Shown piece after piece: positions 1 through 64,000 of a stretch of DNA of 64,000 nucleotides (positions are counted from its first letter, which is position 1; every line of letters begins with the position of its first letter). Location of the stretch: contig JANQKC010000025.1 in the NCBI GenBank assembly GCA_028281325.1, positions 1 through 64,000 of the forward strand, read 5' to 3'. This DNA comes from Alphaproteobacteria bacterium. Lineage in GTDB: Bacteria > Pseudomonadota > Alphaproteobacteria > UBA8366. Under the pieces are notes generated by a model, which searched no databases, was not told the origin of the DNA, and saw only the letters and a program-made list of their open reading frames with translations. A program made the translations under genes and the position numbers.

Positions 1-23
1 GTCCGGGGTTCAGCCACGCCGAC

Positions 24-99
24 GTCCCCTTCGTCTAGTGGCCTAGGACGCCGGCCTCTCACGCCGGAAACAGGGGTTCGACTCCCCTAGGGGACGCCA
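24..99 (+). tRNA. tRNA-Glu (anticodon CTC)
   Basis: A full cloverleaf can be drawn. The acceptor arm pairs GTCCCCT with AGGGGAC, the anticodon stem pairs CCGGC with GCCGG around a loop carrying CTC, and the T arm contains GGTTCGACTCC. The discriminator base is G and CCA is encoded at 97-99. CTC reads GAG, so this is a glutamate tRNA. It lies immediately left of a low-GC accessory block. Confidence 0.95.
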
Positions 100-542
100 A
101 ATTTCCTTCATCCCATCTCTGGTCCCGCTGCTTGCGCGTTCAATGCCGCGACATCGCCATCCTGTTCCACAGGGTGATCATCCCCACCGTCGCCGTCAGC
201 ACGCCGATCTCCTTTTTCCGAAAAGTTCTCCCGCAGCCGGGCGCGGAGGAGGCGAGGGCGCGTTAGATTGGTTCCCGATTGAGCTGCTGCGCAAATCTGC
301 AGAAGGCATCACTGTCGGAGCCTGTCGATAGCACTAAGGGAGCGAAGGAGGTGTGGTTTTGAGTTGCTGGGAGGCACATCATCACCGGATACGCATCGCT
401 GGACGGCACGTTGTGAACACCAGGAATGAGCATAATCGAATTTGCGGAATTTTTGCTTGACCCTTGTAATTTGATTGAATGCCCCCATATCTAGAGTAAT
501 TACTTATATATTTACAATATATTGATTTGCGATCCTTGGTTG
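100..542. other. intergenic region with a gene remnant
   Basis: No intact gene is visible between tRNA-Glu and the MBL-fold gene. Positions 141-247 hold a decayed minus-strand coding fragment, described separately. From about 400 onward the DNA becomes clearly AT-richer, marking the left border of the accessory block. The upstream 450-540 part is AT-rich and could hold the promoter of the MBL gene, but I cannot pick a convincing one. I found no copy of the tRNA 3' end that would act as an attachment site. Confidence 0.5.
141..247 (-). pseudogene. carboxymuconolactone-decarboxylase-like C-terminal fragment, frameshifted
   Basis: Read on the minus strand this fragment encodes the typical C-terminal end of CMD/AhpD-like proteins: an FSEK motif, then a stretch ending LTATVGMITLWNRMAMSRH and a stop. 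An extra base in an A-run (around 215-220) breaks the frame between FSEK and the rest, and the N-terminal part is missing. It is about 85 percent identical at DNA level to 3605-3710 in the same orientation, which lacks the extra base. Both look like remnants of related genes on either side of the accessory block. Confidence 0.6.
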
Positions 543-1688
543 ATGATGGCTCCTTCTGGATTAAAAATATCCAACTCAATTGGCGTTGATATCGAGTTCT
601 TGCCCGTCGGCAAAGGCCAAAAAGCTGGCGACGCAATCGTGATTCGGTACGGAGATCCCGAGAATTATCAAGTTATGGTCGTCGATGGTGGCACTGAAGA
701 GGCAGGCCAGCTTATCGTCGAGTACATAGGCATGTATTGCGGGAACGCTTGTCCAATCGCCCACATTGTGTGTACGCATCCGGATGGTGACCACGCCTCC
801 GGACTACGAACCGTCATTAAGCACCGTCGGGTTCAGAACCTGTGGATTCATCGGCCGTGGTTGTACGCAGAGGCAATAGCATCGCTATTTAGGTCGGCCA
901 ATTGGACTTCCGGCGGACTGGATCGGGCATTGCGGAGCCAATATCCTTTGATAGAAGAACTTGAATCGCTGGCACTCATATCTGGTACTGCGATAAATGC
1001 ACCGTTCGAGGGAGCCACGATAGGCCCTTTCACCGTTTTGTCGCCCTCGACATGGGCTTACGCGCACCTACTCCCACAGTTTCGACGCACTCCGGACTCT
1101 AACGTCGATGCAATAAAGGCCGCGAACATGTGGCTTGGCGAACCAGGGCAGATCGCCACATTATTTGCCGCGGCTGGTGCGAAGGTCGCAAACTGGCTGC
1201 CGGAGTGGTGGGATTTCGAGCTTTTGAGCGAATTTGCTGCGACGTCAGCAGAAAACGAGACTAGTGTCGTACTACACGGTGATTTTGGCACTACATCGGT
1301 CTTGTTGACAGCTGACGCTGGCGTTAACGCTCTTATGTGGGCACACAAATTTGCTGTAGCTCAAGGAATAGACCTGACAAGGACGGCTCTTGTCCAAGTT
1401 CCGCACCACGGCAGCCGCCGGAATGTCACGCCGACCGTCCTCGATTTGATCGTCGGGCCGAAATTACCATCCGGCTCGACCACGAAGAAGATTGCGATAG
1501 TGTCGGCTCCAAAGGATGACGAGGTTCACCCTCGCCGGGTTGTTGCGAATGCCTTTCTTCGTCGCGGAGCACCTGTGTACGCTACACAGGGACGACCGGT
1601 CCGTTGGTATCGTGGAATGGAAGTACGGCCTCACTACACTTCAATGGCCCCTCTTCCTTTTTTTGGGGCTGTCGAGGCCGAAACCTAG
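543..1688 (+). CDS. MBL-fold metallo-hydrolase, ComEC C-terminal-domain-like
   Basis: This 381-residue protein has the metallo-beta-lactamase signature HPDGDH (residues 79-84) after a strand ending VVDGG, and a later PHHGS motif (around 287-291). This pattern is that of the soluble MBL domain of the competence protein ComEC and its stand-alone relatives. No signal peptide or membrane segment is evident, so it is probably cytoplasmic. ATG codons at 543 and 546 are preferred; a TTG at 522 is possible. It is the first of three same-strand genes and is followed within about 30 bp by a membrane protein gene. Base composition is AT-richer than the chromosome around it. Substrate unknown; nucleic acid or nucleotide hydrolysis is plausible from the family. 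A role in phage defence is inference from the company it keeps. Confidence 0.75.
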   Translation: MMAPSGLKISNSIGVDIEFLPVGKGQKAGDAIVIRYGDPENYQVMVVDGGTEEAGQLIVEYIGMYCGNACPIAHIVCTHPDGDHASGLRTVIKHRRVQNLWIHRPWLYAEAIASLFRSANWTSGGLDRALRSQYPLIEELESLALISGTAINAPFEGATIGPFTVLSPSTWAYAHLLPQFRRTPDSNVDAIKAANMWLGEPGQIATLFAAAGAKVANWLPEWWDFELLSEFAATSAENETSVVLHGDFGTTSVLLTADAGVNALMWAHKFAVAQGIDLTRTALVQVPHHGSRRNVTPTVLDLIVGPKLPSGSTTKKIAIVSAPKDDEVHPRRVVANAFLRRGAPVYATQGRPVRWYRGMEVRPHYTSMAPLPFFGAVEAET

Positions 1689-1717
1689 GAGAGAAGGAGT
1701 GTTGGGCAGGAAGGATC

Positions 1718-2344
1718 GTGAACGAAGGTAAATTCGACGCATATGCCTATGTCGGAGTGATCGCGCCTGGAACCGTGTTGGCATTCGGCGGCTTATCGGT
1801 TTTTCCGGATTTGAGTCCCTTCTCGTCTAAGGCCACTTTTACCGTTGGTGATTTTGGCCTTTTCCTTCTGATCGCTTTTGTCCTTGGACACTTGGTTCAG
1901 TCCGTCGGCAATGTTGTAGAAAATTTGTGGTGGTTTCCATTCGGAGGCATGCCGACCAACTGGGTCCTAGAGAAGCCTGACAGACTTCTCGCAGCGTCTC
2001 AGGTTGAGAATCTGAACGCTAAACTTGCGACCGACTTCGGCATCGAAAACGGGTTGCTCAGCCTCAGTAAGCACAACTGGATTCCGATTACCCGCCAAGT
2101 CTATGCGAAGGTCAACGCCGCCGGCCGTTCGGGGCGCGCCGACACCTTTAACCAGATCTACGGGTTGACGCGGGGCGTCTCGGCTTCGTTTTTTGCTTTG
2201 GCGATCGTCGTCCTAGCTGTCGACGTTAATGATTGGAAGACTGCGCTAATTCTCACGATCCTCGGAATGGTAGCATTGACCAGAATGCACCGATTCGGGA
2301 AGCATTACGCCCGTGAAGTATTTGTCCAGTATTTGGATTTGTGA
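1718..2344 (+). CDS. predicted membrane protein of unknown function
   Basis: I do not recognise the family. From a GTG start at 1718, preceded by AGGAAGG, the product is 208 residues. There is a hydrophobic segment near residues 12-25, a second near 40-60 and a hairpin-like pair of hydrophobic segments near 155-190 (rich in FFALAIVV and LILTILGMV), leaving a central soluble stretch of about 90 residues. The upstream frame is open further, but the Shine-Dalgarno spacing favours 1718. It sits between the MBL-fold and DUF4062 genes with short gaps and the same AT-rich composition, so the three probably move and act together. Confidence 0.6.
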   Translation: MNEGKFDAYAYVGVIAPGTVLAFGGLSVFPDLSPFSSKATFTVGDFGLFLLIAFVLGHLVQSVGNVVENLWWFPFGGMPTNWVLEKPDRLLAASQVENLNAKLATDFGIENGLLSLSKHNWIPITRQVYAKVNAAGRSGRADTFNQIYGLTRGVSASFFALAIVVLAVDVNDWKTALILTILGMVALTRMHRFGKHYAREVFVQYLDL

Positions 2345-2393
2345 GTGACTACCATGTGCCGATATGGGCACCGTAACCTAATCTTGGAGTGAG

Positions 2394-3317
2394 ATGCCTC
2401 AGACAACCACCCTATATCGAGTACTGATTGCGTCACCGTCGGACGTAAAGAAGGAAAGGTCGATCATACCTGAGGTGATCGCTGCCTGGAACGCGACTTT
2501 CATCGACGAGTATGATGCGGTGCTGCACCCTGTTTTGTGGGAAACCTCTGTATATCCGGAGATGGGTGAGCGGCCTCAGGCTATCGTTAATAAGCAAATC
2601 GTTGATCGTTGCGACATTTTGGTGGGTGTCTTTTGGACGAGGCTTGGAACGCCGACGGGTGTAGCGGAATCGGGAACCGTGGAGGAGGTTGACGAATTTT
2701 TGAATAGCGGAAGACCGGTCATGCTGTATTTTTCGCAAGAGCCGGTGGCACTTCAGAGCATCGATACCGAACAATTGGAATCGGTCAAACAGTTCAAAGC
2801 AAAATGCATGGGCCAAGGCATCGTTTCAGAGTATGAAACAATCCATGAGCTTCGGGAAAAAATTACGCATGATCTCTCAAGAGCCATGCAAGTATTACAG
2901 GATAACGCAGGTGCGAAACCCTCTGATACGGAGATGGGTGCAGTCGAAAACCATCTTGTTACCCTGAGGTCATTTGTTTCTGAATTTGGGCGATTCTATC
3001 GTCGACTTGATTCTGAATGGCAAGCCGAGAGGGATAGCGAACCGCTTAGCATCGACGAGGGCAAGTATATTTTGGAGCGTGCGTGTGATGACTTGCTCGA
3101 CTACAAGTCGGACGTTGCGCAGGATCGAGACGGCAAATTGTCGAAGCTACTAGGCGAAGTGATCCAGGAATTAAAGGCCCTTCAACAGCACCAAGTGTAT
3201 ATTGATGGTGGCATTTCGTATCGGCAATTTTGGCAAGATGGTACTGTCACGATTGATAAAATCAAGGACGCGGTTGGCTTACTAGAAAGCGCGCTTGCGA
3301 AATCTGAGGTGCCATAA
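2394..3317 (+). CDS. DUF4062 domain protein
   Basis: The first 170 residues of this 307-residue protein match the DUF4062 pattern: an opening strand RVLIASPSDVKKER, a WETSVYPEMGERPQ stretch, then DRCDILVGVFWTRLGTPTG and ESGTVEEVDEF. The layout resembles Rossmann-like TIR or deoxyribosyltransferase folds that bind NAD or nucleotides; that link is fold-level inference. The remainder (about 175-307) is a charged helical region that could be an oligomerisation or sensor domain. The ATG follows a weak purine-rich site. It is the last gene of the accessory block; proteins of this kind are often seen in variable or defence-rich loci. Confidence 0.75.
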   Translation: MPQTTTLYRVLIASPSDVKKERSIIPEVIAAWNATFIDEYDAVLHPVLWETSVYPEMGERPQAIVNKQIVDRCDILVGVFWTRLGTPTGVAESGTVEEVDEFLNSGRPVMLYFSQEPVALQSIDTEQLESVKQFKAKCMGQGIVSEYETIHELREKITHDLSRAMQVLQDNAGAKPSDTEMGAVENHLVTLRSFVSEFGRFYRRLDSEWQAERDSEPLSIDEGKYILERACDDLLDYKSDVAQDRDGKLSKLLGEVIQELKALQQHQVYIDGGISYRQFWQDGTVTIDKIKDAVGLLESALAKSEVP

Positions 3318-3891
3318 ATATGTCCCTTTGGCAGATTGGAGTTTTTCCGGTTCCATATGGGACATGAGAGACAGTATCTGCGTATCGTTCCGAACAGATT
3401 CCCGGCTACTGAATCGCCACGCTTAGTCGAACCAGCCCGAGCTATTCGTATCTCCAAACCGACTTTGAAAATAATCCCAAATCAAACCTATAAATAGATT
3501 GCCTCCATGCCGAATGACATGGACTTCCTGATTTCGAGGTGCGTCTACATACATTCTTTAAGTTTTCTCACGACATCCGAAAGCCATCATGGCCGCCCAC
3601 CCCTCAATGCCGCGAGATCGCGATCCCGTTCCACAGGTTGATCATCCCCACTGTTGCGGTCAGGACGCCGATCTCCTTCTCCGAGAAATGCCCCCATAGC
3701 CGAGCGCGGAGTGTCGTCAGGTCGGTCTTGGGATCGAGGGCGCCGAGGGCGGCGCTATTTTGACCATCGTCACCCGCCGGAGTCTCACAGAACGGGTGGA
3801 TCTCTGCGATTAGACTGGTCAATCCTGTTATCCTTGGCTAAGTCTAGAACCAAGACCGCGTATGACACCTGCAATTTCGAAGGCTTGGCCC
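3318..3891. other. intergenic right border of the accessory block
   Basis: The stretch 3318-3600 is AT-rich and holds no gene I can support. From about 3600 the composition returns to that of the chromosome, and 3605-3822 is a minus-strand gene remnant similar to the one at 141-247. The promoter for the glyoxalase II gene probably lies in 3823-3890. I see no integrase, transposase or terminal inverted repeat. Confidence 0.5.
3605..3822 (-). pseudogene. truncated carboxymuconolactone-decarboxylase-like fragment
   Basis: The minus strand encodes up to 72 residues ending in FSEKEIGVLTATVGMINLWN plus GIAISRH and a stop, the usual C-terminal signature of CMD/AhpD-like proteins. Full-length members have 150 or more residues and a CxxC-type active site, absent here. 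Residues before the match do not look like the family, so the gene is cut. The segment 3605-3710 is a diverged direct copy of 141-247; here the reading frame is still open. Confidence 0.55.
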
Positions 3892-4659
3892 ATGCCCCTG
3901 CAAATTCATCAGTTCCCGTGTCGAGAGGACAATTACGGCTTCCTGGCGCATGATCCCGAGTCGGGATCGACCGCGTGCATCGACACGCCCGACGCCGACG
4001 CCACCAACGCCGCGCTGGAAGAGAAGGGCTGGCGGCTGACCCACATCCTGAATACGCATCATCATGGCGATCACACCGGCGCGAACCTGCCGCTTAAGGA
4101 GCAATGGGGGTGTACGATCGTGGGGGCCGCCAACGATGCCGAGCGCATTCCGGGGATCGATGTGCGGGTGTCGGAGGGGGACGAGTATACGTTCGGCTCC
4201 ATGACGGCCCAGGTGTTCGAGGTGCCCGGTCATACGTCCGGACACATTGCGTATTACTTCGCGAGCGAGGGCGTCGCATTCGTCGGGGATACGTTGTTTG
4301 CGCTTGGCTGCGGCCGCCTGTTCGAAGGGACCCCCGCGATGATGTGGAGCAGCTTGCAGAAGCTCATGGCGCTCCCCGACGACACCGTTGTGTACTGTGC
4401 GCACGAATACACGCAGGCGAACGCCCAGTTCGCGCTGTCGGTCGAGCCCGGCAATGAACGCCTGGTGGCGCGCAGTAAGGAAATCGATGAGTTGCGCGCG
4501 CGAGGCTTGCCGACCGTGCCGACGACGATCGGCCTGGAGCGCGCCACGAATCCGTTTGTGCGCCCGATGAGCGAGAATCTTCAGGCGACGATTGGCTTGA
4601 GCGGGGCCGACCTGGTGGCGGTGTTCGCCGAGACCCGAAAGCGCAAGGACAACTTTTAA
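3892..4659 (+). CDS. gloB: hydroxyacylglutathione hydrolase (glyoxalase II)
   Basis: This enzyme hydrolyses S-lactoylglutathione to lactate and glutathione, the second step of methylglyoxal detoxification in the cytoplasm. The 255-residue product begins MPLQIHQFPC, a common start for the family, has the binuclear metal motif THHHGDHTG, then PGHTSGHIAYY, GDTLFALGCGRLFEGTP and HEYTQANAQFAL. The C-terminal substrate-binding part includes NPFVRP. An earlier in-frame ATG at 3862 would add ten residues unlike the family, so 3892 is chosen. Length is normal. It is monocistronic, and a stem AGCGCC/GGCGCT (4664-4683) follows the stop. Confidence 0.95.
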   Translation: MPLQIHQFPCREDNYGFLAHDPESGSTACIDTPDADATNAALEEKGWRLTHILNTHHHGDHTGANLPLKEQWGCTIVGAANDAERIPGIDVRVSEGDEYTFGSMTAQVFEVPGHTSGHIAYYFASEGVAFVGDTLFALGCGRLFEGTPAMMWSSLQKLMALPDDTVVYCAHEYTQANAQFALSVEPGNERLVARSKEIDELRARGLPTVPTTIGLERATNPFVRPMSENLQATIGLSGADLVAVFAETRKRKDNF

Positions 4660-4663
4660 GCAC

Positions 4664-4683
4664 AGCGCCTTACCCGCGGCGCT
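4664..4683 (+). terminator. weak hairpin after gloB
   Basis: AGCGCC (4664-4669) can pair with GGCGCT (4678-4683) across an eight-base loop just after the gloB stop. Only a short T stretch follows, so it may be a weak or factor-assisted terminator. Confidence 0.35.
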
Positions 4684-4703
4684 TTGCGCTCGAAACGCAC
4701 CCG

Positions 4704-4922
4704 CTATTTCCCTAGGCGTTTCCGCTCCGTTCGTTGCGGGACGCTCTCGCGGCTTGGCGGTACGCGGACCGTTCGGAGGGCGTCCTCCCCGGGCGGATGC
4801 GCCGGCACGGTCAAGGCCGCTTGGAGCATAAGGGTGCCGGCGAGCAGGATGACGAGGCCACCAAGGACACCGACCAGATCGACCGCGACGGCAAGTCGCG
4901 CCGTCCGACCCGGCACGGGCAC
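4704..4922 (-). CDS. possible small membrane protein
   Basis: A 72-residue frame starting with GTG has one long hydrophobic stretch (about residues 11-36, including LGGLVILLAGTLMLQAAL) followed by a basic, proline-rich tail. It would be a single-pass membrane protein. There is no clear ribosome-binding site and open frames are common by chance at this GC, so the call is weak. It sits downstream of the globin gene on the same strand. Confidence 0.25.
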   Translation of the reverse strand: MPVPGRTARLAVAVDLVGVLGGLVILLAGTLMLQAALTVPAHPPGEDALRTVRVPPSRESVPQRTERKRLGK

Positions 4923-5041
4923 CGCGCGGGCGCAGGCCGATCGAAGCGACAGTGCCCGGATTGCCCCCTCAAATCACCGGCGGCCCGACCACACCGTTGA
5001 TGGGGTGGTTTCGCCGGACCGTCAGCGGAAACGGACGCCGG

Positions 5042-5452
5042 TTAGGCGATGTGCCGTTCCGCGGCGTCGATCATGGTCGTAGACAGCAGGGTATAGGTGT
5101 CGGTCCAGGCTTTCCGGACATCATCGGTGAACTGCTCGCCGAGGCCTTTTTCCAGCGTCCACAGCAGCGCCGCGCCGACCGTGTCGTAATGGTCCCGCGT
5201 CACGCCGTAATCGACATGGCGGATGCCCAAGTCCTGCACCGCCGGGACGATCGCGTCGAGATCGTTCAGGCCGTCCACGGCGACGGCGATCATATCCATC
5301 AGCTTTTCGCCCTGCGCCTTCATGTCCCCCTTGAAGAGCGGGCGCAGGCTCGGGTCCAGTTCGAAGAGCCGGCCGTAGAAAAGCTCCGCCGCGGCGTCGG
5401 TCGGCACGCATTCGAAGCTTTTCTGAACGAGTGAAATCTGGTCGGGAGTCAT
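5042..5452 (-). CDS. single-domain bacterial globin
   Basis: The 136-residue product is a globin of the Vitreoscilla haemoglobin/flavohaemoglobin type, without the reductase domain. It opens with MTPDQISLVQKSFE, typical of the A helix, and has the proximal haem histidine in GIRHVDYGV, followed by the G/H-helix region ALLWTLEKGLGEQF. Likely roles are oxygen delivery, nitric oxide dioxygenation or redox sensing in the cytoplasm. It is transcribed alone, divergent from the 2-hydroxyacid dehydrogenase gene across a 221-bp gap. Length fits single-domain globins. Confidence 0.9.
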   Translation of the reverse strand: MTPDQISLVQKSFECVPTDAAAELFYGRLFELDPSLRPLFKGDMKAQGEKLMDMIAVAVDGLNDLDAIVPAVQDLGIRHVDYGVTRDHYDTVGAALLWTLEKGLGEQFTDDVRKAWTDTYTLLSTTMIDAAERHIA

Positions 5453-5673
5453 TGGCGGTTTCCTTCCTTGCGTCGGGCGCCGGCCATCGGGCGGCCCGTT
5501 TATCGCGAGCGAGGGTAAAGGCCGGCTGTGTCCCGCGCATTTCCGGCAATCCCGGATTTTGTTTCAATTGTTTCACGGCGACGAGGGGCCACCGGCTTGG
5601 CCCGGGGCGGCCGGAGCCGGTACAAAGGCGCATGCGCCGCCCATCCGACCACCGTTGAAGGACGTTCGAAGTC

Positions 5674-6648
5674 ATGAAAATCAGCATCCTGGACGACTAT
5701 CACGACACCGTTCGCACGCTCGACTGCTTCCGCAAGCTGGACGGGCATGACGTCACGATCTGGAACGACCACGTGCAGGATACCGACGCCCTGGCCGAGC
5801 GGCTGGCGGATACCGAAGCGCTGGTGCTGATCCGCGAACGGACGCATATCCGCGCGCCGTTGCTGGACCGCCTACCGACGCTCAAGCTGATCAGCCAGCG
5901 CAGCGTCTACCCGCATATCGACATCGCGGACTGCACGCGTCTCGGCGTGATCGTCTCGTCGAGCCAGCATCCGGGCACGCCGTCCTACGCCACGGCGGAG
6001 CTCACCTGGGGGCTGATCCTGGCGTCGATGCGGCAGATCCCGCAGCAGATGGCGTCGATGCGCCGGGGCGCGTGGCAGATCGGCGTGGGGAATACGATCC
6101 GCCATAAGACCATCGGCCTGTATGGCTACGGCCGGATCAGCAAGGCGGTCGCCGAATACGCGACGGTTTTCGGGCTGAAAGTGCTGGTCTGGGCGCGGGA
6201 GGAGTCGCGGGCCCGGGCGCGGGCCGACGGCTACGCCACCGCCGAGACCAAGGAGGCCTTCTTCGAAAGCTGCGACATTCTCAGCCTGCATATGCGCCTC
6301 GTCGATGCGACGCGCGGTATCGTCACCGCCGACGATCTGGCGCGGATGAAGCCGACCGCGCTGCTCGTCAACACCAGCCGCGCGCCGCTGATCGAGGCCG
6401 GGGCGTTGGTCGACGCCTTGCGCGCCGGGCGGCCCGGCATGGCGGCGGTCGACGTCTATGAGGAGGAGCCCGTGCTCGACCCGAATCATCCGTTGCTGAC
6501 GATGGACAACGTGATCTGCACGCCGCATATCGGCTATGTGACGCGCGACGAGTATGAAATCCAATTCACCGATATCTTCGACCAGATTCTCGCCTATGCG
6601 GAGGGGACGCCGAGCAACGTGGTCAACCCGGACGTGTTGCGCGGGTAG
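5674..6648 (+). CDS. D-2-hydroxyacid dehydrogenase (NAD-dependent)
   Basis: This 324-residue protein belongs to the D-isomer 2-hydroxyacid dehydrogenases, which interconvert 2-keto acids and D-2-hydroxy acids. The Rossmann nucleotide-binding loop is [12 protein letters not shown] (about residues 148-159); the catalytic arginine lies in [11 protein letters not shown], the acidic partner in DVYEEEP and the histidine in CTPHIGYVT. Overall it is closest in feel to phosphoglycerate dehydrogenase-like members, but the substrate cannot be told from sequence. No partner gene adjoins, so it is probably a single-gene unit. Confidence 0.9.
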
Positions 6649-6814
6649 GAGAAAACCAGCGTTGCAATAGACACATAACAGTCATGTTTGCGCTGCAACA
6701 ATTGAAACACTTCAAGACATTGTCCGGAAACCTTTAGGTGCCATATTCACTGCGTAAACCGGATTCAACGCATCTCTGCCTTGGATTTGGGCAACGCAGT
6801 GAAGGAGCGAGATC

Positions 6815-6985
6815 ATGCTGGCATTCGTTGGCAAGATGGGACGGGCAATCGCGAGACGGCGGCGGCAACAGGCGGCGATTCGGGAGCTTTCCGCGCTCGA
6901 CGACCGCATGCTTGCCGATCTGGGACTCCGCCGGTCGCAAATCGTTAATTCGGCGATGGGCCACGACCCGTGGCGCCGTTCCTGA
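6815..6985 (+). CDS. DUF1127 small protein
   Basis: A 56-residue basic protein starts at an ATG with a good GAAGGAG site 6-7 bases upstream. It has the DUF1127 core: arginine-rich start, then RELSALDDRMLADLGLRRSQI. Such small proteins are abundant in alphaproteobacteria and some affect RNA turnover and phosphate or stress responses; the role here is unknown. It stands alone between the dehydrogenase and esterase genes. Confidence 0.9.
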   Translation: MLAFVGKMGRAIARRRRQQAAIRELSALDDRMLADLGLRRSQIVNSAMGHDPWRRS

Positions 6986-7075
6986 TCGGTGATATGCCGT
7001 CCGTCGTATAACCGGATATACTCATCGGGCTGACGCCTCCAGTGTCGGAGCGTCGTATCCAGTCAGGAGTCGCTC

Positions 7076-8014
7076 ATGCCCGATGACGTGGTGCTGCATC
7101 CCGAGATGCAGATTCTGATCGATATCAAGAACTCTCTGCCGCCGGCCACGACGATCGAGGAAATGCGCGCCGGCTGGGACGACTACTCGTCCTCGACGCG
7201 CGCGCCCTATCCCGACGGGATGCAGGTCGACGACATCCAGGTACCGCGCGATGGGGGAACCGTACCGGTGCGGGTCTACCGGCCCGCGGCGGCGCCCGAA
7301 ATCGCGCCTGTCGTATTGTACATCCACGGCGGCGGGTTCATGAAAGGCGACCTGGACAGTTCCGATTCGGTGGCGTGGGGCATCTCCCACGAAACCGGTG
7401 CGGTGGTGGCGAGCGTCGACTACCGGCTTGCGCCCGAGAACCCTTATCCCGCCGCCTTCGACGATTGCTATACGGTCCTGACCTATGTCGCCGACGGCGG
7501 TTTGGGCGACGGCGTCGATACCGGCCGGATCGCGGTTTGCGGCGACAGCGCCGGGGGCAATCTGACCGGGGCCGTCTGCCTCGCGGCGCGTGATCGGAAC
7601 GGTCCGAAGATTGCCGCACAGGTGCTGATCTATCCCTGCTTGACGGACGCTTGCGATCTCCCCGCCTATAGTGCGTTTAACGACACGCCGGGCCTGACGT
7701 CGTCATCGATGCAGGCGTATTGGGACTGGTATCTCGCGGGGCAGACACGCCCCTGCACCGATCCGTATGCGGTGCCGCTGAAGGCGGGCGACCTGTCCGG
7801 ATTGCCGCCGGCATTCGTGCATATCGCCGAGATCGACCCGCTGGCCGACGACGGCCGGACCTATGCCGACATGTTGACGGCAGCGGGGATCGAGACACAA
7901 TTCCGCTGCGCGGACGGGATGATCCACGGCTTCCTGCGCTGCCGGCTGCAGGGGAAGGATTCGGCCCGCGAGTTTGCGAGTTTCTGTGGCTTTTTGAAAG
8001 AGAAGCTTGGCTAG
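7076..8014 (+). CDS. alpha/beta hydrolase, hormone-sensitive-lipase (HSL) family esterase
   Basis: This 312-residue cytoplasmic protein has the HSL-family oxyanion motif HGGGF, the nucleophile motif GDSAGG and, near the C-terminus, an acid in EIDPLADDG and a histidine in GMIHGF, completing the catalytic triad. It is expected to hydrolyse short-chain esters. The C-terminus overlaps the start of the HNH-motif gene by eight bases, so the two are probably translated together. Substrate unknown. Confidence 0.92.
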   Translation: MPDDVVLHPEMQILIDIKNSLPPATTIEEMRAGWDDYSSSTRAPYPDGMQVDDIQVPRDGGTVPVRVYRPAAAPEIAPVVLYIHGGGFMKGDLDSSDSVAWGISHETGAVVASVDYRLAPENPYPAAFDDCYTVLTYVADGGLGDGVDTGRIAVCGDSAGGNLTGAVCLAARDRNGPKIAAQVLIYPCLTDACDLPAYSAFNDTPGLTSSSMQAYWDWYLAGQTRPCTDPYAVPLKAGDLSGLPPAFVHIAEIDPLADDGRTYADMLTAAGIETQFRCADGMIHGFLRCRLQGKDSAREFASFCGFLKEKLG

Positions 8015-8336
8015 CGGCGACGATCTCGGCCCGTGTCCTGTCTGCGGACGCCGGATGATCGACGGCCCGAGCGTCAATCGTCATCATTGGGTGCCGAAGT
8101 CGAAGGGCGGTCGCGAGGCCGCCCCGATACATGTCGTTTGTCATCGGATGCTGCATCGCGTATTCAGCGAGGCCGATTTGGCGTCCACCTATCGCACGCC
8201 GGAAGCGGTGCGGTCGCAGCCCGAGATGGCGCGTTTCGTTGCCTGGGTGCGCCGAAAACCTGTCGAATTCGTGGATTGGCCCGATGCGCCGGCGGGGCGG
8301 GAAAAACGGCGCCCGCACCGCCGGCGGAAGGGTTAG
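8007..8336 (+). CDS. small HNH-motif protein
   Basis: The 109-residue product has a zinc-ribbon-like CPVCGRRM, then HHWVPKSKGG and HVVCHRMLHR, the core of a small HNH-nuclease family, followed by TPEAVRSQPEMARFVAWVRRKP and a basic tail. The only start that retains the first Cys pair is a TTG at 8007, overlapping the esterase gene end. Related small HNH proteins are common chromosomal genes in proteobacteria and need not be mobile; the true substrate is unknown. Confidence 0.75.
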   Translation: MASGDDLGPCPVCGRRMIDGPSVNRHHWVPKSKGGREAAPIHVVCHRMLHRVFSEADLASTYRTPEAVRSQPEMARFVAWVRRKPVEFVDWPDAPAGREKRRPHRRRKG

Positions 8337-8345
8337 GTCGGACTT

Positions 8346-8990
8346 CTAGAAGCGGTAGCCGACGCCCACGCCCACGATCCACGGATTGATATCCACGTCC
8401 GCGTTGATGGCGCCGTTGTTGATGCTGACGTCGGTGTTGATCCACAGCTTCTTGACGTCCAGGTTCAGCAGCCAGTGGTCGTCCAGCATGTAATCGACGC
8501 CGAACTGCACCGCGTAGCCGATGGTGTCCTCGAAATCGACATCGGTGACGGTGCCGCCGGCGGCGCTTTCGTCGAAGAAGACGGTGTAGTTGATGCCGGC
8601 GCCGACATACGGCTTGAAACCGGTTTTGGTCGGAAGGTGATATTGCAACAGAAGCGTCGGCGGCAGCAGCCACACGTCGCCGATATTCACGCGCCCGAGG
8701 GAGGTGTTGGTCGCCTGGGCGTTATGCGGCGTGATGGCGAGAATCAACTCCGCCGCGATATTCTCCGTGAAAAAATAGGAGATATCGAGTTCCGGGATCA
8801 GGGACTTATCGATATCGATATCACCGCCGATAACCCCGATATCCGCGCTCTCTTGCGGAATCACCACGGCGGCGCGTCCTCTGATCATCAGGCCATCGAA
8901 GACCGACTCGCTGGCCTTGACCTTTGGTATATCGACAATAATGCCCGCAACAATGAGCGCGCAAACCTGCAGCAGCGTTAACACTCGCAT
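8346..8990 (-). CDS. ompW: OmpW family outer-membrane protein
   Basis: The 214-residue product has an N-terminal signal peptide (basic start, then LLQVCALIVAGIIV), alternating beta-strand segments and the terminal pattern WIVGVGVGYRF with a C-terminal Phe, typical of outer-membrane barrels. The sequence PPTLLLQYHLP followed by KPYVGAGINYTVFF marks the OmpW family, eight-stranded barrels implicated in passage of hydrophobic compounds and in anaerobic and stress adaptation. An ATG at 8990 with GGAGAG seven bases upstream is preferred to a TTG at 9005. An FNR-type box lies upstream at the activating distance. Confidence 0.9.
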   Translation of the reverse strand: MRVLTLLQVCALIVAGIIVDIPKVKASESVFDGLMIRGRAAVVIPQESADIGVIGGDIDIDKSLIPELDISYFFTENIAAELILAITPHNAQATNTSLGRVNIGDVWLLPPTLLLQYHLPTKTGFKPYVGAGINYTVFFDESAAGGTVTDVDFEDTIGYAVQFGVDYMLDDHWLLNLDVKKLWINTDVSINNGAINADVDINPWIVGVGVGYRF

Positions 8991-9087
8991 ATTGTTTCTC
9001 TCCAAGCCGTACTGAAAGCGACCCCAGGTATTCGGGTCAAGGATTCTTATGATATGAGATTAATATCCTGCTACCTTTGCGGGTGCC

Positions 9088-9101
9088 TTGATTCAAGTCA
9101 A
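9088..9101 (-). promoter_or_regulatory. FNR/FixK-type box upstream of ompW
   Basis: The plus strand reads TTGAT TCAA GTCAA; the FNR/FixK consensus is TTGAT N4 ATCAA, so nine of ten half-site bases match. A minus-strand minus-10 element TATTAA lies at 9065-9060, predicting transcription start near 9053. That places the box centre (9094.5) 41.5 bp upstream, the class II activator position. OmpW is known to be FNR-activated in enterobacteria. Confidence 0.6.
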
Positions 9102-9161
9102 AAAAATTGAAATGGGAGAGATTTTTGGCCGGTGTTGCAGTCAGCGCATCCGGACGGGACA

Positions 9162-9824
9162 TCAGCCGGGTTTCAGGTAGGACAGGATCACCTCGCGGGC
9201 GTGCCGTCGACGCCGGGCGAGCCAGTTCTTGTCGTCCAGTCTTTCGCCGAAAGTGATGGATAGCGTGTGCTTGTTCGAGATATGCACATAACTCAGGGAT
9301 AGGATCGAGATGTAAAGCTGCACCGGGTCGACGCGCTTTCGGAACACGCCGTCCTTCTGACCGCGCCGCAACAGCGTTCCGATCGACTTCACCAGTGGCA
9401 GGGCCGCGGTCGGGACCGATTTGGATTTCTTGAGATGGCGTCCTTCTTGGATGTTTTCGACGGTCATCATGCCGATGAATTCCCGGTGTTCGGCCAGGTA
9501 ATCGAAGGTGAAGTTCATCAGCGCCGTCATGCCCGATACCGGGTCCAGGTGCAGCAGGTCCAATTCCTCTTCCTTCGCGCGCAGGTCCGCATAGACCTTC
9601 TCCAAAGCGGCGAGATACAGGCCGCGCTTGCTGCCGAAATAATGATAGATCATGCGAATGTTACAGCCCGCGCGCTTGGCGATGGCGTCGGTCCGCGCGC
9701 CGCTGAAGCCCTTGGCGCAAAACTCCAAGGTCCCGGCCCTGAGGATCTTCTCCTTTGTGGCGGCGGCGTTGCGCCGTTGCCGTCGTGGGCGGGCCGCCTT
9801 CGCGGATTTGGTTTGGCGATTCAA
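9162..9824 (-). CDS. TetR family transcriptional regulator
   Basis: This 220-residue protein has a basic leader, then a TetR helix-turn-helix (about residues 22-70: KILRAGTLEFCAKGFSGART, then IRMIYHYFGSKRGLYLAALEKVY). The C-terminal helical half would bind an unknown ligand. The start is a TTG at 9824; an internal start is possible because the first 15 residues are only a basic tail. It is divergent from the amidohydrolase gene that heads the ureide cluster, and a perfect palindrome lies between them, so it is the likely repressor of that cluster. Confidence 0.9.
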   Translation of the reverse strand: MNRQTKSAKAARPRRQRRNAAATKEKILRAGTLEFCAKGFSGARTDAIAKRAGCNIRMIYHYFGSKRGLYLAALEKVYADLRAKEEELDLLHLDPVSGMTALMNFTFDYLAEHREFIGMMTVENIQEGRHLKKSKSVPTAALPLVKSIGTLLRRGQKDGVFRKRVDPVQLYISILSLSYVHISNKHTLSITFGERLDDKNWLARRRRHAREVILSYLKPG

Positions 9825-10145
9825 GAGTTCGATCCCGTGTGACGGCCGGCCGAGGCCCGAGTACCCGAATATGGGTGGATTTTGCGCACCTTAACCCCAA
9901 CCGGGCCCGAAAAATAGGCGTTGGCGCATCCGTTGACAGGTGAATTTATAAGTAAGAGAATACTTACTTAACCGATTCCCCGCCCTTATGCGCCCTTGGT
10001 TTGACGCGTATGGATCGGCGGGAAAGTTGGTATTGCGATTGCATGTTCCGGGTTGGATTATTCAGGGGATCCGCGCTGGTGTTCCGAGAGTGTGGGCGAT
10101 GGAAACTAAGACGGCGTGACGCGGCTTGGTCGGTAAGCAGAGATC
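9825..10145. other. divergent regulatory region between tetR and the ureide cluster
   Basis: This 321-bp gap holds a possible plus-strand minus-35 TTGACA at 9933-9938 and a palindrome at 9949-9970 covering the expected minus-10 region. The remaining sequence has no gene. The leader from about 9970 to 10145 is long, and I see no defined RNA structure in it. Confidence 0.5.
9949..9970. promoter_or_regulatory. perfect palindromic operator, likely TetR site
   Basis: TAAGTAAG (9949-9956) and its exact complement CTTACTTA (9963-9970) are separated by AGAATA. The site lies 11 bp after a TTGACA element and would overlap the minus-10 of the amidohydrolase promoter, and it sits in the gap next to the divergent TetR gene. 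This is the usual place for autoregulatory and repressing TetR operators. Confidence 0.65.
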
Positions 10146-11369
10146 ATGGATCTGATCCTTCGAAATCTTCGATTGGCGGATGATGAGCGGACATCGGTCG
10201 ATATCGGAATCGACAAGGGCTTGATCGCGGAAATTGCGCCCAATATCAGCGTAGAGACGGAAACCATTGATATGGCGGGGCGGCTCGCGATCCCCGGTTT
10301 CGTCGAATCGCATATCCATCTGGATAAATCCTGCATCCTGGAACGCTGCACGTCCGACGAAGGCACGCTCGACGAGGCCATCCGCGAAGTGTCGCAGGCC
10401 AAGGCGGGTTTCACGGTCGAGGATATCCAGGCGCGGGCGCGGCGTACGCTCGAGAAGGCGATCCTCCAAGGGACGACGCGTATGCGCACGCATGTGGAGG
10501 TGGACCCGGGGATCGGGCTCAAGGGAATCGACGCCATTCTGCCCTTGGCGGAGGAATACCGGTGGGCCATTGACCTGGAAGTCTGCGTCTTTCCGCAGGA
10601 AGGGTTGCTCAACAATCCCGGCACGGATGCGCTGATGCAGGACGCCCTGGCGCGCGGCGCGCATGTCGTCGGCGGCTGCCCCTACACCGATAGCGATCCG
10701 CGCGGACAGATCGAGCGAATCTTTGACCTCGCGGTGAAGCATGACGTCGACATCGATTTTCACCTGGATTTCGACACCAACCCCGACGGCATGACGGTCG
10801 AGGATGTCTGCGAACTGACCGACAAACACCGACATGGGGGCCGCGTGACGATCGGCCATGTCAGCAAGCTCTCCGCCTTGCCGGTGGAGCGCTTCGATGC
10901 CGTGACACGCCGGTTGGCGGATGCGGGGGTAGCCGTCACCGTCCTGCCGGCGACCGACCTTTTTCTGATGGGCGGTGACCGCGACCACGATATCGTGCGC
11001 GGGGTGGCGCCCGTCGACCGCCTGTCGCGTGGCGGCGTGACCTGTGCGCTGTCGACCAACAACGTGCTCAATCCGTTCACGCCCTTCGGCGATTGTTCGC
11101 TTGTCCGGATGGCGAATCTATACGCCAATATCGGACGGATCGGCACCGATGCCGGGATGGACGGCTGTTTCTCCATGGTGACGCACTGCGCCGCCGATGT
11201 GATGCGCTTAACGGACTATGGAATCGCGATAGGCAATCCGGCGGATATCGTCGTGCTCGATTGCGAAACGCCGGTGCAGGCGGTTCAGGAAATTGCGCCG
11301 CCGCTCTACGGATTCAAACGCGGTCGGCGGACATTCACGCGCGCGCCGGCGCAACTGCATAAACCCTGA
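10146..11369 (+). CDS. amidohydrolase, cytosine-deaminase-like
   Basis: The 407-residue protein belongs to the amidohydrolase superfamily close to bacterial cytosine deaminases: metal-binding HIHLDKS (about residues 57-63), TRMRTHVEVD, HLDFD and GHVSKL. The normally conserved metal or catalytic Asp near the end of the barrel, usually in GSDN or GTDN, is read here as STNNV, so chemistry may differ from cytosine deamination. It heads a tight operon with allG, allF, allK and allH, so I infer it acts on a cyclic ureide or related N-carbamoyl precursor feeding oxalurate or a similar transcarbamylase substrate. Its stop overlaps the next start (TGATG). Confidence 0.8.
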   Translation: MDLILRNLRLADDERTSVDIGIDKGLIAEIAPNISVETETIDMAGRLAIPGFVESHIHLDKSCILERCTSDEGTLDEAIREVSQAKAGFTVEDIQARARRTLEKAILQGTTRMRTHVEVDPGIGLKGIDAILPLAEEYRWAIDLEVCVFPQEGLLNNPGTDALMQDALARGAHVVGGCPYTDSDPRGQIERIFDLAVKHDVDIDFHLDFDTNPDGMTVEDVCELTDKHRHGGRVTIGHVSKLSALPVERFDAVTRRLADAGVAVTVLPATDLFLMGGDRDHDIVRGVAPVDRLSRGGVTCALSTNNVLNPFTPFGDCSLVRMANLYANIGRIGTDAGMDGCFSMVTHCAADVMRLTDYGIAIGNPADIVVLDCETPVQAVQEIAPPLYGFKRGRRTFTRAPAQLHKP

Positions 11370-11560
11370 TGCGAGATGACATGAAAAAAGAAATCGATGA
11401 CGGCCTGCTGCGCGATCCGCTTTGCGTGGTCAATGTCGGGCTTGAGGGATTTGCCGCCGACTTGGAAGCGCAAGGCCTCACGGTGACGCAGGTGGATTGG
11501 ACACCGCCGGCCGGCGGTGATGCGCGGCTTGCCGATATCCTGTCGAAACTCGGCACCTGA
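11369..11560 (+). CDS. small AllF/FdrA-associated module
   Basis: The 63-residue product has the pattern VVNVGLEGFAADLEAQGLTV followed by TQVDWTPPAGGDARLADIL. I recall this as a short module linked to FdrA-type proteins, in some genomes as the C-terminal end of FdrA. The AllF protein here is about 495 residues, some 60 shorter than E. coli FdrA (about 555), which would fit the module being encoded separately. It is translationally coupled to the amidohydrolase by TGATG and lies 11 bp before allG. Function probably structural within the oxamic transcarbamylase complex; this is inference. Confidence 0.6.
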   Translation: MRDDMKKEIDDGLLRDPLCVVNVGLEGFAADLEAQGLTVTQVDWTPPAGGDARLADILSKLGT

Positions 11561-11571
11561 TCGGACGCGCC

Positions 11572-12822
11572 ATGGAACGGATCGAACAAGCGAACGAGGA
11601 AGCGGTCGGACGGATGCTTGCCGCCGACCCGGTCCTGATCGATGTTGTCACGGCGGGCGACGTGATCGACGGCCTTGGCGAGAAAGTCATCCTGCATGCC
11701 GGGCCGCCGATCGATTGGGCGGATATGTGCGGCCCGATGCGCGGCGCGATCACCGGTATCGCGGTCTTCGAAGGATGGGCGCCGGATCTGGAGGCTGCGG
11801 AGGAGATGGCGTCGGCAGGCGCGTTCGAGTTCCGGCCGAACCATCACGCGTCGGCGGTCGGTCCGATGACCGGCATGACCACGCTGAGCCAGCCGGTGAT
11901 GGTCGTGGAGAACCGCAAATACGGGAACCGCTCCTACTGCACGGTCAACGAAGGTCTCGGCAAGGTGATGCGGTTCGGTGGGAATGATGCCGAGGTGCTC
12001 GACCGGCTGCGCTGGCTGCGCGACGTGCTGGGCCCTGCGATGGGCGTTGCATTGCGGGACACCGGCGGTATTCCGCTCAAGAGCCTCGTGGCGCGGGGGC
12101 TGACCATGGGCGACGAGATGCACCAGCGGAATGTCGGTTGCTCCGGGTTGATGCTGCGGGCGCTTGCGCCGGCGCTGGCGAAGACGTCCACCGATACGAA
12201 AGCGCTTTCCGAGTCCTTGGCGTTCATCGGCGGCAACGACCAATTCTTTTTGAACATTGCGATGGCGATGGGCAAAGCGATCATGGACCCGGTGCGGGAT
12301 ATCGACGGCAGTTGCGTGGTCACCGCGATGTCGCGCAACGGCACGACCTTCGGCATTCGCGTCAGCGGCACCGGCGACCGATGGTTCACCGCGCCGGTCG
12401 AAATGCCGGAGGGGCTCTACTTCCCGGGCTTCACCGAGGCGGATGCAAATCCGGACATGGGCGACTCGACCATCGTCGAAACCATCGGGCTCGGCGGATT
12501 CGCGATGGGCGCGTCACCGGCCGTCGCCGGATTTGTCGGGGCGGGCACCGCGGCGGACGCCGCCAACTACACCCGCACCATGGCTGAGATCACCGTCGGC
12601 GAAAACCCGGAATGGACGATCCCGGCGCTGGATTACCTCGGTGTGCCGACAGGAATCGATATCCGGCTTGTCGTGGAGACGGGGCTGGCGCCGGTCATCA
12701 ATACCGGGATCGCGCATCGCGAACCGGGCGTCGGCCAGGTTGGCGCCGGGGTGGTGCGCGCGCCGATGGCGTGTTTCGAGCAGGCGCTCGTCGCCTTCGC
12801 GGAAAGCGTAGGTGTGGCATGA
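11572..12822 (+). CDS. allG: oxamic transcarbamylase subunit AllG (DUF1116, YlbE-like)
   Basis: The 416-residue product is a DUF1116 protein, with the typical stretches PPIDWADMCGPMRGAITG, FRPNHHASAVGPMTG and GDEMHQRN. In E. coli AllF, AllG and AllH (formerly FdrA, YlbE and YlbF) together form oxamic transcarbamylase, converting oxalurate and phosphate to oxamate and carbamoyl phosphate at the end of anaerobic allantoin use. The gene overlaps allF by four bases (ATGA). Length matches the family. The order, with carbamate kinase and DUF2877 following, is the same set as in E. coli. Confidence 0.85.
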   Translation: MERIEQANEEAVGRMLAADPVLIDVVTAGDVIDGLGEKVILHAGPPIDWADMCGPMRGAITGIAVFEGWAPDLEAAEEMASAGAFEFRPNHHASAVGPMTGMTTLSQPVMVVENRKYGNRSYCTVNEGLGKVMRFGGNDAEVLDRLRWLRDVLGPAMGVALRDTGGIPLKSLVARGLTMGDEMHQRNVGCSGLMLRALAPALAKTSTDTKALSESLAFIGGNDQFFLNIAMAMGKAIMDPVRDIDGSCVVTAMSRNGTTFGIRVSGTGDRWFTAPVEMPEGLYFPGFTEADANPDMGDSTIVETIGLGGFAMGASPAVAGFVGAGTAADAANYTRTMAEITVGENPEWTIPALDYLGVPTGIDIRLVVETGLAPVINTGIAHREPGVGQVGAGVVRAPMACFEQALVAFAESVGVA

Positions 12823-14306
12823 GCGCCGTGATCGTCAACGAAGTGCTGCGCGGGTTCTATCTCGACTCGGTCGCGCTGTTGCGGATGTCGCAGTCATTGG
12901 TGGCGCTCGATGGTGTCGACGAGGCCGCGATGATGATGGGCTCGCCCTCGAACCGTCAGATCATGGCCGATGCCGGGATTCTCGATGCGACGGGCGAAGC
13001 GGCCGAGGCCGGCGATCTGGTGATCGGCATTCGTGCCGACAACCAGGATGCGGCCGATCTCGCTTTGAAGGAGGCCCGCGCGATTCTGGAGCAGTCATCC
13101 GCGGCGAAGGGAGATGGCGAGGTCTGGCGGCCCCGTTCGGTCCGGTCGGCCGTGAAGGCCATGCCGGACGCCAACTTCGCGCTCATCTCGGTGCCCGGCG
13201 ATTTCGCGATTTCGGAGGCCCGGAAGGCGCTGCGCCGCGGCCTGCATGTGATGATCTTCAGTGACAATGTTCCGGTCGCCGACGAAGCGGCGTTGAAGCA
13301 GGAAGCGCTCGACCATGGACGGCTGGTCATGGGCCCCGATTGCGGGACGGCGATCATCAACGGTAAGCCGCTCGCCTTCGCGAATGCCGTTGCCCGGGGA
13401 TCGGTTGGCGTCATCGGCGCGTCCGGGACGGGCATACAAGAGGTCACGAGTTTGATCGGCGAGAACGGGGGCGGCATTTCGCATGCCATCGGGGTCGGCG
13501 GACGCGATCTTTCGGATGCGGTCGGCGGCTTTACCACCATGATGGCGTTCGACCTCTTGGACCGCGATCCGGCGACGGAACATATCGTCCTGATTTCCAA
13601 GCCACCGAGCGCGGCGGTTGCCGCCAAGGTCGTCGACCGGATCGGTGCCAGCTCGAAACCCTGCACCGTGTGTTTCGTGGGCGGTTCGGAGATGTCCTTG
13701 CCGGCGAACGCGACAGCCGTCACCACCTTGAAGGCGGCGGCGGAGAATGCCCTGGGCGGTTCCGCCATCGGCGCCGGGTTCGATCCCGCCGCGATGGCCG
13801 TGCCGGCAAGCGGCGGTCCGATGATCCGAGGCCTGTTCAGCGGCGGTACGCTTTGTGCGGAAGCGCAGGTCGTTCTGCAGGCGGCGGGCGAAGCGGTTGG
13901 GTCCAATGCGCCGGTGCCAGGGTCGGGCGGTCTTGATAGCAAGGGGGCGCATCAATTGATCGATCTAGGCGCGGACGAATACACGCAAGGCCGGCCGCAC
14001 CCGATGATCGAGCCGTCGGTCCGGGACGATGCACTGACGGCGGCCTTGGGCGATGACTCCATTGGGGTCATCCTTCTCGATCTGGTGCTCGGCTTTGGCG
14101 CACACGACGACCCGGCAGGGTACCTGATCAGGTCTCTGGGCGGTTCGGCGGGAAAGCCGGTGATCGCGTCGGTCACGGGGACGGAACAGGATCCGCAACG
14201 GCGGTCCGCGCAGATCGCGAAACTTGAAGACGCAGGCATTACCGTTGCGCCGTCGAATGCCGATGCGGCGGCGCTGTCGCTGGCCTGTCTTCGATCGACG
14301 ACGTAA
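12819..14306 (+). CDS. allF: oxamic transcarbamylase subunit AllF (FdrA-like)
   Basis: The 495-residue product begins with VNEVLRGFYLDSVALLRMSQ followed by a MMMGSPSN stretch, as in FdrA proteins. Its middle resembles the CoA-binding and ligase folds of the succinyl-CoA synthetase alpha chain (for example GVIGASGTGIQEVTSLIGE). The start at 12819 overlaps the allG stop, so the subunits are translationally coupled. It is shorter than E. coli FdrA, and the missing tail may be the separate 63-residue protein encoded upstream of allG. Expected role: transcarbamylase subunit handling oxalurate, phosphate and carbamoyl phosphate. Confidence 0.85.
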   Translation: MSAVIVNEVLRGFYLDSVALLRMSQSLVALDGVDEAAMMMGSPSNRQIMADAGILDATGEAAEAGDLVIGIRADNQDAADLALKEARAILEQSSAAKGDGEVWRPRSVRSAVKAMPDANFALISVPGDFAISEARKALRRGLHVMIFSDNVPVADEAALKQEALDHGRLVMGPDCGTAIINGKPLAFANAVARGSVGVIGASGTGIQEVTSLIGENGGGISHAIGVGGRDLSDAVGGFTTMMAFDLLDRDPATEHIVLISKPPSAAVAAKVVDRIGASSKPCTVCFVGGSEMSLPANATAVTTLKAAAENALGGSAIGAGFDPAAMAVPASGGPMIRGLFSGGTLCAEAQVVLQAAGEAVGSNAPVPGSGGLDSKGAHQLIDLGADEYTQGRPHPMIEPSVRDDALTAALGDDSIGVILLDLVLGFGAHDDPAGYLIRSLGGSAGKPVIASVTGTEQDPQRRSAQIAKLEDAGITVAPSNADAAALSLACLRSTT

Positions 14307-14320
14307 TCGGGATCGCGACG

Positions 14321-15289
14321 ATGCCCGACATCGACGACATTCCGCGACGTTTGCTGGTGGCGATCGGCGGTAATGCCACGCATCCGGAAAACATCGAGGG
14401 AACGTCGCAAGAGCAGAAGGACATCGCCGCCGCGACCGCCGAGGCGATCTTGCCGCTTGCCCTGCTCGACAATGAGTTGATCGTGACCCATGGCAACGGC
14501 CCGGTGGTCGGCAAGATCATGATGCGGCAAGTCCTGTCGCGCGACCGGATCGCGCCCATGTCGATGGATATCTGCGTCGCGCACAGCCAGGGCGGCATCG
14601 CCTATCTGTTGGTGCAGGCGATGGAGAATGCGTTGCGGGAGGCGGGCAGCCGCCGGCATGTCGCTTGCTTACTGACCCAGGTCGAGGTCGATCCGGACGA
14701 TCCGGCCTTCGACGACCCGACCAAGCCGGTCGGCCCCTTCTTCGATGCGGAGGAAGCGAAGCGGATCGGCGATGAACTCGGATGGCCGATGAAAGAGGAA
14801 GCCGGCCGCGGCTGGCGGCATGTCGTGCCGTCGCCGTCCCCGCAGCATGTTTGCGATATCTCCTTGGTCCAGGTCCTCGCGCGGCGCGGCACGGTGGTGA
14901 TCGCCGGCGGCGGGGGCGGCATTCCAGTGGTGCGCGGGCCCAAGGGGGTGCGCAACGGCGTTGCGGCCGTGATCGACAAGGATCTGACATCGGCACATAT
15001 GGCGACTGTGCTGGGCATCCGCTGGATGATGATCCTCACGGCGGTACCGAAGGTCGCGATCAACTTCGGCACACCGGACGAAGAACTTCTGGACCGTCTG
15101 ACGCTGTCCGAGCTAGAGGCGTACCATGCCGAAGGCCATTTTCCCGCGGGCAGTATGGGGCCGAAGATCGACGCGGCGATCCGTTTCCTGAAGACGGGTG
15201 GCGAACGAGTGGTCATCTGCCATCTCGGCGACGTTATGGCCGCCCTGCGCGGTGAAACCGGCACGCATATCGTGGCCGCCGATGGTTGA
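14321..15289 (+). CDS. allK: carbamate kinase (catabolic)
   Basis: This 322-residue enzyme transfers phosphate from carbamoyl phosphate to ADP, giving ATP and carbamate (then ammonia and CO2). It has the amino-acid-kinase motifs VAIGGNA near the start, VTHGNGPVVG, AGGGGIPVV and the substrate-binding C-terminal part with GSMGPKIDAAIRFL. It lies 14 bp after allF and its stop overlaps the allH start, matching the allK position in the E. coli allantoin region. Context points to energy recovery from the transcarbamylase, not arginine fermentation. Confidence 0.93.
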   Translation: MPDIDDIPRRLLVAIGGNATHPENIEGTSQEQKDIAAATAEAILPLALLDNELIVTHGNGPVVGKIMMRQVLSRDRIAPMSMDICVAHSQGGIAYLLVQAMENALREAGSRRHVACLLTQVEVDPDDPAFDDPTKPVGPFFDAEEAKRIGDELGWPMKEEAGRGWRHVVPSPSPQHVCDISLVQVLARRGTVVIAGGGGGIPVVRGPKGVRNGVAAVIDKDLTSAHMATVLGIRWMMILTAVPKVAINFGTPDEELLDRLTLSELEAYHAEGHFPAGSMGPKIDAAIRFLKTGGERVVICHLGDVMAALRGETGTHIVAADG

Positions 15290-16211
15290 GCCCGGCACAC
15301 CACACTGCATTCCTATCAAGATGATGGGACCGATGGCGCGGCGGACGGTCGATCGCATGAGCGAGGGCCGCGTTTCGGCGCTCTTCGAGCGGAGTTTCTA
15401 TGTCGACTGCGGCGACGCCTTCATCTGTATCGGAGTTCCGGAACTGGTGCCCGGTCCCTTGACTGCATCCGCCGATGTACCGAACGGTACGAATTGGATG
15501 TCGAGCGGTCTCCGTGTCGATACGCGGGCGATCGGCGCGGGTGGGATCGTTACCGTGGGCGGCCGGTTTCGGTTCGACGCCCGGTATGCGGTCGACTGGT
15601 CGCCGCCGGCGTTTTCCCGTCCGGAATCGGTCGCACCACCGCCGGAGTCGATGTTGTCGGAAATTCGTTCTTTGGCGCCTGAGGTCGGCCTCGCGCCGTT
15701 GGTGTTTCCGGCCAGGGAAAAGGCGGTGGTCTCGCCGGTCATCAAGGCTGCCCTGCCGGCGCATCAGCAGTTAAAGGATTGGGTGCGGCTGGTCACCGGT
15801 GGTGTCGATGCATCGCCGCCCTTGGACAGTGTCTGCCGATTGCTAGGGCTGGGCCCCGGTCTGACGCCGTCCGGCGACGACTACCTAGGCGGTATGATGA
15901 TCGCCCTGCGCGCCTTCGGATATGGACAGGCGGTGGCGCGGCTCTACGCCATCATCCAGCGCGAAACGCCACGGCGGACGAATCCGATCAGCGCCGCCCA
16001 TCTCGCGGCCGCGCGGGAAGGGTGGGGCGCCGCCCCGCTGCACGCCGTGCTCACTCATTTGGCCGCGAAATCCGACGCGCCGCTATCGTCGTTGATACCT
16101 TCCGTTGACCGTATCGGACATACGTCGGGCTGGGATGCGTTGACGGGACTCCTGACCGTCGTTCAGGCAAGGTTCTCGACGGCGTCTTGCGGCGGCAGCC
16201 GAGCGGCATGA
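15282..16211 (+). CDS. allH: oxamic transcarbamylase subunit AllH (DUF2877, YlbF-like)
   Basis: The 309-residue product is a DUF2877 protein with the core LLGLGPGLTPSGDDYLGGMM and a later RTNPISAAHL stretch. An ATG at 15282 overlaps the carbamate kinase stop; a longer in-frame extension upstream lies entirely inside allK and is discarded. It completes the AllFGH set. The N-terminal 150 residues are less conserved. Function from family and context: third subunit of oxamic transcarbamylase. Confidence 0.82.
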   Translation: MVEPGTPHCIPIKMMGPMARRTVDRMSEGRVSALFERSFYVDCGDAFICIGVPELVPGPLTASADVPNGTNWMSSGLRVDTRAIGAGGIVTVGGRFRFDARYAVDWSPPAFSRPESVAPPPESMLSEIRSLAPEVGLAPLVFPAREKAVVSPVIKAALPAHQQLKDWVRLVTGGVDASPPLDSVCRLLGLGPGLTPSGDDYLGGMMIALRAFGYGQAVARLYAIIQRETPRRTNPISAAHLAAAREGWGAAPLHAVLTHLAAKSDAPLSSLIPSVDRIGHTSGWDALTGLLTVVQARFSTASCGGSRAA

Positions 16212-16247
16212 CGCGTTGTTGAATTCGTCACGAAGGAACCGATAGCC

Positions 16248-17786
16248 ATGTTACAGACGGCTCAATCCTATCGCGGCATGGTGACCGCGCCGCATCATCT
16301 GGCGGCGCGCGCTGGGCAGCGGGTGTTGGAAGACGGCGGCAATGCCATCGAGGCGATGATCGCCGCCGCCAGCACGATCGCCATCGTCTATCCGCACATG
16401 AATGCGCTCGGCGGCGACAACTTTTGGCTGATCCATATGCCGGGCATGCCGCCGGTCGGAATCGATGCCTGCGGCGGGGCGGCCGCGGCGGCGGATATCG
16501 ACTATTACACATCGCGGGGACTGGATGCCATCCCGTCGCGCGGCGCCGATGCGGCCCTGACGGTCGCGGGGGCGGTGTCGGGTTGGGCGGAGGCCTTGCG
16601 GGTCAGCGCCGAGTGGGGCGGCACGTTGCCGCTCGCGCGTTTGTTGGAGGATGCGGTGTTCTACGCCGGCGACGGCGTCGTGGTGACCAACACGCAGGCC
16701 GACAATACACGCGCGAAACTGACGGAACTGGAAGATGCGCCGGGTTTCGCCGGCACGTATCTTATCGACGGCAAGCCGCCCGCGCGCGGCGCGCGGTTCA
16801 AGCAGCCGCGCATGGCGGCCACGCTGAAGGCGCTCGCGGCGGATCTGTCGCGCGCCGGTAGCCCGGTCGCCCTCGAGGATCTGCAGCGCCACAAGGCTTT
16901 GCGCCTGCCGCCGTTGTCCGTGCAGGCCGGCGGCCATTCGATCTACAACATGCCACCGCCGACGCAAGGACTGGCGTCCCTGATGTTGCTCGGCGTTTAT
17001 GCGCGGCTTGGGATCGCGGAAGCGGACGGCTTCGACTATGTGCATGGATTGGTCGAGGCGACCAAGGGCGTGTTCCGAATCCGCGACCGCACCGTTACCG
17101 ATCCGGACTATATGACCGACGATCCGGCGACTTTCCTGACGGACGAGACCTTGAACGGCATCGCGGCTGATGTCGATCGTGCCGCCGCGGCGCCGTGGCC
17201 CGACAAGACGCCGGGCGGCGATACGGTCTGGCTCAGTGCGGCCGACGGTGCCGGCCGGATGGTCAGTTTCATTCAAAGCATCTATTGGGAGTTCGGCTCG
17301 GGCACGGTGCTCGACGAGACCGGCATCACCTGGCAGAACCGCGGTACCAGTTTCAGCCTGGACCCGGCGCACCATAATCACCTGCGGCCGCACCGGCGGC
17401 CCTTCCACACGATCCAGCCCGCGTTGGCGCAGCTCGGTGATGGCCGCGTGATGGCCTATGGCACGATGGGCGGCGAAGGGCAGCCACAGACACAGGCGAT
17501 GCTGTTCTCGCGCCATGTGTTTCATGGGCAGGAGTTGCAGCAGGCGGTGACCGCGCCGCGCTGGCTGCTGGGCCGGACCTGGGGGGCCGAGACGGCGAAC
17601 CTGCGCATCGAGAACCGGTTCGACCCGTCGGTGATCGGCCGCTTGCGCGATGCGGGGCATGATCTTGAGGTCATCGGCCCATTCGATGAGGTGATGGGCC
17701 ATGCCGGGGCGATCGTGCGCTATCCGGACGGGCGGATGGAAGGGGCGGCCGATCCCCGTGGTGACGGTTGCGTCGCGGCTTTCTAG
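16248..17786 (+). CDS. hpxW: gamma-glutamyltranspeptidase-fold protein, likely oxamate amidohydrolase
   Basis: The 512-residue Ntn-hydrolase opens with GMVTAPHHLAARAGQRVLE and GGNAIEAM, as in gamma-glutamyltransferase relatives, and has the autocleavage and nucleophile site GGDTVW with Thr326, which would split the chain into large and small subunits. There is no signal peptide, unlike periplasmic GGT, so it is cytoplasmic. In Klebsiella, HpxW of this fold is an oxamate amidohydrolase that makes oxalate and ammonia. Position directly after allH, whose enzyme releases oxamate, supports that reading over glutathione breakdown. The stop codon lies at the edge of a palindromic repeat. Substrate unproven. 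Confidence 0.7.
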   Translation: MLQTAQSYRGMVTAPHHLAARAGQRVLEDGGNAIEAMIAAASTIAIVYPHMNALGGDNFWLIHMPGMPPVGIDACGGAAAAADIDYYTSRGLDAIPSRGADAALTVAGAVSGWAEALRVSAEWGGTLPLARLLEDAVFYAGDGVVVTNTQADNTRAKLTELEDAPGFAGTYLIDGKPPARGARFKQPRMAATLKALAADLSRAGSPVALEDLQRHKALRLPPLSVQAGGHSIYNMPPPTQGLASLMLLGVYARLGIAEADGFDYVHGLVEATKGVFRIRDRTVTDPDYMTDDPATFLTDETLNGIAADVDRAAAAPWPDKTPGGDTVWLSAADGAGRMVSFIQSIYWEFGSGTVLDETGITWQNRGTSFSLDPAHHNHLRPHRRPFHTIQPALAQLGDGRVMAYGTMGGEGQPQTQAMLFSRHVFHGQELQQAVTAPRWLLGRTWGAETANLRIENRFDPSVIGRLRDAGHDLEVIGPFDEVMGHAGAIVRYPDGRMEGAADPRGDGCVAAF

Positions 17787-17940
17787 TTGGCTGCTGAAAA
17801 AGCCATGGTTTCAGGTCTCCATGGTTCGAGACGGCGCTCTCGCGCCTCCTCACCATGAGGCGCTTGTTTGTTTCCCTCTTCCTGAGGAGGACCGACAGGC
17901 CCGTCTCGAAGGATCCAAATGACTCTTCAACAACCTGCTA
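17784..17940. repeat. nested palindromic intergenic element
   Basis: An inner perfect inverted repeat pairs TTCGAGACGG (17825-17834) with CCGTCTCGAA (17901-17910). Between them are GAGGCGC-rich and CCTGAGGAGG motifs of the kind seen in dispersed alphaproteobacterial palindromes. An outer imperfect inverted repeat joins TAGTTGGCTGCTGAAAAAG at 17784 with CTCTTCAACAACCTGCTA ending at 17940. The first bases overlap the stop codon of the upstream gene. It resembles a small non-coding mobile palindrome and could also end transcription. Confidence 0.6.
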
Positions 17941-18053
17941 GGGCGTCTCGTCTCGCCGACCCGGCAGCAAACCCGTGACAAGACGGTCCGTGGCGGTATC
18001 CTGTTCACGAGCGTAACGGTGGACAGGGTTGCCCTACGGGATGAAGACGCGCG

Positions 18054-19520
18054 ATGCATGACGGCCAATCGCCGGCGGAGGACGCCGCCGTCGACCATGA
18101 GTCACTTGATGCGTTGGAAGCGCAGCTTCGGCGCGATCTGTCCTACCTGAACTACCCCGCCAAGAATTGGGTGAAGCCGTTGGATCCGTCGGGGGAAGAC
18201 GAAACCTTCGACGTGGTCACGATCGGCGCCGGCATGGTCGGGCTGGCGATCGCCGTGGCCTTGCGCCGCGAAGGAATCCAAAACACCGTGTGTCTGGACG
18301 CCGCGCCGACAGGGCGGGAAGGGCCGTGGGTGACCACCGCGCGGATGCGCACGCTTCGCTCGCCGAAGATCTTGCTCGGCCCGGCGATGGGCATCGGGTC
18401 GCTGACCTTCCGGGGCTGGTTCGTCGCGCAGTATGGCGATGCCGCCTGGGACGCGCTCGACAAGATTCCCCGTGTCATGTGGATGGATTACCTGCGCTGG
18501 TACCGCAAGGTCCTGGACCTGCCGGTGCGCAACGAGGTGCATGTCGAGTCCATCCGGTGGGAGGGCGACCGCTTCCTGCTCGATACCACGGGTCCGGAGG
18601 GCGCGAAGGTCATCGGCGCGCGCCGCGTCGCGCTGGCCACCGGGCGGGACGGCTTGGGCGGGGAGAGCCTGCCGCCGGAAGCGGCGAATATCGATCCCGC
18701 GCGCCGGGCGCATAGCAACGAGGATATCGATTTCAAAGCGCTTGCCGGCAAGCGGGTTGCCGTGATCGGCGCGGGGGCATCGGCCTTCGACAATGCCGCG
18801 GTGGCGCTGGAAAGCGGCGCGGCCGAGGTCCGCGTGTTGTGCCGCCGACCGGATGTTCCCCGGATCAACAAGCTGACCGGCATCGGCAGTCCCGGTATCG
18901 TGCACGGGTGGTACTCGTTGCCTGACGCCTGGAAGTGGCGCTTGCTGCATTACAACGACAGCTGTCAGACCCCGCCCCCAGGCACGTCGATCCGCCGCGT
19001 GACCGATTTCCCCAACGGGCATCTTCATACCGGATGCCCGATCCGGTCCATGACGGACTCGGGCGATGACGTCGTGATCGAAACGCCGCGCGGAGCCTAT
19101 ACCTGCGATTTCGTGATTTTCGGTACCGGCTTCCAATTCAATGCGTCGCGCCGGCCCGAACTCGCGGCGTTCGCGAACAACATTCTGACCTGGGCCGACG
19201 CCTTCGTGCCGCCGCCGTCGGAGCAGGACGAAGCGCTTGCCAGCGCACCCTATCTCGGGCCAGTCTTCGAGTTCCGCGAGCGCCGCGCGGGCGCGACGCC
19301 GGGCCTCAACCGGCTGCATTGCATGAACTACGCGGCGACCCTGAGCCACAGCAAGCTGACCGGCGACATCCCCGCGGTGACACAGGGGGCGACCCGGTTC
19401 GCGCAAGGCGTCGCCACGGCCTTCCTGGCCGAGGACATCGACCATCATTATGAGCGGCTGCTGGCCTTCGATACGCCGGAAGTGACCGGCGATGAATGGA
19501 CCGACGAACCCTTGCCCTGA
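18054..19520 (+). CDS. FAD/NAD(P)-binding monooxygenase-like oxidoreductase
   Basis: The 488-residue protein has a Rossmann FAD loop VVTIGAGMVGLAIAVAL (about residues 53-69) and a second dinucleotide loop VAVIGAGASAFDNAAVAL (about 238-255), the two-loop layout of flavin-containing and Baeyer-Villiger-like monooxygenases. A late FGTGFQFN stretch fits the ATG-type motif near the FAD site. Substrate unknown. It follows the ureide cluster on the same strand but is separated from it by the palindromic element, so it may be its own unit. Full length, no damage seen. Confidence 0.8.
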   Translation: MHDGQSPAEDAAVDHESLDALEAQLRRDLSYLNYPAKNWVKPLDPSGEDETFDVVTIGAGMVGLAIAVALRREGIQNTVCLDAAPTGREGPWVTTARMRTLRSPKILLGPAMGIGSLTFRGWFVAQYGDAAWDALDKIPRVMWMDYLRWYRKVLDLPVRNEVHVESIRWEGDRFLLDTTGPEGAKVIGARRVALATGRDGLGGESLPPEAANIDPARRAHSNEDIDFKALAGKRVAVIGAGASAFDNAAVALESGAAEVRVLCRRPDVPRINKLTGIGSPGIVHGWYSLPDAWKWRLLHYNDSCQTPPPGTSIRRVTDFPNGHLHTGCPIRSMTDSGDDVVIETPRGAYTCDFVIFGTGFQFNASRRPELAAFANNILTWADAFVPPPSEQDEALASAPYLGPVFEFRERRAGATPGLNRLHCMNYAATLSHSKLTGDIPAVTQGATRFAQGVATAFLAEDIDHHYERLLAFDTPEVTGDEWTDEPLP

Positions 19521-19626
19521 GCTGGACCCGAAAAAATCACCGGCAATGGCGCGCAGCGCATGGTGCGCTTTCGGCGAGATGGTATAGTGGTAGCCATCCG
19601 CAACGTGAAGACTCTAAAGGAGCGTT

Positions 19627-20079
19627 ATGGCACTTATCGACGTTGGCGCGGCCGCGCCGGGGTTCAGCCTGTCGAATCAGGACGGAACGCCGGTCGATCT
19701 CGCGCAATACGCCGGGAAGAATGTTCTTCTCTGGTGGTATCCGAAAGCCGATACACCCGGGTGAACGGTCGAAGGCAAGGGGTTCCGTGATCGAATCCAA
19801 GATTTCAACGACCGCAACGCCGTCATCATCGGCGTCAGTTTCGACCCGATCGAGGCGAACAAGAAGTTCCAGCAGAAGTTCGAGTTTCCGTACGATCTGT
19901 TGAGCGATCTGGACGGATCGATGTCCACGGCCTACGGCGTCACCGAACCGGGCGCCGCAAAGTCGCCGCGGAAATCGGTGCTGATCGGGGCGGACGGCAA
20001 GGTGCTCAAGTCCTACGCCACCGTCAAGCCGCCCGAGCATCCCGACCAGGTGCTGGCCGACCTGGACAAGTTGACCTGA
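19627..20079 (+). CDS. peroxiredoxin (BCP/AhpC-TSA type), probable selenoprotein with in-frame TGA
   Basis: Reading through an in-frame TGA at 19762-19764 gives 150 residues. The frame starts at ATG 19627 with AAAGGAG upstream and shows thioredoxin-fold peroxiredoxin features: LIDVGAAAPGFSL, LLWWYPKADTPG, then the TGA, then TVEGKGFRD. In the family the residue after TPG is the peroxidatic Cys, so the TGA falls exactly on residue 46, the catalytic position. The downstream 104 codons have no other lesion, and there is no Cys elsewhere, so the enzyme would be 1-Sec. A hairpin fitting a bacterial SECIS begins 15 bases after the TGA. A TATAGT minus-10-like element lies at 19583. If not decoded as selenocysteine it would be a pseudogene. 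Confidence 0.85.
19762..19798 (+). promoter_or_regulatory. candidate bacterial SECIS element
   Basis: TGA (19762-19764) is followed by a hairpin: GGGTTC (19780-19785) pairs with GAATCC (19793-19798), including one G-U, around the loop CGTGATC, which can tighten to a TGAT tetraloop by one further G-C pair. The loop begins 21 bases after the TGA and has a G within its first two bases, within the general bounds described for bacterial SECIS elements (16-37 bases, stem of at least 4 pairs). Folding was done by eye only. Confidence 0.6.
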
Positions 20080-20107
20080 GACAACGGACTATTGGCCACA
20101 CGACAAT

Positions 20108-20131
20108 GGGGGCTGCCGATCGGCAGCCCCC
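20108..20131. terminator. bidirectional rho-independent terminator
   Basis: GGGGGCTGCCGA and TCGGCAGCCCCC form a perfect self-complementary 24-base palindrome between two convergent genes, followed on the plus strand by GTTCTTCTTT. It should end transcription of the peroxiredoxin gene and possibly that of the CoA-ligase gene coming from the right. Confidence 0.8.
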
Positions 20132-20162
20132 GTTCTTCTTTCGCCTGAAAGAAGGCCGGAGG

Positions 20163-22298
20163 TTACAATAATCCCGCCGAGCGCGCCCAGCGGTATTTCG
20201 CGCCGAGCACGTTGACCGGCAGTTCGGTCGTGTAGGGATAGGCGACGATGTCCCGTTCGTAGAGATACTCCGAGGCTTCCTCGACCTCCACGTCGCCGAC
20301 CAGTGAGGCGACGACTGGCTTGTCGATGCCCTTCTTGCGGGCGGCCTGGACGACTTCGGCGGTCAGTTTCGCGAAGACCATCGGCGGCGTCACGATCGTG
20401 TGCCAATAGCCCAGGATCAGCGCGTGGATGCGCTCGTCCTCCAGCCCCAGCTTGATCGTGTTCGCATAGGTCTGCGGCGGTTCGCCGCCGGTGATGTCCA
20501 CCGGGTTGCCGGCCGCGCCGAAGGGCGGAATGAACTCGCGGAAAGCGGCATCCAAATCCTTCGGCATGCGCATCAGCTTCAAGCCGTTGTCGACACAGGC
20601 GTCCGACAGCAGCACGCCGGAGCCGCCGGCCCCGGTGATGATCACGACATTCTCGCCCTTCGGCGTCGGCAGTTTCGGGATGCCGCGCGCGAACTGCAGC
20701 ATGTCGTTCAGCGTCTGTGCCCGGATCACGCCCGACTGCTTGAGCACGTCATCGTAAATCTTGTCGTTGCCCGCCAGCGCGCCGGTATGCGACGCGGCGG
20801 CGCGCGCGCCCATCGAGGTTCGGCCGGCCTTCAGCACGATGACCGGCTTGGTCTTCGACACGCGTTTGGCGACCTCGGCGAAGGACCGGCCGTCCTTCAG
20901 GTCCTCCAGATGCATCGCCATGACCTGGGTGTTCTTGTCCTGCTCGAAATAGGTGAGCAGGTCGTCCTCGTCCAAGTCCGACTTGTTACCGAGGCCGACG
21001 ATGGCCGACACGCCCATCTTGGTCGACCGGCTGAAGCCGATGATCGACATGCCGACGCCGCCGCTCTGCGACGACAGGGCGACCTTGCCCTTCACGTCAT
21101 AGGGCGTGCAGAAGGTGGCGCAGAGGTTCTGCGGCGTGTAGTAGAAGCCGTAGATGTTCGGCCCCATGACACGGACGTTGTACTTCCGCGCGACCGCGAG
21201 CATTTCGTCCTGGAGTTCGACTTCGCCGGTCTCGGCGAAGCCCGACGGGATCATCACCGCGCCGGGGATTTTCTTCTGGCCGACCTCTTCCAACGCGCCG
21301 GTCACGAAGGGGGCGGGGATGGCGAAGACGGCAACATCGACCTTGCCGGGGATGTCCTTGACGCTCTTGTAGCACTTGTAGCCGAGCACCTTGGCCGACT
21401 TCGGGTTGATCGGATAGATGTTCCCCTTGTAGCCGCCGTTGATCAGGTTCTTCATGACCGAATTGCCGATCTTGCCGTCTTCCGACGACGCGCCGATCAC
21501 GGCGACCGATTTCGGGTTCATGATCCGCTTCATCGCGGTCAGGATGTCCTTCTGCGACGGGCGGTAGGGCGCTTCCCGCGGTTTCAGGTCGATCAGGATG
21601 CGCACGTCGACGGCGGTCGCGCCCTTCTTGCGGGCGAAGACCGGGTTGAGGTCGAGTTCGGTGATCTCCGGGAAATCCGAGATCAGCTTCGAGACGTTCT
21701 GAATCAAGACCGCCAGGGCCTTGCGGTCGACCGGGTCGGACCCGCGCACGCCCTTCAGCATCTCGGCGCCGTCGATGCCGTCGAGCATGGACAGCGCGTC
21801 GCTGCGGCTCGCCGGGGCGAGGCGGAAGGTGATGTCCTTCATCACCTCGACCAGAATACCACCGAGGCCGAAGGCGACGAGTTTGCCGAAGCTCGGGTCG
21901 GTGACCGCGCCGATGAGGACTTCCTGCGCGCCGTCCGACGGCAGCATCTTCTGCACCTGCACGCCGTCGATCCGGGCGTTCTTGTTGTATTTACGCGCGT
22001 TCTTGACGATCTCGGTATAGGCCTTCTTGGCGGCGCTGGCGCTGTCCACGCCGACCACCACGCCGCCGGCGTCGGTCTTGTGCAGGATGTCCTCCGAGAC
22101 GATCTTCATGACCACCGGAAAGCCGAGCCGCTTGGCCAGCGCCGCGGCCTTGTCGGCCGACGCCGCCATGCCGTCGCGCGGCAGCGGAATGTCGTAAGCG
22201 GAACAGATCTTCTTGCATTCCGCGGCGGATAGGACGGACCTTTTCGCCTTGATCGCCCTGTCGAGCACGGTGCGAACCGCTTTTTTGTTAATTGCCAT
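20163..22298 (-). CDS. ADP-forming acyl-CoA synthetase, fused ATP-grasp and CoA-binding chains
   Basis: The 711-residue protein joins an N-terminal ATP-grasp domain (about residues 1-235, with GFPVVMKIVSEDILHKTDAG) to a CoA-binding and ligase part (from about 255, SVAVIGASSEDGKIGNSV), with the phosphohistidine site in AASHTGALAG. Such enzymes make an acyl-CoA from acid, CoA and ATP with release of ADP and phosphate, reversibly. Gene order downstream of frc and oxc on the same strand suggests a role in making or recycling formyl-, oxalyl- or another CoA ester in oxalate use, though a terminator-like hairpin separates it from frc. The acid substrate is unknown. Confidence 0.85.
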   Translation of the reverse strand: MAINKKAVRTVLDRAIKAKRSVLSAAECKKICSAYDIPLPRDGMAASADKAAALAKRLGFPVVMKIVSEDILHKTDAGGVVVGVDSASAAKKAYTEIVKNARKYNKNARIDGVQVQKMLPSDGAQEVLIGAVTDPSFGKLVAFGLGGILVEVMKDITFRLAPASRSDALSMLDGIDGAEMLKGVRGSDPVDRKALAVLIQNVSKLISDFPEITELDLNPVFARKKGATAVDVRILIDLKPREAPYRPSQKDILTAMKRIMNPKSVAVIGASSEDGKIGNSVMKNLINGGYKGNIYPINPKSAKVLGYKCYKSVKDIPGKVDVAVFAIPAPFVTGALEEVGQKKIPGAVMIPSGFAETGEVELQDEMLAVARKYNVRVMGPNIYGFYYTPQNLCATFCTPYDVKGKVALSSQSGGVGMSIIGFSRSTKMGVSAIVGLGNKSDLDEDDLLTYFEQDKNTQVMAMHLEDLKDGRSFAEVAKRVSKTKPVIVLKAGRTSMGARAAASHTGALAGNDKIYDDVLKQSGVIRAQTLNDMLQFARGIPKLPTPKGENVVIITGAGGSGVLLSDACVDNGLKLMRMPKDLDAAFREFIPPFGAAGNPVDITGGEPPQTYANTIKLGLEDERIHALILGYWHTIVTPPMVFAKLTAEVVQAARKKGIDKPVVASLVGDVEVEEASEYLYERDIVAYPYTTELPVNVLGAKYRWARSAGLL

Positions 22299-22334
22299 AA
22301 GCCTCCTCCCTGAGGTGTGAAACTTGGAAAATAA

Positions 22335-22386
22335 AACGCCGCGCGTCCGGATCGGCCCATGAGGCGCGAGAAAGGAGCGCGGCGTT
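22335..22386 (-). terminator. terminator downstream of frc
   Basis: AACGCCGCGC (22335-22344) and GCGCGGCGTT (22377-22386) are exact complements. On the minus strand the second arm is followed directly by TTTTATTTT, so this is a rho-independent terminator with a long 32-base loop, placed just after the formyl-CoA transferase gene. Confidence 0.7.
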
Positions 22387-22430
22387 CGGGATTTATTCGG
22401 TCTTGCGTCGGTTCCTTAAGTCTTGGCGGA

Positions 22431-23705
22431 TCAGTCGCCGGCCACGGTGGCGACCTCGCCGACCGCGCCGGATTCGACGACCTGGTCCAAATCGTCGCCG
22501 GCATAGCCGAGCACGTCGCGCAGGATTTCCAGCGTATGCTCGCCGAGCAGTGGCGACCGTTTCACATCGGCCGGACTGTCGGACAGCTTCACCGGGCAGC
22601 CCACGGTGAGGTATGGGCCGCGTTCCGGGTGGTCGACCTCGACGATGGTGCCGGTCTCGCGCAGCGACGGTTCTTGCGACAATTCCTTCATCGACAGGAT
22701 CGGCCCGCAGGGAATGTCGAGCGGGTTGCAGGCGTCCATGACCTCGCGCTTGGTCTTGGTCTTGGTCCATTCCTCGATGCGGTCGAAGATTTGCGGAATC
22801 TTGTCGAGCCGGGCGTCGGGCTTGGCATAGGCCGGATCGTCCTTCCAATCCGGTTGGCCGATCAGGTCGCAGATGTTGCCCCACACCGCCGCCTGGGTGA
22901 TGAAGTAGACATAGGCGTTGGGATCGGTCTCCCAGCCCTTGCATTTGAGGATCCAGCCCGGCTGGCCGCCGCCGGAATCGTTGCCGGCCCGCGGCGTCGT
23001 GTCGCCGAACTCGATGCCTTGGCCATACTGGCTGTATTCGGTGAGCGGGCCGCGTTCGAGCCGCTGCTGATCGCGCAGTTTGACGCGGCACAGGTTCAGC
23101 ACGCCGTCCTGCATCGCGGCAAGGACACGCTGGCCGCGCCCGCTATGTTCGCGCTGGAATAGGGCGGTGACGATGCCGAGGGCGAGATGCAGACCGGTGC
23201 CGCTGTCGCCGATCTGCGCGCCGGTGACCGTCGGCGGACCGTCCAGGAAGCCCGTCGTCGAGGCCGCGCCGCCGGTGCACTGCGCCACGTTCTCATAAAC
23301 CTTGCAGTCCTCGTAAGGGCCGGGGCCGAAACCCTTGACCGACGCCATGATCATGCGCGGGTTCAGTTCCTGGACACGCTCCCAGCCGAAGCCCATGCGG
23401 TCGAGCGCGCCTGGCGCGAAGTTCTCGACCATGACGTCACAGGTCTTGATCAGCCGTTCGAGGACTTGCTTGCCGGTCTCGTTCTTCGTGTTCAGTTCGA
23501 TGGACCGCTTGTTGTGGTTCAGCATCGTGAAGTAGAGCGAGTCGGCGCCCGGCACGTCGACGAGCTGTTTCCGGGTGGCGTCGCCGACGCCCGGTCGTTC
23601 GACCTTGATCACGTCCGCGCCGAACCAGGCGAGTAGTTGGGTGCAGGTCGGGCCGGACTGCACATGGGTGAAGTCCAAGATCTTGACGCCTTTGAGCGCT
23701 TCCAT
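22431..23705 (-). CDS. frc: formyl-CoA:oxalate CoA-transferase
   Basis: This 424-residue class III CoA-transferase moves CoA from formyl-CoA to oxalate, making oxalyl-CoA and formate. It starts [20 protein letters not shown], has the catalytic Asp in [13 protein letters not shown] and the long stretch [20 protein letters not shown], and glycine loop [18 protein letters not shown], all hallmarks of Frc proteins. AGGAG precedes the ATG. It lies 44 bp after oxc on the same strand, the standard partner. Length equals the family's usual 415-430. Confidence 0.95.
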
Positions 23706-23749
23706 GGCGAGCTCCTATCGTGCCTTGCGTTGAACGCGGAGGGTTAAAA

Positions 23750-25480
23750 TCATTTCTTTTGCTGTTGGGCGACGACACTCGTCGGGTTGAGGTTGCCGAT
23801 GCGGCCGCTCTCCGTGCCAGCTTTCTCGTCGATCACCGCGTTGACCAGCGTCGGGCGGCCGGAGGCCAGCGCCTTCTCGACCGCTTGCCGCAGCTCGTCC
23901 GGCGTCGTCGCGTAGACGCCGTCGCCGCCGAAGGCCTCCATCATCTTGTCGTAGCGGGAGTCCTTGACGAACACCGTCGGCGCCGCGTCCGAGCCGCCGG
24001 ACGGATTGACGTCTGTCCCGCGGTAGATGCCGTTGTTGTTGAAGACAACGACGCAGACCGGCAGGTTGTACCGGCAGATCGTCTCGATCTCGATGCCGGA
24101 GAAGCCGAAGGCGCTGTCGCCCTCGACCGCGAGCACCGGCTTGCCGGTTTCAACGGCCGCCGCGATGGCGAAGCCCATCCCGATCCCCATCACGCCCCAA
24201 GTGCCGACATCCAGGCGTTTCCGGGGCTTGTAGATGTCGATGATGCTGCGGGCGAAATCGAGGGTGTTGGCGCCCTCGTTCACCAGGATCGTGTCGGGCT
24301 GTTCCTTGATGACCTCGCGCAGGGCGCCGAGCGCGCCGTGGAAATCCATCGGCACGTTGTTGTTGCGCAGCCGGGGGGCCATGCGTTCGACATTGGTCTG
24401 AACCTTGTCGCGCACGGCTCCGACCCAGTCCGCCGGCGGCGCGGTCCAGTTCTCGCCCATCTGCTCCAGCATGGCGGTGACACAGGATCCGATGTCGCCG
24501 ACCACCGGCGCGGTGATGGCCACGTTGCTGTCCATTTCCTTCGGCTCGATGTCGACATGGATGAAGGTCTTGGAATAGGGCTCGCCCCAGGCCTTGCCCT
24601 TGCCATGCGACAGCAGCCAGTTCAGCCGCGCGCCGATCAGCATCACCACGTCGGATTCCTTCAGCACCAACGACCGGGCGGCGCCCGCGGATTGCGGATG
24701 GTTGTCGGGAAGCAGGCCCTTGGCCATGCTCATGGGCAGGTAGGGAATGCCGGATTTTTCGACGAAGGCGCGGATCGCGTCGTCTGCCTGGGCGTAGGAA
24801 GCGCCCTTGCCGAGGATGATCAGCGGCCGCTTGGCGCCTTTCAGAACGTCGAGGGCGCGCGTCACGGAGTCCGGGGCTGGCGGCTGCGCTGGCGCTGGAT
24901 CAACGACTTCGACCAAAGACTTCTGGGCGTCCTCGTAATCCATGGTCTGGCCTAGGAGGTTGGCGGGCAGGTCGAGGTAGACGCCGCCCGGGCGGCCCGA
25001 ACAGGCGGCGCGGATGGCGCGGGCGATGCCGATGCCGATATCCTGGGCGTGCAACACCCGGAAGGCGGCTTTGCACAGCGGCTTGGCAATGGCCAGTTGG
25101 TCCATCTCCTCGTAGTCGCCTTGTTGCAGGTCGACGATCTCGCGCTCGGACGAGCCGCTGATCAGGATCATCGGAAAGCAGTTCGTGGTCGCGTTGGCGA
25201 GCGCCGTGAGCCCGTTGAGGAAACCCGGGGCCGAGACGGTAAGACAGATGCCCGGCTTCTTCGTCAGGAAGCCCGCGATGGCGGCGGCCTGTCCCGCGTT
25301 CTGCTCGTGACGGAAAGAGATCACGCGCATTCCCTGCGCCTGGGCGAAGCGCCCCAGATCGGTAATCGGAATGCCGGGCACGTTGTAGATCACGTTGATG
25401 CCGTTCAGCTTCAGCGCGTCGATGACCAGATGGAACCCGTCGGTCAGCTGGGCCTCTGCAACAGTCGCGGAATCCGCCAT
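23750..25480 (-). CDS. oxc: oxalyl-CoA decarboxylase
   Basis: This 576-residue thiamine-diphosphate enzyme decarboxylates oxalyl-CoA to formyl-CoA and CO2. It opens with [20 protein letters not shown] and [12 protein letters not shown], has the catalytic Glu in [15 protein letters not shown] and, in the C-terminal domain, the ThDP/Mg motif [20 protein letters not shown]. These fit Oxc closely, beyond general acetolactate-synthase-like enzymes. With Frc it forms a CoA-recycling loop that degrades oxalate. Same-strand neighbour frc lies 44 bp downstream; the GntR gene lies 65 bp upstream. Confidence 0.95.
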
Positions 25481-25545
25481 GTGTGTTCTCCCTCAGAGTC
25501 GTCTCGCCCTGGCGCGGCGAGCGCCGGCGGGCTTACCTATCAATG

Positions 25546-26235
25546 TCAGTCCAGATAATGCGCGTGCTGCTCCACATGCGCGGCAAGGCCGAGCGTGTGC
25601 TCACGGACCAGGCGCTCGGCCAGGTCCGCATCGCGCGATTCCAGCGCCTCGATGATGTTCATGTGGTCGATGATCGACCGGCTGGCGCGGTCGTTCTCGG
25701 AAATCGTCCGCATGCGGATCCAGCGCATATGGACCAGCAGATTTTCCGCCATCTGGTTGAGCAATTCGCATTGGCTCATGCTCAGGATCGCTTGATGGAA
25801 TTGGATATTGTGTTCGGAATACTCGTCGATTTCCGCTTGGACGCGGTCGTTGTCGAATGTCGCGAACATGTCCCTCAGCGTTGCGATCTCGGCGTCCGAT
25901 GCATTCTGCGTGATCAGCCGGGCCGCCATGCTTTCCAGCGCGGCCCAGACGGTGATCATCTCCAGGATTTCCTTCTTCGACTTGCGGACGACGAAAGCGC
26001 CCCGTCGCGGATACACCTTGACGAACCCTTCCTGTTCCAACCGCGTGATGGCCTCGCGGATGGGTGTGCGGCTGACTCCGAACTCTTCGGAAAGTTGCCG
26101 TTCGTCGAGCCGGGTATCCTCGGTCTCGGCATAGATGTTCATCGAGGTGATGGCTTGCTTCAGCGCATCGTAAACCTTGTCCTTCAGGACGAAGTTCACC
26201 TCGATGGGCTTGATCACCAGTTTCGCAGTAGACAT
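25546..26235 (-). CDS. GntR family regulator with FCD ligand domain
   Basis: The 229-residue protein has an N-terminal winged helix (DERQLSEEFGVSRTPIREAI, then RLEQEGFVKVYPRRGAFVV) and an all-helical C-terminal domain of the FadR/FCD type with conserved His and Asp residues for metal and carboxylate ligand binding (for example EHNIQFHQAIL). It lies between oxc and the tct transporter, all on the minus strand, and a 29-bp palindrome lies 75-103 bp before its start, so it likely senses a small organic acid such as oxalate and controls itself and neighbours. Confidence 0.92.
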   Translation of the reverse strand: MSTAKLVIKPIEVNFVLKDKVYDALKQAITSMNIYAETEDTRLDERQLSEEFGVSRTPIREAITRLEQEGFVKVYPRRGAFVVRKSKKEILEMITVWAALESMAARLITQNASDAEIATLRDMFATFDNDRVQAEIDEYSEHNIQFHQAILSMSQCELLNQMAENLLVHMRWIRMRTISENDRASRSIIDHMNIIEALESRDADLAERLVREHTLGLAAHVEQHAHYLD

Positions 26236-26309
26236 CTTTTCATACTGAATATGGGCGCAGCGACGCCGCCTCAGGGGGCTTTCGGAAGAGGCAGAGCCGT
26301 ATGATCTGT

Positions 26310-26338
26310 CGTATCTGGTATCTAGTATACCAGATACG
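26310..26338. promoter_or_regulatory. palindromic GntR operator upstream of gntR
   Basis: CGTATCTGGTAT (26310-26321) and ATACCAGATACG (26327-26338) are perfect complements separated by five bases. The core resembles the TGGTATACCA-like sites of FCD-type GntR proteins. Its right half, GTATACCAGATACG (26325-26338), recurs with one change in the tctC/sucC divergent region. Confidence 0.75.
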
Positions 26339-26428
26339 ATTGGGGCGCAAGGCCAATATCACGGTTTCGCGCGAGACAATTCCTCAAATGCACCGAGACG
26401 CCGACATTCACGCGCCGTTCGGTAGGCG

Positions 26429-27931
26429 TCAGAGTTCCGCGCGCCGCCTCTTCACGAGTTTGACGATCGGTAGGACGAACAAGACCACGGTGATGGCCAT
26501 GATGACGGCGGAAATTGGCCGTTCGACGAAGATGCCGAAAGATCCGTGCGACATGATCAGGGATTGTCGGACCGAGGACTCGGCCAGCGGCCCTAGGACG
26601 ATCGCCAGCACGCCCGGCGCTAACGGATAGTCGAGTTTGCGCATCAGATACCCGACGACGCCGAAGATCAGCATGAGCCAGACGTCATGCATGTCCTTGG
26701 TGGGGGCGTAGCCGCCGACGATACAGAGGATAAAGATGACCGGCGCCAGGATCGTGAAGGGCATCCGCAGGACCATCAGAAAGGCCGGGATGAAGGCGAG
26801 GTTGATCAGCAGGGCGAACAGATTGGCGGCGTACAGGCTCGCGATCAGGCCCCACACGAATTCCGTATTGTTCACGAACAGCATGGGACCCGGCTCCAGG
26901 CCCCAGATGACCATGCCGCCGAGCAGGATCGCGGTGGTCGGCGAACCCGGAATGCCGAGCGTCAGCATCGGCAGCATGGATCCCGTGCTGGCCGCGTTGT
27001 TCGCGGCTTCGGGGGCGACGACGCCGTCGACGTTGCCCTTGCCGTAGGAGTCGGGGTCTTTCGAGACGGTCTTGGCGACGCCATAGGCCATCAGCGAGCC
27101 CGGCGTCGCGCCGGCCGCCGGCAGGATGCCGACGAAATACCCCAGGAACGATCCCATCAGCATCGTGCGGATCGAATGCCGCAATGCGCCGATCGCGCGC
27201 ATGATCCTGCGGAATGAAATCTTCGCCTGGCTGATGATCACGTCGCCCTTGTTCGTCTCGATGGTCCACAGCATCTCGCCGATGCCGTAGATGCCGATGG
27301 CGAGGACCAGGAAGTTGATGCCGTGATAGAAGCCCGGCAGGTCGAAGAATATCAGCCGTGGGTCGCCGCTGACGATATCGAGGCCGACCGCGCTGAACAC
27401 GAGGCCGATGAAGATCGAAAAGAAGGTCTTCGGAATGTCGTCGCCGCCGAGGCCGATAAAGGTGGCGAAGGCCAGCATCATCAGCGCGAATTCTTCCGGC
27501 GGTCCGAAGGCGAGGGCGGCCTCCGCGAGCGGCGGCGCGAAGGCGGTGAACAGGGCGACGGAAATCGTGCCGCCGACGAAGGAGGCGGTGGCGGCCGCGA
27601 CCAGCGCGCTATCCGCCTTTCCCTGCAGCGCCAGCGGCCGGCCGTCGAAGGTGGTCGCCACGGCGGTCGATGCGCCGGGGATGCCCAGCATGATCGAGCT
27701 GATCGCGCCGCCGTACATCGCGCCGTAATACAGCGCGCCGAGAAAGATGATCGCCGAGGTGGGGGGGACGAGGAACGTCATCGGCAGCAGGATCGCAACG
27801 CCGTTTACCGAACCCAGACCCGGCATCGCGCCGATGAACAGCCCGACGGTGCAGCCGAAGACGATCAGTGCGAAGTTCAAGGGCTGGAACGCGATCAGGA
27901 ATCCGTCAGCCAGGAATTGAAATATCTCCAT
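26429..27931 (-). CDS. tctA: tripartite tricarboxylate transporter large permease (TctA)
   Basis: The 500-residue integral membrane protein has about twelve hydrophobic segments and the TctA signature regions FIGAMPGLGSVNGVAILLPM, GAISSIMLGIPGA and GSMLPMLTLGIPGSPTTAILL. With TctB and the periplasmic TctC it forms a secondary carboxylate importer driven by ion gradients. It is the third gene of the order tctC-tctB-tctA on the minus strand. The substrate is not predictable from sequence; placement beside oxalate genes suggests oxalate or a related dicarboxylate. Confidence 0.92.
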   Translation of the reverse strand: MEIFQFLADGFLIAFQPLNFALIVFGCTVGLFIGAMPGLGSVNGVAILLPMTFLVPPTSAIIFLGALYYGAMYGGAISSIMLGIPGASTAVATTFDGRPLALQGKADSALVAAATASFVGGTISVALFTAFAPPLAEAALAFGPPEEFALMMLAFATFIGLGGDDIPKTFFSIFIGLVFSAVGLDIVSGDPRLIFFDLPGFYHGINFLVLAIGIYGIGEMLWTIETNKGDVIISQAKISFRRIMRAIGALRHSIRTMLMGSFLGYFVGILPAAGATPGSLMAYGVAKTVSKDPDSYGKGNVDGVVAPEAANNAASTGSMLPMLTLGIPGSPTTAILLGGMVIWGLEPGPMLFVNNTEFVWGLIASLYAANLFALLINLAFIPAFLMVLRMPFTILAPVIFILCIVGGYAPTKDMHDVWLMLIFGVVGYLMRKLDYPLAPGVLAIVLGPLAESSVRQSLIMSHGSFGIFVERPISAVIMAITVVLFVLPIVKLVKRRRAEL

Positions 27932-27939
27932 GCCCTAAA

Positions 27940-28437
27940 TCACAGAAAGATGTCGTACAGCGGGTAGAAGGCCGGTTCCGTGTACCCCTTCGGCAATGTG
28001 ATCTTGAGCGCGATCTCGAAGAAGAAGAAGGTCGCGACTGGCATGCCGGCCGCCAGGGCGCCGGTAACGCCCCAGCCGTGCTTGCCCATGATCCGCATAT
28101 AGAAGACGAGGAACAGCGGAATGGCGATATAGACGCCGACCACATGGATCGAGCCGATCATCACGGTCAGCGATCCGGCGCCGAGCAGGAAGAGCTGCAG
28201 CGCTTTGGGACTCATGAAGGGATCGGTGGACCGGGACGGCGGGCTACGCCGCCGCGCCCAGCGGATGATGATCGCAATGCAGCAGACCAGCATGCCCGCG
28301 CCCAGCCAGAAGGAGAAGGCGCCGCCGCCCGGTCCTTCGCCCGGAATCCAACCGATGGGAAGCTCGGTGCTTTTCCACATAATGCCGGCGGAGAAGATCG
28401 CCAGGCACACGGCCATTACCAGTTCCGCCATGCGCAT
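27940..28437 (-). CDS. tctB: tripartite tricarboxylate transporter small permease (TctB)
   Basis: The 165-residue protein has four predicted membrane segments (about residues 5-22, 41-59, 82-101 and 113-145) and the TctB-like pattern GWIPGEGPGGGAFSFWLG between the first two. It is the small membrane subunit, eight bases upstream of tctA. Length is normal for the family. Confidence 0.85.
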   Translation of the reverse strand: MRMAELVMAVCLAIFSAGIMWKSTELPIGWIPGEGPGGGAFSFWLGAGMLVCCIAIIIRWARRRSPPSRSTDPFMSPKALQLFLLGAGSLTVMIGSIHVVGVYIAIPLFLVFYMRIMGKHGWGVTGALAAGMPVATFFFFEIALKITLPKGYTEPAFYPLYDIFL

Positions 28438-28486
28438 TACGACAATCCTCCCCGCCCGGCAGTTATCCTAGAAAGCCAACCTTCTG

Positions 28487-29506
28487 CTACTTGATCTCAC
28501 CGGCCGCCTTCAGCAGCTTCCGGTGCGCCTCGCGCTCTTTGGTGAAGTAGGCGGTCAGTTCCTTGCCGGTGAGCCATCCGGGAATAAGGCCCTTCTTCTG
28601 CAGGTAGTCCTGCCATTCGGCCGACTTGTAGACCTTCTCGAACACGCCGACATAAAACGCTTGTACGTCGGGCTCGGTCTTCGGCGGCGCAACGATGCTG
28701 CGCTGCATGTAGTAAACCATGTCCGTGCCGTAGCCGAGTTCCTCGAAGGTCGGGATGTTGCCGAACTTGCCAGACAGCTTGCCCTTTGGGGTGAAGCTGG
28801 CGAGGGCGCGCGATTTCCCGGCGTCCCAGAAGCCCGCCTGCTCCGACGGGTTGTTGACGGTCGAGTTGATGTGCTTGCCGATCAGTTGTTTGGCAACGGT
28901 TCCGCCGCCTTTGAACGGCACGTAGGTCATCTTGATGCCGAACTTCTTCTCGAGCATGCCCGTCACGAGGGAGTCTTCTTGTCCCTTACCGGTACCGCCC
29001 ATCCTCCAGGATTGCGGTCCGGCCTCTTTGACCGCTTTCACATAGTCGTCGACCGTTTTGATATCGGTGTCGCTGTGTACCCAGAGCTGGAAGGTATCTT
29101 CGGCCAACCGGGCGACCGGGGTGAACTTCGCGATGTCAACGTCGATGCCCGGATTGCGGAGCGGCGTCGTGTAGTAGCTGTTCAGCGTCGCCATGATGAC
29201 ATGCGGGTCGCCCGCCTTGTCCCGGACATAGCGCAATGCCTCGGCGCCCGACCCGCCGCCCTTGTTTACGGGCACGAATGGCTTCGGCGAATAGTTATGC
29301 TTCTCGATAATGCCTTGGATGAACCGCGCGAGCCGGTCGGCCCCGCCGCCCTTGCCGGCCATGATGACGAACTCGACAGGCTTCCTGGGTTCCCAGGCGG
29401 CAAGGGCGTCTTCCGACGTCGCCATCGTACCGGCGCTGGCGATGAACCCTGTTGCAAGTCCTAGCAGCCATGCCCTTCGTGAGAGTCGCAATTTCAATTC
29501 GGCCAT
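28487..29506 (-). CDS. tctC: tripartite tricarboxylate transporter periplasmic binding protein (TctC)
   Basis: From the ATG at 29506, with GGAGG upstream, the product is 339 residues. The N-terminus has a twin-arginine-like signal (RLSRRAWLLGLATGF) with cleavage probably after EDALA. The mature protein has the Bug/TctC features KPVEFVIMAGKGGGADRLAR and FVPVNKGGGSGAEALRYV. It would capture a carboxylate in the periplasm and deliver it to TctAB. An in-frame extension upstream to 29614 is unlike a signal peptide and is rejected. It is the first gene of its operon, divergent from the sucC-like gene. Confidence 0.9.
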   Translation of the reverse strand: MAELKLRLSRRAWLLGLATGFIASAGTMATSEDALAAWEPRKPVEFVIMAGKGGGADRLARFIQGIIEKHNYSPKPFVPVNKGGGSGAEALRYVRDKAGDPHVIMATLNSYYTTPLRNPGIDVDIAKFTPVARLAEDTFQLWVHSDTDIKTVDDYVKAVKEAGPQSWRMGGTGKGQEDSLVTGMLEKKFGIKMTYVPFKGGGTVAKQLIGKHINSTVNNPSEQAGFWDAGKSRALASFTPKGKLSGKFGNIPTFEELGYGTDMVYYMQRSIVAPPKTEPDVQAFYVGVFEKVYKSAEWQDYLQKKGLIPGWLTGKELTAYFTKEREAHRKLLKAAGEIK

Positions 29507-29850
29507 TTTTTCCTCCCTAGCCAATCGATGAACAATCGAGACGTTTGTTTTGTTTTTATTGAGGCAATTTTTCTGCGCAGACTTAAAGAATACTCTACCC
29601 AAGGTATGCTGCATGCGTCACCATGCAGCGGCATTGTTGTTCTTAGGGGTGCTTGTCCACGTATCGAGTTTGAAATACTGTATACCAAATACGGCATTCA
29701 TATCTACTGCGATGTTTCGTGTATGGGAATTGGCATGAGAGAGTCGCGCATGCGCTGCGCGACATCCTTTCGGCGGGATGGCGGCGCTGCGAACCGGCCC
29801 TTGACTGACATTGCCAGCCGTTGCGGCGCGGATCATGCGGATGAAACGCC
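29507..29850. promoter_or_regulatory. divergent regulatory region between tctC and the sucCD-fds operon
   Basis: This 344-bp gap is AT-richer than its surroundings. It contains GTATACCAAATACG at 29681-29694, which matches 13 of 14 bases of the right half of the GntR operator near 26325-26338. The left half is degenerate. The site is about 175 bp from tctC and 157 bp from the sucC-like gene, so one bound regulator could affect both directions. No gene is seen inside. Confidence 0.6.
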
Positions 29851-31023
29851 ATGAATATTCATGAGTATCAGGCCAAAGCCTTGCTCAGGCGGTACGGCGT
29901 CAGAGTGCCGAACGGTCAGGTCGCGTTTTCGGTTAGAGCCGCAGGGGACGTTCCGAAAAAACTGTCGGGCAACGCATTCGTCGTTAAGGCGCAGGTGCAT
30001 GCCGGTGGACGCGGCAAGGCGGGCGGCGTGCGGTTCGTGGAAGGCAGCGAACAGGCCGCCGCTGCGGCGGCAGACCTTTTGGGGTCGACCCTGGTGACGG
30101 CACAAACGGGTGATGCGGGCCAACGGGTCCACCGGGTCTATGTCGAGGAGCGATGCAACGTCGTTCGCGAGTTGTATTTGGCGCTGCTGGTCGACCGCTC
30201 CGTGGGGCGCGTGTGCATTGTCGCGTCCGATGAAGGCGGCGAGGAGATCGAGGACATTCTCGCGCAAGCACCGGAGAGACTACAACGTGTCGCGATCGAT
30301 CCGGACAGTGGATTGCAGCCCGATACGGTCCGGCACCTTGCCGCCGACCTTTCCCTTTCCGGCGGCGCGGCCGAGATGGCGGTCCCGTTGCTGTCCGGTG
30401 TGTATGACGCTTTCATCGACAATGACGCCAGCCTGATCGAACTCAATCCGTTGGCGGTCACGCCCGGCGATGATCTTGTCGCGCTCGACGTAAAAATGGT
30501 CATCGACGATAACGCATTGATGCGGCATGCGGATCTTGAGGCGCTGCGCGACGAAGTGGAAAGGGACGCGGCGGAGATCGAAGCGCGCCGGTACGCGCTG
30601 AACTATCTCAAGCTATCCGGCACGATTGGATGCATGGTCAACGGCGCGGGGTTGGCGCTGGCGACGCATGACCTGATCGTGCAAAACGCCGGCGCGCCGG
30701 CGGATTTCATGGACATTCGGCCGGAAGCGACGCGCGCGCAGGTCGCGACGGGGTTCGGCATGCTGCTGACCAATCCCAATGTGAAATGCGTGTTTGCCAA
30801 TCTTTGCGGCGGCGGAATTCTGCGGTGCGACACCATCGCCGACGGTATCGCCGATGTCGTGCGCGACGTCGGCTTGCCGGTGCCGCTGATCTTCCGCGCC
30901 ACGGGGACGAATGCCGATTTGTCTCGCAAGGTGTTAGCGGACCGGGGCGTGGACGCGATGTTCGTCTCGGATTTTGCCCAGGCCGCGTCGCTTGCGGTCC
31001 AAGAAGCGCGAGGCGTCGCCTGA
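29851..31023 (+). CDS. succinyl-CoA/malate-CoA ligase-like beta subunit
   Basis: The 390-residue protein begins [17 protein letters not shown], has the ATP-grasp pieces [16 protein letters not shown] and [11 protein letters not shown], and a C-terminal ligase domain [18 protein letters not shown], as in SucC and malate thiokinase MtkA. It differs from SucC at the loop usually reading DVGGGA, here DIRPEA, so substrate or phosphate handling may be altered. It overlaps the alpha subunit gene by one base and precedes formate dehydrogenase. A ligase for malate, oxalate or another dicarboxylate is possible; central succinyl-CoA synthetase seems unlikely given this setting. Confidence 0.8.
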
Positions 31024-31928
31024 TGCCGGTCCTCGTCGATGAGAGCACCAAAGTGATTTGCCAGGGCATGACCGGGGGCCAAGCGACTTTCCATTGCGAG
31101 CAGGCGATCGCTTACGGCACCCGCCTTGTTGGTGGGGTGACGCCGGGCAAGGGCGGTGCTCGGCATCTCCGCCTTCCGGTCTTCGACACCGTGGCCGCCG
31201 CCGTCGCGGCCACGGGGGCGACGGCGACGCTGGTATTCGTGCCGCCGCGCAATGCGGCGGATGCGATCATCGAAGCGATCCGGGCGGAAATGCCCTTGGC
31301 CGTTTGCGTCACCGAACGCATTCCGGTTCTGGACATGGTGCGGGTCAAGAAGGCTTTGGAAGGGGCGAAGACGCGGCTTATTGGCCCGAACTCACAGGGG
31401 ATCATCACACCCGGTCAGTGCAAGATCGGCGTCATGCCGGGGCATATCCATCGTCCGGGTTCGATCGGCATCGTGTCGCGGTCGTCCAGCCTCACCTATG
31501 AAATCGTCGAGCAACTCAACGTCGCCCGGCTGGGGCAGTCGACCTCGATCGGCATCGGCGGCGACCCAGTTTACGGCATGGGCTTCGTTGATTGCCTGGA
31601 CTTGTTTCTGGATGATCCGGAGACAGAGGGGGTCGTTTTGATCGGCGAGATTGGCGGGTCGGATGAAGAGGAAGCCGCTGCCTACATCGCCGGGCGGAAA
31701 CCCGGGAAACCCATCGTCGCTTATGTTGCGGGCCTGTATGCGCCAAAGCAGCGGCGTATGGGGCATGCCGGGACGATCGACACGCTTGGCGGCGGCGACG
31801 CGGCCACGAAGATCGAAGCGTTGGAAAACGCCGGCGTTTGCGTCGCGGCGTCGGTTGCAACGGTCGGGGCGGAAATGCGACAAGCGCTTGCCGTGCGACC
31901 GCACCCGGCTAACCTATTGGACGGGTGA
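31023..31928 (+). CDS. succinyl-CoA/malate-CoA ligase-like alpha subunit
   Basis: The 301-residue product has the CoA-binding start [28 protein letters not shown], the [11 protein letters not shown] stretch, and the phosphohistidine loop RRMGHAGTI, so it can carry the phosphohistidine intermediate of ADP-forming CoA ligases. The start at 31023 shares one base with the stop of the beta gene (TGATG), a strong sign of coupled translation. It resembles MtkB/SucD in length. Substrate unknown. Downstream, 58 bp on, begins the formate dehydrogenase operon. Confidence 0.82.
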
Positions 31929-31986
31929 CCTTTGTTGCGTAATCTATGCTGGCCGCCCAAGAAGAACGAAGAAAGAAATCACCACG

Positions 31987-33699
31987 ATGGTTGAAAGCAA
32001 GACATCCAACCGCCCGATGGAGCGGCGTATTCATCCTGGGTCGGGGCGGCGAAAGGCCGCGATGTTCCCCAAGGGCCGCCAATTGGAGTCCTCGGCCCGC
32101 GCAGAGGTGCGGGCGCTGTTGGCGGACCGTCCGCGCGACCGGGACTTGCTGATCGAATACTTGCATCTTATCCAAGACAAATACGGCTGCCTCTCGGCCG
32201 GTCATCTGCAGGCGCTTGCGTCTGAATTGTCCCTGGCTATGGCCGAGGTCTATGAAGTGGCGTCCTTCTATGCGCATTTCGACATCGTGCTCGACGACGA
32301 GACACCGCCGCCGCCGGTCACGATCCGCGTCTGCGACAGCCTGACCTGCGAAATGATGGGTGCGGCGACGCTGTTGAAGGATTTGCCGGGGGCGCTTGGG
32401 TCGAATGCCCGCGTGGTGCGCGCGCCCTGCATGGGGCGGTGCGACACGGCGCCCGTGGCGGAAGTCGGCCATCATCACGTCGATCGGGCCGACGTGGCGT
32501 CCCTCTCGGCGGCGGTTGCGGAGAACCGGACGCATCCCGCCATGCCGGATTTCAAGGGCTACGATGCCTATGTCGCCGATGGCGGCTATCGGTTGCTGAA
32601 AGACTGCCGGAGCGGCGCGCGGGACGTGGAAGACCTCGTCTCCCGGTTGGAGGAGTCCGAACTGCGCGGTCTCGGCGGGGCTGGGTTCCCGACCGGCCGG
32701 AAATGGCGGTTCGTGCGCCAGGAACCCGGCCCGCGCCTGATGGCCATCAATGCGGACGAGGGGGAACCCGGGACGTTCAAGGATCGCCATTATCTCGAAC
32801 GCGATCCGCACCGTTTTCTCGAAGGGATGCTGGTCGCCGCCTGGGTCGTCGAGGCGGAAGCCGTGTACATCTACCTGCGCGACGAATACCCGGCGTTGCA
32901 GCATGTCCTTGCCGAAGAGATCAAGCGCGTCGAGGCGGAAGGCCTGAACGGTGATTGCGCGATCCATCTGCGGCGCGGCGCGGGCGCGTATATCTGCGGC
33001 GAAGAGTCGGCGATGCTGGAAAGCATCGAGGGCAAGCGCGGTCTGCCGCGCCACAAGCCGCCGTTTCCCAGCCAGGTCGGGCTGTTCGGCCGGCCGACGC
33101 TTATCCACAATGTGGAGACGGTCTATTGGGTCCGCGATATCGTCGAACGCGGCGCATCTTGGTTCAGCGGCGAGGGGCGCAACGGTCGGCAGGGGCTGCG
33201 CAGCTTCTCCGTGTCCGGGCGCGTCCGCGAGCCCGGCGTGAAACTGGCGCCCGCGGGGATCACCGTCCGCGAGCTGATCGAAGAATATTGCGGCGGCATG
33301 GCCGACGGGCACGCCTTCAAAGGATATCTGCCCGGCGGCGCATCCGGCGGGATTCTGCCGGCAAGCATGGCCGATATCCCGCTGGACTTCGGCACGCTGG
33401 AAGAACATGGGTGCTTTATCGGGTCGGCGGCCGTTGTCGTGCTGTCCGATCAGGACGATATGAAGGCGGTGGCGTTGAATCTGATGCGCTTTTTCGAGGA
33501 TGAAAGTTGCGGCCAATGCACGCCCTGTCGCGTCGGTACGGAAAAGGCGGTCAAATTGATGTCTGAGCCGGCATGGGACATGCCGCTGCTGCGGGAGTTG
33601 AGCACGGCGATGGCGGACGCATCGATTTGCGGGTTGGGGCAGGCCGCGCCCAATCCGTTACTTTGCTTGATGAAGTATTTCCCGGAGGATCTGAAATGA
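31987..33699 (+). CDS. formate dehydrogenase, fused gamma and beta subunits (NuoE-NuoF-like)
   Basis: The 570-residue protein fuses an N-terminal 24-kDa NuoE/FdsG-like [2Fe-2S] domain (Cys in CDSLTC and CMGRCD, residues about 115-160) to a NuoF/FdsB-like flavoprotein (from about 190). The latter has the NADH/FMN motifs GLGGAGFPTGRKW, NADEGEPGTFKDRHY and GAYICGEESAMLESIEGKRG and the [4Fe-4S] site ESCGQCTPCRVGTEK. It passes electrons from formate oxidation to NAD. It overlaps the catalytic subunit gene by four bases. Upstream in-frame sequence belongs to the alpha-ligase region and is excluded. Confidence 0.9.
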   Translation: MVESKTSNRPMERRIHPGSGRRKAAMFPKGRQLESSARAEVRALLADRPRDRDLLIEYLHLIQDKYGCLSAGHLQALASELSLAMAEVYEVASFYAHFDIVLDDETPPPPVTIRVCDSLTCEMMGAATLLKDLPGALGSNARVVRAPCMGRCDTAPVAEVGHHHVDRADVASLSAAVAENRTHPAMPDFKGYDAYVADGGYRLLKDCRSGARDVEDLVSRLEESELRGLGGAGFPTGRKWRFVRQEPGPRLMAINADEGEPGTFKDRHYLERDPHRFLEGMLVAAWVVEAEAVYIYLRDEYPALQHVLAEEIKRVEAEGLNGDCAIHLRRGAGAYICGEESAMLESIEGKRGLPRHKPPFPSQVGLFGRPTLIHNVETVYWVRDIVERGASWFSGEGRNGRQGLRSFSVSGRVREPGVKLAPAGITVRELIEEYCGGMADGHAFKGYLPGGASGGILPASMADIPLDFGTLEEHGCFIGSAAVVVLSDQDDMKAVALNLMRFFEDESCGQCTPCRVGTEKAVKLMSEPAWDMPLLRELSTAMADASICGLGQAAPNPLLCLMKYFPEDLK

Positions 33700-36461
33700 C
33701 CGGCACCGTCACCTTCACGCTCGATGGGAAAGAGGTCGAGGCGTCCGAGGACGAGACGATCTGGCAGGTCGCCGACCGGCTCGGGCAAGAGATTCCGCAT
33801 CTGTGCTACGCGCCGGAGCCGGGCTATCGGGCGGACGGCAACTGCCGGGCCTGCATGGTGGAGATCGAGGGCGAGCGCGTGTTGGCCGCATCCTGCATCC
33901 GCAAGCCGGCCGAGGGCATGGTCGTGACGACTGCTTCGGAGCGGGCGAAATCGGCCCGCAACATGGTCATGGAACTGCTCATCGCCGATCAGCCCGACCG
34001 CGAGGTGGCGCATGATCCGAAGTCCAAATTCTGGACCTGGGCCGATGCGATGGGCGTGGCCGACAGCCGTTTCCCGGCGCGCGCGAAGGTCGACGCCGAT
34101 CCAAGTCATGTGTCGATCGCGGTCAACCTGGATGCCTGCATTCATTGCAACCTGTGCGTTCGCGCCTGTCGCGAGGTTCAGGTGAACGATGTCATCGGCA
34201 TGGCCTACCGTGGCGACCAATCGAAGATCGTCTTCGATTTCGACGACCCGATGGGGGAGTCGACCTGCGTGGCCTGCGGCGAGTGCGTGCAGATCTGTCC
34301 GACCGGCGCGCTGATGGAAGCGAACCTGCTGGACGAAAACGGCGTGCGGACCGAGTTCGAGGACAGGGATGTCGACACGCTGTGCCCGTATTGCGGCGTC
34401 GGGTGCCAGACGACGGTTCACGTCAAGGACGACAAGATCCTGTATGTCGATGGCCGCGACGGCCCGGCGAACAATAACCGTCTCTGCGTGAAGGGCCGGT
34501 TCGGCTTCGACTATATCAATCATCCGCACCGGCTGACCAAGCCGATGATCCGCCGGGACGATGCGCCGAAGGACGCCGATCTGGAAATCGATCCGGCCGA
34601 TCCGTTGACCCATTTCCGCGAGGCGACGTGGGACGAGGCGCTCGACGCGGCGGCGGCCGGCCTGAAACGCGTGATCGATGCGCATGGCGGTTCCGGGCTG
34701 GCCGGGTTCGGGTCGGCCAAGGGGTCGAACGAAGAGGCGTATCTGTTCCAGAAGCTGGTTCGCACCGGCTTCGGGACGAACAACGTCGACCACTGCACTC
34801 GGCTGTGTCATGCGTCTTCCGTCGCCGCGCTGATGGAGGGGATCGGGTCCGGCGCGGTGACCGCGCCATTCACGGCGGCGAAGGATTCCGACTGCATCAT
34901 CGTGATCGGCGCGCGGCCGGAACAGAACCACCCGGTCGCCGCGACCTTCCTGAAGAACGCGGTGAAGAACGGCGTCAAGCTCATCGTCGCCGACCCACGG
35001 CGGCAGGATGTATCGCGCCTCGCGACGCATAGCCTGCAGTTCAAACCGGGCACGGACGTGGCGCTGCTGAATGCGATGATCCATGTGATCATCGAGGAAG
35101 GGCTGACGGACCAGCAGTATGTTCAGTCGCATACCGAAGGGTTCGAGGCGTTGAAGGCCCGGACCCGGGATTTCGCGCCCGAAGCGATGGCCGAAGTCTG
35201 CGGGATCGATGCGGACACGATCCGCAGCGTCGCGCGGCTCTACGCGACATCGACGCGGTCTATCATCTTCTGGGGAATGGGCATCTCCCAGTCGGTGCAC
35301 GGCACGGACAACGCGCGCGGCCTGATCGCCCTCTCGCTGATCACCGGCCATGTCGGGCGTCCGGGCACCGGGCTGCATCCGTTGCGCGGCCAGAACAACG
35401 TGCAAGGGGCGTCGGATTCCGGTCTTATCCCTATGGTGTTCCCGGACTACCGCTCGGTCGAGGCCGATGACGTGCGGGCCGAGTATGAGGAATTCTGGGG
35501 CACGGAACTCGACCCCAAGGCCGGCCTGACCGTGGTGGAGATCATGGATGCGATCCTGGCCGACCAGATTCGCGCCATGTACATCATGGGCGAGAACCCG
35601 GCGATGTCGGACCCGGATCAGGCGCATGCGCGGGCCGCGTTGGCGAAACTCGACCATCTGGTGGTGCAGGATATCTTCCTGACCGAAACGGCGTGGCAGG
35701 CGGACGTGGTGCTGCCGGCGTCGGCGCATGCCGAGAAGTTCGGCACCTTCACCAATACCAACCGCGAGGTTCAGCTTGCCCGCGAGGCCGTGCCGATGCC
35801 GGGCGAGGCGCGGCAGGATTGGTGGATCATCCAGGAGATCGCGCGGCGGATCGGCCTGAATTGGTCTTACTCGCATCCCAAGGACGTGTTCGCCGAGATG
35901 GGGCAGGTCATGCCGTCGCTCAACAACATCACGTGGGAGCGGCTGGAGCGCGAGGATGCGGTCACCTATCCCTGCGACGCGCCGGACCGGCCGGGCAACG
36001 AAATCATCTTCGGCGACGGCTATCCGACCGAGAGCGGCCGCGCCCGGATCGTGCCGACCGACCTGACGCCGCCGGACGAGTTGCCCGACGACGAGTATCC
36101 GATGATCCTGAGCACCGGGCGATTGCTCGAACATTGGCATACCGGCGCGATGACGCGGCGCGCAACGAACCTGGACGCGCTGGAGCCCGAGGCTTTTGCC
36201 GTATTGTCGCCCGGGGAGCTTAGAAAGCTGGACCTCGACGCCGGAGATATGATCATGGTGGCCACGCGGCGCGGAACCATCGCGTTGAAGGTGCGGCCGG
36301 ACCGTGACGTCCCGCCGGGCATGGTTTTCATTCCCTTCTGCTTTGCCGAGGCGGCGGCCAATCTGCTGACCAACCCGCAGCTGGACCCGTATGGAAAGAT
36401 TCCCGAGTTCAAGTTCTGCGCCGCACGGGTCGAGCCGGTGCGGGCCGCCGCGGCCGAGTAG
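33696..36461 (+). CDS. fdsA: NAD-dependent formate dehydrogenase catalytic subunit (FdsA/FdhA type)
   Basis: The 921-residue molybdenum or tungsten enzyme oxidises formate to CO2. In order: NuoG-like [2Fe-2S] domain (CYAPEPGYRADGNCRAC), two [4Fe-4S] motifs (CIHCNLCVRAC and CVACGECVQICP), a [4Fe-4S] of the catalytic part (CPYCGVGC), and the bis-MGD domain. The metal ligand is Cys371 (TGT codon) in CTRLCHASS, so this is the Cys, not Sec, form. The molybdopterin-binding C-terminal domain follows. With oxalate catabolism producing formate, it harvests NADH at the end of the pathway. No fdhD or fdsC follows. Confidence 0.93.
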   Translation: MTGTVTFTLDGKEVEASEDETIWQVADRLGQEIPHLCYAPEPGYRADGNCRACMVEIEGERVLAASCIRKPAEGMVVTTASERAKSARNMVMELLIADQPDREVAHDPKSKFWTWADAMGVADSRFPARAKVDADPSHVSIAVNLDACIHCNLCVRACREVQVNDVIGMAYRGDQSKIVFDFDDPMGESTCVACGECVQICPTGALMEANLLDENGVRTEFEDRDVDTLCPYCGVGCQTTVHVKDDKILYVDGRDGPANNNRLCVKGRFGFDYINHPHRLTKPMIRRDDAPKDADLEIDPADPLTHFREATWDEALDAAAAGLKRVIDAHGGSGLAGFGSAKGSNEEAYLFQKLVRTGFGTNNVDHCTRLCHASSVAALMEGIGSGAVTAPFTAAKDSDCIIVIGARPEQNHPVAATFLKNAVKNGVKLIVADPRRQDVSRLATHSLQFKPGTDVALLNAMIHVIIEEGLTDQQYVQSHTEGFEALKARTRDFAPEAMAEVCGIDADTIRSVARLYATSTRSIIFWGMGISQSVHGTDNARGLIALSLITGHVGRPGTGLHPLRGQNNVQGASDSGLIPMVFPDYRSVEADDVRAEYEEFWGTELDPKAGLTVVEIMDAILADQIRAMYIMGENPAMSDPDQAHARAALAKLDHLVVQDIFLTETAWQADVVLPASAHAEKFGTFTNTNREVQLAREAVPMPGEARQDWWIIQEIARRIGLNWSYSHPKDVFAEMGQVMPSLNNITWERLEREDAVTYPCDAPDRPGNEIIFGDGYPTESGRARIVPTDLTPPDELPDDEYPMILSTGRLLEHWHTGAMTRRATNLDALEPEAFAVLSPGELRKLDLDAGDMIMVATRRGTIALKVRPDRDVPPGMVFIPFCFAEAAANLLTNPQLDPYGKIPEFKFCAARVEPVRAAAAE

Positions 36462-36485
36462 GTCGGGTATAAGGAATCCCTTGGC

Positions 36486-37235
36486 ATGTCCGGCAAGGGG
36501 ATAACCGTGTCTGATCGTTCCGCGACGGTGTTCAGCATCCTGATGGCGGCGTTCGTCGTCGTCTTGGTGCTGACCAATATCATCGGCGTCAAACTGTTCC
36601 TCGCCTTTCCGCAATCGCTGCCGGACGGTTTCTTCGGCGAGGCGATCACGCTGACGACGGGGTTGATCACCTATCCCATCACCTTTCTGCTGACCGACGT
36701 CGTGTGCGAGGTGTATGGCCGGCGCAAGGCGAACCTGATGGTCATCACCGGTTTCGTGATGAGCCTGCTGATGCTGGTGCTGGTGCAGATTTCCGTCATG
36801 CTTCCCGGGTCGCCGGCCTGGCCTGCGGGCAACCCCGATTACGGAACCGTCGGGGAAATGCAAGCCGCCTTCGAATCCGTATTCACCTTGCCCGGTGTGC
36901 TCGTGTTGGGGTCGATGTCTGCCTATCTGGCCGCGCAACTCCTCGATGTCCGGCTTTTCCATTTTTGGAAACGGATGACGGCCGGCCGTCATCTCTGGCT
37001 GCGCAACAACGCATCGACGATGGTTTCGCAGCTTGTCGACACGATCATCGTAAATTCTATATTCCTCGGCTTCGGACTGGGCCTCGATTGGGATTTGGTC
37101 GCGAAGATCATCGCCGCGAACTATGTCTTCAAGCTGCTGATCGCCATCATCGACACGCCGTTTATCTATCTCGGCGTTTGGGCCGTGCGGCGGCAGATCG
37201 GCGACCAGCCGGAAAGGGCGGCCGTTGCCGATTAG
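36486..37235 (+). CDS. queuosine precursor transporter (YhhQ family)
   Basis: The 249-residue protein has about six membrane segments and the VUT/YhhQ pattern: TNIIGVKLF, then [21 protein letters not shown], and [20 protein letters not shown]. Members import queuosine precursors (preQ0/preQ1). The ATG at 36486 is used; a short GTG-based alternative would drop nine residues. No preQ1 riboswitch fits in the 24-bp gap after fdsA, so it may share that transcript without functional relation. Confidence 0.88.
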
Positions 37236-37321
37236 TGCGGCGGAATGCCTCGTACTCCGGTCTTGACGTCCCCATATGCCAGGAGTACTCCGCACCGGTA
37301 ACCGCAGCAGGCATTCCATCC

Positions 37322-38023
37322 GTGCACGCCTTCAAGACAATCGGACTGACGAAGGTTTACGGCGAGGGCGAGGCCGCCGTTCACGCCTTGCGCGGCGTCG
37401 ATTTGGAGATTCCCGAAGGCGAGTTGGTCGTCTTGCTTGGGGCCTCCGGCAGCGGCAAGTCGACGTTGCTCAACATTCTTGGCGGATTGGACCATCCGTC
37501 CGACGGACAGGTTTTCTTCCGGGACCAGGAGATCACGACCTTCGACGACAAGGCGTTGACCGCCTACCGGCGCGATCACGTGGGCTTCGTGTTCCAGCTC
37601 TACAACCTGATGCCGAGCCTGACGGCGCATGAGAATGTCGACTTGGTCACCGAAATCTCGCGCGATCCGATGCTAGCGGAAGAAGCGCTCGAAATGGTCG
37701 GCCTCGGCGACCGGATGGACCATTTCCCCGCGCAATTGTCCGGTGGCGAGCAGCAACGCGTTGCGATCGCACGGGCCATCGCCAAACGCCCGACCGTCCT
37801 GTTCTGCGACGAGCCGACGGGCGCCCTGGACAGCAAGACTGGGATCGTCGTTCTGCAGGCATTGCAGGACATCAATCGGACCCTGAACACCACGATCATC
37901 GTGATCACCCATGCGATGGCGACGGCGGCGCTCGCCGACCGGGTGATCATGTTCGGCGACGGCCGGATAAAGGATGTTCGTTTGAACGAAAAGAAATTGG
38001 CGGCCGACCAGATCGAGTGGTGA
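37322..38023 (+). CDS. ABC transporter ATP-binding protein (MacB/LolD/DevA type)
   Basis: The 233-residue ATPase has Walker [10 protein letters not shown], the Q-loop [18 protein letters not shown], signature [16 protein letters not shown] and Walker [18 protein letters not shown] at 37322 is the best start; no in-frame ATG lies nearby and the ribosome-binding site is poor. It is followed within five bases by a two-module FtsX-like permease and a HlyD-type adaptor, an export or lipoprotein-release-type tripartite system. Substrate unknown. Confidence 0.9.
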
Positions 38024-38027
38024 TCGA

Positions 38028-40403
38028 ATGTCCTTCCTGCTGACATCCCTCGACCGAAAGCTGTTGCGCGACCTCTGGCGCATCAAGGGGCAGGGGATCG
38101 CCATCGCCTTGGTGATCGCCTGCGGCATCGGGCTGTTCATCATGGCGAACGGTATGTTGTCGTCGCTTCAGGAAACCCGGGAAGCGTATTACGATCGTTA
38201 CCGTTTTGCCGACATCTTCGCCCCGGTAAAGCGGGCGCCGGACCGCGTGCTGGCGGAAATCAAGACATTCCCCGGCGTGCGCGCCGTCGAGGGCCGGATT
38301 TCCGCCGGCGTGCTGATCGACGCGCCGGGGACGACCGAGCCGATCACCGGACAGGCCGTCTCCTTGCCGAGGATCGGCCGGCCCGTGCTGAACGACATTT
38401 TCCTGCGTAAGGGGCGCATGCTCGACCCGACCCGCGAAGACGAAATTCTGTTGTCGGAACCTTTCGCGAAGGCGCATGGGTTCGAGCCGGGCGATACGAT
38501 TTCGGCCACGATGAACGGATCGAAACGCAAATTCGAAATTGTCGGGCTCGCCCTTTCGCCCGAATTCACCTACGCCATCGCGCCAGGCGCCTTGGTGCCC
38601 GATCCTTTCCGTTACGGGATACTCTGGCTCGGCAAGGACGCGCTGGCTGCGGCGTTTGATCTGGACGGTGCGTTCAACGAGGTTCTGATATCGCGATCGT
38701 ATAACGCCAACGAGAGCGACATCATCGCGTCGCTGGACCGGCTGCTCGAACGGTATGGCGCGACGGGCGCGTTCCTGCGGGCCGACCAGATTTCCGACAA
38801 GTTCCTGGAGAGCGAGTTGAACCAGCTTGCGACGATGGCGACGGTCCTGCCGTCGATCTTCCTCGCGGTGTCGGCGTTTCTCTTGAATGTGGTGGTTGCG
38901 CGGATTGTCGATGCCGAACGGGAACAGATCGGGTTGCTGAAGGCGTTCGGTTATTCCAATCCGGCCATCTTGTTCCATTATCTGAAAATGGTCCTGGCGA
39001 TCACGTTGCTTGGCATCTTCGTCGGCTCCGGTGTCGGGATGTGGTTGGGGCGGTGGATGGCCCTGCTGTATCAGGAATTCTATAAGTTCCCCTTCCTGAT
39101 TTTTTCCCTGGGTTTGGATACGCTGGCCTTTGCCTTCACGATCGCCGTCACGGTGGCCGTTCTCGGAACGCTTACCGCGGTTCGCCGGGCGGCGGTCCTG
39201 TCGCCGGCGGAGGCGATGCGCCCGCCCGCGCCGGCGAAGTACCGTCAGGCCAGCGTGATGCCGCTTTGGTTCTCGGAGCGGATCGACCAACCGACCCGCA
39301 TGATCCTGCGCCGCATCGCCCGCCATCCGGTGCGGGCGTTGCTGACCAGTGTCGGCCTGGCCTTCGCGACCGCGATCTTGATTACCGCCCGGTTCAACTG
39401 GGACAGCGTGCTCTACATGATGGACGTCAATTTCAACGTCGCCGAACGGCAGGACCTGACGGTCACCTTCGTCGAGCCCGAGTCGGACAAGGCGATTTTC
39501 GAATTGCGCCGGATGGACGGCGTCCTCTATGTCGAGCCGTTTCGCAGCGTGCCGGTACGGCTTCGAAACGGGCATATAGAACGCCGCCAAAGCTTGACCG
39601 GCCTGGTCGAACGTCCCTTGCTCAGCCGGGCCGTGAACGCGGACCTGGCCAGTCTTCAGATACCGCGAAACGGACTGCTCCTGTCGAAGGCGCTCGCCGA
39701 TCTGATCCAGGCCGAGGTTGGCGACGTGTTGCAAGTGGACGTCCTCGAAGACCGCAAGCCCCGGCTGAACCTGACGGTTGCGGGTGTCGCCGAGACGTTT
39801 ATCGGCACATCCGCCTATCTCGAAATCGGTGCCCTCAACAGGAGCCTGAAAGAGGGCCCCCGCGTGTCCGGCGCCTTCCTGATGATCGACCCCGCAAAAC
39901 AAGACGCCATCTACGAACGGTTGAAGGACATGCCGTCGGTCAGCGGCGTCGGCATTGTCGCGGCGGCGCAGCGCTCCTTCAATGAAACGATGGATCAAGG
40001 GATCGGCACGTTTATCGCGATCATTTCGACTTTTGCCGCGTTGATCGCCGTGGGCGTGGTCTACAACAGTGCGCGTATCGCCCTCGCCGAGCGGTCGCGC
40101 GAGCTGGCGAGTCTTCGCGTTTTGGGATTTACCAAGAACGAAGCCTCGTACATTCTTCTGGGTGAAATCGCATTGTTGACCTTTCTGGCGCTGCCGATCG
40201 GGTGCGGTTTCGGATATCTTCTGGCCTGGTTCTTGGCGGCATCCTTTACGACTGAGCTGTATCAAATCCCCTTGGTGATCGAGTTGGCGAGCTATGGCTA
40301 TTCCTGCGCCGTCGTCGCCGGCGCGTCGCTTGTGTCGGGGATCCTGGTCGATCGCGAAATCGGCAAGCTGGACTTGGTGGTCGCCCTGAAAACAAGAGAG
40401 TAA
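38028..40403 (+). CDS. ABC transporter permease, tandem FtsX domains
   Basis: The 791-residue protein begins with a membrane helix near residues 21-40, a large periplasmic domain, three membrane segments around residues 280-390, a second membrane helix near 440, another periplasmic domain, and a last FtsX-like three-helix set in residues 660-790. This duplicated layout is that of MacB/FtsX-superfamily exporters with two halves in one chain. It lies four bases after its ATPase. Full length. Confidence 0.88.
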   Translation: MSFLLTSLDRKLLRDLWRIKGQGIAIALVIACGIGLFIMANGMLSSLQETREAYYDRYRFADIFAPVKRAPDRVLAEIKTFPGVRAVEGRISAGVLIDAPGTTEPITGQAVSLPRIGRPVLNDIFLRKGRMLDPTREDEILLSEPFAKAHGFEPGDTISATMNGSKRKFEIVGLALSPEFTYAIAPGALVPDPFRYGILWLGKDALAAAFDLDGAFNEVLISRSYNANESDIIASLDRLLERYGATGAFLRADQISDKFLESELNQLATMATVLPSIFLAVSAFLLNVVVARIVDAEREQIGLLKAFGYSNPAILFHYLKMVLAITLLGIFVGSGVGMWLGRWMALLYQEFYKFPFLIFSLGLDTLAFAFTIAVTVAVLGTLTAVRRAAVLSPAEAMRPPAPAKYRQASVMPLWFSERIDQPTRMILRRIARHPVRALLTSVGLAFATAILITARFNWDSVLYMMDVNFNVAERQDLTVTFVEPESDKAIFELRRMDGVLYVEPFRSVPVRLRNGHIERRQSLTGLVERPLLSRAVNADLASLQIPRNGLLLSKALADLIQAEVGDVLQVDVLEDRKPRLNLTVAGVAETFIGTSAYLEIGALNRSLKEGPRVSGAFLMIDPAKQDAIYERLKDMPSVSGVGIVAAAQRSFNETMDQGIGTFIAIISTFAALIAVGVVYNSARIALAERSRELASLRVLGFTKNEASYILLGEIALLTFLALPIGCGFGYLLAWFLAASFTTELYQIPLVIELASYGYSCAVVAGASLVSGILVDREIGKLDLVVALKTRE

Positions 40404-40418
40404 CAAGGAGCATTGAAC

Positions 40419-41642
40419 ATGAACCGGCGTCTCTTTCGCCGTGTACTGACGATCGGATTGCTGGGCCTGTTCGCCGGGTTCCTGGCCTTTGCGTTTCGCC
40501 CGCAGCCGGTTCCGGTGGATATCGGCGCCGTCACGAAGGGGCCGATGGCCGTGTCGGTTGCCGAAGAAGCGAGAACCCGCGTGCGCGACGTCTACGTGGT
40601 ATCGGCGCCGGTGACCGGCCGGCTGTTGCGGATCGAGCAAGAGGCCGGCGATCCGGTCGAGGCGCGGTCCACGGTCGTTGCCGCGATGTTGCCCAGCGAC
40701 CCGTCGTTTCTCGACGTGCGGTCGATGACCGAGGCCGAAGCCGGTGTCCGCAGCGCGGCGGCGGCGCTTGCCTTGGCGAAAGCCGAGGTCAACAAGGCCG
40801 TGGCGGAGGTCAATTTCGCCGAGTTGGAGTTGAAACGCGCGCGTGAGCTGGTTCGTAAGAATGCGGCGTCGAAGGCGGCGTTGGACCGCGCCGAACTCGA
40901 GCTTCGTTCGTCGGAGGCGACGCTGCAAATGAGCAACGCCACCGTTCAAGCGCGGGAAGCCGATTTGGAGACGGCACGGGCCCGGTTGATCGATCCGGCG
41001 CGCGCCAGCGAACTCGACGATCCCGAACAAGACGGCATTGTTTCCGTTCGGGCGCCGGTCAGCGGCCGGATTCTGCGGCTGCTGGAGGAAAGCGAGACCG
41101 TGGTAACCGCAGGGACGGCGCTTATCGAACTCGGCGACCCGCGGGGCGATCTGGAAATCGTCGTGGAATTGCTGTCGACCGATGCGGTTCAGGTAAAAGA
41201 AGGCAATCGGGTCATTATCGAAAAATGGGGCGGCGAGGGGGATTTGGCCGGCGTTGTCGACCGGATCGAACCCTTCGGCTTCACCAAGGTGTCCGCCTTG
41301 GGTGTCGAAGAGCAAAGGGTTAACGTCATCCTGCAGTTCACGGGGCCGGCGGAACGCCGGGCGGCGTTGGGCCATGGGTTCCGGGTAGAAGTCCGTATCG
41401 TGGTCTGGGAAGAGGACGATGTCGTCCGCGTGCCCGCGAGCGCGCTTTTCCGGGATGGCGAAACATGGGCCGTCTTTAGATATGACGGTGAAACGGCCCA
41501 GCAGGTCGCGGTGCAGATCGGCCGGAACAACGGCATGGTAGCGCAGGTTTTGGAGGGGCTGTCGGCTGGCGATCAGGTTGTTTTATACCCCGGCGACCGC
41601 GTTTCCGACGGCGTGCGCGTTACGCCGCGGTCCGAAAGCTAA
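40419..41642 (+). CDS. HlyD-family periplasmic adaptor protein
   Basis: The 407-residue product has an N-terminal membrane anchor (TIGLLGLFAGFLAFAF), a lipoyl/barrel-sandwich half (VVSAPVTGRLLRIEQEAGD), a long coiled coil (about residues 100-190), the second lipoyl half (VRAPVSGRILRLLEESE) and a beta-barrel plus membrane-proximal domain. ATG at 40419 follows AAGGAG at eight bases. Together with the ATPase and permease it spans the periplasm to an outer-membrane factor not encoded here. Confidence 0.9.
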   Translation: MNRRLFRRVLTIGLLGLFAGFLAFAFRPQPVPVDIGAVTKGPMAVSVAEEARTRVRDVYVVSAPVTGRLLRIEQEAGDPVEARSTVVAAMLPSDPSFLDVRSMTEAEAGVRSAAAALALAKAEVNKAVAEVNFAELELKRARELVRKNAASKAALDRAELELRSSEATLQMSNATVQAREADLETARARLIDPARASELDDPEQDGIVSVRAPVSGRILRLLEESETVVTAGTALIELGDPRGDLEIVVELLSTDAVQVKEGNRVIIEKWGGEGDLAGVVDRIEPFGFTKVSALGVEEQRVNVILQFTGPAERRAALGHGFRVEVRIVVWEEDDVVRVPASALFRDGETWAVFRYDGETAQQVAVQIGRNNGMVAQVLEGLSAGDQVVLYPGDRVSDGVRVTPRSES

Positions 41643-41845
41643 ATCAACTTGAAGAATAAATTCAAATTGAATCCGAATTTATTCGGAATGATATAGTTAA
41701 TATTAGGAATATTGATCATATATTAAGGTTAATCAAAATAAAAATACATAATTTTCAAATTAACTAAAAATTTTACTAGTATTTTTCTGAGAGTGGAGTA
41801 AAGTACTAACACTTAGTGGGAGGGGTGCTTGCGTTGGGGGAGATC
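41643..41845. other. AT-rich intergenic region upstream of the LuxR-type gene
   Basis: This 203-bp stretch is far richer in A and T than any neighbour. It has a small hairpin CCGAAT/ATTCGG (41673-41686), with no U-run right after it. The rest probably holds the promoter and possible nucleoid-protein or regulator sites for the LuxR-type gene. Confidence 0.5.
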
Positions 41846-42520
41846 ATGTCTCAAGCACCTCTTATGATTGTCGGCGGTACCAGCCTCTTCCGCCGGGGAT
41901 TGGGCAGTTTCATCGAGGCAAGCCCGCTGGACCTTGTCGCCGAATACGATGATCCGGCGAGTTGTATCGCGGGAACCGCGGATCAGTCCGCGCCGGAGCC
42001 GGAGTTGATCGTCTACATTTCCAATGGCGATCCTGAAGAGTCCGCGGAGTCGGTGGAACTGTTGCAAGACTCTTTTCGGTCGGCTCGGATTTTGGTTCTG
42101 TCGACGGAGCTGTCGGTGGACGAGTTGGGAGCCTGTCTCCGGGTGGGAGCGGGCGGATACCTTCTCAGCAACCTGTCGAAAGACGTCCTCATACATTCGG
42201 TTCGCCTGATCCTTCTGGGAGAGACCGTATTCCCGTCCCAATTGGCGACGGCTTGGGCGACGGGCCAACTGCGGCGCAGCGACCAGTGCAACACGAAGCT
42301 TCTGGGCGACCTTACGCCGCGTGAATTGGATATCCTGGGCTGCCTGACCGAAGGCGCGTCGAACAAGGTCATCGCCCGCCAGCTTGGCATCACCGAAGCG
42401 ACCGTGAAGATCCATATGAAATCCTTGATCCGGAAGATCGGCGTGCAAAACCGGACCCAGGCGGCGCTTTACGCCCTGCATAGCGGTTTTAGCCGCGAAC
42501 CGGCCGCGTTGGCCGCGTAG
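41846..42520 (+). CDS. LuxR-type regulator with a degenerate receiver domain
   Basis: The 224-residue protein has the NarL/FixJ layout: receiver-like domain (residues 5-125) and a C-terminal LuxR helix-turn-helix (about 150-215, with LTPRELDILGCLTEGASNKV and TVKIHMKSLIRKIGVQNRTQ). The receiver lacks the key residues: the usual acidic pair is VGG in LMIVGGTS, the phosphoacceptor Asp region reads LIVYISNGD, and the conserved Lys near GYLL is Ser. It therefore cannot work by ordinary phosphorylation. GGGGGAG precedes the ATG at 41846; an upstream TTG or ATG would put the AT-rich leader in the protein. No kinase adjoins. Confidence 0.85.
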   Translation: MSQAPLMIVGGTSLFRRGLGSFIEASPLDLVAEYDDPASCIAGTADQSAPEPELIVYISNGDPEESAESVELLQDSFRSARILVLSTELSVDELGACLRVGAGGYLLSNLSKDVLIHSVRLILLGETVFPSQLATAWATGQLRRSDQCNTKLLGDLTPRELDILGCLTEGASNKVIARQLGITEATVKIHMKSLIRKIGVQNRTQAALYALHSGFSREPAALAA

Positions 42521-42662
42521 GGAGCCCCCGCGCCTAGTCCGAAAGGGCTAATCCGGAAAAGGAAAATGGACCAGTGATGGCAATGCTTTAGAGGGGTACT
42601 CTCCCAGGTGTGGAAACACTCCACATCAACTCACATTGATAAACGTCACACACACTCCCAAA

Positions 42663-42683
42663 ACCCCGCTTCGGCGGGGTTTT
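42663..42683. terminator. strong terminator, bidirectional
   Basis: CCCCGC, loop TTCG, GCGGGG, then TTTTT; on the opposite side AAAA precedes the stem, so it can act in both directions. It lies 143 bp after the LuxR-type gene. Confidence 0.8.
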
Positions 42684-42860
42684 TCTTGGGCGATATAGGA
42701 AAATATCCTGATTTTAGGGGGTGCCGCAAAGTTGCCATTTATTCTCCCCTCGATTGCCCAGACGCGCGCCCAATTTCGACATGCGGCGGCGATACGGTTT
42801 CCGAGTACTCCCTCGAAGGATCCCCCTTCACCAACACCAACATCGACCACGGCAAACACC

Positions 42861-42894
42861 GGGCCCCATCGAAAGATGGGGCCCCTCCCGTTTT
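42861..42894 (+). terminator. GAAA-tetraloop hairpin, probable terminator
   Basis: GGGCCCCATC and GATGGGGCCC pair perfectly around a GAAA loop; CTCCCGTTTT follows. The U-run is short and begins six bases after the stem, so termination efficiency is uncertain. No annotated plus-strand gene lies between it and the terminator at 42663, which is why a short RNA is possible here. Confidence 0.5.
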
Positions 42895-42917
42895 GGCCTC
42901 CGGTTTGCGCCGGTCTC

Positions 42918-42950
42918 AAAAAAACGGCCCCCTGCTTACGCAGGAGGCCG
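42918..42950 (-). terminator. terminator of the small secreted-protein gene
   Basis: CGGCC plus CCTGC pair with GCAGG plus GGCCG around TTAC with one mismatch (42925-42950). Seven A bases at 42918-42924 give a U-run on the minus strand, right after the stem and 45 bp past the stop of the gene at 42996. Confidence 0.75.
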
Positions 42951-42995
42951 ATTCAACAGGGAAGCTCCGGAAATGAAGTGAGGTGTTGCTAAAGC

Positions 42996-43166
42996 CTACT
43001 TGGCCGGCTTGCTCGCCTCACGAAGGCACTGAGCCTTCAACTTTGCGTCCTGGATCTTGGCGCATTTGGCGCTCGCCTTGTCGCCACCGGCGGCAATGGC
43101 CGGGGCAGCGACCGGGCCAGCGATGAATGCGGAGAGGAACAGGACAGGAAGTACTTTGCGAATCAT
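42996..43166 (-). CDS. small secreted protein of unknown function
   Basis: A 56-residue product starts at ATG 43166, with AGGAG upstream. It has a clear signal peptide (MIRKVLPVLFLSAFIAGPVA, cleavage near APAIAA), leaving a mature peptide of about 30 residues that is lysine- and alanine-rich and has two Cys (35 and 47) twelve apart, likely a disulphide. A strong terminator follows. I do not recognise the family; it may be a small periplasmic protein. Confidence 0.7.
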   Translation of the reverse strand: MIRKVLPVLFLSAFIAGPVAAPAIAAGGDKASAKCAKIQDAKLKAQCLREASKPAK

Positions 43167-43236
43167 AGAATGCTCCTATGTAGAGAAAGTTGCGGGTTGG
43201 GACGTGCCGTCAGAAAGGTCCGTGTGCAAATTCACC

Positions 43237-43749
43237 CTAGAACAACGGATCTTCGTGTCGCCACTGGTCGGGCCGGTCGGTTCCCCGCGATACCGGAGCC
43301 CGGGCGTCGGATTTCAGGCGCGTGAGTTGCGCCTGGACGAGTTCTTCGCGCGTCAGGTCGATGCGGATCACCGTGACGTTCGCCCCCGAGACGGAAACGA
43401 CTTCCGCGCGGTAGGGCGAGATCGGAACCGGCGATCCATCCATGTCGGTGGATTCCTTGAGGGCGATCAAAACCTGGGTGACCTTGCCCTCGTTATCGAT
43501 GATCAAGTCGTCCACCTGGCCGATGCGTTCGCCCGATAGGTTCAGGACGTAACTGCCGATCAGCCGATAGGCTTGGTAATACAGTTGCGTGTCGTCACGG
43601 GCGGCGAGCTGTAGTCCGGTCGCGGCGCGCGGCGCGTCGACGGTGTTCGTCTCCATCACGCTGGGGGCCGCGACGGCGGACCCTGCGCCGGCGGCGATCA
43701 ACGCCAATGCTGCTATGTCGGTTCGGCTTGGCTTCTTCAGTAGTCGCAT
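43237..43749 (-). CDS. exported PRC-barrel domain protein
   Basis: The 170-residue protein starts with a signal peptide (ALALIAAGAGSAVAA). Residues about 60-135 form a PRC-barrel: YRLIGSYVLNLSGERIGQVD, then DLIIDNEGKVTQVLIAL and VPISPYRAEVV. PRC-barrels occur in photosynthetic reaction centre H subunits, RimM and many exported stress proteins. The tail is charged. It lies divergent from the ECF sigma gene, which may control it; I see no proof of that. Confidence 0.85.
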   Translation of the reverse strand: MRLLKKPSRTDIAALALIAAGAGSAVAAPSVMETNTVDAPRAATGLQLAARDDTQLYYQAYRLIGSYVLNLSGERIGQVDDLIIDNEGKVTQVLIALKESTDMDGSPVPISPYRAEVVSVSGANVTVIRIDLTREELVQAQLTRLKSDARAPVSRGTDRPDQWRHEDPLF

Positions 43750-44085
43750 CGCTCGATACCTCGATACCCTGTACTCTTGCCATTCGGTCGCGCCGCGTTC
43801 GAGTAACAGTGTCGATCGTGCAACGCGCTGTTCTTGACCACATAGACGGACTGCCGCCGCGGTTATTCCCGGACGAGTGCCGGAAATCCGGAAAATCTTA
43901 ATTTTTGGTGAATTGCCATACCGTCACCGTCTTTGATCACGATGTCGCCGCATTTCCGTCCGAATTGCTGAACACGTTTGGAATAAATCCGCTTCAACGG
44001 CGTCTATGATTCTTGAAGCGCGTGTGTTCATGAACCGTGCGATGCGCAGACACAGAGAACCGGTTGAGAGAACCGACAATGGAAA
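43750..44085. other. divergent gap between the PRC-barrel and sigma factor genes
   Basis: The 336 bases between two divergent genes must hold promoters for both. I searched by eye for the general-stress-type GGAAC-N16-GTT pattern and found no convincing match. No gene, RNA or repeat is evident. Confidence 0.4.
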
Positions 44086-44823
44086 ATGTCAAAACGCGTC
44101 GAATGTTTGGTGGGAAGCGGCATGAACGCATGGAAGAGAGGGGGCACTTTGTTGTTTGGACGGAGTCAACAAACGGCGTCGACCGTTCCGTACCGGACAA
44201 TGCGGGAAGATTCGGTTTTGATCTTCGAGGGACTTGGCTGGGCGATGGACAACGCGTTTCGCCATTGCCGACGCGTCATTGGAACGCTCTTGCCGTTACA
44301 GGAGTACCTCAACGTGCCGGAAACCGGTCCGACCCTCTCATTGCATGTCGCCTCTCTACGACGGTACGCTCAAGCGCTGTCGGGAAATCGCGAAGAAGCG
44401 GACGATCTCGTCCAGGAATGCCTGACCCGCGCGCTCGCACGGACGAAAGCGTGGAACGAAATCCGCAACATCCGCGCCTATCTGTTTACGATCCTTCACA
44501 ACGTTCATGTCGATCGCGTGATCCGAAGTCGGCGCCGTGGCACGGTCGTGCCGCTCGACGTGGTCGAGAACAAGCTGTCATCCCAACCGAACCAGGAGAA
44601 CAGCCTCCGCATCCGGGACTTGGAGCGCGCGCTCCGCATCCTGCCGGAAGACTATCGGCAGGTCGTTTTGCTCGTCGGGTTGGAAGGGATGAGTTACAGG
44701 GAAACCGCCGCAACGCTTGGAATTCCAGTCGGGACGGTAATGTCGCGTCTGTCGCGGGGGCGCGAGACCCTGCGCCAGTTGATGGCGACTGAGTCCCACA
44801 GCAATCTGCGAATGGTAAAATGA
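44086..44823 (+). CDS. ECF-type RNA polymerase sigma factor
   Basis: The sigma domains lie in the last 165 residues: region 2 has RRYAQALSGNREEADDLVQE plus CLTRAL and the NIRAYLFTILHNVHVD core, and region 4 has LERALRILPEDYRQVVLLV, GMSYRETAATLGIPVGTVMS and RLSRGRETLR. The first 75 residues are not typical, so the true start could be 44122, 44200 or 44245; none has a strong ribosome-binding site, and 44086 is the longest option. The stop overlaps the anti-sigma gene start (ATGA). Class unknown. Confidence 0.85.
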   Translation: MSKRVECLVGSGMNAWKRGGTLLFGRSQQTASTVPYRTMREDSVLIFEGLGWAMDNAFRHCRRVIGTLLPLQEYLNVPETGPTLSLHVASLRRYAQALSGNREEADDLVQECLTRALARTKAWNEIRNIRAYLFTILHNVHVDRVIRSRRRGTVVPLDVVENKLSSQPNQENSLRIRDLERALRILPEDYRQVVLLVGLEGMSYRETAATLGIPVGTVMSRLSRGRETLRQLMATESHSNLRMVK

Positions 44824-45941
44824 CCGATATCCATCGAACCGCCAATTCGTCGATCACCGACATCGATCTGCATGCCTATGTCGACGGCGAATTGACCGCC
44901 GCGCGCCGCGCCGAGGTCGAAGCCTATTTGGCCGACGCGCCGGACGCTGCCGAGCGCGTGGAAGAGTTTCGCGCGCTGACCTTGGCGTTGCATGCCCTCG
45001 GCGACGAGGCGGAAGCGTCCCGGAACCCCGAGATCGACGCGTTGACCGCGACGCTGGAGAAAACCATCGGCCGGCGGCGCCTTACCCAGCGATTGATGCG
45101 CGTGGCGGCGGTGTCCGCCTTCATCATCGCCGGGTTCGGCGCGTTCACGACCTATTCGGACCGGCAGGACACACCCGAAGACCGCTTCGTTGCGTTCACC
45201 CAGCAGGCGACCGATGCGCATATCCTGTTCGCCGGCCGCATGGCCGAGCCGAAGGAAGTGCGCGGGGATGAGAGATCCCGGGTGGTTTCCTGGCTCTCGC
45301 AGCGGTTGACCGGCATTCCCTTGCGCGCGCCCGATCTGGCGCCTTTCGGCTACCGGCTCACCGTCGAGCGGATTCTGCCGTCGCGAAACGGGCCGGCGGC
45401 GCAATTGATGTACGAGCACGAGAAGGAGAAACGGCCGGTCACCTTGTTCATCGGCAAGAACCGGGATGCCGGACAGACCGCATTCACTTATGTCCAGAAT
45501 ACGGATGTCGCCGTCTTCTACTGGCAGGACGGCCCGTTCGCCTATAGCTTGGCCGGCGGACTGGAACGGCAGCAGCTACTGGAACTCGCCGAAGAGATCA
45601 GCGCGCAATTGAACTCGGTGCCGCCGTTACCCAACGCGTTCGTGCAGCGGCCGCTGACCGACACCAAGCAGGCGGCGATCATCGAGCCGCCCGCGCCGCC
45701 CATTACGGAAAAGATCGACGCGGTGCCGCAGACGACATCGGCAGAACCGATAACGGCGGCGCCTGCGGATAAGTCGATGATTCAGCCGGTCTCGGATCCG
45801 CAGCCGTCCCTGCCGCAAAGCGGCGCGGCGAACGACAATGCGCCGGAGGCGACGCCGGATGCGGAAAAGACGCCGGCTCTGCCGACGCGTCCCGTACCGT
45901 CAACGGTACCGGCGGACGCAGAGGCGCCGAAGAATACGTGA
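44820..45941 (+). CDS. transmembrane anti-sigma factor
   Basis: The 373-residue protein begins with an anti-sigma N-terminal helix set (DLHAYVDGELTAARRAEVEA), without the His and Cys of a zinc finger. One membrane helix follows (about residues 98-111, VAAVSAFIIAGFGAF), then a periplasmic domain to about 265 and a long Pro/Ala/Thr/Glu-rich tail. Such proteins hold the sigma factor at the membrane until a periplasmic signal. Translation is coupled to the sigma gene by the four-base overlap. The disordered tail is longer than usual. Confidence 0.85.
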   Translation: MTDIHRTANSSITDIDLHAYVDGELTAARRAEVEAYLADAPDAAERVEEFRALTLALHALGDEAEASRNPEIDALTATLEKTIGRRRLTQRLMRVAAVSAFIIAGFGAFTTYSDRQDTPEDRFVAFTQQATDAHILFAGRMAEPKEVRGDERSRVVSWLSQRLTGIPLRAPDLAPFGYRLTVERILPSRNGPAAQLMYEHEKEKRPVTLFIGKNRDAGQTAFTYVQNTDVAVFYWQDGPFAYSLAGGLERQQLLELAEEISAQLNSVPPLPNAFVQRPLTDTKQAAIIEPPAPPITEKIDAVPQTTSAEPITAAPADKSMIQPVSDPQPSLPQSGAANDNAPEATPDAEKTPALPTRPVPSTVPADAEAPKNT

Positions 45942-45944
45942 TCG

Positions 45945-48149
45945 CTAACGGAGCGACAGGGTGCGGAGGCGCAGCGCGTTGCCGATGACCGAGACCGAAC
46001 TCAGGCTCATGGCGACCGCCGCGATCATCGGATTCAACAGCATGCCCGTCAGCGGGTAAAGGATGCCCGCCGCGATCGGGACGCCCAGGCTGTTGTAGAC
46101 GAAGGCCAGGAACAGGTTCTGACGGATGTTGCGCATCGTGGCGGCGCTGAGATGGCGCGCCCGGACGATGCCGTTCAGGTCGCCTTTCACCAACGTCACA
46201 TTCGCGCTCTCGATGGCGACATCCGTTCCCGTGCCCATCGCGATCCCGATATCGGCCTCGGCGAGGGCCGGGGCGTCGTTGACGCCGTCGCCCGCCATCG
46301 CGACGCTGCGGCCTTCGGCGCGCAGACGACGGATAAGATCGCCTTTCTCCGACGGCAGGACGTTGGCATGGATCTCGTCGATGGACAGCCGGCGCGCGAC
46401 GCTTTGCGCGACCAGATCGTGATCGCCGGTCAGCATGACGATGCGCAACCCGTCCCGCCGCAGGGCATCGAGGGCGTCGGCCGTCGTGGATTTGATCGGG
46501 TCGGCAACGGCGATCGCGCCGGCGATTCGGTCCGCCTCTATGACGAAGACGACGGTCGCCCCGTTCCGGCGCGCGGTCTCGGCCCGGTCGGTCCATTGTA
46601 CCGAAAGGGTCGGATTCTGCAGGAGTTTCTCGCTGCCGATGGCGATGCGCCGGCCGTCGAGCATGCCGCTGATGCCCTTGCCGGATTGGGCGGCGAAGTC
46701 GGCGGGATCGGTCAGCGCCAGGCCGCGGTCCCGAGCCGCGGTCACGATGGCGGTCGCGAGCGGATGCTCGCTCTGTTGTTCCAGACTGGCGGCGAGGGTC
46801 AGGACCGTGTCCGCGTCATACCCGTCCGCCGGGTCGATCTGCGTGACCGCCGGTCTGCCTTCCGTCAGCGTCCCGGTCTTGTCCAGAACGAGCGTGTCGA
46901 TCTTTTCGAGACCTTCGAGCGCTTCCGCGTCGCGGATCAATACCCCGGCCTGTGCGCCACGGGCGACGCCGACCGTAATCGACATCGGCGTGGCGAGCCC
47001 CAAGGCGCAGGGACAGGCGATGATGAGGACCGAAACCGCGGCGATCATCGCGTGGGTCAGCGCAGGCGCCGGGCCGATTGCCGTCCAAACGATGAACGCA
47101 ACGATGGCCACGGCTATGACCGTCGGGACGAAATAGCCGGCGACCGTGTCGGCGATGCGCTGGATGGGTGCGCGGCTGCGTTGCGCCGTCGCGACGAGTT
47201 GGACGATCCGGGCCAGCATCGTGTCGCTACCCACATGATCGGCGGTCATCACGAAACTGCCCGTTGTGTTCAAGGTGCCGCCAATGACGGCGTCGCCGGG
47301 GGTCTTCGAAACGGGTGCGGCTTCGCCGGTTACCATCGCTTCGTCGACATTGCTACGGCCGTCAACCACATGACCGTCGACCGGCACTTTCTCGCCCGGT
47401 CGGATACGCAGGCGGTCGCCGACCGCGACCGTTTCGAGGGGCACTGTCTCTTCGATGCCGGACTCCCGAATGACGGTGGCGGTTTCCGGGGCCAGTTTCA
47501 TCAGCGACCGGATGGCCGCGCCGGTGCGGTCGCGGGCCCGTAGTTCCATGATCTGCCCCAACAACACCAGGACGATGATGACGCCCGCCGCCTCGAAATA
47601 GACGTCGACCGTCTGCGCGGTGTTCCGGAAGGTGTCGGGGAATAGGCCCGGCGCAACCGTCGCGACCACGCTATAGCCGTAAGCGACCCCGGTGCCGATG
47701 GCGATCAGCGTGAACATGTTGAGGCTTCGGTTCACCACCGATGCCCAGCCGCGTGTGAAGAAGGGCAGGCCGCACCAAAGAACGATCGGGGTGGCCAGGA
47801 CGAACTGAATCCAATGGTTCATGCTTTGCGGCATGACGTCGTTCAGTCCCAAAAACGGCAGATGCGCCCCCATGCCCAGGATGACCAACGGTACGCCCAA
47901 GATCGCGCCGACCCAAAACCGTCGGCTGAAATCGACATACTCGGGGTTCGGGCCGGTCTCGGCGGTGATGTCCTCGGGCTCGAGCGCCATGCCGCACTCC
48001 GGGCAGTCGCCGGGGCCGATTTGCCGGACCTTCGGATGCATCGGGCAGGTGTAGATCGCGCCCGGATCGACCGTCGCGGTCTCCACGGACATGCCGCAGA
48101 CCGGATCACGACCGGTCATTTGCGCCTCGCGGTGGCTCGATGCATCCAT
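45945..48149 (-). CDS. copA: copper-exporting P1B-type ATPase
   Basis: From ATG 48149 the product is 734 residues. It has no ferredoxin-like CxxC metal domain; instead it starts with a short DPVCGMSVET piece and a heavy-metal-binding domain (YTCPMHPKVRQIGPGDCPEC then GMALEP). Eight membrane segments follow, with the metal site CPC in IIACPCALGLATP, phosphorylation site DKTGTLTEG, and hinge GDGVNDAPALAEADIGIAMG. It exports Cu(I), possibly Ag(I). The frame is open to 48296, but that part overlaps the promoter. A CueR-like promoter lies just upstream. Confidence 0.92.
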   Translation of the reverse strand: MDASSHREAQMTGRDPVCGMSVETATVDPGAIYTCPMHPKVRQIGPGDCPECGMALEPEDITAETGPNPEYVDFSRRFWVGAILGVPLVILGMGAHLPFLGLNDVMPQSMNHWIQFVLATPIVLWCGLPFFTRGWASVVNRSLNMFTLIAIGTGVAYGYSVVATVAPGLFPDTFRNTAQTVDVYFEAAGVIIVLVLLGQIMELRARDRTGAAIRSLMKLAPETATVIRESGIEETVPLETVAVGDRLRIRPGEKVPVDGHVVDGRSNVDEAMVTGEAAPVSKTPGDAVIGGTLNTTGSFVMTADHVGSDTMLARIVQLVATAQRSRAPIQRIADTVAGYFVPTVIAVAIVAFIVWTAIGPAPALTHAMIAAVSVLIIACPCALGLATPMSITVGVARGAQAGVLIRDAEALEGLEKIDTLVLDKTGTLTEGRPAVTQIDPADGYDADTVLTLAASLEQQSEHPLATAIVTAARDRGLALTDPADFAAQSGKGISGMLDGRRIAIGSEKLLQNPTLSVQWTDRAETARRNGATVVFVIEADRIAGAIAVADPIKSTTADALDALRRDGLRIVMLTGDHDLVAQSVARRLSIDEIHANVLPSEKGDLIRRLRAEGRSVAMAGDGVNDAPALAEADIGIAMGTGTDVAIESANVTLVKGDLNGIVRARHLSAATMRNIRQNLFLAFVYNSLGVPIAAGILYPLTGMLLNPMIAAVAMSLSSVSVIGNALRLRTLSLR

Positions 48150-48186
48150 GCGGGAATTCGACTCCCAATAGGTTTTTGCTGAGCTA

Positions 48187-48217
48187 TAAATGGCCCTTCC
48201 AGTGACTAGAAGGTCAA
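48187..48217 (-). promoter_or_regulatory. CueR/MerR-type copper promoter upstream of copA
   Basis: On the minus strand TTGACC (48217-48212) is followed by a dyad, CCTTC nine bases GAAGG (48195-48213), and a weak minus-10 (CATTTA, 48192-48187) at 19-bp spacing. Overlong spacing with a dyad between the elements is the hallmark of MerR-family activated promoters and the CCTTCC/GGAAGG half sites resemble CueR boxes. It sits about 40 bp before the chosen copA start. Confidence 0.65.
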
Positions 48218-48340
48218 GCGCTTTCGGGGGACGGAACGAACTCACGATCCCGAAAAATCGCGCACCGGGGGAAAATCCCTGTTGACCTGACCCCAAAGGC
48301 AGCCCCGATAAGAATACGCAGTTTCCATTTGATGAGGTAA

Positions 48341-49378
48341 ATGATGACGTCTTCCGATGAATTCCTGAGCCCGTCCGAGGCTGCCGATAAGCTCGGCATT
48401 TCCGTCAAAGCCCTCCGTGTTTACGAGCAGCGCGGTTTAATCTTCCCGATGCGCACCGAAATCGGGTGGCGGGCCTATGGTCCGGATGCGATGCGCCGCG
48501 CCGCCGAGATCGTGGCGTTGCGGTCGCTTGGTTTCAGCCTGACGCAGATTGCGCGGGTGCTGAACGACGAGGCCGACGGGTTGGAGGAGGCATTGGCCGC
48601 CCATCAGGTGACATTGGAAAAGCGACTTCAAGAAATCGCCGAGACGGTGGGGCGAATCCGCAGCCTGCGCGACGGCCTCGCCGCCGGCCGCACGCCGACC
48701 GCCGGTGACTTGACCGGGTTACTATCGCAGACGCCCGATCCCGTTGCCGCCATCGACCTCCCGTGGCCGTGGGGCGGCGAGCGGTTCGTCCTGCGCGTTA
48801 TCCGGCCGTTGAACTACATCATCGGCCCGTTGTTCAGCGGCAAGACCAAACTGGCGCAGCGGCTTGCCGAGACGCTGCCGAAGGCGGCTTTTCTCGGCCT
48901 GGACCGGCTGGCCGACGACGGCGCGGCGGTGCGGGCGCGGTTGGAAGCGGACAAAGATCTCAAGTCCCGCGTCGATCGGATCTTGGGCTGGCTCGTCGAG
49001 GACGGCGCCGAGTCGTCGGATGCGCTGACCGCGCTTCTCGTTGCGCTCGAGGCCGATGGGCCGGGCGTCTGGGTGATCGACATGATCGAGCAAGGCCTGG
49101 ATGAAGAGACCCAGCGTGCCCTCATCGCCTATCTACGCCGCCGGGGTGCGGACGCGACGCCGTTATTCCTGATCACCCGGTCTTGCGAAGTCCTGGATAT
49201 GGCATCGGTTGGCCCGCACGAGTCGATCATCCTCTGCCCCGCCAACCACAGCGTGCCCACCTATGTTGCCCCGCATGTCGGCGCGCCGGGCTACGATTCG
49301 GTGATGAGCTGCCTTGCGCCGCCCGCGGTGCGCGCCCGGACCGAAGGCGTCATCGCGTGGCGGCCGGCGGCGGGGTGA
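48341..49378 (+). CDS. MerR family regulator fused to a P-loop domain
   Basis: The 345-residue protein has a MerR winged helix (residues 9-80: LSPSEAADKLGISVKALRVY, RGLIFPMRTEIGWRAYG) and a coiled-coil dimer helix (about 80-115). After a linker comes a domain with a Walker A-like GPLFSGKT (162-169) and a Walker B-like GVWVIDMI (about 246). The usual CueR metal-binding Cys near the C-terminus are absent. It is divergent from copA, but may not be the copper sensor. The P-loop domain suggests ATP or GTP sensing or hydrolysis. Two adjacent ATG codons (48341, 48344) are possible starts. Confidence 0.8.
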   Translation: MMTSSDEFLSPSEAADKLGISVKALRVYEQRGLIFPMRTEIGWRAYGPDAMRRAAEIVALRSLGFSLTQIARVLNDEADGLEEALAAHQVTLEKRLQEIAETVGRIRSLRDGLAAGRTPTAGDLTGLLSQTPDPVAAIDLPWPWGGERFVLRVIRPLNYIIGPLFSGKTKLAQRLAETLPKAAFLGLDRLADDGAAVRARLEADKDLKSRVDRILGWLVEDGAESSDALTALLVALEADGPGVWVIDMIEQGLDEETQRALIAYLRRRGADATPLFLITRSCEVLDMASVGPHESIILCPANHSVPTYVAPHVGAPGYDSVMSCLAPPAVRARTEGVIAWRPAAG

Positions 49379-49478
49379 CGGTCGGCCGCGTGGGGCCGGC
49401 AACATCGCCACAGGAGAAAAGACGACGGCGCGCCGTCGCGGTACACTTCAGGCTCTCAAGCGTTGAAGGAACCGTGCC

Positions 49479-50504
49479 ATGCAGAACCGCCGCATCTATT
49501 TCGTTCAACCGCCCGACGGGCCCGTGACGCCGGCCTGTTATGACACGCGCGACGAGCCTGTGCCGGAACCGGAAGACGGCGACGTTTTGGTGCGTAACAT
49601 CTATCTGTCCTGCGATCCGTATATGCGCGGGCGGATGGGCAACACCGCGAACTATCCGGGGACGGGCGGGTTTAAGCTCGACGCGGTGATCCCGTGCCGC
49701 GCGGTGGGGCAGGTCGCGGCCTCGCGGAACCCGAACTTCACCGAAGGGGATTTCGTCTGGGGCTTCCTCGGATGGGAACTCTATTCGCTGGCGAAGGGCG
49801 GCGGCGATCTGCGGGTGATCGACCCGTCGCTCGGCCCCATCTCGCACGCCATCACGGTCATCGGCATGCCCGGCCTGACGGCGCGAGTCGGCATCCTCGA
49901 CATCGGCAAGCCGAAACCGGGCGAAACCGCTTTCATCTCCGCCGCCAGCGGCGCGGTGGGCAGCGTCGCCGGGCAGATCGCCAAGCAGGAAGGCTGCACC
50001 GTCATCGGCAGCGCCGGCAGCGACCGCAAAGTGCGGCATATCGTGGACGTGCTCGGCTTCGACGCCGCCTTCAATTACAAGACCGTATCCTCGATCGGCG
50101 CGGCGCTGGACGCGCACTGCCCGAACGGCATCGACATCTATTTCGAGAATGTCGGCGGCGAAACTTTGGAGGCGGTGCTCGACCGCATCAACCAGGGCGC
50201 GCGCATTCCCGTTTGCGGTCAGATTTCGCAATACGACAAAACGGAACGGTCCTTACCGAAGAACATCGGCAACGTGGAGGCCAAGGGCGCGGTGATGCGG
50301 AAGTTCAGCATCTACGATCACATGGACCAATACGACGCCTTCCTGCCCTGGATGTCCGAGCGCGTGAAGGACGGGCGGATCGTCTATGTCGAGGACATCG
50401 TCGACGGCTTCGACAACACCATCGACGCTTTCATCGGCATGATGCGGGGCGAGAATCTGGGCAAGCGCCTGGTCCGCGTCAGCGAGGACCCGACGCTTGG
50501 TTAA
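49479..50504 (+). CDS. NADP-dependent oxidoreductase, CurA/leukotriene B4 dehydrogenase type
   Basis: The 341-residue medium-chain reductase lacks the zinc ligands of alcohol dehydrogenases. It has YLSCDPYMRGRM, the nucleotide loop ISAASGAVGSVAGQIAKQEG and the late PVCGQISQYD, as in CurA, YncB and prostaglandin reductase-like proteins that reduce activated double bonds with NADPH. It overlaps convergently by three bases with the amidohydrolase gene. Substrate unknown. Confidence 0.9.
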   Translation: MQNRRIYFVQPPDGPVTPACYDTRDEPVPEPEDGDVLVRNIYLSCDPYMRGRMGNTANYPGTGGFKLDAVIPCRAVGQVAASRNPNFTEGDFVWGFLGWELYSLAKGGGDLRVIDPSLGPISHAITVIGMPGLTARVGILDIGKPKPGETAFISAASGAVGSVAGQIAKQEGCTVIGSAGSDRKVRHIVDVLGFDAAFNYKTVSSIGAALDAHCPNGIDIYFENVGGETLEAVLDRINQGARIPVCGQISQYDKTERSLPKNIGNVEAKGAVMRKFSIYDHMDQYDAFLPWMSERVKDGRIVYVEDIVDGFDNTIDAFIGMMRGENLGKRLVRVSEDPTLG

Positions 50505-51487
50505 TCACTCGATATTCCGAACAGTTTCGCGGCGGTTCCCCCCAAGATTTTCTCCTGGTCGGCGTCGCTTAGGCCGGATTCCCGGATCACCCTGGTCGGG
50601 GCCGGGTCGCCGATGGGGAAGGGATAGTCCGAGCCGAGCATCACCTTGTCCACGCCGACTTTGTTGCAGAGGTAACGCAGCGCGTCGGGTTGGAAGACCA
50701 AGCTGTCGAAATAGCAGTGCCGGAATCCCTCTTCCGGGTCGGCGTATTTGCCGGGGTTGGCGTCGTAGTTGCGGATCAGCCGGCCGAGCGCGAAGGGCAG
50801 GCCGCCGCCGCCGGTGCTGAGCACCGCCTTCATACCGCTGTATTTCACGAAATGGCCGGAGAACAGCAGCCGGGCGCAGGCGGTCGTCATGTCGTTGACC
50901 CGGACGATCGTGTTGACCAGGTCGGGGGCCTGGACACGCGGGTCGCGCAGGTCGAACACCGGGTGGATGACGATGACGGCGCCGCGGTCGGACGCTACCT
51001 CCCAGAACGGGTCCAGGTCCGGGTCGTCCAGGTTGCCGCCGTCGCCCTTCGGCTGCGCCGCGATCATCAGGCCGGGGAAACCGGCGTCCATCGCCTCGTT
51101 CAGGACCGCGGCCGCGAGCTTGCCGTCTTGCATGGGCACGCTGGCGAGCGGCGTCAGGCGCGGCTGGTCCTTGGTCGCTTCCAGCAGATGCTCGTTGATC
51201 ATGCGGCTCCACTCGGCCGCTTCCTCGGCCGGGAGGTCATAGCCGAACATGTCGAGCCAGCCGCCGTTGATCTGATGGTCGATGTCGCGCTCGGTCATCC
51301 ACTGCAGCCGGTTCTCGGTGTCGCGCAGGTTCGGCATGACCGGCCGCGTCGGCTTGCCGCCGGCGAAGGCGAGCTGGAACTTGCCGTCCTCGTGCAGCAG
51401 GTCGACCGACGGGAAGCGCCCGATATTCTTGAGCAGGGCGTCGAACATCTGCTGCGGGGCGAAATGGGCGTGGATATCGATATTCAT
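50501..51487 (-). CDS. amidohydrolase-2 (ACMSD-like) decarboxylase or hydrolase
   Basis: The 328-residue metal enzyme begins MNIDIHAHFAP, with the metal-binding HxH near the start, has the middle VIVIHPVFDLRD histidine and the late Asp in MLGSDYPFPIG. This is the ACMSD/amidohydrolase-2 family, zinc-dependent non-oxidative decarboxylases or hydrolases of aromatic and heterocyclic acids. It lies 28 bp after the molybdenum hydroxylase large subunit on the same strand, so it probably handles that enzyme's product. Confidence 0.88.
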   Translation of the reverse strand: MNIDIHAHFAPQQMFDALLKNIGRFPSVDLLHEDGKFQLAFAGGKPTRPVMPNLRDTENRLQWMTERDIDHQINGGWLDMFGYDLPAEEAAEWSRMINEHLLEATKDQPRLTPLASVPMQDGKLAAAVLNEAMDAGFPGLMIAAQPKGDGGNLDDPDLDPFWEVASDRGAVIVIHPVFDLRDPRVQAPDLVNTIVRVNDMTTACARLLFSGHFVKYSGMKAVLSTGGGGLPFALGRLIRNYDANPGKYADPEEGFRHCYFDSLVFQPDALRYLCNKVGVDKVMLGSDYPFPIGDPAPTRVIRESGLSDADQEKILGGTAAKLFGISSD

Positions 51488-51515
51488 GGGTGTGCCTTCA
51501 AAGCAAGGAACGGGT

Positions 51516-53915
51516 TCAGTCTTTGCCGTCGAGGGTGCGCAGCATGTCGCTCAGCGTGCCGAGTTTGATCGGCAGGCTCTCGGCGGTCAGGCCGTGCGGG
51601 GCAAGGGCGTCGTTGACGGCGCTGACGACGGCGGCGGGCGACCCCATATACCCGGCTTCGCCCGCGCCCTTTTGGCCGAGCGGGGTGAGCGGCGAGGGCG
51701 TGCAGTGTTCGTCCATCTGCACGTCGGGAATCTCCATCGACGATGGCAACAGATAGTCCATGAAGGTGCCGCTGAGGTGCTGGCCGGACTCGTCATACTC
51801 GAATTTCTCGTACAGCGCCGCGCCGATCCCGTGCGCGATGCCGCCGAGCAGCATCCCCTTCACGATGGCCGGGCTGATGACGGTGCCGCAGTCGTGGACG
51901 ATGAAGTAACGCGGGATCGCGACCTTGCCGGTTCCCGGGTCGACGGTGACCAGCGTGATATGCGTCTCGAAGGAGAAACAGGGATACATCTGCACCCGGC
52001 CGTCGGCGGTCGGCATCGTGCCGCCGTTCGGCACCTGCATGGTGTAGCTGGCTTGCAACCCCGGTTCCATGCCCGGCGGCATTAAATGGTATTGCCCATG
52101 GCAGATGCGAATCAGTTGCTTCCAGTCGAGTTTGGCCGCGTCGTCGTCCCGCGCGTGGATGGCGCCATCGGCGTAGACGAGATCGGCTTCGTCGCGCTCT
52201 AGGTTATGCGCCGCGATCGTCATCAGCCGTTCGCGCAGCATCTCCGCCGCCCGCTGCGCCGCGCCGCCCAGCATGATCGCCATGCGGCTGGCGACCGGGC
52301 TGTTGCCCGGCAGGCTGGAGAGCGAGTCCGAATGCACGACGCGAATGTCCGCCGGATCGATTTCCAGGATCTCGCCGACGACGGTGGCGACAAGCGTCTG
52401 ATGGCCTTGGCCCGAACTCGACGTGCAGATCAAGGCGGTGACGGTGCCGAGCCGGTCGACCTTGACCGTGCAGGATTCCATCCAGGTCGTCGTGTCGTTC
52501 TTCGGATTGAACAGCGGCTCGAACGCTGCGTTGCCGCCGCCGGGTTCCAGACAGGTCGCCACGCCGATCCCCGCGAGACTGCCTGAGCCGCGTAGGGTAT
52601 CGCGCTCGGCGATCAAGGCGTCGTAGTCGGAGAGGGCGCGGGCCTTCGCCTCGACCGTTTGATAGTCGCCGCTGTCGTATTCGGTGCCGCTGGGGATGGT
52701 GTACGGGAACTCCGCCGACTGGATGAAGTTGCGGCGGCGCAGGTCGAGCCGGTCGAGTTTCAGATAATCCGCGACCCGGTCCATCATCCGTTCGATGGCG
52801 ACATTGGTCGGGGCCTGCCCGAACCCACGAACGGCGACCTGTCCGGTCTTGTTGGTGCAGACCGAAATCGCTTCATACGCGACGCTGCCGATCTTGTACG
52901 GTCCGACGATGGACCCCACCGGCTTACCGAGTTGCAGCGGCGCGCGGCCGGGATAGGCGCCGCAATCGTCGAGCGCGCGCATCCGCATCGACCGCACGGT
53001 GCCGTCGCCGTCGAAGGCGACGTCCACGTCGAAGATGCGGTCGGGACCGTGGGCATCGCCGCCGGACATGTTCTCCAGCCGGTCTTCCAGCAACCGCACC
53101 GGACAGCCGAGCTTGCGCGCCAGATAGCCGGTCAGCACCGCATGCTTCAACCCGCGCTTCACGCCGTAGCTGCCGCCGACATCGACGTCGTAATGCACGC
53201 GGATCTGGTTGCCGGGGAGGCGCAACGCTTCGGCGATCTGGTCCGCGTATTTCGGCATCTGGACGGATGCCCAGACGTCGAGCATTTCCTGTCCCGGATC
53301 CCAGTGGGATACCACGCCGAAGGTCTCGATCGGGACGGTCGAGTTGCGGCCCCATTTGACCCGGAAATTCAGGCTGTGATCTGCGGCAGCAAAATCGTCA
53401 TCGACGCCGCCCCAGACGAACTTACGATGAAACAGGATGTTATCGCCGTGATCCGGGTGGACCAGCAACTCGGCCGAGGCGAAAGCGTCTTCCGGGTCGA
53501 CGACCGCGGGCAGGACCTCGTAGTCGACCTCGATCAACTCGATGGCATCTTCCGCGATATAGCGGTTGTCGGCCACGACCGCGGCGACCCATTCCCCGGC
53601 GTAGCGCACCACGTTCTGCGCCAGCGGCCGCCAGATGATGTTGGGCGCCTCGACGCCATGCTGTAGCGAGTTCGTCGCCTCGGCCAGTTCGTCGCCGGTC
53701 AGCACCGCGTACACGCCGTCCAGCGCGAGGGCCGCGCGCGCATCGATGGATACGATGCGGGCGCTCGCATGCGGGCTGGTCAGCAGCGCCACATGCTTCA
53801 GGTCTGGAACGCGAATGTCGGCCACATAGCGGCCGAGCCCCGCGATGAAGCGCCGGTCTTCCTTGGTGCGCCGGTTCCGGCCGACGAAACGGCCCGCGCC
53901 TGCCCGATCGGTCAT
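51516..53915 (-). CDS. xanthine dehydrogenase family large subunit (molybdopterin-binding)
   Basis: The 799-residue subunit belongs to the CoxL/XdhB class. It begins TDRAGAGRFVGRNRRTKEDR and RFIAGLGRYVADI, then has AVRGFGQAPTNVAIE in place of the CO-dehydrogenase active-site loop AYRCSF, and a catalytic Glu region GQKGAGEAGYMGSP. So it hydroxylates an aldehyde, purine-like or N-heterocyclic substrate, not CO. ATG at 53915 overlaps the small-subunit stop by four bases; a longer frame upstream is discarded. Order on the minus strand is FAD, iron-sulphur, molybdenum subunit. Confidence 0.9.
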   Translation of the reverse strand: MTDRAGAGRFVGRNRRTKEDRRFIAGLGRYVADIRVPDLKHVALLTSPHASARIVSIDARAALALDGVYAVLTGDELAEATNSLQHGVEAPNIIWRPLAQNVVRYAGEWVAAVVADNRYIAEDAIELIEVDYEVLPAVVDPEDAFASAELLVHPDHGDNILFHRKFVWGGVDDDFAAADHSLNFRVKWGRNSTVPIETFGVVSHWDPGQEMLDVWASVQMPKYADQIAEALRLPGNQIRVHYDVDVGGSYGVKRGLKHAVLTGYLARKLGCPVRLLEDRLENMSGGDAHGPDRIFDVDVAFDGDGTVRSMRMRALDDCGAYPGRAPLQLGKPVGSIVGPYKIGSVAYEAISVCTNKTGQVAVRGFGQAPTNVAIERMMDRVADYLKLDRLDLRRRNFIQSAEFPYTIPSGTEYDSGDYQTVEAKARALSDYDALIAERDTLRGSGSLAGIGVATCLEPGGGNAAFEPLFNPKNDTTTWMESCTVKVDRLGTVTALICTSSSGQGHQTLVATVVGEILEIDPADIRVVHSDSLSSLPGNSPVASRMAIMLGGAAQRAAEMLRERLMTIAAHNLERDEADLVYADGAIHARDDDAAKLDWKQLIRICHGQYHLMPPGMEPGLQASYTMQVPNGGTMPTADGRVQMYPCFSFETHITLVTVDPGTGKVAIPRYFIVHDCGTVISPAIVKGMLLGGIAHGIGAALYEKFEYDESGQHLSGTFMDYLLPSSMEIPDVQMDEHCTPSPLTPLGQKGAGEAGYMGSPAAVVSAVNDALAPHGLTAESLPIKLGTLSDMLRTLDGKD

Positions 53916-54421
53916 CGTGCCGCCTTTCCGGTGCGTTGGTTCAGCCGGTCGGCGGCAAGTTCGATGGCCTCGATGATCTGGCCGTAGCCTGTGCAGCGGC
54001 AAAGGTTGCCGCTGATCGCCTCGCGGATGTCCTCGCGCGACGGGTCCGGGTTGCGTTGCAGCAAGGCTTGCGCGGCGATCAGCATGCCCGGCGTGCAGTA
54101 GCCGCATTGCAAGGCGTGGGTTTCCCAAAAGCAATCCTGCACGAGGCTGAGGCTGCCGTCCGGGTCGGACAGCCCTTCGACCGTGGTCAGCCGTTCGCCG
54201 TTCGCCTGGACCGCCAGCATCAGGCAAGACCGGATCGGAACGTCGTTGAGAAGGACCGAGCACGCGCCGCAAACGCCATGCTCACATCCGGTATGGGTGC
54301 CGGTGAGATCGAGTTCGTCGCGCAGGAAGTCGAGCAGCGTCATGCGGGGCTCGACGTCGGCGGTGATTTGTGCGCCGTTGATCGTCATCGACACGGTCGT
54401 TTTGGGGCGGGAGTCAGTCAT
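53912..54421 (-). CDS. xanthine dehydrogenase family [2Fe-2S] subunit
   Basis: The 169-residue protein has the plant-type [2Fe-2S] motif THTGCEHGVCGACSV and the second cluster motif with LQCGYCTPGML and NLCRCTGY, as in CoxS/XdhC. It carries electrons from the molybdenum site to the FAD subunit. It overlaps both neighbours by a few bases, so the three subunits are co-translated. Length is normal. Confidence 0.93.
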   Translation of the reverse strand: MTDSRPKTTVSMTINGAQITADVEPRMTLLDFLRDELDLTGTHTGCEHGVCGACSVLLNDVPIRSCLMLAVQANGERLTTVEGLSDPDGSLSLVQDCFWETHALQCGYCTPGMLIAAQALLQRNPDPSREDIREAISGNLCRCTGYGQIIEAIELAADRLNQRTGKAAR

Positions 54422-55295
54422 CGGCGGCTGCGTCCTCCGTGGCCTCCAGGATGGCGCGTTTCACCAGGGTTTTCGCGATATGGATGCGCGCCGTACCGGA
54501 AGCGTGCAGGTCGGCTTCCGGTTCCAGAACGCTTTCGAGCGAGGGCAGCAGAGGATCGACAACGGCCGCCGTCGGTTCTTGGCCGACCAGCCCGTCCTCG
54601 ACGGCCGTAAGCCGGATCGGTGCGGGCGTTGCGTTTGCGACCGCAACCGCGGCGCGGCGACAGATGCCATCGTCGTCGATCGCGACCTGGGCGGCGGCGG
54701 CGACGATCGCGAAATCGCTCTGCCGCGAGCTGACTTCTTGAAATCCGGTGCCGACGCGACCGTCGGCGGCCCAGATCGGGAAGGAAACCGCGGTGAGGAT
54801 TTCATTCTCCTCTCTTGCGGTCGTCATGGGGCCGAGGATGAAATCGGACGCCGCGAGATCGCGCTGTCCTTGCGCGCTCGTCAGGGTGATCTTTGCGCCC
54901 AACGTCACGGCGGTCAGGCATATCTCCGCCGACGGGTCTGCGTGCGCCAAGCTTCCGCCGATGGTGCCACGGTTGCGCGTCTGGTCATGCCCGACGAAAC
55001 GCAGCGCCTTCCTCAGGAGGGGAAGCCGCCCGGAAACGACCGGTGATGTTTCGGCATCGGTTTGGCGTGTGCACGCGCCGATCGTGACGCCGCCGTCTTG
55101 TTCGACGACGCCGCTCAACGTCTCGATCTTGTTGATGTCGATAACCAATCCGGGCCGGACCAACCGCATCGCCAACATCGGCATCAACGACTGTCCCCCC
55201 GCGATGATCTGCGGGTCGTCCGCCGCGCGCGATAGATGCTCGCAGGCCTCGTCGAGGCTGGACGGCTGGACAAAGTCGAAGGCGGCGGCCTTCAT
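54414..55295 (-). CDS. xanthine dehydrogenase family FAD-binding subunit
   Basis: The 293-residue protein has the FAD-binding motif AGGQSLMPMLAMRL near residue 37 and the second, TIGGSLAHADPSAE near residue 112, as in CoxM. It is the first gene of the operon. Divergent to it, across 133 bp, lies a TauD-like dioxygenase gene, so a shared promoter region is likely. Confidence 0.92.
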   Translation of the reverse strand: MKAAAFDFVQPSSLDEACEHLSRAADDPQIIAGGQSLMPMLAMRLVRPGLVIDINKIETLSGVVEQDGGVTIGACTRQTDAETSPVVSGRLPLLRKALRFVGHDQTRNRGTIGGSLAHADPSAEICLTAVTLGAKITLTSAQGQRDLAASDFILGPMTTAREENEILTAVSFPIWAADGRVGTGFQEVSSRQSDFAIVAAAAQVAIDDDGICRRAAVAVANATPAPIRLTAVEDGLVGQEPTAAVVDPLLPSLESVLEPEADLHASGTARIHIAKTLVKRAILEATEDAAADD

Positions 55296-55428
55296 CGGTC
55301 ACACTCCCAAGGATTGCCGGATCGCATAGAGGGGCTTCTGCAGGCGAGAACTTTCCCATTATACTATTGTGTGTTCGGTCACCAACAGTCCTACCCTGTC
55401 CTTTGCAACCGTAGAGGCGAACCGACTC

Positions 55429-56499
55429 ATGACACAGCAGCATCACGTACCCGCCAAGCCTTTCGAATCCGTCCAGGATCCGGCGGGATGGACCGCGTCG
55501 GACATGGCGGCGAGCGGCGAATTTCTTTTCCATCTTGATCCGGCGCATATCGTGGAATTGGATGCGGCCGTCAGGGCGCTGCAGGATAACGCCACGCCGA
55601 TCATGGAGATCACACGAGAGCGGTTTCCGTTGGATACCTTGGCTGACGCATTGCGGACGGTCCGGTCGGACATCACCGACGGGCGCGGATTCGTGCAAAT
55701 CCGCGGATTTCCGGTCGATCGGTATACCAACGAACAATCGGCGATCGCTTTCTGGGGCATCGGCATGCATCTTGGCGACGGTGTTTTCTCCCAGAACAAG
55801 AAGGGCCATGTGCTTGGCCATATCACCGATATCGGTGAGACTGTTCACAACCGGAGCCAGCGCGGACCGTATTCCAGCGACACGATCCCGTACCATGTCG
55901 ACTGTTGCGACATCGTCGGGCTGTTGTGTCTGCACACCGCGCGATCCGGGGGCGAAAGCAGCCTGGCCAGTTCGGTGACGGTCCATAACGAAATGCTCCA
56001 ACGGCGGCCCGATCTGGTGCGGGTGCTGGCGGAACCCTACTACCGCGACCGGCGGGACGAGGTGCCGTCCGGCATGCCCCCTTGGTACAGTTTGGCCGTG
56101 TTCCACTATCACCAGGGATATCTCAGCACCAGCATCGAACCGACCTATATGGGATCGGCGCACCGGTTGGACGGAATCCCGGAGATGAGCCCGGAACAGA
56201 AGGAAGCGCTCGCTTTGGTACAGGAGATTGCGGACGAGCAGCGGCTTGATATCGCTTTCGAGCCGGGCGATATGCAGTTCATCAACAATTACGTCATCAT
56301 GCACACGCGGCAGGGGTTCGACGACGACCCGGACCCGGCGCGTCGCCGTCACCTGCTGCGGCTTTGGCTTAAGAACAAGGGAAACCGGCCCTTGCCGGAA
56401 GCGTATTTCGCGCGCCACGGGGAGCCGAACGAGGTGGATTGGCCCGGCGGCATCGTCGGTCCCGATACGGTGCTGAATGCGCCGCTGACGCCGCGCTGA
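55429..56499 (+). CDS. TauD/TfdA family 2-oxoglutarate-type dioxygenase (paralogue 1)
   Basis: The 356-residue non-haem iron oxygenase has the HxD iron motif in PYHVDCCDIVGLLCL and the distal His in MHTRQGF, then RRRHLLRLWL, whose Arg may bind the 2-oxo acid. It is clearly related to the product of 59043-60131, which shares QNKKGHVLGH/QNGKGHVLGH, CDIVGL and LRLWL blocks. ATG at 55429 is used; an upstream extension lacks family features. Substrate unknown. It sits divergent from the molybdenum hydroxylase operon. Confidence 0.88.
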   Translation: MTQQHHVPAKPFESVQDPAGWTASDMAASGEFLFHLDPAHIVELDAAVRALQDNATPIMEITRERFPLDTLADALRTVRSDITDGRGFVQIRGFPVDRYTNEQSAIAFWGIGMHLGDGVFSQNKKGHVLGHITDIGETVHNRSQRGPYSSDTIPYHVDCCDIVGLLCLHTARSGGESSLASSVTVHNEMLQRRPDLVRVLAEPYYRDRRDEVPSGMPPWYSLAVFHYHQGYLSTSIEPTYMGSAHRLDGIPEMSPEQKEALALVQEIADEQRLDIAFEPGDMQFINNYVIMHTRQGFDDDPDPARRRHLLRLWLKNKGNRPLPEAYFARHGEPNEVDWPGGIVGPDTVLNAPLTPR

Positions 56500-56513
56500 G
56501 GATAACCTGGCGT

Positions 56514-57326
56514 CTAACCGCCCTTGTTGGCTTTCTCGGCCTCGTCCCAATTGAACAGAAGCGGCTGTTTGTCGAGAAACCGGCCGACGGCGTCCGCATG
56601 AAACTGGGAGTCATACGCGACCGCCTGGCCGAACGCTTCGAGTTCGCCGAGGCCACGGAAGTCCTGGTTGAAGGACTGGTTGAGAATGTTTTTCGAGATG
56701 CCGATGGCGTCGCGTGACGAATGGCGGAACCGCTCGGCGAGCTTGACGGCTTCGTCCATCAGTCGGTCGGGTTCGTAAATCTCGTAGACGATGCCCAAAT
56801 CCTTGGCCTCTTCGGGGCCGAAGGAGCGGGCCGAGAAGATCAGCTCTTTCGCCTTTTGCAGGCCGACGATGCGCGGCAATAGGAATAAACCGCCGACGTC
56901 GGGCACCAATCCGATCCGCCCGAACACCTCGCAGAACCGTGCCCGGGTCGAGGCCAGGACAAAGTCGCCAGCCAGCGCGATATTCATGCCCGCGCCGTAG
57001 GCCGCGCCATCCACCGCGGTGATCACCGGCAGTTCCAGGCTGACCAGTTCGTAGAGCCAGACATAGATATTCTGGATGCGGCGGCGTGTTTCCGCTGGCG
57101 TGGCTTTATCCTCGGATAGCCCTTGCAGGTCACCGCCCGCGCAGAACGCGCCGCCGGCGCCGGTGATGATCGCGGCGAAAAGCGATTTATCGTTCCGCAT
57201 TTCAAGGACTACCCGAGAGAGTTCGTCGCGCATGGTTATATCAAGCGCGTTCCGCTTGTCCGGCCGGTTCATCGTGACATAGGCAATTCCGTCGCGGGTC
57301 TCGTAGGTAAGCGACTCGAAATTCAT
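56514..57326 (-). CDS. enoyl-CoA hydratase/isomerase family protein
   Basis: The 270-residue protein has the crotonase features MNRPDKRNALD, the oxyanion pieces GAGGAFCAGGDLQGL and AAYGAGMNIALAGDFVLAS, and GLVPDVGG with the acid typical of this family. ATG at 57326 is chosen; the upstream open frame has no such features. It would hydrate or isomerise an acyl-CoA. It is flanked by a TauD gene and secreted-protein genes; with the nearby CaiB transferase it suggests a CoA-dependent breakdown route. Confidence 0.9.
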   Translation of the reverse strand: MNFESLTYETRDGIAYVTMNRPDKRNALDITMRDELSRVVLEMRNDKSLFAAIITGAGGAFCAGGDLQGLSEDKATPAETRRRIQNIYVWLYELVSLELPVITAVDGAAYGAGMNIALAGDFVLASTRARFCEVFGRIGLVPDVGGLFLLPRIVGLQKAKELIFSARSFGPEEAKDLGIVYEIYEPDRLMDEAVKLAERFRHSSRDAIGISKNILNQSFNQDFRGLGELEAFGQAVAYDSQFHADAVGRFLDKQPLLFNWDEAEKANKGG

Positions 57327-57472
57327 AAGGGCCCCCCGGTTGTCTATTGGATCGATACGGATCGCGCCGAGCGCGATGCGGCGCACGATATCATGGGAAG
57401 CCTTCGAGATAGAAACAGAAGAGGGAGCAACTCGGTTTCCGAGCACTCTTCTTATGCCGCACGCAATCGAAA

Positions 57473-57495
57473 ACGGCCGCCACAAGGGCGGCCGT
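57473..57495 (-). terminator. terminator of the Arg-rich secreted protein gene 1
   Basis: CGGCCGCC and GGCGGCCG pair around five bases, extended by an A-T pair; TTTTC follows on the minus strand. It is 40 bp past the stop at 57534. Confidence 0.7.
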
Positions 57496-57533
57496 CCGTC
57501 GATAGGATCTTCAGTAACAGAACATGGAACGGT

Positions 57534-57995
57534 CTAATCGTCGCTTCGCGGCGGTGCCCCGCCGCTATCGTCCCCGCCGCCGCCGGAGATGCCGCCCGCT
57601 TGGTTGAGCCAGAACGACCGGCGCGCCTCGCGGCACGACGCCCGTGAGCCGCCTCTGGCGCGGCAATCGTCGAAAATGTTACGCGCCTGTCCGCGAAGAT
57701 CACGCATTTCACGATGCGCTTCACGGAAGCAAACGCGCCGGTTCGGCTTTTCGGCAATCGCGCGGCAGGTTTCCCGCAAATCACTTCGGATGGACCGTCG
57801 TGCGTTGCGCGCCTCGTCGCGGGAAATGGCGGCAACCGTGATGACCGTCGCGTGGGACGGCGCCGCAGCGGCGACGGTCATACCCTCAACGGCTTTGGCG
57901 GTACCCGTCGTCGGCGCGAGCATCGTCGCCGTGAACAGCGCAGCCGCCACCGATAGCGCGGCCTTGGGGGGAAGGCGGAATAAACTCAAACGCAT
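57534..57995 (-). CDS. secreted Arg-rich protein (paralogue 1)
   Basis: The 153-residue product has a signal peptide (LSVAAALFTATMLAPTTGTA) and an Ala-rich linker, then a strongly basic region with four Cys (in RETCRA, RVCFRE, FDDCRA, ASCREA) that could form two disulphides, and a glycine-rich tail ending PPRSDD. I do not recognise a family. The next gene to the right on the same strand has the same design and identical last six residues. Each gene has its own terminator and a conserved upstream motif at the same distance. Confidence 0.7.
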   Translation of the reverse strand: MRLSLFRLPPKAALSVAAALFTATMLAPTTGTAKAVEGMTVAAAAPSHATVITVAAISRDEARNARRSIRSDLRETCRAIAEKPNRRVCFREAHREMRDLRGQARNIFDDCRARGGSRASCREARRSFWLNQAGGISGGGGDDSGGAPPRSDD

Positions 57996-58084
57996 GGTGT
58001 CGTCTCTCCCTTTGTTGCAGTCCCACCCCGTTGCGCGGGCCCGGAAATGCGGGTTGCACAGGACTGTGGAAGGAGCGTGGCAGG

Positions 58085-58118
58085 CAAGTCTTAATGCGCC
58101 GTTAATTCTTCCTAAAAT
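58085..58118 (-). promoter_or_regulatory. conserved upstream motif, copy 1
   Basis: Beginning 90 bp upstream of the start at 57995, CAAGTCTTAATG, then GTTA and TTCCTAA recur at 58944-58974 upstream of the paralogous gene at 58853, where they start 91 bp from the start. Common spacing suggests a shared promoter or regulator site. Confidence 0.5.
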
Positions 58119-58203
58119 GCGTTAAGATATTTGCCTAAACTGTTATAATAATTACAAATTTTTGAGAAAGCGACTTATGGCAACAACGAGGGCTGGGAAT
58201 CGA

Positions 58204-58231
58204 AAAACGGCCGCCCGAAGGCGGCCGTTTA
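58204..58231 (-). terminator. terminator of the Arg-rich secreted protein gene 2
   Basis: ACGGCCGCC and GGCGGCCGT are exact complements around CGAA; on the minus strand TTTTTCG follows. It lies 25 bp past the stop at 58257 and is nearly the same in sequence as the terminator at 57473. Confidence 0.8.
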
Positions 58232-58256
58232 ACCGTTAGCGTTGTGCGTGACCGGG

Positions 58257-58853
58257 TCAGTCGTCGCTGCGCGGCGGCACGCCCGTGTCGCCACCGGGGT
58301 CGGTATCCCCGCCGCCGCCAAGGGCTTCGCGAAGCCGGTCACGGGCTTCGTCCCGGGCATTCCTGTAGTCCTCCCGCGCATCGCCGCGCGCTTCCCGGAA
58401 CTGATTGCGGGCCTGTTGCCGGGCGTCCCGCAATTGGTCGCGCGCGTTCCGAACCTGGTCCCGGAATGCTTCGCGGGCGCTTCGCGGATCGTCCCGCCGG
58501 CCGTCCCGGAAAGAACGACGCGCATCGCGAACCGACCGGCGGAAATCCCGTGCCGCACTCCGGGCGGCCTGACGACGGTCGCGTTGCGCATCGCGGGTGG
58601 CCCGCCGGAAATCTCGGCGTGCGTTCCGCCGTTCCCGTTGGAACTGCCGGCGCGCCTGTCGACGGTCCCGTGGCGAGAGCACGGCCACTTGGACCGCGTC
58701 GACCGGGCTTGCCGTTGCGACCTTCATTTGCGGTTCGATACCGCTAACGGCCTTCGCGTCGGCATGTCCGGGTGTCACAAATGCTGCCGCGAATAATGCC
58801 GCGGCGGCGATGGCCGCCCGTGTCGGCGACCCTCCCGATGTTGAAGTACGCAT
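58257..58853 (-). CDS. secreted polyampholytic Arg-rich protein (paralogue 2)
   Basis: The 198-residue product has a signal peptide (AAIAAAALFAAAFVTPGHADA) and then about 110 residues made almost only of Arg, Asp, Ala, Gln and Phe, in a loose seven-to-eight residue rhythm such as RDARRSFRDGRR and RDQVRNARDQLRDARQQA, predicted long helix. The tail is Gly/Asp/Pro-rich and ends PPRSDD like its neighbour. No Cys. Function unknown; a surface- or DNA/polyphosphate-binding rod is one idea. Codon content of the repeated region is GC-rich as in neighbours. Confidence 0.7.
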   Translation of the reverse strand: MRTSTSGGSPTRAAIAAAALFAAAFVTPGHADAKAVSGIEPQMKVATASPVDAVQVAVLSPRDRRQARRQFQRERRNARRDFRRATRDAQRDRRQAARSAARDFRRSVRDARRSFRDGRRDDPRSAREAFRDQVRNARDQLRDARQQARNQFREARGDAREDYRNARDEARDRLREALGGGGDTDPGGDTGVPPRSDD

Positions 58854-58943
58854 GATGCAATCTCTCCCTCATTGCACTGTCCCCATACCGGTGCGCGATC
58901 AACGCGCCGGCCTACAACTGGTCAGTGAGGTGAGCGTTGCACC

Positions 58944-58974
58944 CAATTCTTAATGAAGTGTTAGCATCTCCTAA
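58944..58974 (-). promoter_or_regulatory. conserved upstream motif, copy 2
   Basis: CAATTCTTAATG, then GTTA and CTCCTAA, match the motif at 58085-58118 in the same order and spacing, 91 bp before the start at 58853. The copy also has a small dyad GTTAG/CTAAC. Confidence 0.5.
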
Positions 58975-59042
58975 CGCTGTCTTAATTCTCATAACCGTCG
59001 GAATTCAAAAAGAAATTCTTCAGGAATATGATGCTAAACGGA

Positions 59043-60131
59043 TCAGACGGGGGTCAGCGGCGCGTTCAGTCGCACGCCGGGCGTCATGATGCCGCCGCGG
59101 TTGCCCGGTTCGACGCCGCCGTAGCGGGCCGCGAACCAGGACGGCAGGGGACGGCCGTCGGGCGGGCACAACCACAATCGTAGTAGATGCCGTTTGCGGT
59201 TGGGTTCTTCCCAATCCACATAGTCGGTTCGATCATGCAGAATTTGGTGGTTGTGCAGGAATTGCAGGTCGCCCGGCTCGAAATCCATGTTGAGATGAAC
59301 CTCGTCCTCTTCGGCGATCGCGTCGAATAGGTCTAATGCCTCGATCTGCCGTTCGGTCAGCGGGTCTACGTCGTCGAAGCGTTGGGCGGATTCGATATAA
59401 CGGCGGATGTAGTAGCAGGTCAGCCGCCCTTCGAACCAACTCATGATAGGGACGGTGAAATACGGGTCCATTCCCGCCGGCACCTCGCCCCGCCGGTCCA
59501 CCTTGAAGGGCTGGAACAGTTCCGACGTGAGATCCGGATCGCGGGACAGCATCTCGTTAAAGAGCGTCGTCGAGCTGATGATACTGCTGAGGCCGCCGCT
59601 GCGTGCTTTCTTCAGGCACATCAGCCCGACGATATCGCAGGAATCGGCGTGATAGAATTGCCGCCGGTGGGTCTGATAGGTTCGGGCGTTCGGGTCGTCG
59701 ACGTCGTATCCAAGGTCCCGGACGTGGCCCAGTACGTGACCCTTGCCGTTTTGCGAGACCGCCTTGCCGAGATAGCTGCCCAAGCCCCAGAAGATCGTGG
59801 CGGCATCGGCAACCGGTCGATCTTCCATCGAGATGCCGCGGATCAGAACGAAGCCGCGCCCGGACAGCAGTTCCCGCCGGATGCCGTCCAGGGCGGTGCC
59901 AAGGGTTGGGAGTCGGAAGGTCTCCCGCGTCACCTGGATCAAATCGGTTTCTTGCTGGCGGAATGCGGCAAGCGCGGCTTCGATCTCCGCAAGTTCGTCG
60001 GCATTGAGCCGGTAAATCCAAGGCGTGTCCTTCGCAAAGTCGCGACCGTACCAGGCGGCGGGGCCGGTGATGGGCCCGGGCGGCAGGGGATTCGGGGCGG
60101 CGGCGTTCGGTTGCGATGCGGTGTGGGCCAT
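59043..60131 (-). CDS. TauD/TfdA family 2-oxoglutarate-type dioxygenase (paralogue 2)
   Basis: The 362-residue protein has the iron motif FYHADSCDIVGLMCL, a distal His in QILHDRTDYVDW and the KRHLLRLWL block. The first 25 residues are Pro/Ala-rich and probably disordered. It is a paralogue of the product of 55429-56499. The gene starts three bases after the CaiB-type transferase stop, in one operon. Substrate unknown; the pairing of oxygenase and CoA-transferase suggests breakdown of a carboxylic acid. Confidence 0.88.
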   Translation of the reverse strand: MAHTASQPNAAAPNPLPPGPITGPAAWYGRDFAKDTPWIYRLNADELAEIEAALAAFRQQETDLIQVTRETFRLPTLGTALDGIRRELLSGRGFVLIRGISMEDRPVADAATIFWGLGSYLGKAVSQNGKGHVLGHVRDLGYDVDDPNARTYQTHRRQFYHADSCDIVGLMCLKKARSGGLSSIISSTTLFNEMLSRDPDLTSELFQPFKVDRRGEVPAGMDPYFTVPIMSWFEGRLTCYYIRRYIESAQRFDDVDPLTERQIEALDLFDAIAEEDEVHLNMDFEPGDLQFLHNHQILHDRTDYVDWEEPNRKRHLLRLWLCPPDGRPLPSWFAARYGGVEPGNRGGIMTPGVRLNAPLTPV

Positions 60132-60134
60132 GTT

Positions 60135-61334
60135 TCAGATCACTCCATCCTGTTCCATTGCGTCAATCTCGTCGGCGGCGAGTCCCAGCCATTCGCCATA
60201 GACTTGGCGGTTATGCGCCCCCAGGTCGGCGCTGGGGTCGATGGGCATCAGGGGCGAGTCGTGAAACCGCAACGGACTGTTCTGTAAGGCGATCCGTCCA
60301 AGTTCGGGGTGGTCGACCCATTGCAGCATACCGCGCTGATGCAAATGCTCGTCGTGGACCACCTCGTCGAGGCCCCGCACCGGCGCGCAGGGAAAGCCGT
60401 GTTTGCGCGAAATGTCGAGCAGGTCGTCCTTGTCGAGCGTCTTTGTCCAGCCGCCGACCAACTCGTTGACCTCGTCGAGAATCAAGGCGCGGTCGTGGTT
60501 GGTGGCGTAACGCGGGTCGTCCTTGATGTCCTCGCGGCCCATCGCGCGCAGCAGGTTGTGGAAATGACCGTCGTTGGTACAATTGATCGCGGCGTAGCCG
60601 TCCCGCGTGGGGTACACGTTGTAGGGCGAAATCGACAGGCCGCCATGCTGGTTGCCGGTGCGCGGCGGCTCCTTCTGGCCCATGCTGTAATACATGCCCA
60701 GATTGGACGCGAGCGAGGCGAGGATGGCTTCCTGCATCGAGACTTCGACCATGCGGCCCTTGCCCGTCCGCTCGCGTTCGACCAGCGCCGTGACGATGGC
60801 GGCATAGAGATGCACCCCGCCGGAGAAGTCGCAGACCGCCGCGCCGGCCTTCAGCGGCGGGCTATCCTCGGTTCCGGTCACGCTCATGATGCCCGATGAG
60901 GCCTGCACGGTAAGGTCCATCGCCAGGTCGTCGCGACGCGGGCCGCTGCGGCCGTATCCGCTGGAACAGCCATAGACCAGGCGCGGATTCGCCGCGCGCA
61001 GCACGTCCCACCCCAGGTTCATGTTGTCCATCGCGTCCGGTGCGAAGTTTTCCAGGACGACGTCGGCCTTCTTGACCATCTCTAGATAGATTTCGCGACC
61101 ACGGGGCGCTTTTAAGTTCAAGGTGACGCAGCGTTTGTTCGAGTTGAGCAGGGCGAAGGGGACGGAATGGTTCTTTTCCTTGCCGCGGTGCCGCAGATGC
61201 TCGCCCTTCAACGGTTCGATCTTGATCACGTTGGCCCCGGCCATGGCCAGCAGGAAGCCGGCGTAAGGGCCGTTGTAGATGTGCCCCATATCGAGCACCG
61301 TTATTCCGTCCAGCGGATAGGCACGCTGTTCCAT
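60135..61334 (-). CDS. CaiB/BaiF class III CoA-transferase
   Basis: The 399-residue protein has the family start LDGITVLDMGHIYNGPYAGF, then KIEPLKGEHLRHRG, NSNKRCVTLNLK, and the catalytic Asp in AAVCDFSGGVHLYAA. It is distinct from the Frc at 22.4 kb (no [11 protein letters not shown] block). ATG at 61334 is preferred to a TTG at 61343, since GGAGGAG lies 9-10 bases before the ATG. It would activate a carboxylic acid by CoA transfer. It is followed by the TauD gene. Confidence 0.9.
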   Translation of the reverse strand: MEQRAYPLDGITVLDMGHIYNGPYAGFLLAMAGANVIKIEPLKGEHLRHRGKEKNHSVPFALLNSNKRCVTLNLKAPRGREIYLEMVKKADVVLENFAPDAMDNMNLGWDVLRAANPRLVYGCSSGYGRSGPRRDDLAMDLTVQASSGIMSVTGTEDSPPLKAGAAVCDFSGGVHLYAAIVTALVERERTGKGRMVEVSMQEAILASLASNLGMYYSMGQKEPPRTGNQHGGLSISPYNVYPTRDGYAAINCTNDGHFHNLLRAMGREDIKDDPRYATNHDRALILDEVNELVGGWTKTLDKDDLLDISRKHGFPCAPVRGLDEVVHDEHLHQRGMLQWVDHPELGRIALQNSPLRFHDSPLMPIDPSADLGAHNRQVYGEWLGLAADEIDAMEQDGVI

Positions 61335-61339
61335 GGGGT

Positions 61340-61456
61340 TCAACTCCTCCCTTTTTGTTGGCGCAGCAAGTCACGGGCGATCACCATGAAACGCCGCACC
61401 GTGTCCTGCGGCATGGTGAGTTCTTCGGACAGCTCCCAACTGTCGGTATGGGTCAT
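61340..61456 (-). CDS. small protein of unknown function (38 aa)
   Basis: A 38-residue frame starts at ATG 61456, with GGGAG about ten bases upstream, and reads THTDSWELSEELTMPQDTV followed by RRFMVIARDLLRQQKGRS. Composition is like that of a real helical small protein, not like the Arg/Pro/Ala bias of chance frames here. Its last codons contain the GGGAGG ribosome-binding site of the CoA-transferase gene, so the two would be coupled. No family recognised. Confidence 0.45.
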   Translation of the reverse strand: MTHTDSWELSEELTMPQDTVRRFMVIARDLLRQQKGRS

Positions 61457-61563
61457 CCGATGTTTTCTCCCGGTGGCGACACTTGAGCCGTGTCGCGATT
61501 GTTGGTTGGTCCACGGACGGGCAGGGTATGTTTAATTATAGCAAAGATCGGAAATCGCGGCAG

Positions 61564-62220
61564 CTAGGCCTCGAATAGGTGGCGTAGCTTGCGGACCGCG
61601 GCCTCGGGTGCGCCCAGGGTCGGGCGGCCGGTGCGCTGCTCGACCAGCGGCCGCGTCGGTCCCATGGAGAACTGACCCAGCAGAATCGCGTCGCATGCGC
61701 CGGCGGTTTCGGCGGCGTCGACGACCAACGCGTCGTGGCCCGCCCGGTCGCCGGCATTCAGCAGGGCGGTGGCGTCGGGCACATGCGTTTCCGACAGGGA
61801 AACCGTCTTTCCGGCCTCGGCCGCGCAGCGTTCCAACTGGGCCCGCAACATGCGGTTGGTGCCGGGGTCCGTCGCCACGGCGGCGAAGGAACTGCCGGCG
61901 GCGAGCGCTTCGTCGATCAACCCGTCGAAAGAGGTGAGGACGGGAATGTTCAGCCCTTTGCGCCCTTCGAGGACGGCAGGGCCGAACAGCGAGCCGGTCA
62001 CCAGGATCGCGCTGGCGCCGCTATCGGCGCTGTAGGCGAGCAACCGTTCCATCCGCTCGTAGATCGGCGGCGTGAGGGAGCGGTCCGGCGCCAGATCGAT
62101 GTACAGCGATTCATCGTAGAGACTGACCGGGCGCGCGTCCGGCCAAATCTCGGCGAAGGCCGTCTCGACCGCGGCAATGGCGGGAATGACAGAATGGATC
62201 AGACCGATTTTTATTGTCAT
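61564..62220 (-). CDS. aspartate/glutamate racemase superfamily protein
   Basis: The 218-residue product has the racemase-type double alpha/beta layout: IGLIHSVIPAIAAVETAFAE, then ASAILVTGSLFGPAV, FAAVATDPGTNRML and DAILLGQFSMGP. In true Asp/Glu racemases the two catalytic residues are Cys in CNT- and CT-type motifs; here they appear to be Ser (GSLFG and FSMG). It may be a decarboxylase, isomerase or hydrolase variant. Start ATG 62220 is chosen over 62244 because of the typical family opening. It lies upstream of the CaiB operon on the same strand. Confidence 0.75.
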   Translation of the reverse strand: MTIKIGLIHSVIPAIAAVETAFAEIWPDARPVSLYDESLYIDLAPDRSLTPPIYERMERLLAYSADSGASAILVTGSLFGPAVLEGRKGLNIPVLTSFDGLIDEALAAGSSFAAVATDPGTNRMLRAQLERCAAEAGKTVSLSETHVPDATALLNAGDRAGHDALVVDAAETAGACDAILLGQFSMGPTRPLVEQRTGRPTLGAPEAAVRKLRHLFEA

Positions 62221-62374
62221 TGTGCATGTCCCCTGGTTCGGCAAGGCAGGTGGCGCAGTGTTGCGCGGAACGGCGCGTCGGGCAAATAGCCCTCGCTTTC
62301 AGGCATTCTGCCGGATATACAAGGCCAAAGCGGCTTAATGTGGCCGCGACGCAATCGAACAAAGGAAGAGCCCC

Positions 62375-62695
62375 ATGGCCGATCAAGTGCGCGCATCGCA
62401 CATTCTTCTCATGTATGCCGGTTCCGAGCGGTCCACCGCGACGCGGACCAAGGAAGAGGCGCTAACGCAGATCAACGACCTGAAAGCGCAGGTCGATGCC
62501 GGCGGGGACTTCGGCGAGCTTGCGAAGGCCAATTCGGACTGCCCGTCCTCAAACGACGGCGGCGATCTCGGTGCATTCGGTCCGGGCATGATGGTGCCGG
62601 AATTCGACGCGGCGGCTTTCGCGCTCGACGTGGGCGCGTGCAGTGACGTGGTCGAAACCGCGTTCGGCTATCACCTTATTCACCGCACCGGGTAA
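62375..62695 (+). CDS. parvulin-type peptidyl-prolyl isomerase
   Basis: The 106-residue single-domain PpiC protein has RASHILLMYAGSE near the start, ELAKANSDCPSSNDGGDLGA, GMMVPEFDAAAFAL and the terminal FGYHLIHRTG, all standard parvulin features. It has no signal peptide, so it is cytoplasmic like PpiC. ATG at 62375 follows GGAAGAG. It catalyses cis-trans isomerisation of peptide bonds before proline. Confidence 0.93.
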   Translation: MADQVRASHILLMYAGSERSTATRTKEEALTQINDLKAQVDAGGDFGELAKANSDCPSSNDGGDLGAFGPGMMVPEFDAAAFALDVGACSDVVETAFGYHLIHRTG

Positions 62696-62713
62696 CAGTT
62701 GCGCCGCTGCCGC

Positions 62714-63004
62714 TTAGTCGGCGGAACAGATCGTAATTTTCCGGTCGACGATCATGTCTTTGTATTTCTCGCGGGTCTCCGCGAGGATCGGCGACTTGCC
62801 GTGGACCTCGAACGCGGCGGCGTCTTCGTAGCATTCGAACAACAGGACCTTGTTCTCGTCCCGTTGCGGGATGAGCACGTCGAACTGCACGCAGCCGCTT
62901 TCCGCTTCCTTGGTGCGGCTGGCGTGGCTGCGGATGATCTCTTCGAAAGCCTGACGGTGTTCGGGTTTGACGTCGAACTCGACGACGAGGGCGACCTTGC
63001 TCAT
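62714..63004 (-). CDS. ABM-domain protein, putative quinol monooxygenase
   Basis: The 96-residue ferredoxin-like fold protein has the ABM pattern VALVVEFDVKPEHRQAFEEI, ESGCVQFDVLIPQRDENKVL and LFECYEDAAAFEVHGKSP. Such small dimers include YgiN-type quinol monooxygenases and LsrG. Substrate unknown. It overlaps nothing; the gene lies convergent to the parvulin gene. Confidence 0.88.
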   Translation of the reverse strand: MSKVALVVEFDVKPEHRQAFEEIIRSHASRTKEAESGCVQFDVLIPQRDENKVLLFECYEDAAAFEVHGKSPILAETREKYKDMIVDRKITICSAD

Positions 63005-63069
63005 GATGTTTCTCCCTGATCCTTTTGTGGCGGGAGCCTACATCGAAAGACAGGGCTCGGCCAGTCGGG

Positions 63070-63465
63070 CTAGTGCTGTTCGTGTCCGCGCATGCCGAGC
63101 GCCCACATCAGCCCCATGATGCTGCCTTTCACGCGCGGCAGGAACCAAAGCGTCAAAGCGAGGCCGAAGGCGGGCCAGAAAGCAACCTGCAGCCAGATGG
63201 GGGGCGCGGCGAACTTTTCGACGGCGAGCAGCAGCGGGATTACGATATGGCCGACGATCATGATCGTGAAATAGGGGGCGATATCGGCGGTGTAGATGTC
63301 GCCGGTTTCCGCGCCGCATGCGCAGCAGGAGGATTTCGGTTTCAGGTATCCGGCCAACAGCGCGCCATTGCCGCATCTCGGGCACTTCCCGCCAAAGCCG
63401 CGCCGCATCGCGTTGACCACGAACGAAAGGCCGTAGTTGGGGTCGTGCGTTGGCGAATTCACCAT
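63070..63465 (-). CDS. DUF983 membrane protein
   Basis: The 131-residue product starts at ATG 63465, with GAGGAGC upstream. Residues about 28-55 hold two zinc-ribbon-like pairs (KCPRCG and CCACG), followed by two membrane segments (about 65-85 and 90-112). This is the DUF983 family, common near cytochrome oxidase genes in alphaproteobacteria. Function unknown; metal or redox role is possible. Confidence 0.88.
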   Translation of the reverse strand: MVNSPTHDPNYGLSFVVNAMRRGFGGKCPRCGNGALLAGYLKPKSSCCACGAETGDIYTADIAPYFTIMIVGHIVIPLLLAVEKFAAPPIWLQVAFWPAFGLALTLWFLPRVKGSIMGLMWALGMRGHEQH

Positions 63466-63521
63466 AATCGGTGCTCCTCGATGCGGCCTGGCGTCGGCGA
63501 TGCAGGCCCTGTCATGGCTTG

Positions 63522-64000
63522 TCATTGTGGCCGGGAGAGCGGCCGTCCCGTCGCCCCGAGCCCCGAGAAAACCAGGCTCGCGAGGAAAAGAACGAACGCC
63601 GCCACCACAACCGATGGTCCCGTTGGCGTATCCCAATGCAGCGAGCCGATCAACCCCAATAGGACCGACAGCGCGCCTATGCCGCAGGCAAGGATCGCCA
63701 TGCTTTCCGGCGTTCGGGCGAACCGCCGTGCCGTCGCCGCCGGGATGATTAGCATCGATGTGATTAACAAAATGCCCATGATCTTCATCGATATGGCGAT
63801 CACGACGGCCAGCAGCAGGGTAAAGATCAACCGGGTGCGCAATGCCGAAACCCCCTCGGCGCGAGCCAACTCCTCGTGCACGGTAACCGCCAGCAGGTCG
63901 CGCCACAACGCAATCAGCACGATCAACGCGACGAGGCCGCCGCCGTAGATGACGATCAAATCCTGCGGCGTGACCGCGAGGATGTCGCCGAACAGATACC
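63522..64000 (-). CDS. znuB: zinc/manganese-type ABC transporter permease, partial
   Basis: The C-terminal 159 residues of a metal ABC permease lie at the edge; the frame runs out of the window at 64000 (YLFGDILAVTPQDL). It shows the family blocks HEELARAEGVSALRTRL, IMGILLITSMLIIPAATARR and a last membrane hairpin. The ZnuB/MntB family imports zinc or manganese across the inner membrane. The ATPase and regulator would lie beyond the edge. Confidence 0.85.
   Translation of the reverse strand, partial: YLFGDILAVTPQDLIVIYGGGLVALIVLIALWRDLLAVTVHEELARAEGVSALRTRLIFTLLLAVVIAISMKIMGILLITSMLIIPAATARRFARTPESMAILACGIGALSVLLGLIGSLHWDTPTGPSVVVAAFVLFLASLVFSGLGATGRPLSRPQ

What the first reader, a model, noticed from the sequence alone, without database searches (positions are those of the whole stretch)
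522..3317. Low-GC three-gene block (MBL hydrolase, membrane protein, DUF4062) beside tRNA-Glu
Seen: three tightly spaced genes with AT-rich composition, next to a tRNA and bounded on both sides by decayed copies of one gene. Known: MBL hydrolases with ComEC-type sites and DUF4062 proteins are often found in variable loci. Inference: an effector (DUF4062), a nuclease- or nucleotidase-like MBL protein and a membrane partner may make a defence or conflict system that has not, to my knowledge, been described in this form.
Basis: partly seen in the sequence, partly recalled or inferred. Interest (0 to 1): 0.6.

Follow-up and report, generated by a model that had tools for sequence, protein, structure and literature searches.

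The report
Acquired nuclease-membrane pair plus NADase gene
A small block of foreign-looking DNA beside a tRNA gene carries what look like two bacterial anti-virus devices side by side: a nuclease-like enzyme paired with a membrane protein, a combination found in many other bacteria but not tested in any paper found here, and a separate enzyme that probably destroys the cell's NAD+ to stop an infection.

Summary
Three intact, closely spaced genes (522-3317) form the most AT-rich stretch of the window. They lie beside tRNA-Glu, between two remnants of one carboxymuconolactone-decarboxylase (CMD) gene. The sister species keeps the conserved outer genes and one intact CMD gene but lacks the block. 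None of the three genes was found in the 10 other family members searched, so the block is acquired.

A three-gene system is not supported. The MBL and the four-helix membrane protein are a recurring pair: 31 of 43 MBL sequence clusters have such a neighbour, and searching with the membrane protein alone leads back to a neighbouring MBL gene in four of five cases. The MBL is PADLOC candidate PDC-M48B. The membrane protein is a divergent relative of PDC-M48A/Csx27. DUF4062 shared none of 149 MBL loci and none of 12 membrane-protein loci.

The third gene encodes a DUF4062 TIR-like protein, a family shown in a May 2026 preprint to be antiphage NADases (Swarozyc). Its C-terminal domain differs from the Swarozyc-type domain.

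Best reading: two defence modules side by side, a ComEC-like nuclease with a membrane partner plus an abortive NADase. Defence function is inferred, not shown.

The parts
24..99 (+). tRNA-Glu (CTC); left edge of the variable site, also the contig junction with C24
   Evidence: ARAGORN; 99-base overlap with C24; the same tRNA-Glu lies at this place in the sister species
140..226 (-). remnant 1 of the CMD-family gene (last ~28 codons)
   Evidence: intact gene in the sister species, L139:5980-6717
522..1688 (+). MBL-fold hydrolase, ComEC-like, PADLOC PDC-M48B; metal-ligand motifs THPDGDH and PHHGSR intact; likely start ATG 543/546
   Evidence: PADLOC 5.5e-96, Pfam Lactamase_B 9.6e-7, NCBIfam ComEC_Rec2 4.7e-9 (below cut-off), PDB ComEC competence proteins, invariant motifs
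1718..2344 (+). four-helix (2+2) membrane protein of the MBL-partner family, Csx27/PDC-M48A-like
   Evidence: AlphaFold model pLDDT 90.5 with four long helices 8-28, 43-75, 139-168, 173-207; homologues beside MBL genes; profile links; relatives hit PADLOC Csx27 and PDC-M48A
2394..3317 (+). DUF4062 TIR-like (predicted NADase) domain, residues 1-172, with a C-terminal helical domain, residues 173-307
   Evidence: Pfam PF13271, PADLOC PDC-S60 5.4e-34, invariant E97/E98, fold matches to DNPH1/TIR proteins
3604..3753 (-). remnant 2 of the CMD-family gene (last ~49 codons, 84% identical to the sister-species protein)

Best explanation
The block is two independent, horizontally acquired anti-phage modules next to each other at a variable site beside tRNA-Glu. 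Module 1 (522-2344) is a two-gene pair: a ComEC-like metallo-beta-lactamase-fold nuclease and an inner-membrane protein made of two helical hairpins joined by a cytoplasmic helical segment. The pair is a divergent member of the PADLOC candidate PDC-M48. Proposed mechanism (inferred): the membrane protein holds or gates the MBL enzyme at the inner face of the membrane; infection releases the gate, the MBL cuts DNA, and the membrane protein may also disturb the membrane. Module 2 (2394-3317) is a DUF4062 TIR-like enzyme. Its C-terminal helical domain senses an unknown phage component, the TIR-like domains assemble and hydrolyse NAD+ through E97 or E98, and the infected cell stops growing or dies before phage release. 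Shown here: gene content, recurrence of the MBL-membrane pair, acquisition of the block, intact catalytic motifs, TIR/N-glycosidase-like predicted fold. Inferred: defence function, nuclease and NADase activity of these copies, the gating step, and independence of the two modules in this host.
For: Pair: an adjacent 2-5 TM protein of 150-330 aa accounts for 63 of 130 MBL neighbours against 16 of 558 other genes, and 30 of 55 against 2 of 139 on viral contigs; after clustering at 60% identity, 31 of 43 MBL clusters have one. Reciprocal test: searching with the membrane protein alone found five distant homologues; four have an MBL gene as neighbour or in the same operon (L004, L100, L101, L095) and the fifth sits between HmaA and HmaB. 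L199 and L203 carry homologues of both genes in the window's order. Identity: PDC-M48B 5.5e-96; membrane-family relatives hit Csx27 (5e-8) and PDC-M48A (3e-4); hhalign 96-97% to MBL-adjacent families. DUF4062; NADase and defence roles of the family from PMC13174449. Acquired: absent from the 10 other family members, the sister species has an intact CMD gene and no block, AT-rich. Related MBL nucleases act in Hachiman, Avs, Lamassu and DRT systems (PMC12799240).
Against: No experiment exists for this block, and no phage data for PDC-M48 were found in the papers searched. No known defence system or mobile-element gene was seen in the first 12 kb of the window; the neighbours there look metabolic. 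The DUF4062 gene lies 49 nt behind the membrane gene with no terminator-like site found between them, so co-transcription and joint action in this genome remain possible. The membrane protein matches no solved structure clearly. No trypsin-like activator of the kind that unlocks related MBL nucleases is present.
Confidence: 0.6

Rival explanations
1. One three-gene abortive-infection system: the MBL-membrane unit senses infection at the membrane and passes a signal to the DUF4062 NADase, which executes the cell.
For: Same strand, gaps of 29 and 49 nt, all three AT-rich and absent from relatives; the only terminator-like site found lies inside the membrane gene.
Against: DUF4062 shares none of 149 MBL-bearing loci and none of 12 membrane-protein loci; the same type of DUF4062 protein in Priestia has neither partner beside it; DUF4062 proteins in the Swarozyc work act alone (PMC13174449).
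Confidence: 0.15
2. The MBL-membrane pair is not a DNA-cutting defence device but a toxin-guard pair: the membrane protein is a pore-forming toxin and the MBL enzyme removes a small-molecule activator (for example a cyclic nucleotide).
For: The membrane partner is Csx27-like and a related type weakly matches a CBASS 2TM effector; some MBL-fold enzymes degrade cyclic nucleotides (own knowledge).
Against: The closest matches of the MBL are ComEC nuclease domains and defence nucleases; no nucleotide cyclase gene among the neighbours seen.
Confidence: 0.2
3. The block is cargo without defence function, or is already inactive: a decaying acquired segment.
For: It is flanked by gene remnants; no sigma-70-like promoter was found by a simple scan; one homologue (L095) has a broken MBL reading frame.
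Against: All three frames are open and full length; MBL metal ligands, membrane-family motif residues and DUF4062 E97/E98 are conserved.
Confidence: 0.15

Closest known systems
PADLOC candidate PDC-M48 (A + B)
   Same: The MBL matches the PDC-M48B model PDLC04676 over its whole length (5.5e-96); membrane protein next door; a relative of the membrane protein matches PDC-M48A (L084, 2.8e-4).
   Different: The window's own membrane protein does not reach any PADLOC model; the membrane partners fall into several families.
Swarozyc (DUF4062 TIR-like NADase; PMC13174449)
   Same: Same N-terminal domain with the conserved SGT.EE motif; single protein with a C-terminal extra domain.
   Different: The C-terminal domain is helical and unrelated by profile to the domain of Swarozyc-length homologues (hhalign probability 0.3%); the known portal trigger cannot be assumed.
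Csx27 (type VI-B CRISPR accessory membrane protein)
   Same: Relatives of the membrane protein match the Csx27 model over nearly its full length (L084 5e-8, L102 5e-5, L012 1e-4).
   Different: The window copy itself does not match the model; partner is an MBL enzyme, not Cas13b.
MBL nucleases of Hachiman/Avs1/Lamassu/DRT (trypsin-MBL module, PMC12799240)
   Same: Same ComEC-like MBL group (LmuA 4.6e-17, RTasMBL 1.3e-15, Avs1a 2.6e-6).
   Different: No trypsin-like protease or helicase/ATPase partner; the partner is a membrane protein.
ComEC/Rec2
   Same: MBL domain with HxDxDH and PHHGS motifs; enzyme tied to a membrane partner.
   Different: Separate genes, small four-helix membrane protein, no competence channel domain.

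Membership tests
PDC-M48 (PADLOC candidate) | MBL component matching a PDC-M48B model | tested here: met
   PDLC04676, E=5.5e-96, model positions 6-355 of 357
PDC-M48 (PADLOC candidate) | Adjacent PDC-M48A membrane component | tested here: inconclusive
   Adjacent multi-helix membrane protein present; it does not reach the M48A model itself, but a profile built from its family aligns at 96% probability with A7, which contains L084, a weak M48A match
PDC-M48 (PADLOC candidate) | Protects against phage | not testable with these tools
   No experiment; no paper naming PDC-M48 found
Swarozyc | DUF4062 TIR-like domain with catalytic Glu | tested here: met
   PF13271 above its cut-off; E97 and E98 invariant in 16 aligned sequences; fold matches to DNPH1, TIR-STING, AbTir and SARM1. 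Which of the two Glu residues is catalytic was not tested
Swarozyc | Winged-helix auxiliary domain that binds phage portal | tested here: inconclusive
   C-terminal profile unrelated to that of Swarozyc-length homologues L116/L118/L120 (probability 0.3%); the KpSwz sequence itself was not available, so the comparison is indirect
Swarozyc | NADase activity and abortive defence | not testable with these tools
   Inference from PMC13174449
Csx27 | Match to the Csx27 model | tested here: not met
   No PADLOC match for the window protein; only its relatives match
Csx27 | Encoded with Cas13b | tested here: not met
   No Cas13b-sized cas gene among the ORFs of the first 12 kb (read by eye); partner is MBL
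[quoted passage not shown]
   No protease in the block; Pfam finds only the MBL and DUF4062 domains

The most novel reading that the evidence does not exclude
The MBL-membrane pair is an uncharacterised widespread two-gene defence family in which a membrane protein of the Csx27 superfamily directly gates a ComEC-like nuclease, and Csx27-like proteins are a general membrane module exchanged between MBL pairs, E1/JAB operons, Hma and Cas13b systems; in this host it is coupled to a DUF4062 NADase with a new sensor domain.
Probability: 0.2. Interest if true: 0.7.

Novelty: new variant of a known kind. Interest (0 to 1): 0.45.

Why it matters
If right, an untested PADLOC candidate gets a defined two-gene composition: a ComEC-like nuclease plus a membrane protein from a family also seen inside Hma and, as Csx27, beside Cas13b. 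That makes a clear test possible: does a membrane protein take the place of the trypsin-like gate that controls related MBL nucleases? The DUF4062 protein adds a Swarozyc-like NADase with a different sensing domain, which may detect a trigger other than the portal protein.

Tried and rejected
Three-gene system: rejected as a conserved unit. Integrative element using the tRNA: no att repeat, no integrase ORF in the block. MBL single-sequence scan of genome contigs and the DUF4062 single-sequence and membrane-family scans of viral contigs gave nothing; broader alignment queries worked. DUF4062 in annotated phage records: no match. PDB fold search with the membrane protein gave no clear relative: Foldseek best E=0.77, VIA Z at most 5.6; weak resemblances to MotA/ExbB stator proteins and alpha-pore toxins were not used. 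Foldseek rows to Ras-like GTPases for DUF4062 were set aside as general alpha/beta similarity. hhalign between the window's membrane family and another membrane-partner type (A6) is not significant (8%), so the partners are not all claimed as one family. Literature searches for PDC-M48, 6A-MBL and MBL-transmembrane pairs found no described system. The recurrence counts are conditioned on loci fetched through the MBL, and profile A15 was built mostly from MBL-adjacent proteins; the reciprocal search with the membrane protein is the less biased test.

Full report
What is there. The window starts at a contig junction inside a tRNA-Glu. Downstream lie an MBL-fold hydrolase (522-1688), a membrane protein (1718-2344) and a DUF4062 protein (2394-3317), all on the + strand and all intact. 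The block has GC 0.518, lower than all 573 same-size windows tested outside it (minimum 0.562), and GC3 of 0.52-0.61 against 0.76-0.89 in the flanking genes checked.

How it got there. Two short segments, 140-214 and 3604-3678, are 89% identical. Both are the 3' end of a CMD-family gene that is intact in the sister species G001. In G001 the order is upstream gene, tRNA-Glu, another membrane-protein gene, CMD gene, further genes, globin, dehydrogenase. In the window the outer genes are the same, but the interior is CMD remnant, MBL, membrane protein, DUF4062, CMD remnant, gloB. The upstream gene of the window genome lies on contig C24. None of the three genes was found in the 10 other genomes of the family; matches in the wider order are weak and partial. 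The block is therefore an acquired replacement at a variable site. No att repeat and no integrase ORF were seen, so the route of entry is unknown; recombination through the CMD copies is a guess.

The MBL-membrane pair. The MBL matches PADLOC PDC-M48B over its full length (5.5e-96) and more weakly LmuA, RTasMBL and Avs1a. ComEC proteins are its closest solved relatives by sequence. The metal-ligand motifs are invariant among homologues. Eighty homologous loci from genomes, nine plasmid loci and the stronger ones of 59 loci from viral contigs were examined. The gene next to the MBL is a 150-330 aa protein with 2-5 predicted TM segments in 63 of 130 cases, against 16 of 558 for other genes (genomes and plasmids), and in 30 of 55 against 2 of 139 on viral contigs. 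After clustering MBLs at 60% identity, 31 of 43 clusters have such a neighbour. A profile of the membrane family (A15) hits 79 of 5,808 ORFs, 69 of them within 300 nt of the MBL; the profile's own 20 rows are among these, so this count is partly built in.

Reciprocal test. Searching plasmids and about 780 genomes with the membrane protein alone found five distant homologues. Four have an MBL in the same cluster: Polymorphobacter plasmid L004, L100 in divergent orientation, L101 in an MBL - ThiF/JAB - membrane operon, and L095 with a broken MBL frame. The fifth lies between HmaA and HmaB. Two viral contigs, L199 and L203, carry homologues of both genes in the window's order. This is the strongest evidence that the two genes belong together.

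The membrane protein. The AlphaFold model (pLDDT 90.5) is all-helical with four long helices in two hairpins and a helical middle segment. Charge counts agree with a cytoplasmic middle segment and C-terminus. Profile comparison links the window's family to two groups of MBL-adjacent membrane proteins (96-97% probability) but not to a third (8%). Relatives match the PADLOC Csx27 model and, in one case, PDC-M48A. No solved structure is a clear match.

The DUF4062 protein. Residues 1-172 are a DUF4062 domain with E97 and E98 invariant in 16 aligned sequences. The model of this part is confident (block means 81-97) and matches DNPH1 (Z 12.2, 127 aligned, 2.8 A), TIR-STING (Z 11.6, 135 aligned, 3.0 A), plant TIR, AbTir and SARM1. 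A May 2026 preprint shows that DUF4062 proteins are TIR-like NADases and that bacterial ones (Swarozyc) sense the phage portal through a winged auxiliary domain and deplete NAD+ (PMC13174449). The window protein's C-terminal domain is unrelated by profile comparison to that of Swarozyc-length homologues and was otherwise found only on Priestia plasmids. Its trigger is therefore unknown.

One system or two. DUF4062 shares a locus with neither the MBL (149 loci) nor the membrane protein (12 loci) outside this genome. The Priestia homologue has neither beside it. Two neighbouring modules are the simpler reading, although the small gaps and the absence of a terminator-like site between the genes leave co-transcription and joint action open here.

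Mechanism. For module 1, a membrane-held ComEC-like nuclease whose activity is controlled by its membrane partner is proposed. Related MBL nucleases in Hachiman are gated pro-nucleases opened by a protease (PMC12799240); here no protease is present, and the membrane protein is the obvious candidate for the gate. For module 2, NAD+ depletion after an unknown trigger is proposed. Both are inferences; nothing here shows activity or protection.

Verdict. A real, acquired block: one pair that is listed as a candidate but not functionally described in the papers found, and one new-architecture member of a family described in 2026. New variant of known kinds; moderate interest.

Noticed in passing
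L102:1062-8762 (G449:C106): A Csx27-like membrane protein of the window's family is inserted between the HmaA helicase and HmaB methylase genes.
   Followed up: partly
L101:1913-6039 (G577:C1): Operon of an MBL-fold protein, a ThiF/JAB E1-like protein and a homologue of the window's membrane protein; similar MBL-ThiF neighbourhoods lie on Burkholderia glumae and Acinetobacter plasmids (L009, L011).
   Followed up: partly
window 1-99 and L002 (G000:C24): The contig junction lies in tRNA-Glu; the gene on C24 is the gene found upstream of tRNA-Glu in the sister species, so C24 probably precedes the window.
   Followed up: partly
L095:231-1342 (G153:C86): The MBL gene next to a membrane-protein homologue is split into two overlapping reading frames: decayed or a sequencing error.
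   Followed up: no
L148 and L170:3001-4392: A DUF4062 domain fused to a methyltransferase-like C-terminal part on a viral contig.
   Followed up: no
L139:4793-5923 (G001:C34): In the sister species a different membrane-protein gene occupies the space between tRNA-Glu and the CMD gene, so the site is variable in both species.
   Followed up: no
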